64,000 nucleotides of DNA from Microbacteriaceae bacterium (lineage in GTDB: Bacteria; Actinomycetota; Actinomycetes; Actinomycetales; Microbacteriaceae): assembly GCA_947373155.1 (NCBI GenBank), contig CANBWO010000005.1:1-64000 (forward strand), read 5' to 3'. The position numbers and the translations under genes were made by a program. The notes under the pieces were generated by a model, which saw only the letters and a program-made list of their open reading frames with translations, made no database searches and had not been told where the DNA came from. This document shows positions 1 to 64,000 of this stretch, one piece after another. Numbering within the stretch: the first letter of the stretch is position 1; each line of letters opens with the position of its first letter.

Positions 1-1
1 T

Positions 2-745
2 GGCGAACACGACGAAATGTTGTTCATCATCATCCACCAAACCTACGAACTCTGGTTCAAGCAGATTCTGCACGAGGTGGCTGCGCTTCAGCCTGCGCTG
101 GAAGCCGGGGACACCCATCGCAGTTTGTCTATTCTCAAGCGGGTACGCACCATCATGAAAACTCTGGTGGCTCAGTTGGATATTTTGGAAACCATGACTC
201 CCCTGCAGTTCAACACCTTTAGAGGGCGCCTGCAGAGTTCGAGTGGTTTTCAGAGTGCTCAGTTCCGCGAGTTCGAGGCCGTGCTTGGTCGTAGGGATCA
301 AGCCGGCGCCGGTGCGGCGGCTGGAACCGGAATGGGCATGGCCGAGCACCTGATTGAGGGTTCGCCGGCACGTGCTCGGGTAGAGACAGCCATGCAACGG
401 CGCTCGCTCTGGGACAGCGCCCTGCGCTACTTTGCCACGCGAGGCTTTGTGATTCCGGTGGCTGTGCTTGAGCGTGACGTGACCCTGGGCTATGTTGCCA
501 ACGATGAAGTGCAGGCTGCCCTGCTGGATGCACACCGCACCGACCCGGAATCAAACCTGATAGGTGAGGCCCTCATGGATGTGGACGAAGGCCTGCAGGA
601 GTGGCGTTACCGCCACGTGAAGATGGTGGAACGGACCATCGGTGCCAAGATCGGCAGCGGCGGCTCTAGCGGTGCTGGTTATTTGGCAAGCACCCTGTTC
701 AAACCGGTGTTCGCAGACCTTTGGGCGATTCGTAGTCAGTTTTAG
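2..745 (+). CDS. kynA: Tryptophan 2,3-dioxygenase, 5'-truncated by window edge
   Basis: Heme enzyme that oxidises L-tryptophan to N-formylkynurenine, the first step of the kynurenine pathway. The reading frame is open from base 2, so the true start lies outside the window. About 247 residues are visible and roughly 30 are missing compared with the usual length of about 280. The family hallmark [14 protein letters not shown] is near the visible N-terminus. Near the C-terminus [13 protein letters not shown], followed by [11 protein letters not shown], carries the expected heme-proximal histidine region. The stop codon overlaps the convergent folD stop by 3-4 bp. Whether other kyn genes lie upstream cannot be seen. 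Confidence 0.96.
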
Positions 746-1614
746 AACCGACTAGCAGTATCCACAACATTCTTGACCAGCATGGCGCGGGTCATTGGGC
801 CAACACCGCCTGGGTTTGGCGATAGCCATCCGGCAATGTCTTCTACACCCGGGGCAATATCGCCAACCAGCTTGAACTTGCCGTCATCGGTGGCAACGCG
901 GGTAATGCCAACGTCTAGCACTGCAGCGCCCGGCTTGATCCACTCTGGCTGAACAAAGTGGGCTACGCCAAGGGCAGCCACCACGATGTCGGCGCGCTTA
1001 ACGGCCGATTCAAGATCGCGGCTGGCGGAGTGCAGCAAAGTGACAGTGCTGTCGATGCCCTTGCGGGTCATGAGGAGCCCAAGCGGGCGGCCAACTGTTA
1101 CACCCCGGCCAATCACAGCCACCTCAGCGCCCTTGGTTTCTACTCCGTAGCGCTTTAGTAGCTCCACTATTCCGGCAGGGGTACAAGGCAGCGGGCTAGT
1201 TAGTTCGCCACTAACTCCCAACACCAAACGACCAAGGTTTGTTGGGTGGAGGCCATCGGCGTCTTTTGCTGGGTCAATAAGTTCCAGCATCTCGTTGGTG
1301 TCGATGCCAAATGGCAACGGCAGCTGAACGATGTAGCCTGTGACTTCCTTGGCCTCGTTTAGCTCGCGAATGGCAGCGCGAACATCGGCTGCCGAAGCGC
1401 TCTGCGGTAGGTCTACCCGAATGCTCTCCACGCCAACTTCGGCGCAGTCGCGGTGCTTTCCGCCAACGTACGAGTGCGAACCTGGATCGTCTCCAACCAG
1501 CAGGGTTCCCAAACCAGCGTGCTTGCCCTGCTGCTTTTGCGCAATAACGCGCTGCGCTAACTCGGCCTTTATGGCCTTAGCGGTGGCAAGTCCGTCTAGT
1601 TTGATCGCGGTCAA
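742..1614 (-). CDS. folD: Bifunctional methylene-THF dehydrogenase / methenyl-THF cyclohydrolase
   Basis: Cytosolic enzyme interconverting 5,10-methylene-THF and 10-formyl-THF, the donor used by PurN and PurH encoded further along. At 290 aa it has the family length, with motif [11 protein letters not shown] and the dinucleotide-binding stretch [13 protein letters not shown]. The most likely start is TTG at 1614, because no ATG or GTG fits the family N-terminus (TAIKLDG) better and no strong ribosome site is visible. It begins 4 bp after the glyA stop, so translational coupling in a glyA-folD operon is likely. Its 3' end overlaps convergent kynA. Confidence 0.96.
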
Positions 1615-1618
1615 AGAA

Positions 1619-2899
1619 CTACCAGTTCTCTAGACCCGAGTACAGCGGGAACTGCTCGGTTAGCTTGCGCACGCGGGCTGCAAGAGCGGCGATGTCTGGG
1701 CTTGGCTTTAGCACCGATGCAATTACGTCTGCTACCTCGGTGAACTCGGTTGCACCAAAGCCACGGGTGGCAAGTGCAGGGGTGCCAATACGAACACCCG
1801 AGGTAACCAAAGGTGGACGAGGGTCGTTTGGAACCGAGTTGCGATTGACGGTGATGCCGACCTCGTGAAGCAGGTTCTCGGCGGTCTTGCCATCGATCGG
1901 CGAGTTACGGAGGTCTACCAAAACTAGGTGTACATCGGTGCCGCCGGTAAGAATCTGAACACCGTTTGCAACTACGTCTGCCGAGGTTAGGCGGTCGGCA
2001 ATGATGCGGGCACCCTCGATGGTGCGAGCCGAACGGTCCTTGAACTCATCGGTGGCTGCTGCCTTGAACGCAACAGCCTTGGCGGCGATTACGTGCATCA
2101 GTGGGCCACCCTGCTGACCTGGGAAAACGGCAGAGTCAATCTTCTTTGCGTATTCTTCCTTAGCCAAAATCAGACCCGATCGAGGACCAGCAAGGGTCTT
2201 GTGAACGGTGGTGGAGACAACATCTGCATAAGGAACCGGCGATGGGTGCAAACCGGCTGCAACCAAACCTGCAAAGTGAGCCATGTCCACCCAAAGCTTG
2301 GCGCCAACCTCGTCGGCGATGCTGCGGAAGGCTGCGAAGTCGAGGTGGCGGCTGTAAGCCGACCAACCAGCGATCAGAACAGCAGGTCTGGTCTCTAGGG
2401 CACGCTCGCGAACGATGTCCATGTCTACCAAGAAAGTGTCTGGGTTTAGTCCGTAGGCGTTGGCCTGGTACATCTTGCCCGAGAAGTTGAGGCGCATGCC
2501 GTGAGTCAGGTGGCCACCGTGGGCAAGTTCAAGACCAAGGATGCTGTCGCCAGGGTTGGCAAGGGCCATAAGTACGGCTGCGTTGGCCGAAGCACCCGAG
2601 TGAGGCTGCACGTTTGCGTGCTCTGCACCAAATAGGGCCTTGGCGCGGTCGCGGGCTAGGTTCTCGGCTACGTCAACTGCCTCGCAGCCACCGTAGTAGC
2701 GCTTGCCTGGGTAACCCTCTGCGTACTTGTTGGTTAGCACAGATCCCTGAGCTTCTAGAACACCGCGCGAAACAAAGTTCTCGCTAGCGATCATCTCTAG
2801 GGTGTGACGCTGACGATCCAGCTCGGCCGAAAGTACGGCTGCGATCTCTGGGTCGGTCTCGCTAAGTGGGTGGTTGAAACTCGATGGCAGGTTGCTCAT
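1619..2899 (-). CDS. glyA: Serine hydroxymethyltransferase
   Basis: PLP enzyme converting serine + THF to glycine + 5,10-methylene-THF, the substrate of FolD encoded directly downstream. The protein is 426 aa. The PLP-binding lysine lies in [14 protein letters not shown]. Other conserved stretches are MIASENFVS and [12 protein letters not shown] at 2899 is preferred over an upstream in-frame start at 2980 because GAGGAG sits at ideal spacing before it and the family N-terminus begins there. It diverges from purU, with about 98 bp between start codons for both promoters. A TAGAAT/TAGGGT stretch on the minus strand near 2925-2940 may be its -10. Confidence 0.97.
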
Positions 2900-2984
2900 T
2901 TGGGCTCCTCGCGTGGGGCAACAGTACCCTAATTCTAAGCCCTGAAAGGGTGCCAGAAACCCGCTCGGCGATGTGTGCACTGGG

Positions 2985-2990
2985 TAAACT
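2985..2990 (+). promoter_or_regulatory. Leaderless -10 box of purU
   Basis: TAAACT ends 7 nt before the purU ATG, and no Shine-Dalgarno sequence precedes that ATG. The spacing puts the transcription start at or next to the A of the start codon, as in actinobacterial leaderless mRNAs. Confidence 0.6.
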
Positions 2991-2997
2991 TGACCCC

Positions 2998-3873
2998 ATG
3001 ACTAACGCCGCCAACACCCACTGGGTTCTTACTCTGGTCTGCAAAGACATGCCTGGAATCGTGCACGCTATCTCCGGAGCAATTGTGGCGGCTAACGGAA
3101 ACATCACCGAGAGCCACCAGTTTGCCTCGGATGACACCGGACGCTTCTTTATGCGCCTGCAGATCGAGAGCGCGGTTCCTCGCGAGCACTTTGAGAAGCA
3201 GTTGGCGCCGGTGGTTGAGCGTTATCAAATGGACTGGGTGCTAGACGAAGTTGGTCGCCCAATGAAGACTCTCTTGCTGGTTTCTAAGAGCGCTCACTGT
3301 CTAAATGACATCCTGTTCCGCCAGCGAGCCGGTCAGTTGCCGGTAGAGATTCCGGCGGTGTTCGGAAACCATGGTGACCTAGCATCGATGGCCGAGTTCT
3401 ACGGCGTTCCTTTTGAGACTCACACAATCAGCACCGACCTATCGAAGGCAGCCGGAGATAAAGCCGCTTTCGAGCACATGCTGCGCGACTACATCAAAGC
3501 TGCTGGAATCGAACTGATTGTTCTGGCCCGATACATGCAGATTTTGAGCCCGGAGTTTTGTGCCGAGTTCGCCGGAAAAATCATCAACATCCACCACTCG
3601 TTCCTGCCAGGTTTCAAGGGAGCCAATCCTTACGGCCAGGCTCACGCCCGCGGCGTTAAGCAGATTGGTGCCACCGCACACTTTGTTACCGAGGACCTAG
3701 ATGAGGGTCCAATCATTGAGCAGAACGTTTTGCGCGTGACTCACAACTCCAGCAAGGCTGAGCTTGTGAACATTGGGCAAGATGTTGAGAGCAAAACCCT
3801 GACTCAGGCCATTAGGTGGTTTGCCGAACGCCGCGTGCTCTTAGATGGTCACCGCACCATCATCTTTAGCTAG
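2998..3873 (+). CDS. purU: Formyltetrahydrofolate deformylase
   Basis: Hydrolyses 10-formyl-THF to THF and formate, balancing the one-carbon pool fed by GlyA and FolD. The 291-aa protein has an N-terminal ACT domain (about residues 5-85) and a formyltransferase fold (about 90-288). The catalytic-site stretch is [17 protein letters not shown], with LDEGPIIEQ further on. The longer open frame from 2884 is rejected: the family N-terminus ([13 protein letters not shown]) starts just after the ATG at 2998, which also has a leaderless promoter box. A repeat-rich non-coding stretch follows its stop. Confidence 0.95.
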
Positions 3874-3931
3874 ATCAGCTTTGCTCGGATGCCCGAGACA
3901 CCGGCTCAGGCCTCGATTGCTCTTGGGCGCC

Positions 3932-4035
3932 GCTGAGGATCTTCCCTGAAGCTGAGGATCTTGGGTGCAGCTGAGGATCTTCGGTGCAGCTAAGGATTTT
4001 CCCTGCAGCTGAGGATCTTCCCTGAAGTTGAGGAG
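3932..4035. repeat. 19-bp tandem repeat, about 5.5 copies
   Basis: Five full units (3932-3950, 3951-3969, 3970-3988, 3989-4007, 4008-4026) and a partial sixth (4027-4035). The unit is GCTGAGGATCTTCCCTGAA, with an invariant core close to GCTGAGGATCTT, a variable triplet, then TGAA or TGCA. Units 1 and 5 are identical; unit 4 differs by CTAAGGATTTT. Iteron-like in size, but no replication gene is adjacent. Confidence 0.9.
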
Positions 4036-4060
4036 TTGATTTGCCGAGTGGGTGCTTGAG

Positions 4061-4133
4061 TTTATGAGCACTTTTTCGGTACATAAATTTACGCAAAAGG
4101 AGAACTTTTTCGTACCTAAATTTCGGTCATAAA
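4061..4133. repeat. Near-perfect direct repeat bracketed by inverted TTTATGA/TCATAAA
   Basis: ACTTTTTCGGTACATAAATT (from 4070) and ACTTTTTCGTACCTAAATTT (4104-4123) are near-identical direct copies. The pair is flanked by TTTATGA at 4061-4067 and its inverse TCATAAA at 4127-4133. AT-rich relative to its surroundings. Function unknown. Confidence 0.75.
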
Positions 4134-4165
4134 CCCAAGTGCCCCGGAGGCACAGCAGGTGTGCC

Positions 4166-4230
4166 AGGTGCGTATCAAGCGCGTCTCAGGTGCGTATCAA
4201 GTGCGTCTCAGGTGCGGGCGAGGTGTGTGC
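4166..4230. repeat. 22-bp tandem duplication plus degenerate third copy
   Basis: AGGTGCGTATCAAGCGCGTC followed by TC occupies 4166-4187 and is repeated with one change at 4188-4209. A diverged third copy starts AGGTGCGGGCGAGGTG at 4210. Non-coding. Confidence 0.8.
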
Positions 4231-4263
4231 CGGGCCTCATCGAAGCGATTTTGAGTGAGAGCA

Positions 4264-4293
4264 TGCAAACAGCCGCACAGCGGCCAGTTTGCA
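4264..4293. repeat. Long hairpin (12-bp interrupted stem)
   Basis: TGCAAAC and GTTTGCA form the outer stem, and GCCGC-ACA-GCGGC the inner stem-loop. No T-tract follows, so a simple intrinsic terminator is unlikely. It could be a structured element or the remnant of a mobile repeat. Confidence 0.6.
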
Positions 4294-4356
4294 GCACTTA
4301 GCTAGCTGCGATCCTCAGGCCTCAGCCACCTAGTCGAGTCGAGTTTTCAACAGCTT

Positions 4357-4362
4357 TATTGT
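4357..4362 (+). promoter_or_regulatory. Possible leaderless -10 box of orphan antitoxin
   Basis: TATTGT ends 7 nt before an in-frame ATG at 4370. No convincing -35 is visible. Confidence 0.35.
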
Positions 4363-4369
4363 GTCCTGG

Positions 4370-4795
4370 ATGCGGCGAGTACGCATGCGTTGGGATTGCC
4401 TCATGACATTTCTCACAACATTCCTCACAACTTCGGAACGCCCAAATCGCATGAGCATCACCGAATTCCGAAAATCCCCCGGAAAATTCTTGCGACAGTC
4501 CAGCAAGACAGGGCTTATTCTTTACAGCCACAACCGCTTGATGGGCTACTTCTTAGGGGCTCACTCCTACGACAGGCTCGTCTCAGAAAACAGAAGCCAG
4601 CAAAGACTGCTCAAAGACCTGCTGGAGGCCTTGACTTCTACCTCCCCAGATCTAACCAAGCTAATCGAGCAATACCCATCACTGCTTCAAGTCATTCACG
4701 ACAACGTTCTCTATAGCAAAAAGCAACAAATGAGCACTCGCGGTCCTTCACAAACAAATCTGTGGCTCGAAACACTGAAGAATGCAACTTCCTAG
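4370..4795 (+). CDS. Orphan Phd/YefM (YafN-like) antitoxin homologue
   Basis: Small protein of 141 aa if started at 4370. ATGs at 4403 and 4451 are alternatives, the last giving a start directly at MSITEFRKSPGKFL. That stretch, followed by ILYSHNRLMGYFLGAHSYDRL, resembles the DNA-binding half of Phd/YefM antitoxins, especially YafN-type ones (NRPxGYxLSxxxFExL). The C-terminal half (LLKDLLEALTSTSPDL and on) is not recognised. No toxin gene follows: the next gene is an amylase 111 bp downstream. It sits in the repeat-rich patch, consistent with acquired DNA or a degraded toxin-antitoxin locus. The family call is by eye and moderate. Confidence 0.6.
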   Translation: MRRVRMRWDCLMTFLTTFLTTSERPNRMSITEFRKSPGKFLRQSSKTGLILYSHNRLMGYFLGAHSYDRLVSENRSQQRLLKDLLEALTSTSPDLTKLIEQYPSLLQVIHDNVLYSKKQQMSTRGPSQTNLWLETLKNATS

Positions 4796-4878
4796 AGACA
4801 CAGACAAAAACACGGACACAAGTTTTCCGTCGGCTCAAAGCGCCGGTGTTCTAACAGTTCAGAGACTTATCAGCCTGT

Positions 4879-4886
4879 AAGCGCTT
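4879..4886. promoter_or_regulatory. LacI-family type operator palindrome upstream of amylase
   Basis: AAGCGCTT is a perfect palindrome inside GTAAGCGCTTTAG, resembling operators of LacI-family sugar repressors and CcpA-like sites. It lies 8 bp upstream of the -10 box of the amylase gene, where a bound repressor would block RNA polymerase. Confidence 0.55.
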
Positions 4887-4894
4887 TAGTCACT

Positions 4895-4900
4895 TACTAT
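4895..4900 (+). promoter_or_regulatory. Leaderless -10 box of amylase gene
   Basis: TACTAT ends 6 nt before the ATG at 4907, and no ribosome binding site is present. This fits a leaderless transcript. Confidence 0.55.
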
Positions 4901-4906
4901 TTAGAA

Positions 4907-6454
4907 ATGCGTCTTCTCACCCCCAAAAACCTCACTCGCCTGGCAGCTGTCTTTGGCGCTGTGGCAATCACCGTTTCCACCTCAATTCAGCCATCGATGG
5001 CCGCCCCGGCGAGCCCGAACGCTGCAGTTCCGGTGCCTGCCAAAACCATCACCACCCAGAGTGTTGGTGCACAGATGTTTATGTGGCCTTGGGTGTCGCT
5101 AAAGACCGAATGTACCAAGACCCTTGGGCCAGAAGGCGTGGACTGGATCATGGTTTCGCCACCGCAAGAAGACATCAGCGGCAGCCAATGGTGGGTTCAC
5201 TACCAGCCGGTCAGCTACAAAATCGACTCCCAGCTGGGTAACCGCCAGCAGTTCGCAGACATGGTTTCGGCTTGTAACGCTGCCGGCGTTCAGGTGATTG
5301 TTGACGCCGTCATCAACCACATGACCAACTCGCACGACCCCGCTTTTGCAGGCACCAAGTACAGCAAGTACATCTACCCTGGGCTCTACGACTACAACGA
5401 CTTCCACAATGGTCTGGCTCTGAATGACCCAAACTACTGCGATGGCCAAATCGTGAACTACGACGACCCATTCGACACCACCCACTGTGAACTCGGTGGC
5501 CTAGCCGACCTAGCAACCGAGAAGCCAAACGTGCGCGCTGCGATTGCCGGTTACCTAAACGACCTGGAAAGCCTCGGCGTAGCCGGTTTCCGTGTGGATG
5601 CCGCCAAGCACTTTGGCATCACCGACCTGACAGCGGTCTACAACATGTTGAACCCGGTAAACGGCAAGCCACCATATTTCCTATCTGAAACCATTGGCAA
5701 CCCGGCCACCAACCTGCCTTTCACCAAGATTGGCGATGTATTTGCCTGGGACTACCCGGACCAGATGGTGAACATGTTCCAGGGAGGAATGACCGGCCTA
5801 GGTCGCGCAACCGACCTGCGCGGTACCAGCATCGGTGAACCGAACGTGACTGTAACCATGGTGAGCAACCACGACACCGAGCACCACGGCCCTAGTTCGC
5901 TCTCGTACCTGAGCGGCAAGACCTTCGAGCTAGCCAACGAGTTCCTGCTCGCAGACCCACTTGGCAAGCCAATGCTCTACACCGGTTACGGAATCGACCT
6001 ATCAACCAGCTTGGACGACGGCCCATTGGCAAACGGATCCACCGGCTACTACCTGCCAGCAACCTGCCCCAAGGCTCCTTCGGCTACCGCCAAGGTAAGT
6101 GTTGGCAAGTTTGTCTGCCTTCAGCGCTGGACCTCCATAAAAGGCATGATCCAGTGGCACCACGAGGTAGGTACCGCACCCATGACCAATGCACTGTGGG
6201 CCAACAAGGTTCTTAGCTTCAACCGCGGCTCCGGCTTCTTTGCTGTAAACAACACACCTGCAACCATCAAGGAGACCATTGCAACCGGTCTACCAAAGGG
6301 CACTTACTGCGACGTGATCAGCGGCGGAGCCAAGGCGATTGCCAAGGGCAAGTGCCTCGGCACCACAGTCGTGGTTGCAGCAAACGGCAGCGCCAAGGTG
6401 GCTATTACGGCCAAGACCGGCCTTGCCCTGGATGCAACCAACAGGCTCAAGTAG
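4907..6454 (+). CDS. Secreted alpha-amylase, GH13 family (actinobacterial/animal-like type)
   Basis: Endo-acting starch/glycogen hydrolase of 515 aa. Residues 1 to about 33 form a Sec signal peptide: charged start, hydrophobic core, then SMAAPA. The (beta/alpha)8 catalytic domain shows all GH13 regions: DAVINH (133-138), GFRVDAAKH with nucleophile Asp231, LSETIG with acid/base Glu261, and VSNHDTEHH with His322/Asp323. The stretch MFMWPW and the overall pattern match the Streptomyces/animal-like subgroup. No carbohydrate-binding module is obvious at the C-terminus. It is monocistronic, with its own leaderless promoter, a LacI-type operator and a strong terminator. Maltodextrin uptake genes are not in the window. 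Confidence 0.95.
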   Translation: MRLLTPKNLTRLAAVFGAVAITVSTSIQPSMAAPASPNAAVPVPAKTITTQSVGAQMFMWPWVSLKTECTKTLGPEGVDWIMVSPPQEDISGSQWWVHYQPVSYKIDSQLGNRQQFADMVSACNAAGVQVIVDAVINHMTNSHDPAFAGTKYSKYIYPGLYDYNDFHNGLALNDPNYCDGQIVNYDDPFDTTHCELGGLADLATEKPNVRAAIAGYLNDLESLGVAGFRVDAAKHFGITDLTAVYNMLNPVNGKPPYFLSETIGNPATNLPFTKIGDVFAWDYPDQMVNMFQGGMTGLGRATDLRGTSIGEPNVTVTMVSNHDTEHHGPSSLSYLSGKTFELANEFLLADPLGKPMLYTGYGIDLSTSLDDGPLANGSTGYYLPATCPKAPSATAKVSVGKFVCLQRWTSIKGMIQWHHEVGTAPMTNALWANKVLSFNRGSGFFAVNNTPATIKETIATGLPKGTYCDVISGGAKAIAKGKCLGTTVVVAANGSAKVAITAKTGLALDATNRLK

Positions 6455-6469
6455 CACGTCTTTCATCGC

Positions 6470-6503
6470 AAAAGGGGTCCCACCAAACGGTGGGACCCCT
6501 TTT
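6470..6503. terminator. Bidirectional intrinsic terminator between amylase and ABC exporter
   Basis: Perfect 15-bp stem AAAAGGGGTCCCACC / GGTGGGACCCCTTTT with loop AAAC. A/T runs on both sides let it serve the plus amylase gene and the minus exporter operon. Confidence 0.92.
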
Positions 6504-6544
6504 GCATTGCTCGCTAAACAAGCAGGGTGGCTTGGGCGGCTCTA

Positions 6545-8350
6545 CTAAACCAAACTGTCTCTATATGCCTTGTGCATCTTGCTGAACTTGCCAGTTCCTG
6601 CAATCAACACGGCTGGGCTGTCATCTTCGATTATGCGTCCGTGTTCCAAAACCAGCACGCGGTCCGCGATGCTCACGGTGCTTAGACGATGCGCAATGAT
6701 GATGGCGGTGCGGCCAGCAAGCAGGGTCTGCAGACCAATCTGAACTAGCCGTTCGCTTGGAATATCTAGCGAGCTGGTGGCTTCATCCAGGATTAGAACT
6801 GCAGGATCGGCGATGAAGGCACGAGCAAACGAAATCAACTGACGCTGTCCGGCGCTCACTCGCCCACCGCGCTTGTTCACATCGGTGTTGTAGCCGTCGG
6901 GCAAGCTGGTGATGAACTCATGAGCGCCAACGGCCTGGGCTGCGGCCACGATTTCTTCATCGGTGGCACCTGGCTTACCCAACGCAATGTTCTCGGCTAC
7001 CGAACCGCTAAACAGGTAGGCCTCCTGAGTGACCATGACAACTGCCTGACGCAGGTTGTCGTTCGCGATGCTGCGAAGGTCAATGCCATCTAGTGTGACT
7101 GCACCGTGGGTTGGGTCATAGAAGCGCGAGACCAACTTGGCAAGCGTGCTCTTACCCGCACCCGTGGTACCAACCATGGCAATGGTCTGGCCGGCAGGAA
7201 TGTCTAGGTTGAAAGGCGGAAGTACAGTCTTGCCGTTGGCGTAGTGGAACTCAACATCGTTGAATGCCAAGTGCCCGCGAGGGTTGTTTAGGGCAACCGG
7301 ATTCGCTGGCTCCGGAACGCTTGGTTCTTCCTCTAAAACACCGCTGATCTTCTCGAGTGCACTTCCAGCGGACTGATAGGCGTTGTAGAACATGGCGATA
7401 GATTCCATTGGGTCAAAGAACCGGCGTGCATACAAAATGCTGGCGGTAAGCACGCCAAGTCCCAGGTCTCCATGAATCACCTGAGAACCACCGATGAACA
7501 AGATGGCGGCCACTGTGATGTTGCCAATCATCTTTAGTCCCGGGTCAAATACACCGAAAAGCTGGATCACGCGGGCGTTTACGTAGCGGTAGTCCTCCAC
7601 CAGTACGTCGTATTTTTCCTGGTTTGCGTTCTCCTTGCGGAAAGCCTTTACCGCACGAATGCCAGTCATGGTCTCTACAAAGTGAACAATGAGTCGGGCG
7701 CTGGCAACACGGGTTTTGCGGTATTCCAACTTGGTGTTTTTCTGGAACCACCGGGTTAGGAATCCCAGCGGGATAAAGCTGATTAGCAGAATGCCAAAGG
7801 CGCCTTGGTTTTGGGCCATCAATGCAATGCCGGTGAAAATCATGCTCAGCAAGCCGGCAATCATTTCATTGCCGCCGCTGTCTAGCAGCTCCTTGATGGA
7901 ATCGAGGTCGTTGGTCTGACGACTAATAACTCGCCCAGAGGTGTAGGTCTCGTGGAAATCGATGCTTAGCCTCTGGGTGTGCTTGAAAATTCTTTGACGC
8001 AAATCAAACAGTACGTTCTGGTTTGTACGAGCCGCGTATTGGATAAAGAAAGACTGCAGCACAGCGGTAACGATTGCGCTCAAAAGGTACGCGCCGGCAA
8101 CCAACCACAACGGCGTCCAGTCGTTCTTCATGGCTGCCGGAAGCGCCTGATCAATACCCAACGCAATCAGGGTTGGGCCGGCAACGCGCAAAGCCTGAGC
8201 GATAGTGATTGCAACAAACCCGATTCCCAAACGGGCGCGAATCGGCTTAACCAACGATGAAAGCAACCGCAGCGATCTGCGACGAATCTCTCGGGATTCC
8301 GCCTTAGTCAGGTCGGTACGTTCTTCTCCTTGAACACCCTGCATGGTCAT
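6545..8350 (-). CDS. ABC exporter half-transporter, catalytic-Glu subunit
   Basis: Membrane permease fused to an ATPase, 601 aa: an N-terminal six-helix domain (about 35-330) and a nucleotide-binding domain (about 355-600). Walker A GTTGAGKS is near 394-401, Q-loop glutamine is in TQEAYLF, Walker B LILDEA ends with catalytic Glu523, and the H-loop is AHRLST. Its signature motif is VSAGQ (about 498-502) instead of LSGGQ. It overlaps the upstream half-transporter by ATGA, so the two are coupled and probably form a heterodimer. The substrate (drug, lipid or peptide) cannot be told from sequence. Confidence 0.93.
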
Positions 8351-10104
8351 TTTGCGGCCTCCTCATCCAAGCTAGAAATCACGTAACGGTAGTGAGCGTT
8401 GGTTGCTAGCAGTTCGCTGTGCTTGCCAAAGGCGGTGATACGGCCTTCTTCTAGCAAAGCAACCTTGTCTGCCAACTGCACGGTGCTTGGGCGGTGAGCA
8501 ACAATCAGAGCGGTGGTGGTGGAAAGCACGGTTCTAAGCGCGGCCTCCACCATGGCCTCGGTGTCTACGTCTAGGGCACTCAGTGGGTCGTCCAGCACCA
8601 GAATCTCCGGCTTGGCGGCTACCGAACGGGCTAGGGCTAGGCGCTGACGCTGACCGCCGCTGAGGCTCATGCCTTCTTCACCGATGCGGGTCTCTAGGCC
8701 CTCTGGGAGTTCGTAAACAAACTGCGCCTGAGCGATTTCCAAGGCCTGCTTTAGCTCAGCCTCGCTGGCGTCTGGGTTACCTAGCAAGACGTTCTCGCGC
8801 ACACTCGCGCTAAACAAAGTTGCGTCTTCGAACGCCATCGCAATGTGACTGCGCAGTTCTTCGCGGCTTAGGTCGCGAACATCGATGCCGTCTACCAACA
8901 CCTGCCCACCGGTCACGTCGTATAGGCGGGTGGTGAGCGCGGTAAGGGTGCTCTTGCCACAACCCGTGATGCCAATCAGTGCCACAGACTCCCCTGGTTC
9001 CAGCACCAGGTTTACTCCGCGAAGCAGGTCTGGTTTGTCGGCTGCAGTGTCTGCAAACCTAAAGTGCACGTCCTTGAACTCGAGGCGGCCCAGCGGCTTG
9101 GTGATGGTCTGCAACTGCTCCGGGTCGGTGATATCTACCGGGGCATCGATGACTTCAAAGAAACGTTCTACGGCTGTTTTGGCATCCTGAGTCATACTCA
9201 ACAGGAATCCAACCGACTCGGTAGGCCATCGCAGCACCGTGGCTGTGGCAAAGAATGCAACCAGCGCACCCACTGTCATTTGGTGGCTAGCCACCAACCA
9301 GACTCCGGCAAACAGGCTCAACCCAACGGCAAACTCCGGCACCAAAATCAGGTAAATCAAAATGTTGGCAGACAGCCCAGCCTTCTTTAGCTCGGTCTTA
9401 AGCAGGGAATCGGCATCGGTGGCGAACTTGCCAGCCATGAAGTCGCCGCGACCAAATGCCTTTAGAACACGGATGCCGTGCACAGCTTCCTCTACGCTGG
9501 TGGCCAGGTCTCCGGCTTGGTCCTGGCTTAGTCGAGCTACGGTGTGATATTCCTTTTCAAAGCGGTAACCGCGAAACCAGATTGGAACGCTGCAGACCAA
9601 GAAGATCAATCCAAGAATCCAATGGAAGCTGAAAAGCACAGCTAGCCCGATCACGATGGTGATTGAGTTTGCGATGAAAAGCACCAGACCAAATGAAAGC
9701 CAGCGACGGATCAGGCTGAGGTCTCCGGTAACGCGGCTAAGTAGCTGACCGCTTGGCCAGCGATCGTGGAACGAGATTGGTAGGTCCTGAAGTTTGGCGT
9801 AAAGACTGCGACGCAGGCCCGCCTCAACGTGAGTTCCCGGGGTTAGAACGAACCAACGACGAAGAAGAGTCATACAGGCTTCGAGAGCACCCATGAGCAG
9901 AACCAATAGAACTAGTGGAATCAACTTGGCGATGGTGCCGTGGCTGGCAAGAGAATTGACTAAGTGAAGTAAAAACTGAGGGATGCTGAGTGCGAACATT
10001 TGCCCAGCAAGAGCTGCTCCCATACCTAGAGAGATACGTGGAAGCGCCTTTTTAGCGTAGGGAAAAATGCGCAGCAGAGTTGCTACGGTGCCGTTGTTGT
10101 TCAT
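8347..10104 (-). CDS. ABC exporter half-transporter, degenerate-site subunit
   Basis: First gene of the pair, 585 aa, with a six-helix membrane domain (about 20-310) and an ATPase domain (about 335-580). Walker A GITGCGKS (378-385) and signature LSGGQ (481-485) are intact. Walker B reads LVLDDP, with Asp506 where the catalytic glutamate should be, and the Q-loop position holds Glu426 (AFEDATLF). With the altered signature of its partner this makes one non-hydrolysing site, the arrangement known for TM287/288-type heterodimeric exporters. Downstream of purH and separated from it by a terminator, so it has its own promoter. Confidence 0.93.
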
Positions 10105-10177
10105 CGATGAACCAAACCTAAATCTGCCAATACTTGTTCCCCGTTAACCAGGTGACCAGCATTTCAGGCTATCAAAA

Positions 10178-10211
10178 GAATAGCCCCAGAGCTCGCACTC
10201 TGGGGCTATTC
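10178..10211 (-). terminator. Intrinsic terminator of purH
   Basis: 14-bp perfect stem GAATAGCCCCAGAG / CTCTGGGGCTATTC with a 6-nt loop, 13 bp after the purH stop. On the minus strand it is followed by TTTTGAT. Confidence 0.9.
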
Positions 10212-10223
10212 CAAGGGTTATTC

Positions 10224-11876
10224 CTAGTGGAAGAAATGACGTTCGTTAGTGAAGTACATTGTGACACCGGCAGCTTCTGCCGCCGCAATCACTTCTTCAT
10301 CGCGCACCGAACCGCCAGGCTGTGCAACCGCCTTGACTCCCGCCTTGAGCAAAATCTCTAGGCCGTCGGCGAACGGGAAGAAAGCATCGCTGGCTGCCAC
10401 CGAACCGGCTGCGCGGCTAGCTGCGCGGTCAACGGCGAGCTTGCAGGAGTCAACACGGTTTACCTGGCCCATGCCAACACCAACCGAGGCACCATCCTTG
10501 GCAAGCAAAATACCGTTGGACTTGACCGAACGGCTGGCACGCCAAGCAAACTTGAGTTCCTCAAAGGTTGCTGCGTCGGCCTTGGGGCCCGCAACTAGCT
10601 TCCAGTCGTTGGTATTGAAAGTCTTGAAGGTATCTGGCTGCTGAACCAACAAACCGCCGCTAATCTGGCGAACCTCAAGTGCCTCGCGCTGGTAGTTGGC
10701 AGGAAGTTCAAGAACACGCAGGTTCTTCTTGGTGAGCAACAGCTGAAGCGCAGCCAACTCGTAGCCCGGAGCCACGATTACCTCGGTGAAGATCTCGGCA
10801 ACCTGCTGAGCCATGGCCAAAGTCACAATGCGGTTTGCCGCAATCACTCCGCCAAAGGCGCTCATTGGGTCGCATAGGTGAGCCTTGGCATGTGCCGAGG
10901 CAATCGGGTCTGCTGCATCGGGGCTAGCAATAGCAATGCCACAAGGGTTAGCGTGCTTGATGATTGCAACGGCAGGCTCGGTGAAGTCGAACGCCGCACG
11001 CAGCGCCGCATCGGCGTCTACATAGTTGTTGTAACTCATGTCCTTGCCGTTGAGCTGACGAGCCTGAGCGATACCGGAAACCGCGCCTTCGCCGGTGGTG
11101 CGGTAAATGGCAGCCGATTGGTGCGCGTTCTCGCCGTAGCGAAGCACGTTGGCAAGCTTTCCGCCCACCGAAATCTCTGGCGCAAAGCCAGGGTTGCTGC
11201 CGGCAACATTGTCTTCCACACCGGCCTTGGCCTTCCAGGCATTGCCCAGTTCTTCGGCAAACCAGTTAGCCACGGCAGTGTCGTAAGAAGCGGTGTGGCT
11301 AAAGGCTGCATAAGCCAACTGACGGCGCTGCTCCAGTGTGGTTCCGCCTTCGGCAAGCGCATCGATGATTTCTGTATAGCGCGATGGGTCAACCACAATG
11401 GCAACGTTTGCGTGGTTTTTGGCACTGGCGCGAACCATGGCTGGCCCACCAATGTCGATCTGCTCCACAACGGCGTCGCCCTTGGCGCCGCTGGCCACGG
11501 TCTGCACAAATGGGTATAGGTTCACAACTACCAGCTGGAAAGGCTCGATGCCGAGTTCGGCCAACTGCTGCTCGTGCTGAACTAGGCGCATGTCCGCCAA
11601 AAGTCCACCGTGCACGGTTGGGTGCAAAGTCTTGACTCGTCCATCGAGGGACTCTGGGAAACCGGTGATCTGGGATACCTCCGTGACCGAGTAGCCGGCC
11701 TCAGCGATGGTCTTTGCGGTACTTCCGGTGGAGATCATTTGGACACCGGCCTCGTGCAGCGCCTTTGCCAGATCTAGCAGACCGGTCTTATCGCTCACGC
11801 TAATCAGCGCACGCTTGATTGGAACACGGTTGAAGTGACGATAGTCGTTGGCGGTGTAAGAGTTGTGAGCGGCCAC
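10224..11876 (-). CDS. purH: AICAR transformylase / IMP cyclohydrolase
   Basis: Bifunctional enzyme for the last two steps of IMP synthesis, using 10-formyl-THF. The 550-aa protein has an N-terminal MGS-like cyclohydrolase domain (about 15-160, [12 protein letters not shown]) and a C-terminal AICAR transformylase domain with IIKHANPCG. The start is GTG at 11876, with GGGGAG upstream. It lies about 90 bp after purN on the same strand and ends in a strong terminator. Confidence 0.97.
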
Positions 11877-11969
11877 GTGGCTCCCCTTTATCTGGTGATT
11901 TGGGTGGGTATTGGTTGGGTCATTGGGGGTGTATTTAGGGTGTCGGTGCTAGAGCTTGGTTCGGGGGAA

Positions 11970-12545
11970 CTAAAGAGTGATCTTGTTTTCGGCAATGTCC
12001 TGAACGACCTTCACCAAAAGCTGGCGTTCAACCGCCTTGATTCGCTCGTGCAGATCGGTCTCGGAATCCTCAGGCAGAACTGGTACAACAGCCTGCGCTA
12101 GGTGTGGGCCGGTGTCGACACCCTCGTCGACAATGTGAATAGTTACTCCAGTTTCGGTTGCTCCCGCAACCATGGCATCGTGCACAGCGTGCGCACCAGG
12201 GTAAAGAGGCAACAGCGATGGGTGAGTGTTGATCATTCGAGGCGAAACCGAGGCCACAAAGCTCGGTGGCAAAATGCGCATGAAGCCAGCCAAAACAATC
12301 AGATCAGGCTCAAAGTGCTTGATGTTGGACAGCAGGGTCGCGGCCCACTCCTCGCGGTTATTAAATGAGCTTGGGCTCACCACAAAAGTTGGGATGCCGT
12401 AAAGTTCGGCGTGCTCAAGGCCATCGGCAGGGTTATCGGCGCCAACCGCCAAAATACGAACCGGATAAAGCGGGTTCTGGGTGGCGTCTAGCAAGGCCTT
12501 GAGGTTGGAACCCCCACCAGAGATAAGCACGACGACCGAAAGCAT
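11970..12545 (-). CDS. purN: Phosphoribosylglycinamide formyltransferase
   Basis: Transfers formyl from 10-formyl-THF to GAR, the third step of purine synthesis. At 191 aa it has the usual length, with VVLISGGGSNLKALLDA at the N-terminus, active-site INTHPSLLPLYPGAHAV and HIVDEGVDTGP. The ATG at 12545 has no ribosome site, but TAAACT lies 6 nt upstream on the minus strand, so a leaderless mRNA is likely. Followed by purH. Confidence 0.97.
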   Translation of the reverse strand: MLSVVVLISGGGSNLKALLDATQNPLYPVRILAVGADNPADGLEHAELYGIPTFVVSPSSFNNREEWAATLLSNIKHFEPDLIVLAGFMRILPPSFVASVSPRMINTHPSLLPLYPGAHAVHDAMVAGATETGVTIHIVDEGVDTGPHLAQAVVPVLPEDSETDLHERIKAVERQLLVKVVQDIAENKITL

Positions 12546-12551
12546 TACCCC

Positions 12552-12557
12552 AGTTTA
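12552..12557 (-). promoter_or_regulatory. Leaderless -10 box of purN
   Basis: TAAACT on the minus strand ends 6 nt before the purN ATG; the same hexamer and spacing occur before DUF3817 and (7 nt) purU. Confidence 0.6.
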
Positions 12558-12616
12558 CCGTTAGGCGCGTGGGCTCTGGGCTCGGGCGCTAACTCTGCGC
12601 GGATCGAGCAACGCAT

Positions 12617-13888
12617 CTATACTCGGGGCTGCTGGGCTCGAGCGATTACCTCGTAATCGGCGCCCTCCGGCTTGGCGCTATAGAAAGCCGCAAGCGTTGC
12701 AACAACGGCGGTCTCGACAAACAACGCACCGGCCACCAACCAAGGGTTGCCGCCAACCTCCTGCAGGCGTCCGGGTCCGGCTGAGCCACCGGCCAAAAAA
12801 TTCAGCACCAGCACCTCTAGCGCCGAGACAACCCCGATACCAATCCCCAAGGTCATGGCTGCACTCAGCGCCGAGGCAAACTCGAAGCGAATTTGATCCG
12901 CGTACTTGCGGATTCCCAGGGTGGCCAAAAACGCGGACACTATTGGAACAGCGACCGCCACTAGACCAAAACTCATGGCTCCGGTCGGAAGCGCCGCCAA
13001 AACCGGAAGCGATGGCAACGGGCCAAGCTGGCTGGCCAGCGGGCTGACCCATGAGCCAGAACCAATGTAAAAACCTGCACCGGTCAACCAGTCGGCTCCG
13101 TAAATCACGATGTTGGGCATCAGTGCAATCTGACCAACGGTCAACAGCACTCCCCCGAACAGACTCAGTTGCATGCCTTCGTAAAGGCGGATCACCTGAA
13201 TCCAGTTAGCGCCTAGGCTAACGGCCACAATCAAAGCAGATGCCCCAATCAGCGCAACCACCACGGCTGTTCCGGCGCGCAGGGCAGGCAGCCAGATTGC
13301 CCTGACGGCCCAGTGAACGCCATCGATGCGCTTTGCCAGCCAAGCACGAACTACCAGACGTTCATTCGCCTCTGGCAGATTGCTGGCACCCAGATCGATT
13401 GGTTTGGCAAAAAGCGAGCTGCCCACCAGGACCAAACCGTAGACAATCACGGGCTGATAAATGCCCTGGGTCTCCAAAGGATAAGCCAGTTTGTGATGGG
13501 CGCTAGTGGTGATAACCAGGCTCATGACGCCGTAGACACCGAGTGCGCCAATCCAGCCGGGCCAGAGACTGGTGGTGGCAGCCAGGCGCTTACCCATGCG
13601 ATAAGCGGTGCTAAAAATAAGTGCCGAAAGACCAAGTGGAATCAGTGAAAGCGCAAAATCCGGGGTTTGGATGCCTGCGATGCTGCCCGCCGGAACCATA
13701 ATCTGAACGCCGTGCGCGGCCAACCAAATATCTGCGCTAGCCCGGTAGGCCGCCATCCAGTCGATGCTGGCGTTGTTCTCTACCGCCCACAAAATGGTCA
13801 GCGGAACCAAAATAATGCCCAAGCCCGCAGCCACAGCAAGTGCCGCTTCTAAGACAGCGGTAATAAAGGTGGTTTTGCGGCTAAACAC
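12617..13888 (-). CDS. DUF6350 family polytopic membrane protein
   Basis: A 423-aa integral membrane protein with many hydrophobic segments spread over its whole length (for example LAVAAGLGIILVPLTILWAV and LALMPN...). It resembles the DUF6350 family, annotated in actinobacteria as PerM-like and linked to cell division, and found between sucD and purN in Microbacteriaceae as here. The function is not established for this lineage. GTG at 13888 is preferred over TTG one codon upstream because TAAGTT ends exactly 6 nt before it. Confidence 0.8.
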   Translation of the reverse strand: MFSRKTTFITAVLEAALAVAAGLGIILVPLTILWAVENNASIDWMAAYRASADIWLAAHGVQIMVPAGSIAGIQTPDFALSLIPLGLSALIFSTAYRMGKRLAATTSLWPGWIGALGVYGVMSLVITTSAHHKLAYPLETQGIYQPVIVYGLVLVGSSLFAKPIDLGASNLPEANERLVVRAWLAKRIDGVHWAVRAIWLPALRAGTAVVVALIGASALIVAVSLGANWIQVIRLYEGMQLSLFGGVLLTVGQIALMPNIVIYGADWLTGAGFYIGSGSWVSPLASQLGPLPSLPVLAALPTGAMSFGLVAVAVPIVSAFLATLGIRKYADQIRFEFASALSAAMTLGIGIGVVSALEVLVLNFLAGGSAGPGRLQEVGGNPWLVAGALFVETAVVATLAAFYSAKPEGADYEVIARAQQPRV

Positions 13889-13894
13889 CAATCA

Positions 13895-13900
13895 AACTTA
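13895..13900 (-). promoter_or_regulatory. Leaderless -10 box of DUF6350 gene
   Basis: TAAGTT on the minus strand ends 6 nt before a GTG start, with no Shine-Dalgarno sequence. Confidence 0.5.
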
Positions 13901-13914
13901 TCTGGCTAAAGCAA

Positions 13915-13940
13915 AAGGCCCCCGCATTTGCGAGGGCCTT
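13915..13940 (-). terminator. Intrinsic terminator of sucCD
   Basis: AAGGCCCTCGC / GCGGGGGCCTT stem (one mismatch, loop AAAT) followed by TTTTGC on the minus strand, about 20 bp after the sucD stop. Confidence 0.85.
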
Positions 13941-13959
13941 GAGCGCACTTCTTTAGAAA

Positions 13960-14847
13960 CTACAGAGCAGCGATGATCTCGCGCATCAGTGCAGCGGTCT
14001 CGGATGGAGTTTTTCCAACCTTTACGCCGGCGGCCTCAAAGGCCTCCTTCTTTGCCTGTGCGGTACCAGCTGAACCAGAAACAATCGCACCTGCGTGACC
14101 CATGGTCTTGCCCTCAGGTGCGGTGAATCCGGCAACGTAAGCAACCACTGGCTTGGTGACGTTGGCTGCGATGTAAGCCGCGGCCTTTTCCTCGGAGTCT
14201 CCACCGATTTCACCAATCAAAACGATTGCCTTGGTTTCTGGGTCTGCTTCAAAAGCGGCAAGGGCATCGATGTGGGTGGTGCCGATGATTGGGTCTCCAC
14301 CAATACCGATAGCGGTTGACATACCGATCTCGCGTAGCTCGAACATCATCTGGTAGGTAAGGGTTCCAGACTTGGAAACCAAGCCGATTGGGCCCTGTCC
14401 GCAAATGTCCCACGGGGTGATGCCCGCGTTGGATTTTCCTGGGCTGATGATGCCTGGGCAGTTAGGGCCGATAAGACGGGTCTTCTCGCCCTTGGATACG
14501 TTGTAAGCCCAAGCCTCAGCCGAGTCGTGCACTGGAATGCCCTCGGTGATTGCAACAGCTAGGCCAATCTCGGCGTCGATTGCCTCGATGATAGCTGCCT
14601 TTGCAAAGGCTGGTGGAACAAAGATGACCGAAACGTTTGCGCCGGTTGCTGCCATTGCCTCGGCAACGGTTCCGAACACTGGCAACGAGGTGCCGTCTAC
14701 GTCTACAGATTCGCCAGCCTTGCGTGGGTTCACGCCTCCAACGATGTTAGATCCGCCCTTGAGCATGCGGCGAGTGTGCTTCATGCCCTCGGCACCGGTC
14801 ATACCCTGAACGATGATTTTTGAGTTTTCGTTTAGAAAAATAGCCAT
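13960..14847 (-). CDS. sucD: Succinyl-CoA synthetase, alpha subunit
   Basis: TCA-cycle enzyme subunit that binds CoA and carries the phosphohistidine intermediate, coupling succinyl-CoA cleavage to nucleotide triphosphate formation. The 295-aa protein has the CoA-binding Rossmann domain at the N-terminus (VQGMTGAEG) and the active-site His251 in GHAGAIVSG. It starts 19 bp after the sucC stop, with GAGAGA as a ribosome site. Confidence 0.98.
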
Positions 14848-14866
14848 TTTTTAGGTCTCTCTTCGC

Positions 14867-16027
14867 TTAGCGGTTTGCCAGCTCGGCGGCCTTGTCGGCA
14901 GCCTCGTCCATGGTCTCAACAACGGTTACCAACGGGTGAGCGTACTCAGCAAGGATGCGACGACCCTCGACAACGTTGTTGCCGTCTAGACGAACAACGA
15001 GTGGCTTGGTAGCCGAGTCGCCCAGGGTGTTCAGCGCACCGACGATACCGTTTGCAACGGCGTCGCAGGCGGTGATTCCACCGAATACGTTTACGAACAC
15101 GCTCTTGACCTGTGGGTCGTTCAAGATAACGTCTAGGCCGTTAGCCATGACCTCTGCCGAAGCACCGCCACCGATGTCGAGGAAGTTAGCTGGCTTTACG
15201 CCACCGTGCTTCTCGCCGGCGTAGGCAACTACGTCGAGGGTGGACATAACTAGACCGGCACCGTTACCGATAACGCCAACTTCGCCGTCTAGCTTTACGT
15301 AGTTCAGGTTTAGCGCCTTGGCCTTAGCCTCTAGCGGGTCAACCTTGGCGATCGAAACTTCTTCGCGGTCGGTGTGACGGAACTCTGCATTTTCGTCTAG
15401 CGACACCTTGCCATCTAGGGCAACGATGTCGCCATCTTTGGTAAGTACTAGCGGGTTGACCTCAACCAGGGTGGCGTCTTCGTTCTTGAAGACGTTCCAT
15501 AGGCTTACGAATACCGGAGCAACCTTGGCTGCCAACTCATCGTTGAAGCCACCGGCCTTAGCGATCTCTAGTGCCTTTGGCAAAGTAATTCCCTCAAGTG
15601 CGCTAACCGCAATCTTGGCAAGTGCCTCTGGGCGCTCAACTGCTAGCTGCTCGATCTCCATTCCGCCCTCAACGCTGCAAAGCGAAAGGAAGGTGCGGTT
15701 GCTTCTGTCTAGCAGAACCGAGAAGTAAAACTCTTTGTCAATTGCCGCACCCTGGGCAATCATGACGCGCTTTACAACGTGTCCCTTGATGTCTAGACCA
15801 AGTATGTCGGAAGCCTTCTCGCGGGCTTCTTCTGGGTTGTGCACAACCTTGACACCGCCGGCCTTTCCGCGGCCGCCAACCTGAACCTGAGCCTTAACTA
15901 CGACGGTTCCGCCGATCTTGGCTGCAGCTGCGGCTGCTTCGTCTGGGGTGTCTGCGATTAGACCTTGGAGAACTGGAACTCCATAGGCCTCGAACAGGTC
16001 GCGCGCCTGATACTCAAATAAATCCAC
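14867..16027 (-). CDS. sucC: Succinyl-CoA synthetase, beta subunit
   Basis: ATP-grasp subunit giving nucleotide specificity in the succinyl-CoA/succinate step. The 386-aa protein begins [20 protein letters not shown], with the ATP-grasp domain to about 240 ([16 protein letters not shown]) and a CoA-ligase domain after it ([19 protein letters not shown]). The start is GTG at 16027, with AAAGGA upstream. First gene of sucC-sucD. A TAGACT on the minus strand about 45 nt upstream may be its -10. Confidence 0.98.
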
Positions 16028-16166
16028 GTCTTGTCCTTTTGGGCTGGAATGGGGGGCAAAAGCCTTATTAAGTCTAGACGTGCTTTACCTAGTGAATTGC
16101 CCCAAACGGCCATTTCTGGACCTCGTTAAAGCAATGTTCAGCATTGAGGCAGGTTGGGGGTCCTGG

Positions 16167-16469
16167 CTAGTCGGATTTGCCCGGCTGAAAGTTTTTGTAA
16201 ACCACTGAACGGTGTTCGATTTTGACCACTTCGACGAACACTTGGTCTTCATCGATGAAGTAAAGGATTCGATATTCGCCCCGCCTCGCACTAAACATGG
16301 GAAAAAGTGGTTCGTGTAACTGTTTACCCACCCGGTAAGGGTTTTCTGCCAAAGGGCCATTGATGAATGCAACCACTGCTTCAACGATTCGCAGCGGCAA
16401 CTCCTCGGCCAACGCGCGGCGAGCGAGTTTGGAAAGAGTGATTGTATATTTTTGAGGCTTGTCCGGCAC
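16167..16469 (-). CDS. RelE/ParE-family toxin
   Basis: A 100-aa protein with the compact RelE pattern: YTITLSKLARRAL at the N-terminus, and FSARRGEYRILYFIDEDQVFVEVVKIEHRSVVY, where RGEYRILY and KIEHRSVVY match the beta-sheet core and catalytic basic residues of mRNA-cleaving RelE toxins. The GTG start follows the antitoxin TAA directly, so translation is coupled. Probably a ribosome-dependent mRNA interferase, though gyrase-type ParE cannot be excluded by eye. Confidence 0.88.
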   Translation of the reverse strand: MPDKPQKYTITLSKLARRALAEELPLRIVEAVVAFINGPLAENPYRVGKQLHEPLFPMFSARRGEYRILYFIDEDQVFVEVVKIEHRSVVYKNFQPGKSD

Positions 16470-16751
16470 TTACTTGATCCGGCCGGCCTTGCGCAATTCT
16501 TGAAGTACCTGGTCCATGGAGTAGCTTTCTCCAGATCTGAGGTCTGCAACACCTTCTTTGATGTCCGACATCAATTTTGAATCCGAGAGAATTTCGAGGG
16601 TCTCCATTATTGCGTCGTAGTCGTCTACGCCAAGCACCACGGCCGCTCGCTGCCCATTCTTGGTGATTTCGAAGCGCTCATGAGTGGCCTCTGCCAACCC
16701 AACAATTTTTGAAAAGTCGGCTCTGGCCTCGGCCAGCGAAAGTGTTGTCAT
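16470..16751 (-). CDS. Phd/YefM-type antitoxin of the RelE pair
   Basis: A 93-aa antitoxin beginning MTTLSLAEARADFSKIV, with TKNGQRAAVVLGVDDYDAIMETLEIL typical of the Phd/YefM DNA-binding fold. The C-terminal third (LRSGESYSMDQVLQELRK) would wrap the toxin. An upstream in-frame start (16784) is rejected: a perfect TATAAT lies 7 nt before this ATG. The dimer probably represses its own promoter. The pair sits between sucC and uvrD, interrupting an otherwise housekeeping order. Confidence 0.88.
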   Translation of the reverse strand: MTTLSLAEARADFSKIVGLAEATHERFEITKNGQRAAVVLGVDDYDAIMETLEILSDSKLMSDIKEGVADLRSGESYSMDQVLQELRKAGRIK

Positions 16752-16758
16752 GTACAGA

Positions 16759-16764
16759 ATTATA
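16759..16764 (-). promoter_or_regulatory. Leaderless promoter of toxin-antitoxin operon
   Basis: Consensus TATAAT on the minus strand ends 7 nt before the antitoxin ATG, with TTGTGT 16 bp further upstream as a possible -35. Confidence 0.7.
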
Positions 16765-16782
16765 GGCACGACGACCGACAAC

Positions 16783-16794
16783 ACAACAGGTTGT
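16783..16794. promoter_or_regulatory. Palindrome near toxin-antitoxin promoter
   Basis: ACAAC-AG-GTTGT inverted repeat just upstream of the -35 region and 1 bp before the uvrD stop. Possible autoregulation operator; not proven. Confidence 0.4.
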
Positions 16795-16795
16795 T

Positions 16796-19141
16796 TTAGT
16801 CCTCGATCTTGGTGATGGGGGCCACCTTTACCAGCAACTTCTTCATGCCAACCGCACCAAAGTGGATCTCTGCGGTTTGACGTGGAGGCTTTCCGGCAAC
16901 CGAAACCACCTTGCCCTTGCCAAAGTCGGCATGCATCACAAACTCACCCGCGGCCAGTTCCATGTCGCCGTTGTTCTTGACGCTGCTGATTGCGCCCTTC
17001 CACTCGGTCTTTGGTTTGTTGCTCGGAGTACCGCCATAGCCGCTTCCCGAGGTACCGGCACCCGGCACATAGCCGGATTGGTCGGCAATCGAAGGACGGT
17101 AACTTGGCAGACCGCGGCCTGCCCCGGATTCGCGCCAGGCGATTAGGTCGGCTGGGATTTCGTTCAAGAACCGCGATGGAGTTGCCGCATCGGTTTCGCC
17201 AAAGGTGGTGCGGCTCATGGCAAGGCTCAGGTGCAGATGCTTTCGTGCACGGGTAATACCCACGTAAAACAGGCGACGTTCTTCGGCTAGGCCACCGGGC
17301 GTTAGGAACGACATGCGGTGTGGCAACAAGCCTTCTTCGATTCCAGCTAGGAACACCGCGTCGTACTCGAGTCCCTTTGCCGTGTGCAGAGTCATGAGGC
17401 TGACCGATCCAGACTCGTCGTCGATGTCGTCGGCTGCAGCCACTAGTGCCACTTCGTTCAAAAAGTCTGGTAGTCGGCCATCCGGGTTGTTGCGCTGGAA
17501 TTCTCGGGCTACGTTTACAAGTTCGTCGAGGTTTTCCACACGGGCTTCGTCTTGAGGATCGCGACTTGCGCGCAACGTCTCTAACAAACCGCTCTTGGCC
17601 AGAACCTCGCGCAAAACAGCGTCTACAGGAGAGGTCTCAATCATGGCCTCGATCTGATGCAACAGACCACCTAAACCCTTGATAGCGTTAGTGATCTTTG
17701 GTCCAAAGCCCAGTTCCTCAACGTGATCCAAGGCCTCGCGCACACTCATGTTGTACTGCTCTGCAAACTTGGCTAATTGGGTTTCGGAGGCATCTCCGAT
17801 TCCGCGCTTTGGAACGTTTAGGATTCGGCGCGTGGCTAGGTCGTCTTTGCCGTTGGCCACGGCAACCAGGTACCCGAAGGCATCCTTGATTTCTTGGCGC
17901 TCATAGAACTTGGTACCACCGATGACCTTGTACGGCAGTGCACTGCGCACAAAAATTTCTTCCAGGGCACGCGTCTGCGAGTTGGTTCGGTAGATCACCG
18001 CGATGTCTCGGTAATCCATGCCATTGCGGTGCAAGGTGTTGATTTCGTCTGCGATGAACTGAGCTTCATCGTGAGCGCTGTAACCCGTGTAGCCCACGAT
18101 TGGTTCGCCAGCACCCGAGTCGGTCCAGAGGTTCTTAGCCGGGCGATCGAAGTTATTGCCAATCACGGCGTTGGCCGCCGAAAGAATGTTTTGAGTGCTG
18201 CGATAGTTCTGTTCGAGCAAAATGGTGCGTGCTCCACGGAAGTCTTTTTCGAACTCCGAAATGTTTCGAATGTCGGCTCCACGGAAGGCATAGATGCTCT
18301 GGTCGGAGTCACCCACCACGGTCAGCGCGGCCGGAGGCATAACCTCGCCGGTGCTCTCATTAATGTTGGCATGCGCGGCATCGAGCGGCATGGTGAGTTC
18401 GCGGATTAATGCGTACTGAGCGTGGTTGGTGTCTTGGTATTCGTCGACCAAAATATGACGGAACTTGCGCTGGTATAGAGCCGCTACGTCTGGGAAGTTG
18501 CGGAACAGGTGAACGGTTTCGGCAATCAGGTCGTCGAAGTCGAATGCGTTATTGCGGCGAAGTTCGCCCTGGTAGCGCTCAAAGATTTCGCAGATCATTC
18601 GGTGCACCGGATCTGCGTTGTCTCCCGTGCGAGCAAACGATTCGGCATCGGCTAGCTCGTTCTTGGCGTTGCTGATAATGCTGGCAACGGCCGCCGGGGT
18701 CAGCTTGTGGATGTCGGCACCTAGGTCGCGAATCAATCGCTTGAGGATTGCACGGCTGTCGCCGGAATCGTAAATAGTGAAGTTGGCGTCGTGTCCCAGG
18801 CGCTCGGCCTCGCGCCTAAGAATCAAAACGCAGGCGCTATGGAAGGTCTTGATCCACATTCCGCTGGCGTCGTCTCCAAGTAGGTGGCGCACTCGCTCGC
18901 GCATCTCGGCTGCGGCCTTATTGGTAAAGGTAATGGCCAGAATCTGGCTTGGCCATAGTTCGCGGTTTGCTAGCAAGTGCGCGATGCGATGGGTGAGTAC
19001 TCGGGTCTTTCCCGAACCGGCTCCCGCCACAATCAGCAGTGCAGGGCCGCGGTATTCCACAGCGGCACGTTGCTGCGGATTCAACCCTTCAACCAGTTGG
19101 TTTGGGCGGTCGAATTCACTCATGCTAAATAGTTCGGTCAT
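16796..19141 (-). CDS. pcrA: UvrD/PcrA-type DNA helicase
   Basis: Superfamily 1 ATP-dependent 3'-5' helicase for repair and replication-fork clearance, 781 aa. Walker A GAGSGKT is at 40-46, motif II is DEYQDTNHAQ, then GDSDQSIYAFRGAD, EQNYRS, and near the C-terminus LMTLHTAKGLEYDAVFLAG and RRLFYVGITRAR. A Tudor-like tail (HADFGKGKVV ... IHFGAVGMKKLLVK) matches PcrA proteins. Start ATG 19141; ATG 19123 is an alternative. It follows the glycerophosphodiesterase by 13 bp. pcrA and uvrD1 names are both used for this group. Confidence 0.96.
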   Translation of the reverse strand: MTELFSMSEFDRPNQLVEGLNPQQRAAVEYRGPALLIVAGAGSGKTRVLTHRIAHLLANRELWPSQILAITFTNKAAAEMRERVRHLLGDDASGMWIKTFHSACVLILRREAERLGHDANFTIYDSGDSRAILKRLIRDLGADIHKLTPAAVASIISNAKNELADAESFARTGDNADPVHRMICEIFERYQGELRRNNAFDFDDLIAETVHLFRNFPDVAALYQRKFRHILVDEYQDTNHAQYALIRELTMPLDAAHANINESTGEVMPPAALTVVGDSDQSIYAFRGADIRNISEFEKDFRGARTILLEQNYRSTQNILSAANAVIGNNFDRPAKNLWTDSGAGEPIVGYTGYSAHDEAQFIADEINTLHRNGMDYRDIAVIYRTNSQTRALEEIFVRSALPYKVIGGTKFYERQEIKDAFGYLVAVANGKDDLATRRILNVPKRGIGDASETQLAKFAEQYNMSVREALDHVEELGFGPKITNAIKGLGGLLHQIEAMIETSPVDAVLREVLAKSGLLETLRASRDPQDEARVENLDELVNVAREFQRNNPDGRLPDFLNEVALVAAADDIDDESGSVSLMTLHTAKGLEYDAVFLAGIEEGLLPHRMSFLTPGGLAEERRLFYVGITRARKHLHLSLAMSRTTFGETDAATPSRFLNEIPADLIAWRESGAGRGLPSYRPSIADQSGYVPGAGTSGSGYGGTPSNKPKTEWKGAISSVKNNGDMELAAGEFVMHADFGKGKVVSVAGKPPRQTAEIHFGAVGMKKLLVKVAPITKIED

Positions 19142-19154
19142 AACTTAGAGAATC

Positions 19155-20042
19155 CTAGGTGAGACTATCGACAGTGAACCGAAGCAGGTCTGGGTGGTCC
19201 GCAAAAATGCCGTCTACTCCGGTGTGAATGAAGTCGGCGTAGTACTCATCCACACTGTTCTCAGCGTCTTCGGCGCGGGCGGTCCAGGTAAAAGCGAGCT
19301 TGCCCCTCGAGTGCAAATCTTCAACCACCGATGGCCACTGATCGCGAATCGAACGGCGGTCGATGCTTAGGCCATCAAAGTTTTCGGCAATATCTGAAAG
19401 GTATTGGGCACGCTCCGCTGGTTCCTTAGGGATGCGCCAATGTTCAGTCAAAAAAACAAATTGGCCCACGTTCGGCATAAGCGCTTTAGCGCGCTGCAGG
19501 CCCACAAAATCGAAGGTCTCGATTATCACTTTGATTCCGCGGTCTTTGAACCGGTGCTTTTCCAGGCTCGCAGCCAGCAGTGCGGGGGTATCAATGCCCA
19601 CACTCAAGAAGTAGTTCGGGTATTTGAGTTCCAAAATCAGCGTCTTGCCCTTGGCAAAATCCGCGGTCAACAAATCATCGATGGTTGGGATTTGGAACTG
19701 GCCGTCAAACTTGGCACTGCCCGGACGCACTTCCGGAATGCGCTCAATTGCCCTGGCAAGGCGAATCTGCTCCAGGGTCAGTTCCTCAGAAAACCAGTCT
19801 TCTACCTCGCGCCAAATCAAAAACTTGCCGTGCTTGTGGCTGGCCAACTCGGGCACGGACGCGATGTTGGTAGTGTGGCTCAGCACGTTTTCGTGGCGAA
19901 TGATCAGGTGGCCATCGCTGGTTGGAACTAGGTCTAGCTCAATGGCATCGCTACCCTGGGCAAAGGCCAACTCAAACGCCTCGAGAGTGTTCTCGGGGCG
20001 GTAACCGGAAGCCCCGCGGTGACCAAAAACCAACGGCTTCAT
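19155..20042 (-). CDS. Glycerophosphodiester phosphodiesterase
   Basis: Hydrolyses glycerophosphodiesters to glycerol-3-phosphate and an alcohol. The 295-aa TIM-barrel has the GDPD signature GHRGASGYRPENTLEAFELA at the N-terminus, followed by AIELDLVPTSDGHLIIRHE. There is no signal peptide, so it acts in the cytoplasm on imported or recycled phospholipid headgroups. It starts 8 bp after guaA with GGGAG upstream, so it is probably co-transcribed with guaA, a link that need not be functional. Confidence 0.93.
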   Translation of the reverse strand: MKPLVFGHRGASGYRPENTLEAFELAFAQGSDAIELDLVPTSDGHLIIRHENVLSHTTNIASVPELASHKHGKFLIWREVEDWFSEELTLEQIRLARAIERIPEVRPGSAKFDGQFQIPTIDDLLTADFAKGKTLILELKYPNYFLSVGIDTPALLAASLEKHRFKDRGIKVIIETFDFVGLQRAKALMPNVGQFVFLTEHWRIPKEPAERAQYLSDIAENFDGLSIDRRSIRDQWPSVVEDLHSRGKLAFTWTARAEDAENSVDEYYADFIHTGVDGIFADHPDLLRFTVDSLT

Positions 20043-20050
20043 TTAGCGAG

Positions 20051-21607
20051 TTACTCCCACTCGATGGTGCCGGGTGGCTTGCTGGTGACGTCGAGCACAA
20101 CTCGGTTGACTCCCGCGACCTCGTTGGTAATGCGGTTCGAGATCTTGGCAAGTAGGTCGTATGGCAGGCGAGACCAGTCAGCGGTCATGGCATCCTCAGA
20201 CGAAACCGGGCGCAGAACAATTGGGTGTCCGTAGGTGCGGCCATCGCCCTGGACGCCAACGGAACGCACGTCTGCCAGCAAGACAACTGGGCACTGCCAG
20301 ATTTCGCCGTCTAGGCCAGCCGCCGTCAGTTCGGCGCGAACAATGGCATCGGCTTTGCGAAGCAGGTCGAGGCGCTCCTTATTTACCTCACCCACAATGC
20401 GGATTCCAAGACCTGGGCCTGGGAATGGTTGGCGCTGAACGATTTCGTGTGGCAAACCAAGTTCGGCTCCAATGGCTCGAACCTCATCCTTGAAAAGTGC
20501 ACGCAGTGGCTCAACTAGCTCGAACTGCAGGTCATCTGGCAGGCCACCCACGTTGTGGTGGCTCTTGATGCCGGCGGTTGCACCGCCCCCGGACTCAACC
20601 ACATCTGGGTAAAGAGTGCCCTGAACCAAGAACTTGATCGGGCGGTTATCTGCCGCCGCCTCCGCGATTAGCGCTGCCTGGGCTTCTTCGAAGGTACGAA
20701 TGAACTCGCGGCCAATGATTTTGCGCTTGGTCTCTGGGTCGCTCACGCCAGCAAGTGCGTCTAGGAACTTCTTCTCGGCGTCCACGGTAACCAAACGGAT
20801 ACCGGTGGCTGCCACGTAGTTGCGTTCCACCTGCTCGGCTTCGTCTTGTCGCAGGAGTCCGTGGTTAACAAACACGCAAATCAGCTGGTCGCCAACTGCC
20901 TTGTGCACCAGGGCCGCGGCAACTGCCGAGTCGACTCCACCGCTGAGGCCGCAAATCACGCGGTCGGTTCCAACCTGGGCACGAATCTTTTCGACCTGCT
21001 CGGCAATCACATTTCCGCTGTTCCAGTCGGCAGGGATGCCGGCTGCGTTGTGCAAGAAGTTAACCAAAACGTCTTGGCCAAACTGCGAGTGCTTTACTTC
21101 CGGGTGCCACTGCACGCCGTAAATCTTGCGCTCGCTGTTAGCAAAGGCGGCAACCGGAGTGGTCTCGGTGCTGGCCAAAACTACGAAGCCAGCAGGGGCC
21201 TGCATGACCTGATCGCCGTGGCTCATCCAGCAAATCTGCGACTCAGGCTGACCAGCCAAAATCTCGCCTCCGTGCTTGACCACCAGGTCGGTTGCTCCGT
21301 ATTCGCGCTTTCCGGTTGCGTCTACTCGGCCGCCCAGAAGGTTTGCCAAAGTCTGGAAGCCGTAGCAAATTCCTAGAACCGGTACGCCGAGTTCCAGAAT
21401 CGCCGGGTCCAAAGTTGGCGCGCCAGGCTCATAAACACTAGACGGCCCACCGGAAAGAATGATCGCCGCCGGCTTCTTGGCGGCTACTTCGGCTGCGGTC
21501 ACGTTGTGGTGAACGATCTCGGAGTACACCCCGGCCTCGCGAACCCTGCGTGCAATTAGCTGAGCGTATTGCGCTCCAAAATCGACTACTAGAACTGGCT
21601 GTGACAT
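20051..21607 (-). CDS. guaA: GMP synthase (glutamine-hydrolysing)
   Basis: Converts XMP to GMP. The 518-aa protein has a class I glutamine amidotransferase domain (1 to about 190; Cys81 in [15 protein letters not shown] histidine), an ATP pyrophosphatase domain ([11 protein letters not shown]-loop), and the C-terminal dimerisation domain ending KPPGTIEWE. The ATG follows directly on the DUF3817 stop codon. Acts after GuaB, encoded at the head of the same cluster. Confidence 0.98.
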
Positions 21608-22051
21608 TTAGGCCTCCGAACCGGCGGTTGGTGTGTTCAGGGTTGGATCCGCAGCAATCTGAGCTGTGGCAACCTTGGCAAAGTGTGCCTCGGTAAAAAA
21701 TGAAAGCAAAGGCACAACGCCACCGGCTGCAATCACAATAAAGCGAGTGAAGTTCCAGCGAAGCAGAGTCCAGATTCTGAAGTCGCTGTAAAGGTAGAGA
21801 ACGTAGAACCAGCCGTGAATAATCAGTATCCCGGTGGAAAGATTTAGCCCCGATGCCGGCATGCCGCCAGGCTCGTTGCTGTGAGGCACCAACGCCAGGA
21901 AACCCTGAGGGCCAGCAAGCCAAAGGTCCAGACCAAGACCGTAGCGCACGGCAACTTCTACCAAGAGCAAAATAAGAAGTGAGCCTGTGATGCGAGACGC
22001 CACTTTATATAGTTTGAGCGCGCCTAAGACTGGGTTTTTTGGGGTGGCCAT
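21608..22051 (-). CDS. DUF3817 family membrane protein
   Basis: A 147-aa integral membrane protein with three or four hydrophobic segments (RITGSLLILLLVEVAVRYGL, GILIIHGWFYVLYLYSDF, FIVIAAGGVVPLLSFFTEAHF). The IIHGWFYVLYL and FxxEAHF patterns match DUF3817, a small family of unknown function common in actinobacteria, often beside guaA. TAAACT 6 nt before the ATG suggests an internal leaderless promoter that also drives guaA. Confidence 0.85.
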   Translation of the reverse strand: MATPKNPVLGALKLYKVASRITGSLLILLLVEVAVRYGLGLDLWLAGPQGFLALVPHSNEPGGMPASGLNLSTGILIIHGWFYVLYLYSDFRIWTLLRWNFTRFIVIAAGGVVPLLSFFTEAHFAKVATAQIAADPTLNTPTAGSEA

Positions 22052-22057
22052 GGTTCA

Positions 22058-22063
22058 AGTTTA
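22058..22063 (-). promoter_or_regulatory. Internal leaderless -10 box (DUF3817-guaA)
   Basis: TAAACT on the minus strand followed by TGAACC then the ATG at 22051. An AAAGG overlaps the box region, so a leadered transcript from upstream could also be translated. Confidence 0.5.
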
Positions 22064-22069
22064 CCTTTG

Positions 22070-22846
22070 CTAGAGAGCGGCTTCTTCGGTCTCGCGAATC
22101 TGCGCATCGCGCACCAAACGCCACCAGAGGAACACGCTGAACCCGCAGAACAGGGTCCACTCGATTGCGTAAAAAGCGCTCAGCCAGTTGATCTGGCTCT
22201 GATTCAATGTGACCACAGTGATGTCCTCGAGCCCCGACACCTGATGCTTGGTGACCAGCAAAAACAGTGGGTAGGCTCCGGTTGGCTGATCAGGTGAAAT
22301 CAGATTCACCAACTGACCAAGTGACAGCGATTGAAGGACCGATCCGGTCAGTTCCATCGGTGCTTCCGAAGGCGCCAATCGGCCAGCGAGATCGATGAAC
22401 TTTCTGTGTTGCTGCGATGCGAATTCGTCTCGAGCCGCCAAAGCTTTGGATCGGCTATCAGTGAACCCAAGGGTAACAAGAAGGTTCTTGCCATCGCAGT
22501 GTGAGTTGGCAACCACCCAGTAGCCTTGCGTTCCATCGCTCTGCACCCGATTAGCCACTACCCAAACCTGGCCCGTTTGATAGAGCAGATTCGCCCTCAC
22601 CATTGTGCCAACGGCGTCATTTGCCGGAGCGTGGCCAGCCCTCATGATTTGACCAAGCAACGGTGCGTGAGCCGCGGCAACTTTATTGGCGCTGGCATCG
22701 TGAAGCGGAGCCTCAACTGAACGACTCGCCTGCCACTGGGCCAAAAGAGCACAGATGGCCGCTATCGCCAGAGCAATTAGCAAAGCGCCAATCCAGCGAG
22801 GTCGTCTTGCGACCTGAAACCAGGTTGGCGCTGTGCTGTTACTCAC
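22070..22846 (-). CDS. SURF1-family cytochrome oxidase assembly protein
   Basis: A 258-aa protein with the SURF1 layout: an N-terminal membrane helix after PRWIGALLIALAIAAICALLAQW, a large extracytoplasmic domain, and a C-terminal helix (NWLSAFYAIEWTLFCGFSVF). SURF1 homologues help build the heme a/CuB centre of aa3 oxidase, so aerobic respiration is implied. Start GTG at 22846, 12 bp after guaB3. Confidence 0.88.
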   Translation of the reverse strand: MSNSTAPTWFQVARRPRWIGALLIALAIAAICALLAQWQASRSVEAPLHDASANKVAAAHAPLLGQIMRAGHAPANDAVGTMVRANLLYQTGQVWVVANRVQSDGTQGYWVVANSHCDGKNLLVTLGFTDSRSKALAARDEFASQQHRKFIDLAGRLAPSEAPMELTGSVLQSLSLGQLVNLISPDQPTGAYPLFLLVTKHQVSGLEDITVVTLNQSQINWLSAFYAIEWTLFCGFSVFLWWRLVRDAQIRETEEAAL

Positions 22847-22858
22847 AAGCTTGGGCGG

Positions 22859-23980
22859 TTAGTTTGACTGATAGGGAGCAACCACAACGTCTACGCGCTG
22901 GAACTCCTTGACATCGGAGTATCCGGTGGTGGCCATTGCTCGGCGCAAGGCACCCATCAGGTTGGTATTTGCACTTGCATCGTTGGCTGGGCCAAGCAGG
23001 ATTTCCTCGAGGCTGTGGTCCTGACCAACGTGCACACGCTTTCCGCGAGGAAGTTCCTCGTGCCAGGCTTCTTGACCCCAGTGGTAGCCCTGCCCCGGCG
23101 CTTCGTGCGACTGTGCCAGAACGGAACCTAGCATTACCGCGTCGGCTCCACAGGCAATGGCCTTGACTACGTCTCCAGAAGTTCCCAGACCGCCATCGGC
23201 AATCACGTGCACGTAGCGGCCGCCAGACTCATCCATGTAGTCACGGCGAGCGCCCGCAACATCGGCAACGGCGGTGGCCATCGGTGCATGAATACCTAGA
23301 ACCTTGCGAGTGTTGCCAGCAGCACCGCCTCCAAAGCCAACCAGCACGCCGGCTGCACCGGTACGCATCAGGTGAAGAGCTGCGGTGTAGGTTGCTGCGC
23401 CACCCACAATCACAGGGATGTCTAGTTCATAGATGAACTGCTTTAGGTTTAGCGGTTCGCAGGAGCGCGAAACGTGCTCGGCGCTCACGGTGGTGCCACG
23501 AATCACAAAGATGTCGGCGCCGGCCTTGAGCACGGCCTCCGAGAACTCGGCGGTGCGCTGAGGGCTGAGCGAGCCAGCCACTGTTACGCCCGAGGCACGG
23601 ATCTGAGCGATGCGGTCGCGGATTAGCTCCGCCTTGATTGGCTCCGCATAAATCTTGCGCAGACCGGAAACTACCTGGTCGGCCGGGAGTTCGGCAATCT
23701 GTTTGAGCAGCTTGGTTGGGTCGTCGTAGCGAGTCCAAAGGCCTTCGAGGTCTAGAACACCAAGGCCGCCCAGCTTGCCAATCTGGATCGCGGTTTCCGG
23801 AGAAACCACACTGTCCATCGGTGCTGCCATAACCGGTAGGTCAAATTTGAAGGCATCGATGGTCCAGCTGGTGGAAACATCCTTTGGGTCGCGGGTGCGA
23901 CGCGATGGCACGATTGCCACATCGTCGAACGCCCAGGCACGGTTGCCGCGCTTGCCGCGGCCGATCTCGATCTCGGACAA
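22859..23980 (-). CDS. guaB3: GuaB3 family IMP dehydrogenase-related protein
   Basis: A 373-aa (beta/alpha)8 protein of the IMPDH/GMP reductase superfamily, without CBS domains, beginning EIEIGRGKRGNRAWAFDDVA, which is diagnostic for the actinobacterial GuaB3 group. In the catalytic loop, where GuaB has GSICTTR, this protein reads GAAGNTR, so the nucleophilic cysteine is replaced by glycine. The start is TTG at 23980 with AGGGGAG close upstream. It lies 9 bp after guaB and is surely co-transcribed. Its biochemical role in actinobacteria is unsettled. Confidence 0.93.
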   Translation of the reverse strand: MSEIEIGRGKRGNRAWAFDDVAIVPSRRTRDPKDVSTSWTIDAFKFDLPVMAAPMDSVVSPETAIQIGKLGGLGVLDLEGLWTRYDDPTKLLKQIAELPADQVVSGLRKIYAEPIKAELIRDRIAQIRASGVTVAGSLSPQRTAEFSEAVLKAGADIFVIRGTTVSAEHVSRSCEPLNLKQFIYELDIPVIVGGAATYTAALHLMRTGAAGVLVGFGGGAAGNTRKVLGIHAPMATAVADVAGARRDYMDESGGRYVHVIADGGLGTSGDVVKAIACGADAVMLGSVLAQSHEAPGQGYHWGQEAWHEELPRGKRVHVGQDHSLEEILLGPANDASANTNLMGALRRAMATTGYSDVKEFQRVDVVVAPYQSN

Positions 23981-23989
23981 GTGCTCCCC

Positions 23990-25555
<1,566 letters not shown>

Positions 25556-25592
25556 GCTTTTTCCCCCGTGAGTGCTGGTTCGTAATAGGCTT

Positions 25593-25621
25593 TTCAACGT
25601 TAATGCAGAGTGAATTACTTA
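25593..25621 (+). promoter_or_regulatory. Candidate promoter of livHMGF
   Basis: TTCAAC, 17 bp, TACTTA upstream of livH. Both boxes are imperfect, so this is a weak call. Confidence 0.3.
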
Positions 25622-25687
25622 GGTCTTCTGCACGATTGTTGGAAAGCAAAGCTGCTCTTGGCAGGTTTGCCTTGACTGGAGGTTGGG

Positions 25688-27022
25688 TTGTTCCTTCCAA
25701 AACACACACTTGGCCGTGGCTTAGCTTTTGTCTTTGCCACGCTTGCCATTGCGGCTTCGGCGTTGACTATCAGCGCCCCCGCTAGCGCAGCCGGCCACCC
25801 CGTTGCCAAATCACAGAGCGCCCCGGTAGTTCTCGCGGGCGATTCCAGTGACCCATCTACCTGGGAATACAGCATCGGTGGTGCACTAAAACTCAACGGC
25901 AAGCCAGTTAAAGGTGTAACCATCATCGCCACTAACGGAAAGTTCAGCGCCAAGAGCGTGTCCGACGTGGGCGGAAAGTGGCTAATTGCCGTGCCAGAAG
26001 CAGCCATTTACAAGGTTTCGATCGACAAGGCAACATTGCCTTCCGGAATGGCAGTTGCTAACCCAGAGATGGAAGCAGACCTGACTGCGTTCTCGTTTGC
26101 CCCTGTGCTCTTCAAGTTCGCCGGCCAGACCGTTCAAACCGTTAGCTTTGGCGACCAGCTAGTTGGGCGTCTGTTCTCTGGCCTTAACTTTGGCCTTTTG
26201 CTAGCCATCGCGTCTATCGGAATCTCGTTGATCTTTGGAACTACCGGACTGAGCAACTTTGCTCACGGTGAAATGGTTACCCTCGGTGCACTCATGATGT
26301 GGCTACTGCACGCATCGATGGGCTGGCCAGTTATCCTCGCCGGTCTTGTGGCCGTGCTGGTCACCGGCGCTTTTGGTTGGGTGCAAGATGCGGCCCTCTG
26401 GCGTCCACTACGCAAACGACGCATGGGCTTGAACCAGATGATGATTGTTTCCATCGGATTTAGCATCGTGGTCCGCTACGTTTACCTACTGCTTTTCGAT
26501 GGCGACACCAAGGACATTGCCGGTGGCGGAAACATAATTAAGTTTGGCCCGGTTAGCACCACCGACCTGACCCTCTGGGGAATGCTGATTTCTGTTGTGG
26601 CTCTGGGTGGGGTAGCACTGTTCCTCACCCGAACCAGGATTGGTAAGGCAACTCGCGCAGTAAGCGACAACGCGGCCCTGGCTTCGGCTACCGGCATCGA
26701 TGTGGAGCGAATCATTCGAATCGTTTGGGTCACTGCCGCAGCGCTAACCGGTCTTGCTGGCGTGCTCTACGGACTCGAGCTTCAGGCCAACTGGCTAACC
26801 GGTTTCGACATCCTCTTGCTATTGTTCGCATCGGTCACTCTTGGCGGTTTGGGAACCGCTCTAGGAGCAACGGTGGGAGCCCTCATCATCGGTATGGTGG
26901 TCGAGGTCTCGAGCCTATTTATCCCTAATGAGCTGCGCTACGCCGCCGCTCTGGTAATCCTGATTGTTATTTTGATCTGGCGCCCACAGGGTGTTCTGGG
27001 CAAGAAACAGCGATTGGGCTAG
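25688..27022 (+). CDS. livH: Branched-chain amino acid type ABC permease LivH with extra N-terminal secreted domain
   Basis: Inner-membrane permease, 444 aa versus about 290-300 for ordinary LivH. Residues 1-35 look like a cleavable signal peptide (hydrophobic core then PASAA). Residues about 58-145 form a soluble beta-rich segment, with SIGGALKLNGKPVKGVTIIA and VSDVGGKWLIAVPEAAIYKV resembling carboxypeptidase regulatory-like/Ig-fold domains. The permease core starts near 158 (GLNFGLLLAIASIGISLIFG, SNFAHGEMVTLGA). The start is TTG at 25688 with GGAGG 5 nt upstream. Followed by livM, livG and livF. The added domain may help capture the binding protein; this is inference. Confidence 0.9.
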   Translation: MFLPKHTLGRGLAFVFATLAIAASALTISAPASAAGHPVAKSQSAPVVLAGDSSDPSTWEYSIGGALKLNGKPVKGVTIIATNGKFSAKSVSDVGGKWLIAVPEAAIYKVSIDKATLPSGMAVANPEMEADLTAFSFAPVLFKFAGQTVQTVSFGDQLVGRLFSGLNFGLLLAIASIGISLIFGTTGLSNFAHGEMVTLGALMMWLLHASMGWPVILAGLVAVLVTGAFGWVQDAALWRPLRKRRMGLNQMMIVSIGFSIVVRYVYLLLFDGDTKDIAGGGNIIKFGPVSTTDLTLWGMLISVVALGGVALFLTRTRIGKATRAVSDNAALASATGIDVERIIRIVWVTAAALTGLAGVLYGLELQANWLTGFDILLLLFASVTLGGLGTALGATVGALIIGMVVEVSSLFIPNELRYAAALVILIVILIWRPQGVLGKKQRLG

Positions 27023-27034
27023 GAGGAGATTCAA

Positions 27035-28018
27035 ATGGATTTCGGACAGATTTTTAACCTCACCGCTGGTGAGCTAATCGGTGTTTTCACCGCGGCGTAT
27101 GCCCTCTGTGCACTTGGTTTAGCCATGCACTTTGGCTTTACCGGATTACTTAACTTTGGTCAGGCTGGTTTCGCCGCCCTTGGCGCCTACGGCTATGCGT
27201 TTGCAGCGCTAAAGCTGGGTTGGAACATGTGGGGTTCGTTCGGTTTCGGTATGGTTTGCGCCGCCGTCTTCGCACTTATTCTGGGTCTACCAACCCTGCG
27301 TCTGCGTGCCGACTACCTGGCAATTGTGACCATCGCGGCCGCACAGGCTCTCTATTTCTTCTTTGGTACCGAGAAGTACGCGGCCTTCACCGGCGGTAGC
27401 AACGGTCTAAGTGAGTTTGGTGGAGACTTCTACGGGTACAACCCATTCCCAGTTGGTCGTTACGACCTCGGTATCATCACTCTTTCCGAGAAGGAAATTT
27501 GGATTCGCGTGGTCTCATGGGGTCTAGTGGCTTTCGTTGCAGTCTTGCTGGTAATCCTCACTCGCAGCCCTTGGGGTAGAACCCTTAAGGGAATCCGCGA
27601 AGACGAAGATGCCGTTCGTTCGCTGGGTAAAAACGTATTCGTTTACAAGATGCAGTCGTTGGTTCTTGGTGGTGTGATTGGTTCCCTAGGTGGAATGGTG
27701 TTCGTTCTTTCATCGCAGACCAACCAGGCCAGCACCTGGGTTTCTAACTTCACCTTCATGACCTGGACCGTATTGCTGCTCGGAGGCGCTGCAACCATCC
27801 TGGGTCCAATCGTTGGCTCGGCAGTGTTCTTCATGTTCCTTATGTTCACCCAGGCCTTCCTAGAGGGTCTCGTGAACATCGGTGCCCTGCCGTTCTTGAG
27901 CATCGCTCAGGTTGGGCAGATCCGCTACCTGCTGGTGGGTCTATTCCTGATGCTGCTAGTGATTTTCCGCCCTCAAGGTTTCTTTGGAAACAAGAAGGAG
28001 TTGCAGTTCAATGGCTAA
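27035..28018 (+). CDS. livM: Branched-chain amino acid type ABC permease LivM
   Basis: Second permease subunit, 327 aa, with about eight to ten hydrophobic helices; GFTGLLNFGQAGFAALGAYGYA and LRADYLAIVTIAAAQ match LivM. The cytoplasmic coupling loop is likely SPWGRTLKGIREDEDAVRSLG. GGAGGAG precedes its ATG at good spacing. Its last 8 bp overlap the livG start. Confidence 0.94.
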   Translation: MDFGQIFNLTAGELIGVFTAAYALCALGLAMHFGFTGLLNFGQAGFAALGAYGYAFAALKLGWNMWGSFGFGMVCAAVFALILGLPTLRLRADYLAIVTIAAAQALYFFFGTEKYAAFTGGSNGLSEFGGDFYGYNPFPVGRYDLGIITLSEKEIWIRVVSWGLVAFVAVLLVILTRSPWGRTLKGIREDEDAVRSLGKNVFVYKMQSLVLGGVIGSLGGMVFVLSSQTNQASTWVSNFTFMTWTVLLLGGAATILGPIVGSAVFFMFLMFTQAFLEGLVNIGALPFLSIAQVGQIRYLLVGLFLMLLVIFRPQGFFGNKKELQFNG

Positions 28019-28871
28019 CATCGAACAAATCGCCAAGGGCGCTATCGAGCCTGGTTGCGCCAAGGTTGACCCAATTTTGGTGGCTTCCGGAGTTACCCGC
28101 CAGTTTGGCGGTCTCAAGGCAGTAGACGTAGCTCACCTAGAGATTCCTCGTGGCAAGATCACCGCGCTAATCGGGCCAAACGGTGCTGGCAAGACCACGC
28201 TGTTCAACCTGCTCACCGGATTCGACAAACCAAACACCGGCACCTGGAATTTTGCGGGCAAGGACCTGGCCGGCGTTGCACCACACAAGGTAGCTCGAAT
28301 GGGCATGGTTCGTACTTTCCAGTTGACCAAGGCGCTCAGCCTACTCACAGTAATTGACAACATGCGCCTGGGAGCACAGGACAACCCTGGCGAGAAGTTC
28401 TTTGCAGCCTTTGTTCGCCCGCTGTGGGCCAACAAGGAACGCGAGATCACCGAGCGTGCCGATGCACTCCTTACCCGCTTCAAGCTAGATGCCAAGCGCG
28501 ACGACTATGCAGCCGGCCTTTCCGGCGGACAGCGCAAGCTGCTAGAAATGGCTCGTGCGCTTATGAGCAAGCCAGAACTAGTGATGCTAGACGAGCCAAT
28601 GGCCGGCGTGAACCCTGCCCTGACTCAGAGCCTGCTTGAGCACATCAAGGGCCTAAAGGAAAACGGCACCACTGTTTTGTTCGTGGAACACGACATGCAC
28701 ATGGTGCGTCACATCAGTGACTGGGTTGTGGTCATGGCCGAAGGCAAGATCGTTGCCGAGGGACCTCCAGCCGACGTAATGAAGAACCCGGCCGTGATCG
28801 ACGCCTACCTAGGTGCACACGCCAACAGCGACCTGGGCGATGTAGAAATCGCCACCAAGGAGGGCAACTAA
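28011..28871 (+). CDS. livG: Branched-chain amino acid type ABC ATPase LivG
   Basis: Cytoplasmic ATPase, 286 aa from ATG 28011 (AAGGAG 10 nt upstream; a longer frame from 27984 is rejected). Walker A GPNGAGKTT, signature LSGGQRKLLEMARAL, Walker B LVMLDEPMAGVNP, and the LivG-type C-terminus with MKNPAVIDAYLG. Overlaps livM by 8 bp and livF by 1 bp (TAATG). Confidence 0.95.
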   Translation: MANIEQIAKGAIEPGCAKVDPILVASGVTRQFGGLKAVDVAHLEIPRGKITALIGPNGAGKTTLFNLLTGFDKPNTGTWNFAGKDLAGVAPHKVARMGMVRTFQLTKALSLLTVIDNMRLGAQDNPGEKFFAAFVRPLWANKEREITERADALLTRFKLDAKRDDYAAGLSGGQRKLLEMARALMSKPELVMLDEPMAGVNPALTQSLLEHIKGLKENGTTVLFVEHDMHMVRHISDWVVVMAEGKIVAEGPPADVMKNPAVIDAYLGAHANSDLGDVEIATKEGN

Positions 28872-29629
28872 TGTCTGAGAACCTAATTGCGGATGCAGTT
28901 GCAAAAACCGACGCCGTGGTCTTTGTAGACAACGTTGACGCCGGGTACCTACCTGGAATCAACATCTTGAATGGCTGTTCGCTAACCGCTCACCAGGGCG
29001 AGCTAATTGGAATCATTGGCCCAAACGGTGCCGGTAAGTCCACGCTGCTAAAGGCCATCTTTGGTCTGGTAAACGTGCGTTCTGGCAGCGTCTACCTCAA
29101 CGGCGAAGAGATCACCAACCTTAAGGCAAACAAATTGGTTAGCCGCGGAGTTGCCTTTGTACCACAGACCAACAACGTGTTCCCAAGCCTCACGATTCAG
29201 GAAAACCTGGAGATGGGTGTCTTCCAGAACCCTAAGAAGTTTCAGGAACGCTTTGACTTCGTGACCAGTATTTTCCCAGACCTCGGTACCCGCCGCGCTC
29301 AAAAAGCCGGTTCGCTATCCGGTGGTGAGCGCCAGATGGTCGCCATGGGGCGCGCATTGATGGTGGACCCATCGGTTCTGCTGCTGGATGAGCCGTCGGC
29401 TGGTCTTTCGCCAGTTCGCCAGGACGAAGCATTCTTGCGAGTGAAGGAAGTCAACAAGGCCGGAGTAACCGTGGTCATGGTGGAGCAGAACGCTCGTCGC
29501 TGTCTTCAGATTTGCGACCGCGCTTACGTTCTAGACCAGGGCACCGATGCCCACACCGGCACCGGACGTGAACTTCTGAACGACCCGAAGATGATTGAGC
29601 TTTACCTGGGTAACCTAGCCGAGCTATAA
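28871..29629 (+). CDS. livF: Branched-chain amino acid type ABC ATPase LivF
   Basis: Second ATPase of the importer, 252 aa. Walker A GPNGAGKSTLLKA, signature LSGGERQMVAMGRAL, Walker B LLLDEPSAGLSP, and the family end DPKMIELYLG. Last gene of livHMGF, followed by a strong terminator. Substrate specificity (branched-chain amino acids, amides, urea or other) cannot be fixed from sequence. Confidence 0.95.
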   Translation: MSENLIADAVAKTDAVVFVDNVDAGYLPGINILNGCSLTAHQGELIGIIGPNGAGKSTLLKAIFGLVNVRSGSVYLNGEEITNLKANKLVSRGVAFVPQTNNVFPSLTIQENLEMGVFQNPKKFQERFDFVTSIFPDLGTRRAQKAGSLSGGERQMVAMGRALMVDPSVLLLDEPSAGLSPVRQDEAFLRVKEVNKAGVTVVMVEQNARRCLQICDRAYVLDQGTDAHTGTGRELLNDPKMIELYLGNLAEL

Positions 29630-29641
29630 ACCAAAACCTGG

Positions 29642-29674
29642 AATGCCCTCACCGATTGGTGGGGGCATTTTTTT
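29642..29674 (+). terminator. Intrinsic terminator of livHMGF
   Basis: AATGCCCTCACC / GGTGGGGGCATT stem with one G-T pair, loop GATT, followed by a run of T. Confidence 0.92.
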
Positions 29675-29712
29675 GCGCGAATAGCTAGCGGAATCGGATT
29701 CGGACAGCCAAG

Positions 29713-29748
29713 AAAAATCCCCCCGGGCCGAAGCCCGAGGGGATTTTT
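29713..29748 (-). terminator. Intrinsic terminator of the substrate-binding protein gene
   Basis: A/T-flanked GC stem with arms at 29713-29728 and 29733-29748 (one mismatch). On the minus strand it ends in TTTTT, 32 bp beyond the binding-protein stop. Confidence 0.9.
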
Positions 29749-29779
29749 GGTTGTCTAGAACCTAGGGTTCAAAACTGAC

Positions 29780-31036
29780 TTACTTGTTACCTGCAACGGT
29801 CTTGGTAAGTACGTTTACACCCTTGGTGGTGTAGCGGTAGATACCAATGAATGCACCGGTTGGGTCACCGTTCTCGTCGAACTCAACTGGACCGCTGAAG
29901 CCGTCGTAGTTGATCTTCTTGCCGGCCTTTAGAGCCTTTAGGCCAGCCGCAAAGCTGGTGACATTGGTCTTGCCCTTGCCGGTTAGCGAGATGTTGGTGA
30001 TCTGGCTCTTGATGCCAGGACCGGTTGCCTTGCCCGAAGCCTGAGCGGCTAGAGCAAGTAGGTTAACTGCGTCGTACGACTCAGCTGCGTAGGTGAAGTC
30101 CTTTAGAACTGCGCCTGCGTGTAGCTTTGCGTACTTAGCCTTTAGGCGTGCCTTGAATGCAGCTGGTGCGTCTGCACCTGGGATGGTTCCCTGTGCGCCG
30201 GCTAGGTACGATGCGAACGAGTCCTTGCTGTAGTCGATGGTGTTTCCGTCAACTAGGTAGACGTTTCCACCAGGGAATCCAGCAGCCTTTAGAGCTGGTA
30301 GAGCCTTGCGGGTCTCGTCGTAGGAGATCATTAGAACTGCGTCGTAGTTTCCTGCAGCGATGTCCGAAGCGGTCGAACCGAAGTTGGTCTCGCCCTCAGT
30401 GAACGAGAATTCCTTAACGCTTGCGCCAGCCTTGGTTAGGGTGCTCTTGGCAACTGCCTCAAGACCGGTACCGTACGAGTTGTTTGCGTACAAGATTGCT
30501 ACGTTCTGTGCGCCATCCTGAAGGATCTGGCTTGCAACGATGCGGCCCTGTAGGTTGTCGCTTGGAGCGGTACGGAAGTAGTAGCCGCCGTCTGACCAAG
30601 TGGTAAGGCTTGGCGAAGTGTTCGAAGGCGAGATCTCAACAATCTTGGCGCCGGTGATGGCGTTGATGATGTTCTTGGTTACACCCGAAGCTGCTGCACC
30701 AAGTACTGCGTCGGTGCCCGAAGCGATTGCTGCGGTAGCAGACTGAGTCGATACTGCAAGGTTGGTTCCGTCGCCGGAGTCCTTCCAGTCGATGCTTACC
30801 TTGTTGCCAAGTACGCCACCAGCTGCGTTGATGTCATCGATAGCTAGCGCTGCGCCGGCCTCCATTGGTGGGTAAAGGAATGCGAGCGATCCGGTTAGAG
30901 GCAGGATGCTGGTGATCTTTAGGGTCTTGTCAGCGGCGCCGGCTGCGTTAGCAGGTAGCGATACACCGACTGCAAGGCTGGCGGCAGCAGCAATAGCTAC
31001 TCCGGCCACAACCTTGCGGTTAAAGGCGTTGCTCAT
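29780..31036 (-). CDS. Branched-chain amino acid type ABC substrate-binding protein, no lipobox
   Basis: Periplasmic-binding-protein type I fold of 418 aa, with KITSILPLTGSLAFLYPP at the mature N-terminus and EFSFTEGETNFGSTASDI, as in LivJ/LivK-like proteins. The signal peptide (1 to about 32, ending LPANAA) contains no cysteine, and I find none in the whole protein, so lipid anchoring is not possible. It is convergent with livHMGF rather than in the operon. AAGGAG precedes the ATG. Codon choice is uniform, as in the ribosomal genes, which suggests high expression. Confidence 0.93.
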   Translation of the reverse strand: MSNAFNRKVVAGVAIAAAASLAVGVSLPANAAGAADKTLKITSILPLTGSLAFLYPPMEAGAALAIDDINAAGGVLGNKVSIDWKDSGDGTNLAVSTQSATAAIASGTDAVLGAAASGVTKNIINAITGAKIVEISPSNTSPSLTTWSDGGYYFRTAPSDNLQGRIVASQILQDGAQNVAILYANNSYGTGLEAVAKSTLTKAGASVKEFSFTEGETNFGSTASDIAAGNYDAVLMISYDETRKALPALKAAGFPGGNVYLVDGNTIDYSKDSFASYLAGAQGTIPGADAPAAFKARLKAKYAKLHAGAVLKDFTYAAESYDAVNLLALAAQASGKATGPGIKSQITNISLTGKGKTNVTSFAAGLKALKAGKKINYDGFSGPVEFDENGDPTGAFIGIYRYTTKGVNVLTKTVAGNK

Positions 31037-31193
31037 TTATGTCTCCTTGTTTTGCGCGATCGCACCTATGCAATCGCTTACCTGACAAGTTTATGGCTTT
31101 GCCCACTCACCAAAAGGGGAAGAGTACACAGAATGTAACAAAGGCTTAACACTTCAAACGCTTTGAGCGAAATTTCTTCTAATTTGCTCGTTT

Positions 31194-32084
31194 TCAGTAC
31201 TTTTTGCGCAGAACGTCAACCGAGAGCGCGGCGAGTCCAAGCCAAACCAAACCGAATCCAAACCACCTGGCAGGTGGCATTTCCTCGTGGAAAAAGGTGA
31301 GCGCCAGAATGAACTGAATGGTTGGAGTTAGGTACTGCATGAACCCCACCATGCTAAGCGGAAGGTGTTTGGCTGCCGATCCGAACAGGATCAGCGGGAT
31401 CGCGGTAAAAAAGCCGAACAGCACCAAACCCAGCCAACTCCAGGTTCCGGACAGCCCAATGTTCAGGCCGCTGGTGTTGGCAACCACGATTCCCTGCACG
31501 ATGGCAACCGGCACCAAGAGGGCAGTCTCAACCGAGTATCCGGTTAGGGGCGATACCGTACCGCCAAGCCTCGACTTCACTAAGCCGTAAAAAGCAAAGG
31601 AGAATGCCAGAGAGAGGGCCAAAAGCGGTATATGCCCGTAGTCAAAAGTCAGAATCAAAACAGCGATGGTGCCCAGGCTTACCGCCGCCCACTGCATGCG
31701 CCTGAGTTTTTCTTTTTGGAACACAACTGCCAAAACAATCGTGACCAACGGGTTTATAAAGTAACCCAGCGATGATTCCACGATGTGCCCACCGGCAACA
31801 CCGATTACATAGACCTGCCAGTTAATGTAAATCAGCGCCGAACAGGCTGCCAACAACGCAAACGCTCTGCGATTCCGAACCACCGCAATCACCTGTGGCC
31901 AGGTTTTAGTCGCGGTGAGCAGGATGAGGGCAAGCAGCATGCCAAAGATAATTCGCCAGACCACCACTTCGAAGGGGTTCGCGAATCCGAGTGAGCGAAT
32001 GAAAATGGGGAAACTTCCCCAGATCAGGTAGGCAGTGAAGCCAAATCCGAGTCCCTTGGACAGGCTTTTAGTGGTATCGCTCAC
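31194..32084 (-). CDS. rarD: EamA/RarD family transporter
   Basis: Ten-helix DMT-superfamily transporter of 296 aa. GFGFTAYLIWGSFPIFIRSL at the start, then SSLGYFINPLVTIVLAVVFQKEKL, match the RarD group. The substrate is unknown. GTG start at 32084, with TAGGCT 6 nt upstream on the minus strand, suggesting a leaderless mRNA. Confidence 0.9.
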   Translation of the reverse strand: MSDTTKSLSKGLGFGFTAYLIWGSFPIFIRSLGFANPFEVVVWRIIFGMLLALILLTATKTWPQVIAVVRNRRAFALLAACSALIYINWQVYVIGVAGGHIVESSLGYFINPLVTIVLAVVFQKEKLRRMQWAAVSLGTIAVLILTFDYGHIPLLALSLAFSFAFYGLVKSRLGGTVSPLTGYSVETALLVPVAIVQGIVVANTSGLNIGLSGTWSWLGLVLFGFFTAIPLILFGSAAKHLPLSMVGFMQYLTPTIQFILALTFFHEEMPPARWFGFGLVWLGLAALSVDVLRKKY

Positions 32085-32090
32085 CTAGCC

Positions 32091-32096
32091 AGCCTA
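32091..32096 (-). promoter_or_regulatory. Leaderless -10 box of rarD
   Basis: TAGGCT on the minus strand, 6 nt before the GTG start. Confidence 0.45.
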
Positions 32097-32164
32097 GACG
32101 CAAGCCAAGGTTCGCCCACGCACAAGCAAAATCATCGATGGCACGCTTAAGCTTCGGGCAAGGC

Positions 32165-32200
32165 AAAACCCCGGCCTGCCGAACGGCAAACCGGGGTTTT
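32165..32200 (-). terminator. Intrinsic terminator of groES
   Basis: AAAACCCCGG / CCGGGGTTTT stem capped by an inner TGCC-GAAC-GGCA hairpin, 12 bp after the groES stop. Symmetrical A/T runs. Confidence 0.92.
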
Positions 32201-32211
32201 TACGAGTTGTT

Positions 32212-32511
32212 TTAGCGAACTACGATCGCTAGCACGTCGCGTGCGCTTAGAACGAGGAACTCCTCGCCGCCAAACTTTAGCTCGGTGCCGCCGTACTTGC
32301 TGAAGATAACCTTGTCGCCAACTGCTACGTCTAGCGGAACACGGTTTCCGTTGTCATCGATGCGGCCTGGACCTACTGCGATGACCTCTGCCTCTTGTGG
32401 CTTCTCTTTGGTGGCGGTGTCTGGAATTACCAGACCCGACGCGGTGACCTGCTCGGCTGCCATTGGGCGAACTACGATGCGATCTTCTAGTGGCTTGATG
32501 TTAACCGACAC
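32212..32511 (-). CDS. groES: Co-chaperonin GroES
   Basis: Seven-subunit lid of the GroEL chaperonin, 99 aa, with [12 protein letters not shown] at the N-terminus and [21 protein letters not shown] near the end. The start is GTG at 32511, with AGAGG upstream. Monocistronic: a terminator follows directly and no groEL is adjacent, so the chaperonin partner must be encoded elsewhere. A CIRCE element covers the promoter, implying HrcA heat-shock control. Confidence 0.98.
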
Positions 32512-32554
32512 GTTGAACCTCTTCTTTATGAAAAACGGGGGTTGCGTCTTGATA

Positions 32555-32581
32555 TTAGCACTCTCCTTAGGCGAGTGCTAG
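32555..32581. promoter_or_regulatory. CIRCE operator (HrcA binding site)
   Basis: TTAGCACTC, 9 bp, GAGTGCTAG: matches the CIRCE consensus with one change at the last base. On the minus strand TAATAT overlaps its end as the likely groES -10. It also lies 30-70 bp upstream of the divergent methyltransferase gene. Confidence 0.93.
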
Positions 32582-32609
32582 TTGCCGTTTTGCCCATAAA
32601 TCCGTTTGC

Positions 32610-32615
32610 TAGCCT
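32610..32615 (+). promoter_or_regulatory. Leaderless -10 box of methyltransferase gene
   Basis: TAGCCT ends 7 nt before the ATG at 32623. No ribosome binding site is visible. Confidence 0.45.
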
Positions 32616-32622
32616 TGAGCCC

Positions 32623-33843
32623 ATGGACCGCCAAGACTTTGTATTGCTTATGAGCCCCGAGGGGCAGCAACTGCTTGGCCAGATTGATTACCAATCCAAA
32701 ACCGATGTGGTCAAACTAGTTACCACGCTGCGCGCCCAAGTCCACGACCCCGCCCTGGTTTCAGCGGTGCTAACCCAGGCAAAACTTAGGCACCGAGCTG
32801 TGTCTAAATTTGGGCCGTTCGCCCAAAGAATGCTCTTCACCGAACCCGGTTTAGAGCAAGCCAGTCGCTTGGTGGTATCGGCTTTGCACGCTGGTCGTTT
32901 TCGCAAAGCCAAGGTTTCACAGGTAGCAGACTTGGGCTGCGGCATCGGAGCGGAATCGCTCAGCTTTGCCGCGGCTGGAATCGGTGTGCAGGCGTTTGAG
33001 ATCGACGAGTTAACCGCAGCCATGGCTACCTATAATCTTTTGCCGTTCGAAAATGCCTCGGTAGAACTTGCCGATGTCACAAAGTTGGACCTGAGCCAGC
33101 ATGAGTCACTGTTCTTTGATCCAGCTCGCCGTGAACTCACTGGAGCCGCCCGCGCCCAAGCGGTTCGCAAATTCGACCCGAGCACGTTTAGCCCCAACTT
33201 CGACTGGGTGGTCGAGCAGTGCACGTCACCTGCAATCCAGGCGGCCGGAATCAAACTCGGCCCAGGGCACCCGCACGAGGGAATCCCCGATGAAGCCGAG
33301 GCACAGTGGGTAAGTGTGAACGGAGACCTAGTCGAACTTGGGCTTTGGTTTGGTTCGGCTGCTAGGCCGGGCATCAAGCGTGCCGCACTGTTGCTGGCAA
33401 CCGGCATCGATGGTGAAGTAACAAAACACGAGTTGACCAGCGAGTCAACAGCCATGACCTACGCCCCGTTGGGCGAGCTAGCCGACTACGTTTACGAACC
33501 AGACAACGCCGTGGTTCGAAGCCACCTGATCCACGTGCTTGCCGAGCAAACCGGCACTCACAGCTTTAGCACCGAGATTGCTTACCTAACCGGAAGCGAG
33601 CCTCTAAATAACCCTTGGCTAAAGGGCTACCGAGTTTTAGAGAACCTCGCATTTGATCGCAAGCGGCTCAAGGCCAGATTGAAAGAGCTGGATATTGGTG
33701 TTTTGGAGATCAAAAAGCGCGGTGCCGACATTGTTCCCGAACAGCTTAGGAAAGAGCTTGCGCCAAAAGGCAAAAACTCGGCCACTCTCATCGTCACCAG
33801 AGTTGGCGAAGCCCATCGCGTTCTGATCTGCCAGCCAATTTAG
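32623..33843 (+). CDS. Class I SAM-dependent methyltransferase with THUMP-like C-terminal region
   Basis: A 406-aa protein with the SAM-binding motif I VADLGCGIGAESLSFAAAG, acidic loop FEIDELTAAMA and FFDPARRE. The C-terminal part (RKRLKARLKELDIGVLEIKKRG ... LRKELAPKG) matches the THUMP-like domain of actinobacterial methyltransferases, suggesting an RNA or ribosome substrate. The upstream in-frame start at 32542 is rejected because it lies in the CIRCE region and ATG 32623 has a promoter box. The substrate is unknown. Confidence 0.85.
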   Translation: MDRQDFVLLMSPEGQQLLGQIDYQSKTDVVKLVTTLRAQVHDPALVSAVLTQAKLRHRAVSKFGPFAQRMLFTEPGLEQASRLVVSALHAGRFRKAKVSQVADLGCGIGAESLSFAAAGIGVQAFEIDELTAAMATYNLLPFENASVELADVTKLDLSQHESLFFDPARRELTGAARAQAVRKFDPSTFSPNFDWVVEQCTSPAIQAAGIKLGPGHPHEGIPDEAEAQWVSVNGDLVELGLWFGSAARPGIKRAALLLATGIDGEVTKHELTSESTAMTYAPLGELADYVYEPDNAVVRSHLIHVLAEQTGTHSFSTEIAYLTGSEPLNNPWLKGYRVLENLAFDRKRLKARLKELDIGVLEIKKRGADIVPEQLRKELAPKGKNSATLIVTRVGEAHRVLICQPI

Positions 33844-33887
33844 CTGAGTTACTCCGAGCGCCCGGCAGGCTACTCAAAGGCTTAACG

Positions 33888-33925
33888 AACAAAACCCGCC
33901 GGGGCACAATCCGGCGGGTCTTGTT
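33888..33925. terminator. Terminator between methyltransferase and DUF4190 genes
   Basis: AACAAAACCCGCCGG / CCGGCGGGTCTTGTT stem with an 8-nt loop. One position pairs as G-U only on the minus-strand RNA. Lies between convergent genes and can serve both. Confidence 0.88.
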
Positions 33926-33964
33926 TTCTTGGTACTAGGGAGAGATGCCAAGAAGTTCTGTTGA

Positions 33965-34441
33965 TTAGTTGGTTACGGTGCCGCTTCCAGGGTTTACCTG
34001 AATCTGGCCGTTCATCATTCCGCCACCAAAGTTGCCACCCTGCATGTCGTCTGGGCCGCCAAATCCTTGACCACCCAGGCCAGGGCCAAAGTGGTTTCCA
34101 CCCATGCCGTTTCCGCCAATAAAGTGCTCGCCGCCAACTACGCCACGAAGCATCAGCAGGCCACCCAAAATGGTCCACAGGATTGCACCTGCGATGTATA
34201 GGTAGCCAACTACTAGTCCGGCGATTGCCATTCCGCGGCCTTTTTCACCGCTGCGCTTGATCTGCGCAAGGGCGATGTGTCCGGTTATTACACCGGCAAC
34301 CGCACCCACCCAGCTAACTGCGCTGGCCAACGATACAACTGCAAGAGTGTTTAGTTTGGTGAAGTCGAATTTTGCTGCTGGTGCTGGGGTTTCTAAGTAC
34401 GCAACCTCTGGGGTCGCTCCGGTGTTCTTCTTGTCTGACAT
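33965..34441 (-). CDS. DUF4190 membrane protein with Gly-rich tail
   Basis: A 158-aa protein with two hydrophobic helices separated by a short basic loop (TLAVVSLASAVSWVGAVAGVITGHIALAQIKRSGEKGRGMAIAGLVVGYLYI), matching DUF4190. The last 55 residues are rich in Gly, Met, Asn and Phe (GGNGMGGNHFGPGLGGQGFGG) and probably disordered. AGGAG precedes the ATG. An mRNA leader repeat could mask that site. Function unknown. Confidence 0.85.
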   Translation of the reverse strand: MSDKKNTGATPEVAYLETPAPAAKFDFTKLNTLAVVSLASAVSWVGAVAGVITGHIALAQIKRSGEKGRGMAIAGLVVGYLYIAGAILWTILGGLLMLRGVVGGEHFIGGNGMGGNHFGPGLGGQGFGGPDDMQGGNFGGGMMNGQIQVNPGSGTVTN

Positions 34442-34530
34442 GTCAGGCTCCTGGTCTCTGGGGCTCGGCCGTTTGGCTCTCTTATAGAAGACCAGAAGAT
34501 GCTGAGTCGATGCTGTGTTTAGCCTGACAG
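34441..34530. repeat. 9-bp inverted repeat that could mask the DUF4190 ribosome site
   Basis: TGTCAGGCT (34441-34449) and AGCCTGACA (34522-34530) are perfectly complementary. On the minus-strand transcript the 3' arm lies between the Shine-Dalgarno AGGAG and the ATG, overlapping both edges. Confidence 0.45.
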
Positions 34531-34555
34531 TTTCCTGAGAACCACTTTTGAATAC

Positions 34556-35272
34556 TCAAGCTTTCAGGACTCCTGCATGGTGCAAGAACTGCGCAAGATT
34601 TCTATGCCCAAGTTCGCTCAAATGCACCTCATCGAGGCAGTAGTTCTCCTGCTCTAAAAACTCAGCCGGAAATGCGATGAACCTAAAGTTGGCCTGATCG
34701 ACTTTTGAAAGGGTATTTATAAGTTCGCGATAGTACTTGTCAAACACTCGCCGCTCAAGCCAAATACGGTTGTCCCGCATGGGTTGATGTTGAATCCAAA
34801 CCACTTTCTTGGCTTTGGCGCTGGCAATTGCAACTAAAGCCCGAACCTGATCCTCGAGATCGCTGAGGTTATTGGTAGGCCGATATAAACCGAGCGGAAA
34901 AGCACAATACTTTAGGGTGTTGAGGGCAAATCTGCGAAATAGTTTTTTGATGCGCTTTACCCTAGACCTACTTGGGAAAGCAGCCAGGTGAAGCGCCGTT
35001 TCCGACTGGAATTCGGGGACCAACAGGCGTGTGATCCGTTTACTTATGACAGGCCATCCGAGTGTGGTTGCAAAGCTCAAAAGCAAAACGTCAACCTCGG
35101 GAAAACTTGAGGCCAGTGGAAGAGCGCGCGAAATTGTCAGCATCCCTTGCTGGCGAACATAAAGCTCGCATTCCTTATCGTGCAATTCAGCAAGCAGTTG
35201 GGGCCAGGTCTTGGCAGTAGCCGGCAGATAAATATTGGTAGAGGCTGAGCCTCCGATTAGTCCCACAATCAC
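34556..35272 (-). CDS. Putative SGNH-fold hydrolase, cytoplasmic
   Basis: A 238-aa protein with no close family recognised. VGLIGGSAS (Ser9) at the N-terminus and LDEVHLSELGH (Asp214, His217) near the C-terminus fit SGNH/GDSL block I and block V, which would supply the catalytic Ser and Asp/His. The middle (KRIKKLFRRFALNTLKYC) is basic and unassigned. No signal peptide. GTG start with no clear ribosome site. The gene looks more AT-rich than its neighbours. It might be an acyl-hydrolase or a glycan O-acetyl modifying protein. Confidence 0.6.
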   Translation of the reverse strand: MIVGLIGGSASTNIYLPATAKTWPQLLAELHDKECELYVRQQGMLTISRALPLASSFPEVDVLLLSFATTLGWPVISKRITRLLVPEFQSETALHLAAFPSRSRVKRIKKLFRRFALNTLKYCAFPLGLYRPTNNLSDLEDQVRALVAIASAKAKKVVWIQHQPMRDNRIWLERRVFDKYYRELINTLSKVDQANFRFIAFPAEFLEQENYCLDEVHLSELGHRNLAQFLHHAGVLKA

Positions 35273-35347
35273 TTGCCTATTTTGGAATGTGGTTTATTAG
35301 AAACCTTTGTTAAAACCTTTTGGTTCGAATGTGAAAGTCAACGAAGC

Positions 35348-36895
35348 TTAAGACAGGGTTTGAACCGTTGTGACCGGCAATGTGCTGTCGGCTCCAAAAC
35401 TAAGCATCGATGGCTCCCGCCCAGCCATGACCAGCTGAGCACCCAGGGCCGCAATCATGGCTCCGTTATCGGTGCAAAGACTGAACGCGGGGATTCTCAG
35501 TTCGATGCCATTTTTGGCACAACGTTCAGCAGCTACTTCGCGAAGCCGTGCGTTGGCAACCACACCGCCACCCAACAGCAACCTAGGCACGTTGTTATCT
35601 AGGCAGGCGTTTACCGCTTTGGTAACCAGCACATCCACCACGGCCTCGCGGAAACTGGCGGCGACATCGGCAATCGGAACCTCTTGCCCGGAATCGACTG
35701 CCACCTCTACCCAACGGGCCACCGCGGTTTTTAAGCCGCTGAAACTAAAGTCGTAGCGATGCTTTTCCATATCCTTTGGCAGGGTCAGTCCGCGAGGGAA
35801 CCGAATTGCCTTTGGATCACCACCAACTGCTGCCCGATCGATTTCGGGTCCACCCGGGTACTTGAGACCCAGCAATCTAGCCACCTTGTCAAAGGCTTCG
35901 CCGGCGGCGTCATCGATGGTCTCCCCAAGCAGCTCAACGTCGTCTAGCAGGTTGCGAACCAACAGCAGGCTGGTGTGACCCCCGCTAACCAGCAGTGCAA
36001 TGGTTGGAACCTCCACCTCGCCGCGTTCCAGAATATCCGCGCCAACGTGACCCACCAGGTGGTTCACAGCGTAAATCGGCTTACCCAGCCCAACGGCAAG
36101 GGCCTTGGCCGCACCCACACCCACCATGAGTGCGCCACCAAGACCAGGGCCGTTGGCAACTGCAATTGCATCGAGGTCTGCCAGCTTGAGACCCGATTCG
36201 GCGAGCGCCTGCTGCAACGTTGGCTGCAGTGCCTCAAGGTGCGCGCGCGCAGCGATCTCTGGCACCACCCCGCCAAAGCGCGCGTGTAGGTCCATCGATG
36301 AAGAAATGACGTTGGCCAGCAATTTGGTTCCACGCACGATTCCGATACCGGTTTCATCGCAGGTACTTTCGATGCCCAGCACGATTGGTTCGTGTACAGG
36401 GTCGCGGGGAATATCTAACTGCATCACAATGGCGTCTACGTTGTCTGGTTGGTAGTAGTTCTTGATGGTGCGAATGTCTTTGAAGCCAAGCGAAAGGTAG
36501 AGTCCGTGCGCCACCGGGTTGTCGGCACGCACCTCTAGAAACACACTGGTTGCCAGTTTGAGCTTGGCAACACTTAGCAGGTGCTCCATCAGGCGGCGGC
36601 CAAGACCTAGTCCGCGGTATTTGGCATTCACAGCGATGGTCTGGACATCGCTTTGGTCGCTACCGGAAACCTTGCTCAAACCGGCGTAGCCAATCAGCAC
36701 ATCGCGGTTTGGAGACTGGTTGAGCATGGCCACAAAGTAGCTGGTGTGCTCGGAGTGCAGCTCGCCCTGCATGGCGGATTCACTCCAGGCATCGTTGGAA
36801 AAACACTCACGTTCCAGCGCCATGATCTCTGGCAGGTCGGTGCCCAGGGCTGCACGAATCCAAACCGACCCCTTTGCCAAAGCAGTTTCGGTCAT
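35348..36895 (-). CDS. tsaD: RimI-TsaD fusion: N-acetyltransferase plus t6A threonylcarbamoyltransferase
   Basis: A single 515-aa frame. Residues about 10-163 are a GNAT domain of the RimI type (acetyl-CoA loop [10 protein letters not shown], then [18 protein letters not shown]), which acetylates the N-terminal alanine of S18 in other bacteria. Residues about 170-515 are TsaD, which makes t6A at A37 of ANN-decoding tRNAs: GIESTCDET (174-182), metal ligands in NHLVGH (His279, His283), [19 protein letters not shown]. Only about six residues link them. It overlaps tsaB by ATGA. In most bacteria these are separate genes. Confidence 0.95.
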
Positions 36896-37554
36896 GAACT
36901 CACCCGCTTGCCAAAAGCTTTGTTGGGGTTTGGTTCGGTGGCATCTGGTGCGCGCAGGTAGAGCGCGGTCACGTCATCGCTGGCCACACCTGCCGCCTGT
37001 TGCAGTGCTGCCGCCCGCCCAATCCAGGTGGCAAAGGCCGCACCGGTTACCTCGGTGATTTGCCCGTGAACCATAGTTAGGTCGTCTACCACCTGCTGGT
37101 GTTTACCCACCGATGGGCCGGCCAACAGAATTGGAAGGCCATGGTGGTCAAGTCCGCCATATAGAGCCCAGTAGATTTCGCCGCGACGGGCATCGGTGTA
37201 AATAAATAGCGGTTGCTCTGGAAGCGAGGCATCGAGGCGATATTTCTCTAGCGCGATCGCATCGTGGCTAACCACTCCCACGAGTTTGGCGTCTACCGCC
37301 TGGGCAAACATGATTGCCGCTGCGATACCCACGCGGAGCCCAGTGAACAGCGCGGGACCGCGACCAACTGCGACCACATCGATGTCGCCCGGGTTCAACT
37401 CGGCGTTTTTGAGTACCTTGGCAATTGAGTCGCCGATGGTCTCGGCGTGCTTTAGGCCATTGGGCTGACTAACGAAAGCCAGAGCACCCTCGCCCTGAGT
37501 TATAGAAACACTGGTACCAGAAGTGGTGTCGATAGATAGCGTGATCTGAGTCAT
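36892..37554 (-). CDS. tsaB: tRNA t6A biosynthesis protein TsaB
   Basis: Partner and dimerisation subunit of TsaD, 220 aa, with an ASKHA fold: [13 protein letters not shown] at the N-terminus and [19 protein letters not shown]. Lacks the catalytic metal site, as expected. Overlaps tsaE and the rimI-tsaD fusion by 4 bp each, so TsaE, TsaB and TsaD are translated in sequence. Confidence 0.95.
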
Positions 37555-38045
37555 TTCAGCCCTGCCAATATCTGTTGACCAATAGCTGGGTCAGACCATC
37601 TTGGGCCAAAGCCCGTGATCTTCACCGCACGCACCTCTGAGACACCGGTGTGGTCTCGTTCAATCTGTACCTCTAGCCAAGAGTCGCTGATGCCCTCGGT
37701 AAAGCCGGCTCCCCACTCCACCAAAGTGATTGAGTTGGCAAAGTCGATGTCCAAATCGTCTAGCTCCTGTGGGCTACCGAGGCGATAGGCATCAACGTGC
37801 ACTAGCTCGGGTCCGCCATTTGTGCGCCTATGGGTTCGGGCAATCACGAAGGTAGGGCTATTTACCGTGCCCAGCACACCCAAACCTTCGCCAATTCCAC
37901 GGCTTAGGGTGGTCTTGCCAGCTCCCAACGGACCGGTCAGCACTACTAGGTCTCCGGCAACAAATTGCTGGGCAAGGCTCAACCCTAACTGGTGCATTTC
38001 ATCGGCGTCTGCTACCCCGAGTTGCACCAAAAGTACTTCGTTCAC
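37551..38045 (-). CDS. tsaE: tRNA t6A biosynthesis ATPase TsaE
   Basis: P-loop ATPase that drives turnover of the TsaB-TsaD complex, 164 aa. Walker A LTGPLGAGKTTLSRGIG, then SPTFVIARTH and HVDAYRL with the conserved Asp. GTG start at 38045 overlapping the alr stop (GTGA). Confidence 0.95.
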   Translation of the reverse strand: MNEVLLVQLGVADADEMHQLGLSLAQQFVAGDLVVLTGPLGAGKTTLSRGIGEGLGVLGTVNSPTFVIARTHRRTNGGPELVHVDAYRLGSPQELDDLDIDFANSITLVEWGAGFTEGISDSWLEVQIERDHTGVSEVRAVKITGFGPRWSDPAIGQQILAGLK

Positions 38046-39151
38046 GCCTGCCCCACATAGCGGCGCTTGAACCGCCCACCCATTCGGGTCACGATTTCAT
38101 AGTTGATGGTTTCCGCAGCGGCCGCTAGGTCATCGGCGGCTGGAACTCCGGTGGCAGGGTCACCAAAAATCACCACGGTGTCCCCTGGCTTCACCTCGTG
38201 ATTGCCAACGTCGATCACGAACTGATCCATTGCGATTCGGCTGGCTAGGTGGTGACTCACGCCATTGATGCTCACCGATGCGCGGCCACTCACGTGCCTA
38301 GGCAAACCCTCTGCATAGCCCACTGGCACCAAAGCTAGGTTGGTGTCTGCGCTAGTTCGGTAAAGGTAGCCGTAGCTAACGCCTTCTCCTGCTGGAACGC
38401 CTTTTACCTGAACCACCGATGCCGTGGCCGTCATGGCTGGGATCAAACCGTAATCGGCCGAGGTGTGGTTGGTGAATGGGCTTAAGCCGTAAAGCGCAAC
38501 GCCGATTCGCACCATGTCGTAGTGAGCCTGAGGATAGCTGAGCGAACCATCGCTGGCGGTTAGGTGGCGCAGTTCAGGGTGGATTCCCAACTCGGCGGCC
38601 GCGGCCACAGCAAGTTCAAAACGTTCGATCTGAATCAAGTCGGAGGCGGCATCGGTGCTGGAAAGGTGGCTGAAAATGCCGGTTACCTTTATTAGGTTTT
38701 GGCCGATCCAGTCTTTCGCCGCGCGCAAAAGGTGCGGCAACTCGGCCATGGTAGCGCCATTACGACTTAGCCCGGTATCTATCTTGAGATGCACTTGAGC
38801 GATCTTGCCCGTAGCTCTGGCCGCCTTGGCAACCAGATCAAGTTGGGCGATGGTGGAAACACCGATTTGAATATCGGCAGCCACTCCCGCCACAAAGTCT
38901 TCGTTGAAATCGTGTAGCCAGGCCAAAATCGGAATCGTGATTCCGGCGGCTCTCAGTTCCAGGGCCTCTGTTAGGTCTGCCACGCCCAGGTAGTCAATGC
39001 CCTCGGCTTGCAGGCGCAAGGCCACCGGCACCATTCCGTGACCGTAGGCGTTGGCCTTGACCACGCCGCAAACCTTGGCTCCTGGAGCATGCCCGCGCAT
39101 GGTAGCTAGGTTGGCGGCAATCGCATCCAGGTTGATTACTAGTTCTCTCAT
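38042..39151 (-). CDS. alr: Alanine racemase
   Basis: PLP enzyme making D-alanine for peptidoglycan, 369 aa. The PLP lysine is Lys32 in VVKANAYGHGM, and the second catalytic residue is the tyrosine in GVSYGYLYRT. N-terminal TIM barrel, C-terminal beta domain (ASRIAMDQFVIDVG). Overlaps acpS by ATGA at its start and tsaE by GTGA at its end. Confidence 0.97.
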   Translation of the reverse strand: MRELVINLDAIAANLATMRGHAPGAKVCGVVKANAYGHGMVPVALRLQAEGIDYLGVADLTEALELRAAGITIPILAWLHDFNEDFVAGVAADIQIGVSTIAQLDLVAKAARATGKIAQVHLKIDTGLSRNGATMAELPHLLRAAKDWIGQNLIKVTGIFSHLSSTDAASDLIQIERFELAVAAAAELGIHPELRHLTASDGSLSYPQAHYDMVRIGVALYGLSPFTNHTSADYGLIPAMTATASVVQVKGVPAGEGVSYGYLYRTSADTNLALVPVGYAEGLPRHVSGRASVSINGVSHHLASRIAMDQFVIDVGNHEVKPGDTVVIFGDPATGVPAADDLAAAAETINYEIVTRMGGRFKRRYVGQA

Positions 39152-39525
39152 GCTGCACCCGCCACTGCGTTTGGGTCGGATTCGGCAATCACGTAGGCCA
39201 CCAGCATGCCGCCATCGTGGCTAATTGAAAGATGAGTTTTTGCTACCCCGGCCTGCGCCAAGCGCTCGGCACTGCCGCCCTGGGCGTGCAACCAAGGTTG
39301 ACCGTTGGTGTCTCGAACCACGCTTAGCTCGTGCCAGTTGAGCCCGGTGGGACCACCGAGGGCCTTGACCAGCGCCTCTTTGGCGGCAAAACTTCCGGCT
39401 AGCTGAAGAGGTGCGTTGTCGCGTTCCACAGGGTGAAACAGGCGCTCGACTAGTGCAGGAGTTTTAGCAAGTTGCTCTTGGAACCTAACCAAATCCACTA
39501 CATCTACACCGATGCCAACAATCAT
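39148..39525 (-). CDS. acpS: Holo-[acyl-carrier-protein] synthase
   Basis: Transfers 4'-phosphopantetheine from CoA to acyl carrier protein, 125 aa. MIVGIGVDVVDLVRFQE with the Mg2+-binding Asp, and SFAAKEALVKALG. ATG at 39525 fits the family start; TTG two codons upstream is the alternative. It lies 11 bp after glmS. CoA supply is linked to coaA nearby. Confidence 0.94.
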   Translation of the reverse strand: MIVGIGVDVVDLVRFQEQLAKTPALVERLFHPVERDNAPLQLAGSFAAKEALVKALGGPTGLNWHELSVVRDTNGQPWLHAQGGSAERLAQAGVAKTHLSISHDGGMLVAYVIAESDPNAVAGAA

Positions 39526-39536
39526 GGTCAAACCGA

Positions 39537-41390
39537 CTATTCGACCGTGACGCTCTTGGCCAGGTTGCGAGGCTGGTCTACGTCTAGTCCCTTGGCGGTG
39601 GAAAGTTCCATGGCAAAGGCCTGGAGCGGAATGACGGCCAGGATTGGACTGAAGATGCTCTGGCTCTGCGGAATCCAGAGCACGTGCTCCGAGTATGCCT
39701 CAACCTGAGTGTCGCCTTCTTCTGCAATCGCAATCACCTTGGCACCGCGAGCGCGAATCTCTTGAATGTTGCTGATCACCTTTGGCTGCAGGCTGTCTGC
39801 TTCGCGAGGGCTTGGAACAATAACAATCACCGGCTGACCTTCTTCGATCAACGCGATTGGACCGTGCTTGAGTTCACCAGCGGCAAAGCCTTCGGCATGG
39901 ATGTAAGCCAGCTCCTTGAGCTTTAGCGCGCCTTCCATGGCAACCGGGAATCCCACGTTGCGACCAAGGAACAATACGCTCTTGGCATTAGCGAACTCGC
40001 GGCCCAATTCCTTGGCCGGTTCAAGTTCCTCAATCACGCGGGTCACACGGGCAGGCATCTTTAGCAGTTCCTGACCAAGTGCCATAAGTTCCGCAGCGGG
40101 AAGCGACTGGCGCATCTGACCTAGCAGCAACGCAAGCAGGTAGCCTGCGGTGATCTGAGCGGTGAGTGCCTTGGTTGATGCAACCGCAACTTCTGGGCCG
40201 GCGTGAGTGTAAATGACCGCATCGCTTTCGCGAGCCAGCGTTGCACCCTGCGTGTTACAGATTGCCAAAACCTTGGCGCCCTTTTCCTTGGCGTAACGGG
40301 TAGCCATGAGGGTGTCCATGGTTTCGCCAGACTGGCTGATGGCAACCACCAAGGTGTTCGGCGTGATAATCGGATCGCGGTAACGGAACTCGTGGCTGAG
40401 CTCAACGCTCACCGGAATTCGTGCCCACTTTTCTATGGCGTACTTGGCGATATCTCCGGCGTAGGCTGCGGTACCACACGCAACAATAATCAGGCGGTCT
40501 AGGTTCATGACCAAACCAAGATCCAGACCTTCTACCTCGGTCAGGCGCACCAGTCCATCGCTGTCGATGCGGCCCATGAGGGTGTCTGCCACGGCCTGAG
40601 GCTGGTCTGCAATCTCCTTGGCCATAAAGCTGCTCCAGCCGCCCTTGCTGGCGGCGCTGGCGTCCCAGTCCACGGTGAATTCCTCAGGAGTAACCGGGTG
40701 GCCATCAAAGGTGCGAACCTCAACCGAATCGGCGCGCAGAATCACAATTTGGTCCTGGCCAACACTGATAGCGCGCTTGGTGAACTCCACAAAGGCTGCT
40801 ACGTCGGAACCCAGGAAGTTCTCGCCCTCTCCCAGACCAATAACCAGCGGAGCGTTTCGGCGAGCCGCCATTACAACATCTGGCTGGTCCTCGTGAATCA
40901 CCAAAATAGTAAAAGCGCCGTGCAAACGATTTACCACATTGGCAAAAGCGGTTGGCAGGTCGCCGGTTGCCTCGTATTCGCGGGCAATCAGGTGGGCGGC
41001 CACCTCACTGTCGGTCTCGCTGGCAAACTTGGCGCCCTCAGCTAATAGTTCGGCTTTGAGCTCGGCAAAGTTTTCGATAATGCCGTTGTGAATCAGGGAA
41101 AGTTTTTGGGTTGGTCCACCTAGGTGAGGGTGGGCATTGCCATCGGTGGGGGCGCCATGGGTGGCCCAGCGAGTGTGGCCAATACCGATGTGCGATTCAC
41201 TCATTGGGTGAGCGGCGATCTCGGCAACCAGGTTGTCTAGCTTGCCGGCCTTCTTGCGGGTCTCCAGGCCGTGGGCTCCGATTACGGAAACACCGGCCGA
41301 GTCATATCCGCGGTATTCCAAACGACGAAGACCGCCGAGTAGAACGTCCAGGGTTGCTTTTGGGCCAACGTAGCCTACGATTCCGCACAT
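39537..41390 (-). CDS. glmS: Glucosamine-6-phosphate synthase (isomerising)
   Basis: Makes GlcN-6-P from fructose-6-P and glutamine, the first step to UDP-GlcNAc; GlmM, encoded nearby, does the next. The 617-aa protein has a class II amidotransferase domain (1 to about 240) and two SIS domains (VAISQSGETMDTL). ATG at 41390 is required because Cys2 (MCGIVGYVG) is the nucleophile, ruling out the GTG two codons upstream. TAAATT 7 nt before the ATG indicates leaderless transcription. Divergent from coaA with 30 bp between starts. Confidence 0.97.
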   Translation of the reverse strand: MCGIVGYVGPKATLDVLLGGLRRLEYRGYDSAGVSVIGAHGLETRKKAGKLDNLVAEIAAHPMSESHIGIGHTRWATHGAPTDGNAHPHLGGPTQKLSLIHNGIIENFAELKAELLAEGAKFASETDSEVAAHLIAREYEATGDLPTAFANVVNRLHGAFTILVIHEDQPDVVMAARRNAPLVIGLGEGENFLGSDVAAFVEFTKRAISVGQDQIVILRADSVEVRTFDGHPVTPEEFTVDWDASAASKGGWSSFMAKEIADQPQAVADTLMGRIDSDGLVRLTEVEGLDLGLVMNLDRLIIVACGTAAYAGDIAKYAIEKWARIPVSVELSHEFRYRDPIITPNTLVVAISQSGETMDTLMATRYAKEKGAKVLAICNTQGATLARESDAVIYTHAGPEVAVASTKALTAQITAGYLLALLLGQMRQSLPAAELMALGQELLKMPARVTRVIEELEPAKELGREFANAKSVLFLGRNVGFPVAMEGALKLKELAYIHAEGFAAGELKHGPIALIEEGQPVIVIVPSPREADSLQPKVISNIQEIRARGAKVIAIAEEGDTQVEAYSEHVLWIPQSQSIFSPILAVIPLQAFAMELSTAKGLDVDQPRNLAKSVTVE

Positions 41391-41397
41391 ACCCACT

Positions 41398-41403
41398 AAT
41401 TTA
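41398..41403 (-). promoter_or_regulatory. Leaderless -10 box of glmS
   Basis: TAAATT on the minus strand, 7 nt before the glmS ATG, in the 30-bp divergent glmS/coaA spacer. Confidence 0.55.
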
Positions 41404-41420
41404 CGGCAGAATGGCTAGTT

Positions 41421-42368
41421 ATGAGCCAAGCGCAGGAGCCAACCGCAACTCCTAGCCCATTTGTGCAGATTTCTCGTGCCGATTGGGCTGCGTTAGCCAG
41501 CAGCACCGAGCTGCCCCTCACCCAAGAGGAGATCGCACAAATCCGCGGTCTTGGCGACTTCCTAGACATCGATGAAATCCGCGATGTGTACCTGCCGCTC
41601 AGCCGACTTCTGAATCTTTACGTGGCGGAAACCCAGAGGCTGCACTCGGTAACCAGCGGATTCTTAGGTGAACGAGCCAAGCGCACCCCGTTTGTCATTG
41701 GTGTGGCCGGTTCCGTGGCGGTTGGAAAATCCACTGTGGCTCGAGTGTTGCGCGAACTTTTGGCCCGCTGGGAAGGCACTCCAAACGTGGCCTTGGTTAC
41801 CACCGATGGCTTCTTGTATCCAAACGCCGAGCTAGAAGCCCGTGGAATAATGCACCGCAAGGGATTCCCAGAGAGCTACGACCGCTTGGCGCTTCTCAAG
41901 TTTGTGGCCGATATCAAAAGCGGCGTGGCAAGTGTTTCGGCTCCGGTTTACAGTCACCTTTATTACGACATCATGCCCGGTGAGCGCACGATTGTTGAAA
42001 GCCCCGATGTGCTGATTGTGGAGGGCCTAAATGTGCTGCAGCAACCAAGCCCGGGTGCCGCTCTTGCCCTGAGCGACTACTTTGATTTCAAGATTTACGT
42101 GGATGCCGCGGCCGGCGACATCAAAGAATGGTTTATCAACCGTTTTAAGAAACTTCGCGAATCTGCTTTCACCAATCCGCAGTCTTACTTTCACCGCTAT
42201 TCGCAGGTGGAGTTCGACACGGCGTTGGCCCGAGCGAATGAGATTTGGGACACCATCAACCTGCCGAACCTGATCGACAACATTCTGCCAACGCGTTCGC
42301 GCGCAACACTGGTTTTGAACAAGGGTGCCCAGCACACCGTTGAAAGCGTGCTGCTGCGCAAGGTCTAG
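41421..42368 (+). CDS. coaA: Pantothenate kinase type I
   Basis: Phosphorylates pantothenate, the committed step of CoA synthesis, 315 aa. Walker [18 protein letters not shown], then TTDGFLYPN, and the C-terminal half typical of CoaA ([28 protein letters not shown]). No ribosome site precedes the ATG, so it too is probably leaderless. Convergent with glmM; stop codons overlap by 4 bp. Confidence 0.97.
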
Positions 42369-43711
42369 AGCCCTAGGCGCTGCTCGACCAGGATTGCGAT
42401 GCGGTCGGCCCAGCTCTTGGCGGTGCCTTCATCTGCCGCCTCAACCATCACACGAACCAGCGGTTCGGTACCCGATGCACGAAGCAATACGCGACCGGTT
42501 CCGGCTAGCTCAGATTCGGCTTGCTTAACAAGATCTTGAATCGCTTGGTCGGTGTCCACCTTGGTCTTGTCGACACCCGGAACGTTCACCAAAACCTGAG
42601 GGAAAATCTGCATTACCTGGCTGAGCTCGTAAAGGCTCTTGCCGGTTCGCTTCATCTCGGCTAGCAACTGCAAGCCGGTGAGAATGCCGTCGCCCGTGGT
42701 GGCATAACGGCTAAAGATGATGTGGCCCGACTGCTCGCCGCCAAGGGTGTATCCGCCGTTGCGGATTTCCTCGAGCACGTAGCGGTCTCCCACTTTGGTC
42801 TCAATCATTTCGATATCGTTGGCGCGCATGGCCACTTTGAGGCCGAGGTTGCTCATCACTGTTGCAACCAAAGTGTTGCGGGCTAGCTGACCACGGGCCT
42901 TGGCGCTAAGAGCCAGGATTGCCATGATTTGGTCACCATCGATGATTGCACCGGTGTGATCTACCGCCAGACAGCGGTCTGCGTCACCGTCGTGTGCGAT
43001 GCCAACATCGGCACCCAGTTCCAGAACCTTGGTCTGCAAACCGCTCAGGTGAGTGCTACCCACACCAAGGTTGATGTTTGTGCCGTCTGGCTCGTTTGCA
43101 ATGACGGTGACTTTGGCACCCGCGTCTACAAAGACTTCGGGAGATACTCCCGCGGCAGCACCGTTGGCGCAGTCTAGGACCACGTGGATGCCATCGAGGC
43201 GATTTGGCAGACTCTTGAGCAGGTGAACCAGGTAACGGTCTTCGGCATCTGCAAAACGAGTGATGTGCCCAACCTCGCCACCCAGTGGTGAGAGCTTTGG
43301 AGCCTGCATGCCGGCTTCGATTTTGTCTTCTACCGCGTCTGCCAGTTTGTGGCCACCGCGGGCAAAGAACTTGATGCCGTTGTCGGCTGCCGGGTTGTGG
43401 CTAGCGCTAATCATCACGCCGAAGTCGGCTTCTAGATCGGCGGTGAGGAACGCGGTGGCCGGGGTTGGGATAACTCCGGCATCAAAGACGTCGACCCCCG
43501 AACTAGCGAGTCCGGCAGCGACTGCTGCGCTGATGAACTCGCCCGAAATTCGGGGGTCTCGGCCAATTACGGCTCTAGGTTTGTTGCCTGCCACTCGAGC
43601 GGCTTCACCAAGCACGATTGCCGCGGATTGCGCGAGCAAAAGCGAGGTTTCAACGGTTATATCGCGATTAGCGAGTCCGCGAACACCATCGGTGCCAAAT
43701 AGGCGGGCCAT
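42365..43711 (-). CDS. glmM: Phosphoglucosamine mutase
   Basis: Interconverts GlcN-6-P and GlcN-1-P for UDP-GlcNAc synthesis, 448 aa. FGTDGVRG at the N-terminus, phosphoserine Ser104 in [12 protein letters not shown], metal loop DGDADRC, and sugar-binding GEQSGHI. It follows rpsI by 24 bp and is probably the last gene of the rplM-rpsI transcript. Confidence 0.97.
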
Positions 43712-43735
43712 TTGAGGGCGAAGAAGCTTTTGGGC

Positions 43736-44227
43736 TTAACGCTTGCTGAACTGCGAAGCCTTGCGGGCCTTCTTAAGACCAGCCTTCTTACGCTCGATAA
43801 CACGTGCGTCGCGGCTTAGGAATCCGGCCTTCTTAAGTGCTGGACGGTTGTGGTCGCGGTCGATCTCGTTAAGTGCACGAGAGATACCTAGACGAAGAGC
43901 ACCAGCCTGACCTGCAACGCCACCACCCGAGATACGAGCGATTACGTCGTACGAACCCTGTAGGTCTAGAACCTTGAATGGGTCGGTGATTAGCTGCTGG
44001 TGAAGCTTGTTAGGGAAGTAGTCCTCTAGGGTACGACCGTTAACCTTGATTGCACCGGTGCCTGGAACCAGACGAACGCGGGCAACTGCTTCCTTGCGGC
44101 GGCCAGTGCCGGCACCTGGAACAGTTAGCGCTGGGCGAGCTGCCTTTGGAGCAACTGCCTTTGCTGCTGGGGTCTCGGTGGTGTAGCTCTCTGGAGCTAC
44201 TTCTGCTACTACGTCGTTCTTAGCCAC
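43736..44227 (-). CDS. rpsI: 30S ribosomal protein S9, with N-terminal extension
   Basis: Small-subunit head protein whose C-terminal tail reaches the P site; ends [12 protein letters not shown]. 163 aa compared with about 130 in E. coli. The first 40 or so residues ([20 protein letters not shown]) are an Ala/Pro-rich extension before the conserved [17 protein letters not shown] start with AAGGA upstream. Pairs with rplM as in most bacteria. Confidence 0.98.
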
Positions 44228-44257
44228 GAATAATCCTTGGTTTCTGTGAGCCAGTTA

Positions 44258-44701
44258 TTACTGGGCTACCTGGTCGATGATGAAAGGCTTTGGCTGCTGT
44301 GCAGCGTGTGGGTGCGAAGGACCTGCGTAGACCTTCAGCTTGGCCAGCTGGTCGCGGCCAAGGGTGTTCTTTGGAATCATTCCACGGATGGCCTTTTCTA
44401 CAGCCTTCTCTGGGGTCTTCTCTAGAAGCTCAGCGTAGGTGGTAGCAGTCATGCCGCCTGGGTAACCCGAGTGACGGTAAGCCTTCTTCTGTGCAAGCTT
44501 GGAACCGGTTAGGGCTACCTTGTCTGCATTGATGATGATGACGAAGTCACCGTTGTCCATGTGAGGAGCAAAGGTTGGCTTGTGCTTGCCGCGCAATAGT
44601 GCTGCGGCGTGGGATGCTAGGCGGCCCAAAACAACGTCGGTGGCATCGATGATGAGCCACTCGTTGGACAGCTCGTGAGCCTTTGGTGAGTAAGTACGCA
44701 C
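44258..44701 (-). CDS. rplM: 50S ribosomal protein L13
   Basis: Early assembly 23S-binding protein, 147 aa, with [20 protein letters not shown] at the start and [15 protein letters not shown] start at 44701 with AAAAGG upstream. A strong promoter and a roughly 115-nt leader with an inverted repeat precede it. Confidence 0.98.
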
Positions 44702-44788
44702 GCTAAATTGCCTTTTCGTTTCTATGTCGGATTGAAATGAATCCGCTCATTGAAGAATCAAAACTTCTGGGGATCCAAGTTTTCACAT

Positions 44789-44812
44789 TGACTACCAAAA
44801 TGGGTGGTCAAT
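44789..44812. repeat. Inverted repeat in the rplM leader
   Basis: TTGACTACC-AAAATG-GGTGGTCAA, 8 of 9 pairs on the minus-strand RNA. About 90-110 nt before rplM and downstream of the mapped promoter boxes, so it would be transcribed. Possible autoregulatory L13-binding hairpin or a DNA operator. Confidence 0.5.
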
Positions 44813-44823
44813 ACCAAGGGTCA

Positions 44824-44853
44824 AGTCTACCTGCAACTAGGCGCGCGGGTCAA
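44824..44853 (-). promoter_or_regulatory. Promoter of rplM-rpsI
   Basis: TTGACC, 18 bp, TAGACT on the minus strand, one of the best housekeeping-type promoters in the window. Transcription would start about 115 nt before rplM. Confidence 0.75.
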
Positions 44854-44875
44854 ACCCTAATCGGGACTAACTTTT

Positions 44876-45769
44876 TTAGTCTTCCACTTCATCATCGATG
44901 CTGCGAAGCGCTTTTGCGTTTTCTACCTGCTGGGCCATAAGCGCTGGCTCCGGATAACCAATCTCCATCAGTGTTAATCCTCGTGGAGAAACCACCTTGA
45001 AACTGCCCTCGCGGCTGCCTGAAGCCAGCTTGGAGGCGATTACCTGCCTGTCGGCACGCCCCTCGCCCACCGCGATCAATGCTCCAACAATGGAACGCAC
45101 CATGTTGTGGCAGAAGGCGTCGGCAAGCAGTTCGACCTCGATCACCTGATTTTCATCGGTGCGCCTGCGAACAGTGACTTGGCGCAGGTTACGAATGGTG
45201 GTTGCGAAAGGTCTTGGCTTGCAAAAAGCGGCAAAGTCGTTCAGGCCGTAAAGCTCCAGAGCCGCCGCCTGCATCTCAAGCAAATCAAGTGGCTTTCGCG
45301 TCCAGAGCGTGTGTCTGGCCTCCACCGGGTCTTTCACGCTAACCGCATCAGCGATGCGATAACGGTAGCGCCTGTGAATGGCTGCAAAGCGGGCGTCAAA
45401 GCCCTCTGGAGCCACGGTAACGCTGCAAACCCGAATGTCATCATCGAGGATGTTATTGAGCCGGTCACGGATTGCGCCTTCGAACATCGATGGGCTGGAA
45501 TAGCGCCCAAGTCTCTTGATTTGAGCCGGGGTCAGATCCAGATGCAGAACGGAATTTCGGGCGTGCACGCCAGCATCGGTGCGCCCTGCCACCACTAAGC
45601 CAAAACTGTTTTCATCGTGGTCGAACACCAGTTTCAGTGCATCAAGGATGCTGCCTTCAACCGTGCGAAGACCGGGTTGTTTGGCCCAGCCGTTAAAGTC
45701 CGTGCCGTCGTAGCCAAAATCCACCCTTAAACGAACGAACCCGCTGACTAGGTCAACGGGTTCGTTCAT
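44876..45769 (-). CDS. truA: tRNA pseudouridine(38-40) synthase
   Basis: Makes pseudouridine at positions 38-40 of tRNA anticodon arms, 297 aa. Catalytic Asp65 in AGRTDAGVHA, with FGYDGTDFNGWAKQPG at the N-terminus. It lies 18 bp after rplQ. TACCCT 7 nt before the ATG could be an internal leaderless promoter, but that overlaps the spacer and is uncertain. Confidence 0.96.
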   Translation of the reverse strand: MNEPVDLVSGFVRLRVDFGYDGTDFNGWAKQPGLRTVEGSILDALKLVFDHDENSFGLVVAGRTDAGVHARNSVLHLDLTPAQIKRLGRYSSPSMFEGAIRDRLNNILDDDIRVCSVTVAPEGFDARFAAIHRRYRYRIADAVSVKDPVEARHTLWTRKPLDLLEMQAAALELYGLNDFAAFCKPRPFATTIRNLRQVTVRRRTDENQVIEVELLADAFCHNMVRSIVGALIAVGEGRADRQVIASKLASGSREGSFKVVSPRGLTLMEIGYPEPALMAQQVENAKALRSIDDEVED

Positions 45770-45787
45770 GATGCTTAGGGTAAAGGC

Positions 45788-46375
45788 TTAGGCCTCTGGT
45801 GCTGCCTCAGCAGCAGGAGCCTCAGCGGCAGCCTCAGCGGCAGCCTCAGCAGCGACCTCTGCAGGAGCCTCAACAACAGCTTCGGCTACTGCCTCTGCTG
45901 GTGCCTCAACTACTGCTTCTTCGACGATTGCGTCTTCAACGATTGCCTCTGCAGCAACTGCCGAACCCTTAACCGCGTTAGCTAGCTTTGGCTTCTTGTT
46001 TACGCTCTTTGGCGAAACTGGCTCAAGAACAAGCTCAATAACTGCCATCGGGGCGTTGTCGCCCTTACGGAAGCCAAGCTTGGTGATGCGAGTGTAGCCA
46101 CCGTTGCGGTCCTCAACCTGAGGTGCAATGTTGGTGAATAGCTCGTGTACAACGCCCTTGTCGGTGATCTGCTGAAGAACACGACGACGAGCAGCTAGGT
46201 CTCCGCGCTTTGCAAAGGTAACTAGGCGCTCGGCCAACGGACGAAGGCGCTTGGCCTTGGTCTCGGTGGTTACGATGCGCTTGTGCTCGAACAATGAGGT
46301 TGCAAGGTTGTTAAGTAGTAGACGCTCGTGAGCTGGTCCACCGCCCAGACGTGGGCCCTTAGTTGGTGCAGGCAT
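45788..46375 (-). CDS. rplQ: 50S ribosomal protein L17, with acidic C-terminal tail
   Basis: 195 aa compared with about 120-130 in most bacteria. The core (1 to about 118) includes [22 protein letters not shown] and ends near VIELVLEP. The remaining 75 residues are almost only Ala, Glu, Val and Pro ([20 protein letters not shown]), strongly acidic and probably disordered. AGGAG precedes the ATG. Follows rpoA by 25 bp. Confidence 0.97.
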
Positions 46376-46400
46376 GGTTTTCTCCTATGACTTTCTAAAA

Positions 46401-47393
46401 TTAAGCCTGAGCGTCTTCGTCGTACGCTGAGCTGAAGTAAGCGGCGTCAAAGCCAGGAACTGCGTCCTTGAACTTTAGGCCCATCGATGCCAGCTTGTCG
46501 CGGACTTCATCTACCGACTTGCTACCGAAGTTGCGGATGTTCATCAGCTGGTCTTCGGATAGAGCGATTAGCTCGCTTACGGTGTTGATGCCTTCGCGCT
46601 TTAGGCAGTTGTAGCTGCGGACGGTTAGGTCTAGGTCCTCGATTGGGGTTGCTAGCTCAGGAGCTAGGCCAGCCTCAACCGGTGCAGGACCGATCTCGAT
46701 ACCTTCTGCGGCTTCGTTCAGCTCCTTTGCAAGACCGAATAGCTCAACCAAGGTCTTACCAGCCGATGCGACTGCGTCCTTTGGGTTGGTGCTGTTCTTG
46801 GTCTCTACCTCGACAACAAGCTTGTCGAAGTTGGTGAACTCACCGGCACGAGTTGCCTCGACGCGGTACGACACCTTAAGAACTGGCGAGTAGATGCTGT
46901 CCACAGGGATTACGCCTGGGTCTGCATCTGGGTTGCGGTTCTGGTTTGCCTGAACGTAGCCACGGCCACGCTCGATGATTAGCTCAATCTCAAGCTTCGA
47001 CTTGTCGTTGATGGTGGCGATAACTAGATCCTTGTTGTGGATCTCTACGCCAGCAGGAACGGTGATGTCGCCGGCAGTAACTGCGCCTGCGCCGGTCTTG
47101 CTCAGGTGAGCAACAACTGGCTCGTCGTTCTCAGACGAAACAACCAGACCCTTGATGTTCAAGATGATCTCGGTTACGTCTTCCTTTACACCAGGCACGG
47201 TGCTGAATTCGTGAGATACACCCTGAATACGGATGTTGGTTACTGCTGCGCCAGGGATCGACGAAAGCAAGGTGCGACGGAGCGAGTTTCCTAGGGTGTA
47301 ACCAAAGCCAGGCTCTAGTGGTTCTAGGGTGAAACGCGAGCGGTTTGGTGCAAGGGTTTCTTCTTCAAGGGTGGGACGCTGTGCAATGAGCAC
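46401..47393 (-). CDS. rpoA: RNA polymerase alpha subunit
   Basis: 330 aa. N-terminal assembly domain ([21 protein letters not shown], then [15 protein letters not shown]) and C-terminal domain (about 255-320: [22 protein letters not shown]) that contacts UP elements and activators. GTG start at 47393 with AAAGGA upstream. A 208-bp structured gap separates it from rpsK, where many bacteria have rpsD. Confidence 0.98.
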
Positions 47394-47546
47394 GTTTGTT
47401 TCCTTTCAGCTAGGCATCCGCTATTTGATGCCTATTTTGGGGTGTCCGCACAGTGGCCACTGCGCGGCTATTTCATAGAAATGTATGAAGTTGTGGGTGG
47501 CTGGTCAGAACCAATCGATTGACTGGAGTAACCGGCCCGGTTGAGC

Positions 47547-47598
47547 TTGGCGAACTACTTCGAGACGCGGTTTGTGCGCGCGGACGAAGTAGCGCCAA
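47547..47598. repeat. Large imperfect hairpin in the rpsK-rpoA spacer
   Basis: TTGGCG(aa)CTACTTCG and CGAAGTAGCGCCAA pair across a GC-rich loop, beginning 4 bp beyond the rpsK stop. No T-tract follows, so it looks like an RNA processing or attenuation structure rather than a plain terminator. Confidence 0.6.
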
Positions 47599-47601
47599 AG
47601 G

Positions 47602-48009
47602 CTAGACGCGACGACGCTTTGGTGGGCGGCAACCGTTGTGAGCCTGAGGAGTTACGTCAGAGATCGAACCGACCTCTAGACCTGCTGCCTGAAGCGAACG
47701 GATTGCAGTCTCGCGACCAGAACCTGGACCCTTAACGAATACGTCAACCTTCTTTAGGCCGTGCTCCTGAGCCTTGCGAGCTGCCGATTCGGCTGCAAGC
47801 TGAGCTGCGAACGGAGTCGACTTACGCGAACCCTTGAAACCAACGTCACCCGACGACGACCACGAGATAACGGCGCCGGTGGCGTCGGTGATCGAAACGA
47901 TGGTGTTGTTGAAGGTGCTCTTGATGTGAGCCTGACCAACGGTGATGTTCTTCTTTTCCTTGCGGCGAGGCTTGCGGCCTGCCACTGCAGTCTTCTTTGG
48001 TGCTGCCAT
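47602..48009 (-). CDS. rpsK: 30S ribosomal protein S11
   Basis: 135 aa, platform protein near the 3' end of 16S r[18 protein letters not shown] and the end [16 protein letters not shown] are diagnostic. GGAGAAACTC precedes the ATG. Follows rpsM by 44 bp. Confidence 0.98.
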
Positions 48010-48053
48010 GAGTTTCTCCTAAATCCTTTTATGAGCGCAACGCTGCCTAAGGG

Positions 48054-48431
48054 CTAGCGTGCCGCCTTCTTCTTGCCGGCTACGGTGCGCTTTGGACCCT
48101 TACGAGTACGAGCGTTGGTCTTGGTGCGCTGACCACGAACTGGGAGGCCCTTACGGTGACGTAGACCCTCGTACGAACCGATCTCAACCTTGCGGCGGAT
48201 GTCGGCGTTTACGTCGCGACGTAGGTCACCCTCAACCTTGTAGTTACCTTCGATGTAGTCACGAAGAGCAACGAGCTGGTCGTCGGTTAGGTCCTTGACG
48301 CGGGTGTTCTTGTCGATAGCGGTGTCGGTAAGAATCTTTACCGAACGGGTGCGACCGATTCCATAGATGTAGGTAAGGGCGATTTCCGCGCGCTTGTCGC
48401 GAGGAATGTCGACGCCGGCAATACGTGCCAT
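48054..48431 (-). CDS. rpsM: 30S ribosomal protein S13
   Basis: 125 aa, head protein touching the P-site t[23 protein letters not shown] at the start, [20 protein letters not shown] near the end. Preceded by a 185-bp spacer with three stem-loops. Confidence 0.98.
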
Positions 48432-48475
48432 TGGGATTTCTCCTGTTTTGTATAGAAGGTCTTCAACAACACTGC

Positions 48476-48543
48476 CCTGGCTTTTGCGTTCCAGGCCTCC
48501 GCCTTCATCGGAGGGTGCCCGCGCTACCCGAGAAACTTGGGTA
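48476..48543. repeat. Three consecutive stem-loops upstream of rpsM
   Basis: CCTGG/CCAGG (48476-48495), CCTCCG/CGGAGG (48496-48514) and TACCC/GGGTA extended by three imperfect pairs (48525-48543), all in the 185-bp rpmJ-rpsM spacer and co-transcribed with rpsM. Confidence 0.6.
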
Positions 48544-48616
48544 TCGCATTGAGTATTGCTTTTTGTTTTGCCCCAACATTTGAGGCGGTTATTTAGTTAT
48601 AAGTTTTGAAGCGGTT

Positions 48617-48730
48617 TTAGCCCTGGCGCTGCTTGTGACGTGGGTTCTCGCAGATAACCATGACGCGGCCGTGGCGACGGATGACCTTGCACTTGTCGCA
48701 AATCTTCTTAACGCTTGGGTTGACCTTCAT
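48617..48730 (-). CDS. rpmJ: 50S ribosomal protein L36
   Basis: 37 aa, [20 protein letters not shown] and then [16 protein letters not shown], with the three Cys and His of the zinc-binding (C+) form. Located between infA and rpsM as usual. The zinc-containing form suggests a zinc-free paralogue may exist elsewhere. Confidence 0.97.
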
Positions 48731-48820
48731 GTCTCGTACTTCTTGCTAGGGGTTCTTTCGAACCGGTTTGCAGTGAACCGTTTAGTTGGCTCACCGAGTC
48801 TTTTTAGTTTGCAGAGCGGT

Positions 48821-49042
48821 TTATTTGTAGCGGTAGATGATGCGCCCACGAGTTAGGTCGTAGGTGCTCAGTTCTACAATGACGCGGTCCTCAGGAAGGA
48901 TGCGAATGTAGTGCTGACGCATCTTGCCAGAGATGTGTGCCAAGACCTTGTGTCCGTTGGTCAGCTCTACGCGGAACATTGCGTTCGGTAGTGCTTCTAC
49001 AACCGAGCCTTCGATCTCGATTACACCGTCTTTGCTAGCCAT
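48821..49042 (-). CDS. infA: Translation initiation factor IF-1
   Basis: 73 aa, an OB-fold factor binding the A site of the 30S subunit. [20 protein letters not shown] at the start and GRIIYRYK at the end. ATG at 49042 gives the standard length; the in-frame start 13 codons upstream is rejected. TTGACA, 16 bp, TAAGTG lies just before the ATG, so a promoter with almost no leader is likely here. Confidence 0.97.
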
Positions 49043-49047
49043 AAACT

Positions 49048-49075
49048 CACTTATCTGCTTACTTGTTGGTGTCAA
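49048..49075 (-). promoter_or_regulatory. Candidate promoter of infA-rpmJ-rpsM operon
   Basis: TTGACA, 16 bp, TAAGTG on the minus strand, 5 bp before the infA ATG. The -35 is perfect, the -10 imperfect. Confidence 0.45.
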
Positions 49076-49173
49076 AAGCACGCGAAAAGAAAGACCAAAT
49101 GCTTTGGGGATTTTCGTGTGGAAACACCGAAGTTCAATCCTAGACGAAACCTCGGTTAATTGGTAATTGTTTT

Positions 49174-50007
49174 TTAGTCACCGAGCGGTGCAACGGTGAT
49201 TCCGAGCGGTGCCAGCATGCTTGCTCCGCCATCAACCGCGGTCAGAACCCAAATTCCACCCGAGTGGACCGCAACGGTGTGCTCCCAGTGACTGGAATCG
49301 CTCTTGTCGATGGTGCTCACGGTCCAGTCATCTGCCAAGACCTTGGTTCGCTCGCTGCCGGCGGTCACCATTGGCTCGATAGCCACAACTAGGCCGGGCA
49401 CAATCTTTGGTGTTGAGCCGTGTACCGCATAGTTGAAAACGGGTGGGTCCTCATGCATGCTGCGACCAATTCCGTGGCCCACGTACTGCTCTAAAATTCC
49501 GAACTTTCCCTGCGAGTTCACGTACTTCTCAATGGCGGTTCCCACGTCGTTTAGTCGCTTGCCCTTGGCCAAAGCCGCAATGCCGTGCCAGAGACTCATC
49601 TCGGTAACCCGGCTCACTCGCTCGCGAGCGGCACTGATTTTGTGCTCTCCCCCAGGGACAACCACTGTGATCGCGCTATCGCCATTCCAACCATCGATGA
49701 TTGCACCGGCATCGATGCTGACAATATCGCCAGCTTGCAAAATGCGGTCGGCGCTCGGGATTCCGTGCACCACTTCATCGTTGATTGATGCGCAGATGGT
49801 GTGGAAGTAACCGGGAACCAACTTGAAGTTTGACTTTCCGCCCAGGCTAATGATGGTTTGCTCCGCGATGGCGTCTAACTCGAGGGTGCTGATACCCGGC
49901 TTGATGGCCTCGCGAACTGCCTGGAGAGCAGCCGCGGTGATTAGACCGGCACGGCGCATTAGAAGGATTTGCTCATTGGTTTTGAGCTCGAACTCTTGAC
50001 GAGACAC
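49174..50007 (-). CDS. map: Methionine aminopeptidase, type I
   Basis: Removes N-terminal Met from nascent proteins, 277 aa. Metal ligands in [28 protein letters not shown] and [12 protein letters not shown] start at 50007, 14 bp after adk. Several proteins encoded here (for example GlmS Cys2) depend on Met removal. Confidence 0.96.
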
Positions 50008-50021
50008 TTTTGACCGGCGAA

Positions 50022-50603
50022 CTAAGCGGTGATGCCGCGGGCGGCAAGTGCTGCGGTGATACGACCGGTAACTTCGGCAACTTCACCAAGTCCATCGATG
50101 GTGACAACCAGGTTGCGGCCAGCGTAAACGTTGATTAGCGGAGCGGTCTGCTCTTCGTAAATCTCGAGACGGCGACGAATCACGTCTTCGGTGTCGTCGG
50201 CTCGGCCCTGCTCCACGGCACGGTTTAGGAGTCGGCGGACCACTTCATCGGTGTCTGCGGTAAGCAAAACCACTGCGTCTAGCTGGGTGCCAGCTGTCTC
50301 AAGCATGCCGTCTAGCTCTGTAACCTGCTCGGCGGTGCGTGGGTAGCCATCAAGAAGGAAACCGGCGGCTGCGTCTGGCTCTGCTAGGCGACTGCGAACT
50401 AGATCGTTGGTAACGGTATCAGGAACGTATTCTCCGCGGTCCATGAACGACTTAGCCAGTTTGCCCAGCTCAGTTTCGTTCTTCACGTTGTAACGAAAGA
50501 TGTCTCCGGTAGAGATAGCTGGGATACCAAAGGTTTCGGCTAGTTGCACTGCCTGGGTACCCTTGCCGGCACCTGGGGCGCCAATCAAGAGTAGGCGGGT
50601 CAC
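50022..50603 (-). CDS. adk: Adenylate kinase
   Basis: 193-aa short-lid enzyme balancing ATP, ADP and AMP. Walker [22 protein letters not shown], and a compact lid lacking zinc cysteines ([18 protein letters not shown]). GTG start overlapping the secY stop (GTGA). Confidence 0.97.
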
Positions 50604-51913
50604 TTCAGAAGACCTTCGTAGTTACGCTGCTGCATCTGAGCGCTGATCTGCTTTACGGTCTCCAGACCAACACCAACGATGATGAGGATCGAGGTACCAC
50701 CGAATGGGAAGTTCTGGCTGGTGCCAAGAAGTCCGAATGCGATAAGCGGAATAAGAGCGATAAGACCTAGGTAGATAGCGCCTGGGAAAGTGATGCGGCT
50801 AAGCACGTAGTCCAGGAACTCCATGGTTGGACGACCAGCGCGGATACCAGGGATGAATCCACCGTAGCGCTTCATGTCGTCTGCAACTTCTTCTGGGTTG
50901 AAGGTAATTGCTACATAGAAGTAGGTGAATCCAAAGATCAGCAAGAAGTACAGCGCCATGTAGAACGGGTGGTCGCCGCGGGTGAGGTAGTTGGAAACCC
51001 AGGTTACCCAGTCGGCTACGTGGCCGTTTTTGTCTGGACCATTGAACTGTGCAATTAGCGCAGGTAGGTAAAGCAAGCTGGAGGCGAAGATAACTGGGAC
51101 CACGCCGGCCATGTTTACCTTGATAGGAATGTAAGTGCTCTGGCCACCGTATTCGCGGCGTCCAACCATACGCTTTGCGTACTGGACTGGAATGCGGCGC
51201 TGAGACTGCTCAACCAAAATAACCAGACCAACAATGACCACACCGATGGCGAGTACGCCGATCAGGGTCTCGATGTTCTTGGTCTGAACGATTTGGTAAA
51301 GCGATGCTGGGAAGCGCGATGCGATCGAGGTGAAGATAAGTAGCGACATACCGTTACCAACACCGCGCTCGGTTACAAGCTCACCCATCCACATGATGAG
51401 TCCGGTGCCTGCGGTCATGGTTAGAACCATGAGGGTAATGCCGACCCAGGTGTTGTCCTTGATAACCGGAAGCACACAGCTCTTACCGAACAATGCACCC
51501 TGGTTTGCTACGGCCACCAAGGTGGTTGACTGCAAAACCGCAAGAGCGATTGTTAGGTAGCGGGTGTACTGGGTTAGCTTGGACTGGCCAGCCTGGCCCT
51601 CTTTGTGGAGGGTTTCAAAGCGAGGAATCACAACTCGAAGCAACTGAATGATGATGCTCGAGGTGATGTAAGGCATGATACCCAGCGCAAAAATGCTGAG
51701 CTGCAGCAAAGCGCCGCCGCTAAACAGGTTCACTAGCGAATACAGTCCGGAAGTGGACTGGTTCTGAGCAATACACTGCTGCACGTTCTTGTAGTTCACC
51801 AGAGGTGAAGGAATGAACGAACCTAGACGGTAAAGAGCAACAATGAAAAGAGTGAAAACGAGTTTATTGCGTAGATCCGGGGTGCGGAATACACGTACGA
51901 CGGCGCTTAGCAA
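50600..51913 (-). CDS. secY: Preprotein translocase subunit SecY
   Basis: Ten-helix channel of the Sec translocon, 437 aa. [20 protein letters not shown] at the start, [26 protein letters not shown], and the C-terminal [19 protein letters not shown] start at 51913 with GGAGG 6 nt upstream. Exports the amylase, binding protein and LivH N-terminal domain seen in this window. Confidence 0.97.
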
Positions 51914-51942
51914 CTTAGGCCTCCAAGGCTTTGGTAAAAGGG

Positions 51943-52632
51943 TTACTCAGTGATTGAGCCACCAGCGGCGACAATCTTCTCGGCTGCAGAGCGCGAGACC
52001 TTGTCGACACTGACATTCAGTTTAACCGAGATGTCGCCGTTGCCTAGAACCTTTACGAGTTCGTTCTTGCGAACTGCACCCTTGGCTACTAGATCGGCTA
52101 CGGTTACTGCGCCACCCTGTGGGTAAAGCTCGGCTAGGGCGTCTAGGTTGACTACCTGGTACTCAACGCGGAACGGGTTCTTGAAACCACGAAGCTTTGG
52201 AGTACGCATTACTAGACGAACGCCACCACCTTCGAAGCCAGGACGAACCTGGTAACGAGCCTTAGTACCCTTGGTACCACGACCGGCGGTCTTACCCTTA
52301 GATGCTTCACCACGACCAACACGAGTGCGGTCCTTCTTCGATCCAGGAGCTGGACGTAGGTGGTGGAGCTTTAGAACCTGAACCTTCTCAACCTCAGCCT
52401 CAGCCTTTGCAGCCTTGGCTGGAGCCTTGGCAGCAGCTGGAGCCTTAGCGGCTGGCTTCTCTGCGGTCTCTGCCTTAGCGGCAGCAGCCTTTGGGGCTGC
52501 CTTTGCTGCGGCTGGCTTTGCAGCGGCGGTCTTCTCGGCGGCTGGCTTTGCAGCAGCCTTTGGTGCAGCGGCCTTAGCGGCAGCAGCCTTTGGGGCTGCC
52601 TTTGCTGCGGCTGGCTTAGTCTCGTCTGCCAT
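51943..52632 (-). CDS. rplO: 50S ribosomal protein L15 with long Ala/Lys-rich N-terminal tail
   Basis: 229 aa compared with about 145-150. The conserved L15 fold starts near residue 87 ([20 protein letters not shown]). The first 84 residues consist almost only of Ala, Lys, Pro and Glu (for example [20 protein letters not shown]), like histone-H1/AlgP tails. The DNA of the tail holds an exact 47-bp duplication. Starts on the rpmD stop (1-bp overlap). Confidence 0.97.
52472..52617. repeat. Exact 47-bp direct repeat inside the rplO tail
   Basis: Identical copies at 52472-52518 and 52571-52617, start-to-start distance 99 bp (33 codons, in frame). Both encode the A-A-K-P-type tail, indicating recent in-frame repeat expansion. 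Confidence 0.9.
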
Positions 52633-52817
52633 TAGTCGATCTCCTCAACCTTTACAAGGTGGGCAACCGTGCGCACAAGGCCACGAACTACTAGGCTGTC
52701 GTCCTTGACGATGATGTCGCCAATACGCTTTAGGCCTAGAGTGCGCAGCGATTCACGCTGGTTCGGCTTGCCACCGATTTCACTCTTGATCTGGGTTACC
52801 TTTAGACGCGCGGCCAT
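52632..52817 (-). CDS. rpmD: 50S ribosomal protein L30
   Basis: 61 aa, [20 protein letters not shown] and [11 protein letters not shown] are typical. Overlaps rpsE and rplO by 1 bp each. Confidence 0.97.
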
Positions 52818-53476
52818 TAGGCACCTACCTTAGCTGGAAGAAGACGCTTAGGAGCTACTTCTTCTAGGGTCAAACCACGACGCGCAGCAACAGCACTTGG
52901 CTCTTCTAGCTGCTTTAGTGCGTCTACGGTTGCGTGGACAATGTTGATGGTGTTGCTGGATCCGAGCGACTTGCTTAGCACGTCGTGGATACCTGCACAC
53001 TCAAGCACAGCGCGAACTGGACCACCGGCGATAACACCGGTTCCCTGTGCGGCTGGACGAAGTAGAACCACACCAGCAGCTGCCTCGCCCTGGACAGGGT
53101 GAGGAATGGTGCTGGAAACGCGTGGAACGCGGAAGAAGTTCTTCTTTGCCTCTTCTACACCCTTGGCAATAGCGGACGGAACTTCCTTGGACTTTCCGTA
53201 GCCAACGCCAACTAGGCCGTTGCCGTCGCCGACAACTACTAGTGCGGTGAAGCTAAAGCGACGACCACCCTTAACAACCTTTGATACACGGTTGATGGTG
53301 ACAACGCGCTCTAGGAACTCGCTCTTCTTCTCTTCGCGCTCACGACGCTCGTTGCGTGGACCACGCTCGCGGCTTCCGCGACGAGCTTCACGCTCGCCTG
53401 CCTCTACCGACTCGGTTGCAACAGTCTCAACTGCAGTTGCTTCAGTGGACAAAACTGTCTCCTTGTTTTCTGCCAT
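52817..53476 (-). CDS. rpsE: 30S ribosomal protein S5, with charged N-terminal extension
   Basis: 219 aa; the core begins near residue 55 ([20 protein letters not shown]). The first 50 residues are Glu/Thr-rich then Arg/Glu-rich ([18 protein letters not shown]). Fidelity protein near the decoding centre; core motif [16 protein letters not shown]. 1-bp overlaps on both sides. Confidence 0.97.
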
Positions 53477-53853
53477 TAGAGGACCAAACCTGCTTCACGT
53501 GCGCCATCAGCTACTGCTGCAACGCGACCGGCGTACTTGTTACCACCGCGGTCGAATACGACCTCGGTAACACCAGCAGCCTGGGCACGCTGTGCAACTA
53601 GTGCACCAACGGCCTTCGACTTGTCGGTCTTGTTGTCTGCGCTTGCGCGGAAGTCCTTCTCCATGGTCGAAGCCGATGCAACGGTGATGCCCTTGCTGTC
53701 GTCTACGATCTGAACGAATACGTGGCGTGCCGAGCGAGTTACTACTAGGCGTGGACGAACTGCGGTACCAACGACCTTCTTACGAAGACGTAGGTGACGA
53801 CGAGTACGAGCTGCGGCCTTGCTCTTGCCGCGAGTCTTAGTGGTTAGTCCCAT
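53476..53853 (-). CDS. rplR: 50S ribosomal protein L18
   Basis: 125 aa, 5S rRNA-binding protein. [20 protein letters not shown] and [20 protein letters not shown]. 1-bp overlaps with rplF and rpsE. Confidence 0.97.
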
Positions 53854-54392
53854 TACTTCTTACCTGACTTTCCGGCCTTGCGACGAACAACCTCGCCGGC
53901 GTAACGAACACCCTTGCCCTTGTAAGGCTCTGGCTTGCGAAGCTTGCGGAGGTTAGCTGCAACCTCACCCACAGCCTGCTTGTCAATGCCAGACACAGTG
54001 AGCTTGGTGTTGCCCTCTACGGTGAAAGTGATGCCCTCTGGGGCCTTCACGTAAATCGGGTGCGAGTAACCAAGTGCGAACTCAATGTCCGAACCCTTTG
54101 CGGTTACACGGTAACCAGTTCCAACGATCTCGATACCCTTGGTGAAGCCCTGGGTAACGCCCTGGATCTGGTTTGCGATCAAGGTACGGGTTAGACCGTG
54201 TAGCGAACGCGAGTCGCGCTCGTCGTCTGGACGGGTAACAACAATGTTGCTCTCCTCTAGAACGACCTCAATCGGGGCTGGAACTACGTGGTTCAAGGTG
54301 CCCTTAGGACCCTTGACCGAAACGTTGTTTCCATCAATCTTTACTTCGACGCCGGCTGGAACCGGAATCGGCAATCTACCAATACGAGACAT
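53853..54392 (-). CDS. rplF: 50S ribosomal protein L6
   Basis: 179 aa, two similar domains. [20 protein letters not shown] at the start, [21 protein letters not shown] at the end. Starts 6 bp after rpsH. Confidence 0.97.
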
Positions 54393-54398
54393 CTGTGA

Positions 54399-54797
54399 TT
54401 ACCAAACGTAGGCGATAACTTCTCCGCCTACTCCCTTCTTGGCAGCCTGACGGTCGGTTAGAAGACCGCTCGAAGTGGACAGGATAGCAATACCTAGACC
54501 GCCGAGAACACGAGGGATCTCGGTGGACTTTGCGTAAACGCGAAGTCCTGGCTTTGATACGCGCTTGATGCCAGCGATTGAACGCTCGCGGTTTGGGCCG
54601 TACTTGAGGTCAACGGTAAGGGTCTTACCTACCTCTGCGTCCTTTACCTCGAAGCTGGCAATGTAACCCTCAGACTTGAGGATCTCTGCGATGGTCAGCT
54701 TCAGCTTGCTCGAAGGCAGGCTGATCTGTTCGTGGTACGCAGAGTTGGCATTGCGCAGTCGGGTCAGGAAGTCTGCGACCGGATCTGTCATTGTCAT
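54399..54797 (-). CDS. rpsH: 30S ribosomal protein S8
   Basis: 132 aa from ATG 54797 ([20 protein letters not shown]). The longer frame to 54887 is rejected, since it is not conserved and GAGGAAGG lies just upstream of this ATG. C-terminus GGEVIAYVW. The 64-bp gap to rplE is too small for rpsN, which sits here in many bacteria. Confidence 0.97.
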
Positions 54798-54861
54798 ATT
54801 GTGTTGCGCCTTCCTCGGGCGGTTTCCAGTCCGCTTACAGGCGGCTGGACCTCTCCGATGA

Positions 54862-55494
54862 TTAGTTGGTCTTGAATGGGAAGCCAAGGGCTAGTAGTAG
54901 CGCCTTGCCTTCTTCGTTGTTCTTTGCAGTGGTTACAACGGTGATGTCCATACCGCGTGGGCGGTCGACTGCATCCTGGTTGATCTCGTGGAACATGGTC
55001 TGCTCGGTTAGACCGAAGGTGTAGTTACCTGCACCGTCGAACTGGTTGCCGTTTAGACCACGGAAGTCACGGATACGAGGAAGTGCTAGCGACAAAAGTC
55101 GGTCTAGGAACTCCCACATGCGGTCTCCACGTAGGGTTACGTGAGCACCGATAGCCTGGCCTTCGCGAAGCTTGAACTGCGCGATCGACTTGCGAGCCTT
55201 GTTAACCTGAGGCTTCTGGCCAGTGATGGCGGTTAGGTCCTTGATAGCTAGCTCGATGAGCTTTCCATCCTTGGCTGCCTCGCCGACACCCATGTTAACA
55301 ACGATCTTGGTCAGGTTAGGAACCTGGTGAGGGTTTGCAAAGCCGAACTCTTCGGTTAGCTTGGCAATGATCTCAGCGCGGTACTTGGCCTTTAGACGAG
55401 GCAGAGCCTTGCCAGCCTCAACCGGAGCGGCAGCCTTTGCAGGAGCCTTCTTAGCAGCAGCCTTTGCCGGTGCCTTGGTGGTTGCGTCAGTCAT
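54862..55494 (-). CDS. rplE: 50S ribosomal protein L5, with Ala/Lys-rich N-terminus
   Basis: 210 aa compared with about 180. Residues 1-30 ([20 protein letters not shown]) are a basic low-complexity extension; the core starts at [12 protein letters not shown]. Binds 5S rRNA and P-site tRNA. Overlaps rplX by 1 bp. Confidence 0.97.
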
Positions 55495-55853
55495 TAGATG
55501 TCCTTACCTGACTTCTTCGCAACGCGAACACGAACGGTCTTGGTCTCGCCATTCTTAGTGACGGTCTCAAGGCGTACGCCGATGCGAGTGGCCTGCTTGG
55601 TCTCTGGGTCTACCAGAGCAACATTCGAGATGTGGATTGGGGCTTCCATGGTCTGGATGCCACCAGTCTTGGTGCCGCGGTCGGTCTGACCAGCCTTGAC
55701 GTGCTTGGTAACCATGTTGATGCCCTCAACGATTACGCGATTGGTCTCGCGGTTTACGTCTAGAACACGTCCCTGCTTACCCTTGTCTCCGCCAAGAGCC
55801 TGCTTGCGGCCGGTGATGACGACTACTAGGTCGCCCTTCTTGATGCTAGCCAT
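55494..55853 (-). CDS. rplX: 50S ribosomal protein L24
   Basis: 119 aa, KOW-motif assembly initiator. [20 protein letters not shown] at the start. 2 bp after rplN. Confidence 0.97.
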
Positions 55854-55855
55854 GA

Positions 55856-56224
55856 TTAAATAACCTCCGGTGCGAGCGAGATAATCTTCATGAACTTCTT
55901 GTCGCGTAGCTCACGGCCAACTGGGCCGAAGATACGAGTGCCCTTAGGCTCGCCGTCGTTCTTGATGATTACTGCTGCGTTCTCGTCGAACTTGATGTAC
56001 GAGCCATCTGGGCGACGTACTTCCTTCTTGGTACGGACGACAACAGCCTTGACTACATCACCCTTCTTGACTCCACCGCCAGGGATGGCGTCTTTGACCG
56101 AGGCGACAATGATGTCACCCAGACCCGCATAACGACGACGTGAGCCGCCGAGAACACGGATGGTCAACAGCTCCTTGGCACCGGTGTTGTCGGCAACCTT
56201 GAGTCTGGACTCCTGCTGAATCAC
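55856..56224 (-). CDS. rplN: 50S ribosomal protein L14
   Basis: 122 aa, [20 protein letters not shown] at the start and [20 protein letters not shown] at the end. Contacts 16S rRNA across the subunit interface. Confidence 0.98.
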
Positions 56225-56272
56225 TTTTACTCCTTATTGAGGGGTAGTGCTGCTTTCACAGCTCCCTGGGGT

Positions 56273-56566
56273 TTACTTTGCGCGCTCGATAACTTCTACT
56301 AGGCGCCAGTTCTTGGTTGCCGATAGTGGACGGGTCTCTGCGATCAGGACCAAGTCACCGATACCGGCGTTGTTTAGCTCATCATGAGCCTTGACCTTGG
56401 TGGTGCGGCGGATAACCTTGCCGTAAAGCGGGTGCTTTACGCGGTCTTCAACCTCAACAACGATGGTCTTGTTCATCTTGTCGCTAACTACATAGCCACG
56501 ACGAGTCTTGCGATCTCCGCGTTCCTCGACCTTAGCTGGAGTTGCAGCCTTAGTTGCCTCAGCCAT
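56273..56566 (-). CDS. rpsQ: 30S ribosomal protein S17
   Basis: 97 aa, OB-fold primary 16S-binding protein. [19 protein letters not shown] and [19 protein letters not shown]. Short N-terminal Ala-rich extension. Confidence 0.97.
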
Positions 56567-56568
56567 TG

Positions 56569-56862
56569 TTATGCCTCCTCAGCAGGTGCCGCAGCAGCTG
56601 CCTTCTTTGCCTTTGGAGCAGCAACAACAGCAGGTGCAGCAACTGCACGGATACCTAGTTCGCGCTCACGAATGATGGTGTAGATACGGGCGATGTCGCG
56701 CTTTACAGCACGTAGGCGTCCGTGGCTCTCAAGCTGGCCGGTTGCGCTCTGAAAACGAAGGTTGAATAGTTCTTCCTTAGCCTTCTTCAGCTCCTCGATC
56801 AGGACCGAGTCCTCAATCTTGTCCAGCTCATCTGGGGTTAGGTTCTTTGACCCGATCGCCAT
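56569..56862 (-). CDS. rpmC: 50S ribosomal protein L29, with Ala-rich C-terminal tail
   Basis: 97 aa compared with about 65. Core [20 protein letters not shown] and [17 protein letters not shown]; the last 25 residues are Ala/Lys/Pro. Overlaps rplP by 1 bp. Lies beside the peptide exit tunnel. Confidence 0.97.
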
Positions 56863-57281
56863 TATGCGTCACCTTCTTCACGCTTGATGATGCGTGCCTT
56901 TAGAGGCAGCTTGTGGATTGCACGAGTCATTGCTTCACGAGCAATGGTCTCGTTTACACCAGCGAGTTCGAAAAGAACGCGGCCTGGCTTGACGTTAGCG
57001 ACCCACCACTCAACGTGACCCTTACCGGAACCCATGCGGGTTTCGGCAGGCTTCTTGGTTAGCGGACGGTCTGGGTAGATGTTGATCCAAACCTTTCCAC
57101 CACGCTTGATGTGACGAGTCATCGCGATACGAGCTGCCTCGATCTGACGGTTGGTCACGTAAGCAGGGGTTAGGGCCTGGATACCGTACTCACCAAAGCT
57201 GACCTTGGTGCCACCGGAAGCGGCGCCCGTGCGAGACGGGTGGTGCTGCTTGCGGTGCTTTACACGACGTGGAATCAACAT
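56862..57281 (-). CDS. rplP: 50S ribosomal protein L16
   Basis: 139 aa, [20 protein letters not shown] at the start, [20 protein letters not shown]. Near the peptidyl-transferase centre. Confidence 0.98.
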
Positions 57282-57284
57282 GGG

Positions 57285-58058
57285 TTATGCCTGTGCTTCC
57301 TGAGCTACCGGCGCAGCTGCCTCGGCTGCAGGTGCAGCTGGGGCAGAGTTACGACGTGGGCGCTCGTTGCGGTCGCCGCGTACAGGCTTTGCGTTTGCCT
57401 GCTCGCGAGCGAGCTCCTTGTTGGTGATGTCACCCTTGTAGATCCAAACCTTTACACCGATGCGACCGAAAACGGTCTTGGCCTCGTAGAAACCGTAGTC
57501 GATGTTGGCGCGGAGGGTGTGAAGTGGAACGCGGCCTTCGCGGTAGAACTCGGTGCGGCTCATTTCAGCGCCACCAAGACGACCCGAGCACTGAACTCGA
57601 ATACCCTTGGCGCCCTGGCGAGTTGCGCCCTGCATTCCCTTACGCATTGCGCGACGGAAAGCAACACGAGCGTTTAGCTGCTCTGCGATGCCCTGAGCAA
57701 CAAGCTGTGCGTCCATCTCTGGGTTCTTGACCTCAAGAATGTTTAGCTGAATCTGCTTAGCAGTTAGCTTCTCTAGGTCTGCACGGATTGCCTCAGCCTC
57801 TGCACCACGACGTCCGATAACCAGACCTGGGCGAGCGGTGTGGATGTCGACGCGTACACGGTCACGAGTACGTTCGATCTCTACACGGCTAACACCGGCG
57901 CGGTCTAGACGGGTGGTTAGTAGGTGACGAATCTTGATGTCCTCGGTCACGTAGTCGCGGTAACGCTGTCCTACCTTGGTCGAGTCAGCGAACCAACGCG
58001 ACTTGTGGTCGGTGGTAATGCCAAGTCGAAAACCGTAAGGGTTTACCTTTTGACCCAT
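57285..58058 (-). CDS. rpsC: 30S ribosomal protein S3
   Basis: 257 aa, KH domain plus C-terminal domain of the mRNA entry channel. [20 protein letters not shown] at the start, [17 protein letters not shown]. The last 30 residues are an Ala/Glu/Pro-rich tail. Overlaps rplV by 1 bp. Confidence 0.98.
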
Positions 58059-58444
58059 TACTTGTTCCTCGCCTTCGGTGCGCTCTTTACGAGCTCATCT
58101 GGAGTAGCAACCACAACGGTGATGTGGCTGGTGCGCTTAAGGATCTTGAATGCACGACCTTGAGCACGTGGCATAAAACGCTTGAGGGTAGTGCCCTCGT
58201 CAACGTATGCTGCCGATACAACTAGGTCCTCGGCGTCGTAAGCAGTGTTGCTTGCGTCGGCCTTGACTGCGAGGTTTGCAACCGCAGCCTGAACTAGCTT
58301 GAAAATTGGCTCGCTGGCAGCCTGAGGTGCGAACTTCAGGATGGCCATAGCCTCGGTTGCCTGCTTTCCGCGGATCAGGTTGACGACGCGGCGAGCCTTT
58401 TGTGGGGTGACGCGGATGTGCTTAACTTTCGCTAATGCTTCCAT
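58058..58444 (-). CDS. rplV: 50S ribosomal protein L22
   Basis: 128 aa, [20 protein letters not shown], and the tunnel hairpin region [20 protein letters not shown] macrolide-contact protein in other bacteria. Confidence 0.98.
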
Positions 58445-58475
58445 GGTCTTTCCTTTCTGGTCTCAGAACCACCGC

Positions 58476-58757
58476 TTACTTGCGGCGGCCCTTCTTGTCG
58501 TCCTTCACGTGACCACGGAAGGTGCGGGTTGGAGAGAATTCACCAAGCTTGTGACCAACTAGGGTCTCAGTGATGAATACAGGGATGTGCTTACGACCGT
58601 CGTGCACTGCGATGGTGTGACCCAACATAGCTGGGATGATCATCGAGCGGCGCGACCAGGTCTTGATCACGTTCTTGGTGCCGGCTTCGTTCTGCTTAAC
58701 AACCTTCTGTAGCAGGTGGTTGTCAACGAACGGGCCCTTCTTAAGACTGCGTGGCAT
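58476..58757 (-). CDS. rpsS: 30S ribosomal protein S19
   Basis: 93 aa, [19 protein letters not shown] at the start and [16 protein letters not shown]. Head protein pairing with S13. Confidence 0.98.
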
Positions 58758-58774
58758 GTTTCTTCAGACTCCTA

Positions 58775-59611
58775 TTAGCGGTTCTTGCCGTTTGGACGAC
58801 GACGAACAATGAGCTTGTCGCTTGGCAGGTTTGGCTTACGGGTACGACCCTCAGCCTGACCCCATGGGGTAACTGGGTGACGGCCACCAGAGGTACGACC
58901 TTCACCACCACCGTGTGGGTGGTCAACAGGGTTCATAGCAACACCACGAACGGTTGGGCGAACGCCCTTCCAGCGCATGCGGCCAGCTTTACCCCAGTTG
59001 ATGTTCGACTGCTCAGCGTTACCAACTTCACCAACGGTGGCGCGGCAACGTGCATCGACGTTACGGATTTCGCCCGATGGCAAACGAAGCTGCGCGAAAG
59101 CGCCATCCTTTGCAACCAAACGGATAGCTGCACCAGCCGAACGGCCCATCTTTGCACCAGCACCAGGCTTTAGCTCGATAGCGTGAACAACGGTACCCAC
59201 TGGAATGTTCTTTAGTGGAAGCGCGTTGCCCGGCTTGATGTCGGCCGAAGGCCCCTGCTCAATTGGGTCGCCCTGCTTGAGCTTGTTCGGGGCAATGATG
59301 TAACGCTTCTCGCCATCTGCGTAGTGCAGAAGGGCGATGCGAGCGGTACGGTTTGGGTCGTACTCGATGTGAGCGACTACTGCTGGGATTCCGTCTTTGT
59401 CATTGCGCTTGAAGTCAATAACGCGGTACTGGCGCTTGTGGCCACCACCGATGTGACGAGTGGTAACACGGCCAGCGGCGTTACGGCCACCGGTCTTGCT
59501 AAGTGGACGCAGCAACGACTTTTCTGGAGTCGAGCGGGTGATCTCTGCAAAGTCAGAGACCGACGAGCCACGACGACCTGGGGTCGTTGGCTTGTACTTA
59601 CGAATTGCCAT
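58775..59611 (-). CDS. rplB: 50S ribosomal protein L2
   Basis: 278 aa. [20 protein letters not shown] at the start, and the catalytic-centre segment [20 protein letters not shown] with the conserved histidine. Needed for subunit joining. Confidence 0.98.
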
Positions 59612-59638
59612 TTTGTGAGTTCCTCTTTGCCTTAGCCG

Positions 59639-59938
59639 TTAACCAACGTTGGTGAAGATGTCGATAGTGCCGGACTTTAGGGTGACGATTGCGCGCTTGG
59701 TGTCCTTGCGCTTGCCCAATCCAAACTTGGTGCGGCGAGTCTTGCCCACACGGTTCAGAGTGTTGATGCTTGCGACCTCGACCTTGAAGATGTGCTCGAT
59801 AGCCTGCTTGATTTCGGTCTTGTTCGATCGAGGGTCTACCTCGAAGGTGTACTTGCCCGAGTCAATTAGCGCGTAGCTCTTCTCAGAGACGATTGGCTTG
59901 ATGATGACGTCGCGTGGATCCTTGTTGATTGCAGCCAC
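59639..59938 (-). CDS. rplW: 50S ribosomal protein L23
   Basis: 99 aa, [20 protein letters not shown]. Tunnel-exit docking site for trigger factor and SRP. Starts 2 bp after rplD. Confidence 0.97.
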
Positions 59939-59940
59939 GA

Positions 59941-60627
59941 TTATGCCTCCTGGTTAGCTTCAGCCTCGGTTGCAACGGCCTTAGCCGATACACCCTTTGC
60001 TGGGCCAGCGATGAATGCGTCCATTGCCGACTTGGTGAAAACCACGTCGTCAGCTAGTAGAACGTCGTATGCGTTTAGCTGGTCAACAGGCAGAACGTGA
60101 ACGTTCAGCAGGTTGCGCAGGCTTAGGTAGCTGACCTCATCGGTGCGGTCTAGAACAACTAGAACGTGCTTCTTCGAGGTGAACTGAGCTAGGTAACCAG
60201 CTGCTGCCTTGGTAGAAGGAGTTGCACCAAGTGCGAACTCTGCTACTACGTGAAGGCGGCCGTTACGTGCGCGGTCGCTTAGAGCACCCTTAAGTGCTGC
60301 AGCGATCATCTTCTTTGGGGTGCGCTGCTCGTAAGTACGAGGTACTGGACCGTGAGCAACACCACCGCCACGCATCTGTGGAGCACGGAGGCTACCCTGA
60401 CGAGCGCGACCGGTTCCCTTCTGCTTGAAAGGCTTCTTACCGGTACCGGAAACTGCCGAGTGGTTCTTGGTCGACTGGGTGCCCTGACGAGCAGCAGCCA
60501 ACTGTGCAACAACTACCTGGTGGATAAGTGGGATGTTGGTCTGAACATCGAACAGGCTTGCAGGAAGCTCAACCGAGCCGGCCTTCTTGCCCTTGATGTC
60601 TACAACGTCTACTGAAGCGTTAGTCAT
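59941..60627 (-). CDS. rplD: 50S ribosomal protein L4
   Basis: 228 aa. Loop region [19 protein letters not shown] lining the tunnel and [19 protein letters not shown]. Short Ala/Glu C-terminal extension. L4 autoregulates the S10 operon in E. coli; no equivalent leader is proven here. Confidence 0.97.
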
Positions 60628-60632
60628 AAGAA

Positions 60633-61289
60633 TTACGCTCCCTTCTTGACTGCATTGCGGACGAATACTAGCGAGCCCTTAGCACCTGGTACGGCGCCCT
60701 TGATGAGCAGCAAGCCGCGCTCAGCGTCTACTGCGTGCAGGGTTAGGTTCAAAGTGGTTACGCGATCGGTACCCATGCGTCCAGCCATACGGGTTCCCTT
60801 GAAAACGCGTCCTGGAGTGGTGGTAGCACCAATCGAACCAGGCTTACGGTGGTTGCGGTGAGCACCGTGCGATGCACCTACACCGTGGAAGCCGTGGCGC
60901 TTCATGTGACCGGCGAAGCCCTTACCCTTGCTGGTACCGACTACGTCGATCTTTGCGCCAACCTCAAGTACCTCAACACCAAGCTCCTGGCCAACCTCGT
61001 AGGTTGCGGCGTCTTCGGTGCGGATCTCGGTTAGGTGGCGGCGAGGGGTGATGCCTGCCTTTGCAAAGTGACCAGCAGCTGGCTGGTTTACCTTGCGTGG
61101 GTCGATCGAACCGTAGGCAACCTGGATGGCGCTGTAGCCATCGGTGTCTAGGGTCTTGACCTGGGTAACAATGTTGGATCCGGCTTCAACAACGGTGACC
61201 GGAATCATGCGGTTGTTTTCGTCCCATACCTGGGTCATGCCAAGCTTCTTGCCTAGCAGGCCCTTTACGTTTGCGTTCTGTGCACTCAT
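60633..61289 (-). CDS. rplC: 50S ribosomal protein L3
   Basis: 218 aa. [20 protein letters not shown] at the start and [20 protein letters not shown], including the glutamine-methylation region. Follows rpsJ by 9 bp. Confidence 0.98.
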
Positions 61290-61298
61290 TTTCGATCC

Positions 61299-61607
61299 TT
61301 AGAGCTTGATCTCGATGTTGACGTCTGCAGGAAGGTCGAGACGCATCAACGAGTCAACTGCCTTAGGAGTTGGGTCGATGATGTCGATAACACGCTTGTG
61401 GGTGCGCATCTCGAAGTGCTCGCGGCTGTCCTTGTACTTGTGAGGGGAACGGATTACACAAACCACGTTCTTCTCGGTAGGTAGAGGCACTGGGCCAACT
61501 ACGGTCGCACCGGCACGGGTAACCGTGTCCACGATCTTGCGAGCCGAAGTGTCAATGACCTCGTGGTCATACGACTTAAGTCGAATGCGGATTTTCTGGG
61601 CCGCCAT
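61299..61607 (-). CDS. rpsJ: 30S ribosomal protein S10
   Basis: 102 aa, first gene of the S10 operon. [20 protein letters not shown] at the start, [16 protein letters not shown]. Also a NusB partner in antitermination. The 445-bp region upstream holds the operon promoter(s) and a threefold 11-bp motif. Confidence 0.98.
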
Positions 61608-62052
61608 CTTGACTCTCTTTCGTTCACACCCTCGGCCAAATGACCTAGGGACGCTTTAGTAGCACTACTTCTGTTGCACCACTGTTTATCTGTCAATCCG
61701 CCGGAATGCCAAGGTTTTGAAGCCTTGCCAGGAACCCGGTGGGGTACTGCTTTACCCACCCACGCTGTCGGGCGTGTCGCCTAGACGACACAAAATCCAA
61801 CATCAAATCGATGGTTACATTTTTGGTTCTTGCTGCGGCCGGCCCAGCTATTTACAGCTGTTCACATTGCCTACAGTGACGCGCGCGAAAGCACGCAGAT
61901 TTACGAACTTGTCTATCCTGCCACACTCGGGCGTGTCATTGCAAGTTTTTGTTGCCCGAATTAGTAAAGTTCTTTTTCTTTTGTTTATCTGGGTTTTTCA
62001 AACCAAAGTGGCGTACACGGAGTCGGGTGTGTCGCGTCACTCCAGACCTCTG
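61608..62052. promoter_or_regulatory. S10-operon upstream region
   Basis: A 445-bp spacer without a credible gene. On the minus strand it contains TTGACA (61691-61696 region) and a TTGGCA...TAAACA pair as promoter candidates, none with ideal spacing, then a leader of about 80 nt to rpsJ. The motif TCGGGYGTGTC occurs three times (listed separately). A 134-codon open frame on the plus strand looks spurious. Such length is unusual for this compact genome and suggests strong regulation. Confidence 0.55.
61768..62033. repeat. Three copies of TCGGGYGTGTC upstream of the S10 operon
   Basis: Copies at 61768-61778, 61927-61937 and 62023-62033, all in the same orientation; on the transcribed strand they read GACACRCCCGA. 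The outer two share more context (GCGACAC-CCCGAC). Spacings are 159 and 96 bp. Confidence 0.75.
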
Positions 62053-63024
62053 TTACTTTTCGAGCTCTCCTGCAAAAGCGGCCTCGATCCGACCAACCAA
62101 ATAGTGCTGAGTTTCAGTTGACAGGTGCGTGTTATCTGCATAAACCAGTCGCTTGGCAATCACCGGTGGGCATTTTTGGTCCACGCATAACCACATCGAT
62201 GGGTCTACCCAGCTAAACCCGTATTTCCGAGACAGGTCGGCCAGTAAAGATCGCACGCGCGCCGCCTGGTTTGCCGTTCGGCTCGCGTAACACGGCCGCA
62301 CGTCGACTAAGTGAACGGCCAGGCAATCTGGGGCGGATCCCTTGGGTTTTGGTGTGTCCCCAATCACCAGAATCCTCGACCCAAGGCCCGCGAGGGCGGC
62401 AAGCCCCGCTTTGGTGGCAGCGAGGTTCTTGACTTCAATTCCCGAGTAGCCCGAAACCGCCACAAAAGTTGGTTTTCTGATGCCGATTTGCTGTAACAGC
62501 CACTGATTGTGAGCCTTGCATTGCCAGTAGTTTGCTTTGGGGTCATCTAGCGCGGGCACACCAATAACTAAGGGGCAACTACTCATGGTGCGAACCACTA
62601 GTTGATAATGATGTTTTTTTGCAAGGTAGTTGAGCGGTGTGAACCATTGGGCCGCGTGAGAATCCCCGATGAGCCAGATTGCCCTGGTTGCACGCGCGTC
62701 ACCAAATATGCAGGCAGCCGCAGGAATCGTTGTTTTTTGATTTCCGTGACAGCCATCTCGGTAAATCTTGGTTCGATTGGTTACAGACGCAAGCCGTGCC
62801 TTTTCGCTGGCAGGCAAGGATCTCACGGCCAACGCCGATTGTAAGTCGGCTACATAAATCTGAAGCAGGCTCGGCGGAGCCTCTAGGCCAGTTGCAGCAA
62901 CCTTAGGAGTAAAGCGCTTGATCACCTTAGGTACCGCGTAGCCCGCCACCAAAACGCCAGCCACTAAACCCAGCACGAGCAAAAATACAAAAATCCCCCG
63001 AGCCTGAGCCCGGGGGATTTTCAT
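62053..63024 (-). CDS. Membrane-anchored SGNH-domain protein
   Basis: 323 aa. One N-terminal helix (IFVFLLVLGLVAGVLVAGYAV), then an extracytoplasmic domain with block I AIWLIGDSHAAQWFTPL (GDSH) and C-terminal YADNTHLSTETQHYL (Asp/His), plus several cysteines. It resembles the SGNH domain found at the C-terminus of OafA/YrhL acyltransferases, here without the acyltransferase part. Probably acts on O-acyl groups of surface glycans. The first codons after ATG 63024 coincide with the tuf terminator hairpin, so a later start (a TTG or GTG before the helix) is possible. It starts 20 bp after tuf. Confidence 0.78.
   Translation of the reverse strand: MKIPRAQARGIFVFLLVLGLVAGVLVAGYAVPKVIKRFTPKVAATGLEAPPSLLQIYVADLQSALAVRSLPASEKARLASVTNRTKIYRDGCHGNQKTTIPAAACIFGDARATRAIWLIGDSHAAQWFTPLNYLAKKHHYQLVVRTMSSCPLVIGVPALDDPKANYWQCKAHNQWLLQQIGIRKPTFVAVSGYSGIEVKNLAATKAGLAALAGLGSRILVIGDTPKPKGSAPDCLAVHLVDVRPCYASRTANQAARVRSLLADLSRKYGFSWVDPSMWLCVDQKCPPVIAKRLVYADNTHLSTETQHYLVGRIEAAFAGELEK
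62990..63021 (-). terminator. Intrinsic terminator of tuf, inside the next gene's start
   Basis: AAAATCCCCCG / CGGGGGATTTT, 11-bp stem with 10-nt loop. On the minus strand it continues into TTTTTGTATTTTTG. It lies 23 bp after the tuf stop and covers codons 2-12 of the SGNH gene. Confidence 0.85.
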
Positions 63025-63044
63025 GAATCTAAAAGTAAGAAGTC

Positions 63045-64000
63045 TTACTTGTTGATCTTGGTAACGGTACCGGCACCTACGGTGCGGCCACCCTCACGGA
63101 TTGCGAAACGCAGTCCCTCTTCCATAGCGATTGGCTGGATGAGCTCTACGGTCATCTCAGTGGTGTCGCCAGGCATAACCATTTCGGTACCTGCAGGAAG
63201 GGTGATAACACCGGTCACGTCAGTGGTACGGAAGTAGAACTGTGGACGGTAGTTTGCGTAGAACGGGTTGTGACGGCCACCCTCATCCTTGGAAAGGATG
63301 TAGACGTTTCCATCGAAGTTGGTGTGAGGGGTGATCGAACCTGGCTTGCAAAGAACCTGGCCACGCTCAACGTCTTCACGCTTGGTTCCACGTAGTAGAA
63401 CACCAACGTTTTCGCCAGCCTCTGCGTAGTCGAGTAGCTTGCGGAACATTTCGATACCGGTAACGGTGGTCTTGACCTTGTCCTTGATACCAACGATTTC
63501 AACTTCGTCGTTAACCTTGATCTGGCCACGCTCTACCTTGCCGGTAACAACGGTTCCACGACCAGTGATGGTGAACACGTCTTCTACAGGCATTAGGAAT
63601 GCCTTGTCGGTGTCGCGGATTGGCTCAGGAATGAACTCGTCAACTGCATCCATAAGAGCAAGAACGGTTGCGCCCCAAGTTGCGTCGCCTTCTAGAGCCT
63701 TTAGAGCCGAAACGCGAACAACTGGTGCGTTGTCGCCGTCGAACTCCTGGCTGCTGAGTAGGTCGCGGACCTCAACCTCAACGAGCTCTAGGATTTCTTC
63801 GTCGTCAACCATGTCGCTCTTGTTTAGAGCAACAACGATGTAAGGAACGCCAACCTGGCGAGCTAGTAGAACGTGCTCGCGGGTCTGAGGCATAGGACCG
63901 TCGGTTGCAGCAACAACAAGGATGGCGCCATCCATCTGTGCAGCACCGGTGATCATGTTCTTGATGTAGTCAGCGTGGCCTGGAGCGTCTACGTGTGCGT
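63045..64000 (-). CDS. tuf: Elongation factor Tu, 5'-truncated by window edge
   Basis: GTPase delivering aminoacyl-tRNA. 317 residues are visible from just before the G3 motif; the frame runs off the window ([14 protein letters not shown]). G4 NKSD is in [14 protein letters not shown], domain 2 has [17 protein letters not shown], and the end is [24 protein letters not shown] in place of DCPGH is common in actinobacteria. About 80 residues are missing. fusA and rpsG/rpsL normally lie further upstream. Confidence 0.97.

Follow-up and report, generated by a model that had tools for sequence, protein, structure and literature searches.

Three exact copies of the 11-mer GACACRCCCGA lie in one orientation in front of rpsJ, the first gene of the S10 ribosomal-protein operon, in this member of the Microbacteriaceae, and they are very probably operators through which the regulator WhiA would control the operon. 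WhiA is widespread in Gram-positive bacteria, where it is known chiefly for its part in sporulation and division. The assignment follows from three points: the core of the repeat equals the published WhiA core, its position has been published as a target of WhiA, and the genome has a whiA gene. A link between WhiA and the rpsJ operon is already known; here the sites number three and are arranged around a predicted promoter (P1), and the same spacer contains a conserved, uncatalogued structured RNA, a candidate new ribosomal-protein leader detected in Microbacteriaceae. Coordinates refer to the window, i.e., the whole 64,000-nucleotide stretch of DNA that was analysed, and the features are summarized in Table 1.

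Table 1. Features in and next to the spacer before rpsJ (window coordinates).
Feature	Coordinates	Strand	Description
rpsJ	61299..61607	-	30S ribosomal protein S10; first gene of the operon
Site 3	61755..61778	-	GACACGCCCGA followed by the tail CAGCGTGGGTGGG; 24-bp form found class-wide; roughly 130 nt after the predicted transcription start
Leader RNA	61820..61909	-	90 nt; three-way junction with GUUC/GAAC closing at the predicted 5' end; from covariation
Predicted transcription start of P1	about 61909	-	
Predicted promoter P1	61915..61944	-	TTGCAA (61944-61939), 18 bp, CAGGAT (61920-61915), then AGTTC; inferred from conservation
Site 2	61927..61937	-	GACACGCCCGA; within the 18-bp spacer of predicted promoter P1
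Site 1	62023..62033	-	GACACACCCGA; 89 bp upstream of the predicted -35; 20 bp beyond the SGNH gene stop

The repeat before rpsJ and its conservation

The spacer, 445 bp long, is bounded by the rpsJ start (61607) on one side and by the stop of an SGNH-domain gene (62053) on the other. A first, sequence-only reading of this DNA had described three same-orientation copies of TCGGGYGTGTC before the S10 operon, and these are present where it placed them, all on the plus strand (61768-61778, 61927-61937 and 62023-62033), corresponding on the rpsJ strand, in ascending position, to GACACGCCCGA, GACACGCCCGA and GACACACCCGA. The neighbouring SGNH-domain gene (62053-63024, minus strand; PF19040) is located between tuf and rpsJ and shows a weak partial match, far below the cut-off, to the acetyltransferase SucT.

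A genome-wide count, proposed with that reading, returned GACACRCCCGA exactly three times, always in the spacer, when both strands of the draft genome were searched (54 contigs, 91% complete, 1,565,984 bases, i.e., 1.57 Mb); the pattern read backwards, used as a control, had no exact copy. No excess was found at up to one mismatch, either genome-wide (34 places including the three exact ones, versus 48 for the reversed control) or in the window (3 found versus 2.40 expected, with 49 of 100 shuffles reaching three). The signal of the repeat therefore resides in its exactness and clustering, and a wider WhiA regulon is not visible with this motif. When the spacer was dinucleotide-shuffled 300 times, one shuffle contained a family of three 11-mers, of any kind, at up to one mismatch. 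The helical phasing of the sites, which are 96 and 159 bp apart, was considered and dropped, since the distance from the promoter to site 3 varies in relatives.

Conservation before rpsJ, another check proposed at the outset, provides the stronger evidence for the repeat. Across the order, rpsJ was found in 35 of 59 sampled genomes (this one included), and in the 30 loci examined the 700 nt upstream contained the 11-mer exactly in 27 and with one mismatch in the other three. Among named actinomycetes, the best 80 of a larger number of loci carried it within 500 nt upstream, exactly in 48 and with one mismatch in 32, while in the same best 80 loci neither the reversed motif nor an exact motif in the first 500 nt of rpsJ-rplC occurred (0/80 each); the 30-locus and 80-locus sets overlap at least once (L024/L082). 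Many copies share a common tail, giving a consensus of about GACACRCCCGA-SYKCGKGGGTCGG.

In other orders of the class, the exact 11-mer was present in 12 of 25 loci, the remaining 13 having neither the 11-mer nor GACACRCC. Presence in this sample (L223-L249) varied with the gap between tuf and rpsJ: the motif was absent from all 12 loci with a gap of 85-165 nt and present in 12 of the 13 where the gap was at least 183 nt or tuf was not found by pattern, the exception being L239 (246 nt). The element thus accompanies a separate spacer and presumably a separate promoter. Within the genus, three copies were found in two of 29 loci (here and in G453), two copies in four and one copy in 23, one of these single copies having a mismatch; some genus loci represent the same place twice (e.g., L010 and L122), so that neither these 29 nor the 110 loci used below are all independent. 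A counterpart of site 1 was present among the 29 only here and in G453 (L120).

The predicted promoter P1 and WhiA as the probable reader of the sites

The P1 pattern recurs in 12/12 genus rpsJ loci and 21/25 further loci, of which only the 12/12 is free of circularity, because the genus loci L120 and later were found via the promoter pattern itself; five pattern matches that plainly are not rpsJ leaders were left out (L135, the second match in L138, L140, L142 and L144). When the pattern was loosened, 85 of 110 loci had it ahead of rpsJ, versus 1 of 110 for its reverse complement and 11 of 1100 shuffles. A scan with the sigma-70 consensus did not report P1. By eye, a P1-like box with an AGTTG start also precedes an apparent rplS start (L142 near 1482, genome G024), and other ribosomal genes may share this promoter type.

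The place of site 2 within the P1 spacer could be followed through 25 distinct genus sequences, where GACAC is found in 15, GACACGC in 13 and the full 11-mer in 3; at this promoter-embedded position GACAC is thus retained while the CCCGA end drifts. Most other loci inspected, which we take to be Microbacteriaceae from their genus names, have one copy, GACACGCCCGG, immediately before the TTGC box. Five Microbacterium loci (L042, L044, L050, L085 and L100) carry a further copy 17 bp away, within the promoter spacer, so that the second of these tandem WhiA-type cores is placed like site 2 here. The site-3 type lies downstream of a P1-like box in all 67 loci that have both (at 94-293 bp in 65 and at 28-29 bp in two) and is therefore probably transcribed. 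No TANNNT (-10-like) sequence at a constant offset that would point to a second promoter near site 3 was found in 79 loci.

All three copies are exact for GACACRCC, matching the GACAC and GAYACRCY forms of the WhiA core. The WhiA encoded in this genome has all three Pfam domains and scores 332.9 bits against TIGR00647, and its helix-turn-helix domain shares 72 of 83 residues with WhiA of PDB 8dy7 chain I; whiA was present in 396/396 genomes sampled from the order. According to passages of PMC3781837, WhiA of Streptomyces venezuelae binds GACAC, rpsJ is among its ChIP-seq targets at a distance of 75 bp, and rpsJ expression is down in a whiA mutant. In Mycoplasma gallisepticum, passages of PMC11701221 describe WhiA as binding the GAYACRCY core before rpsJ, repressing, and responding to ATP, and state that most of the whiA-bearing species examined there, from phyla including Actinobacteria, have the core upstream of rpsJ. 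The proposal of a regulator binding site, made in the sequence-only reading, is thus well supported, and the regulator can be named; a growth-rate role is not shown by these data, though the term comes near the ATP/starvation role published for M. gallisepticum WhiA.

The S. venezuelae site shares with those described here the GACAC core, the position upstream of rpsJ and the regulator family, but the passages of PMC3781837 list one peak, whereas three exact copies occur here; moreover, the target is down in the S. venezuelae whiA mutant, and the present host, judging from its small genome, is presumably no spore former. The M. gallisepticum operator (passages of PMC11701221) shares the core, the operon and a placement downstream of the start, like site 3, but has a GTTGT auxiliary motif where site 3 has a GCGKGGGTCGG-like tail, and the copies described here also occur in and upstream of the promoter. 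GTTGT, a clade-specific Mollicute feature, was absent from the approximately 30 nt after each of the three copies.

It is unlikely that another conserved actinobacterial regulator or an RNA-polymerase accessory element reads the motif, with WhiA as a bystander. Such a reader would account for the 24-bp conserved block at site 3, which is longer than the GACAC pentamer of WhiA, and for whiA-bearing genomes outside the class that have no motif before rpsJ. In a phylum sample with whiA in 95 of 148 genomes, rpsJ was examined in 20 of the 53 genomes without whiA and in 30 of the 95 with it, and was found in 20 and 29, respectively; the locus was not located in 3/20 and 3/29, and loci with less than 150 nt upstream were left out (3 without whiA, 2 with). 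The core was then present before rpsJ in 0/24 loci with whiA and 1/14 without, the single case sitting inside the preceding gene, so whiA alone does not predict the motif; this comparison is confounded by tuf-rpsJ adjacency, as rpsJ is often close behind tuf and outside the class there is mostly no separate rpsJ spacer. Against another reader, the published WhiA core is part of the invariant stretch of the motif, and the 75-bp ChIP-seq distance in S. venezuelae (passages of PMC3781837) fits the class-wide site, whose 24-bp form lies at a similar distance (-88) in L238, a class member with a large genome. A bipartite WhiA contact, core plus GTTGT auxiliary motif, is also published for M. gallisepticum (passages of PMC11701221), which again speaks against a different regulator.

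Slightly less probable still is a role of site 3, and of the motif generally, at the RNA level within the S10 leader, e.g., through a CCGA...UCGG hairpin near the start codon. The constant position of the site-3 type downstream of the P1-like box is in its favour, but neither site 2, within the promoter, nor site 1, further upstream, would be part of the P1 transcript. In 50 distinct site-3-type sequences, moreover, three of the five pairs of the hairpin stem are unpaired in 5, 9 and 27 sequences, departures that are not matched by two-sided compensation, and the hairpin was rejected on this ground. The suggestion that the copies are RNA leader elements is also unsupported in that none lies inside the covarying RNA described below. 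Chance repeats in a long spacer are very improbable, given how the motif is retained before rpsJ across the order and in part of the class, and given the 1 in 300 shuffles, even though the motif was picked after the fact, its one-mismatch counts in the window and genome are not above expectation and site 1 is conserved only in one near relative among the 29 genus loci; conservation refutes chance for site 3, whereas for site 1 taken by itself it is possible. WhiA operators thus remain the reading that we prefer for the three copies.

A candidate leader RNA between sites 2 and 3

Although the motif copies themselves are not supported as leader elements, a structured leader RNA is nonetheless present in the same spacer. 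An alignment of 27 sequences from the genus and one of 20 from other Microbacteriaceae gave branched folds that agree, and the GUUC/GAAC closing stem was recovered in the 20-sequence non-genus set and again when the window leader was folded singly. An alignment of 42 sequences (10 from the genus), fitted to the model, was drawn from 52 sources, the 10 without a match not being part of it; L079, which has an extra minus-strand match, was excluded from the sources. In this alignment, 97.6% of 941 cells are standard pairs, and two-sided changes occur in 15 of 23 pairs (110 cells in total); none of 500 shuffles reached any of five measures, and slid controls paired at 21.8-47.9%. Freely made alignments gave a similar picture: the genus alignment was 91.9% paired with no shuffle reaching any measure, and the non-genus alignment was 98.3% paired, two of its measures being reached by 2 and 22 of 500 shuffles.

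The leader model was trained on the 20 non-genus sequences. In the window, its sole match was 61820-61909 (16.9 bits, E 0.047); matches at E<=1 were also obtained in 11 of the 32 genus sources, and the 18 loci from other families gave none. Applied to a second set, the model recovered 14/14 held-out Microbacteriaceae loci, among them the genus member L062 only weakly (E 0.095), as well as a minus-strand match in L079 (E 0.13), with one weak downstream match among 46 other loci (L072, E 0.67). As the window match by itself is weak, the case for the leader rests on covariation, which identifies a conserved structure in front of a ribosomal-protein operon. Folded alone, the window leader adopts the same shape as minimum free energy and as centroid structure, with an ordinary energy (z -1.11).

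No Rfam family matches the leader, a lax threshold giving three matches at chance level. Mimicry of 23S rRNA was examined with the rRNA of G005, none having been detected in the draft genome under study: 3 of 48 leaders (L043, L044 and L124) beat the best of 20 shuffles, at differing places of the rRNA, and the window leader showed no resemblance above its 20 shuffles; taken together, the leader set gave no sequence resemblance to 23S rRNA. An S10 leader RNA of Firmicutes is named in passages of PMC7247131, which give no S10 leader for Actinobacteria, and a limited literature search yielded, among the matches listed, no title reporting an actinobacterial S10 leader. By description, the Firmicutes and Microbacteriaceae elements have in common that a structured leader precedes the S10 operon. 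The Microbacteriaceae element is described here as a candidate ribosomal-protein leader.

Between site 3 and rpsJ, a second block is observed on the minus strand (61656-61696, TTGACAGATAAACAGTGGTGCAAC..AGTAGTGCTACTAA), which by eye recurs in the genus loci L007, L010 and L012 and, more loosely, in other Microbacteriaceae; it may be another RNA element.

Proposed control of the S10 operon

In the proposed mechanism, the helix-turn-helix domain of WhiA would read the GACAC(RCC) core at each site. At site 2, between the -35 and -10 boxes of P1, the main predicted promoter, bound WhiA would compete with RNA polymerase, and repression would follow. Site 3, which lies downstream of the predicted start and carries an additional GCGKGGGTCGG half, would represent the old class-wide site; the M. 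gallisepticum WhiA site is likewise also downstream of the start, and because its effect on elongation is very weak (passages of PMC11701221), no simple roadblock is argued at site 3. Site 1 would be an additional copy specific to the lineage, one that may increase WhiA occupancy locally. Poor conditions would then lead to net repression and plentiful energy to release, as in M. gallisepticum. Net repression is only somewhat favoured by analogy as the sign of the WhiA effect, which differs between species, the S. venezuelae data suggesting activation and those from M. gallisepticum repression.

There is about an even chance that two stacked controls act on the S10 operon of Microbacteriaceae from a single spacer, namely WhiA operators within and near the promoter and a new, covarying three-way-junction leader RNA that senses a ribosomal protein or another ligand. 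Under such an arrangement, the GUUC/GAAC closing stem would use the predicted 5' end of the transcript, and in this genus a further WhiA site would lie inside the leader, after the sensor RNA.

At the strength given above, these observations locate WhiA at a ribosomal-protein operon in an actinomycete whose small genome has no exact copy of the 11-mer elsewhere. The idea that tuning of ribosome supply is an old, shared task of WhiA thereby becomes directly testable in simple strains, and, if the leader RNA binds a ribosomal protein, it would constitute a feedback element of the Microbacteriaceae S10 operon.
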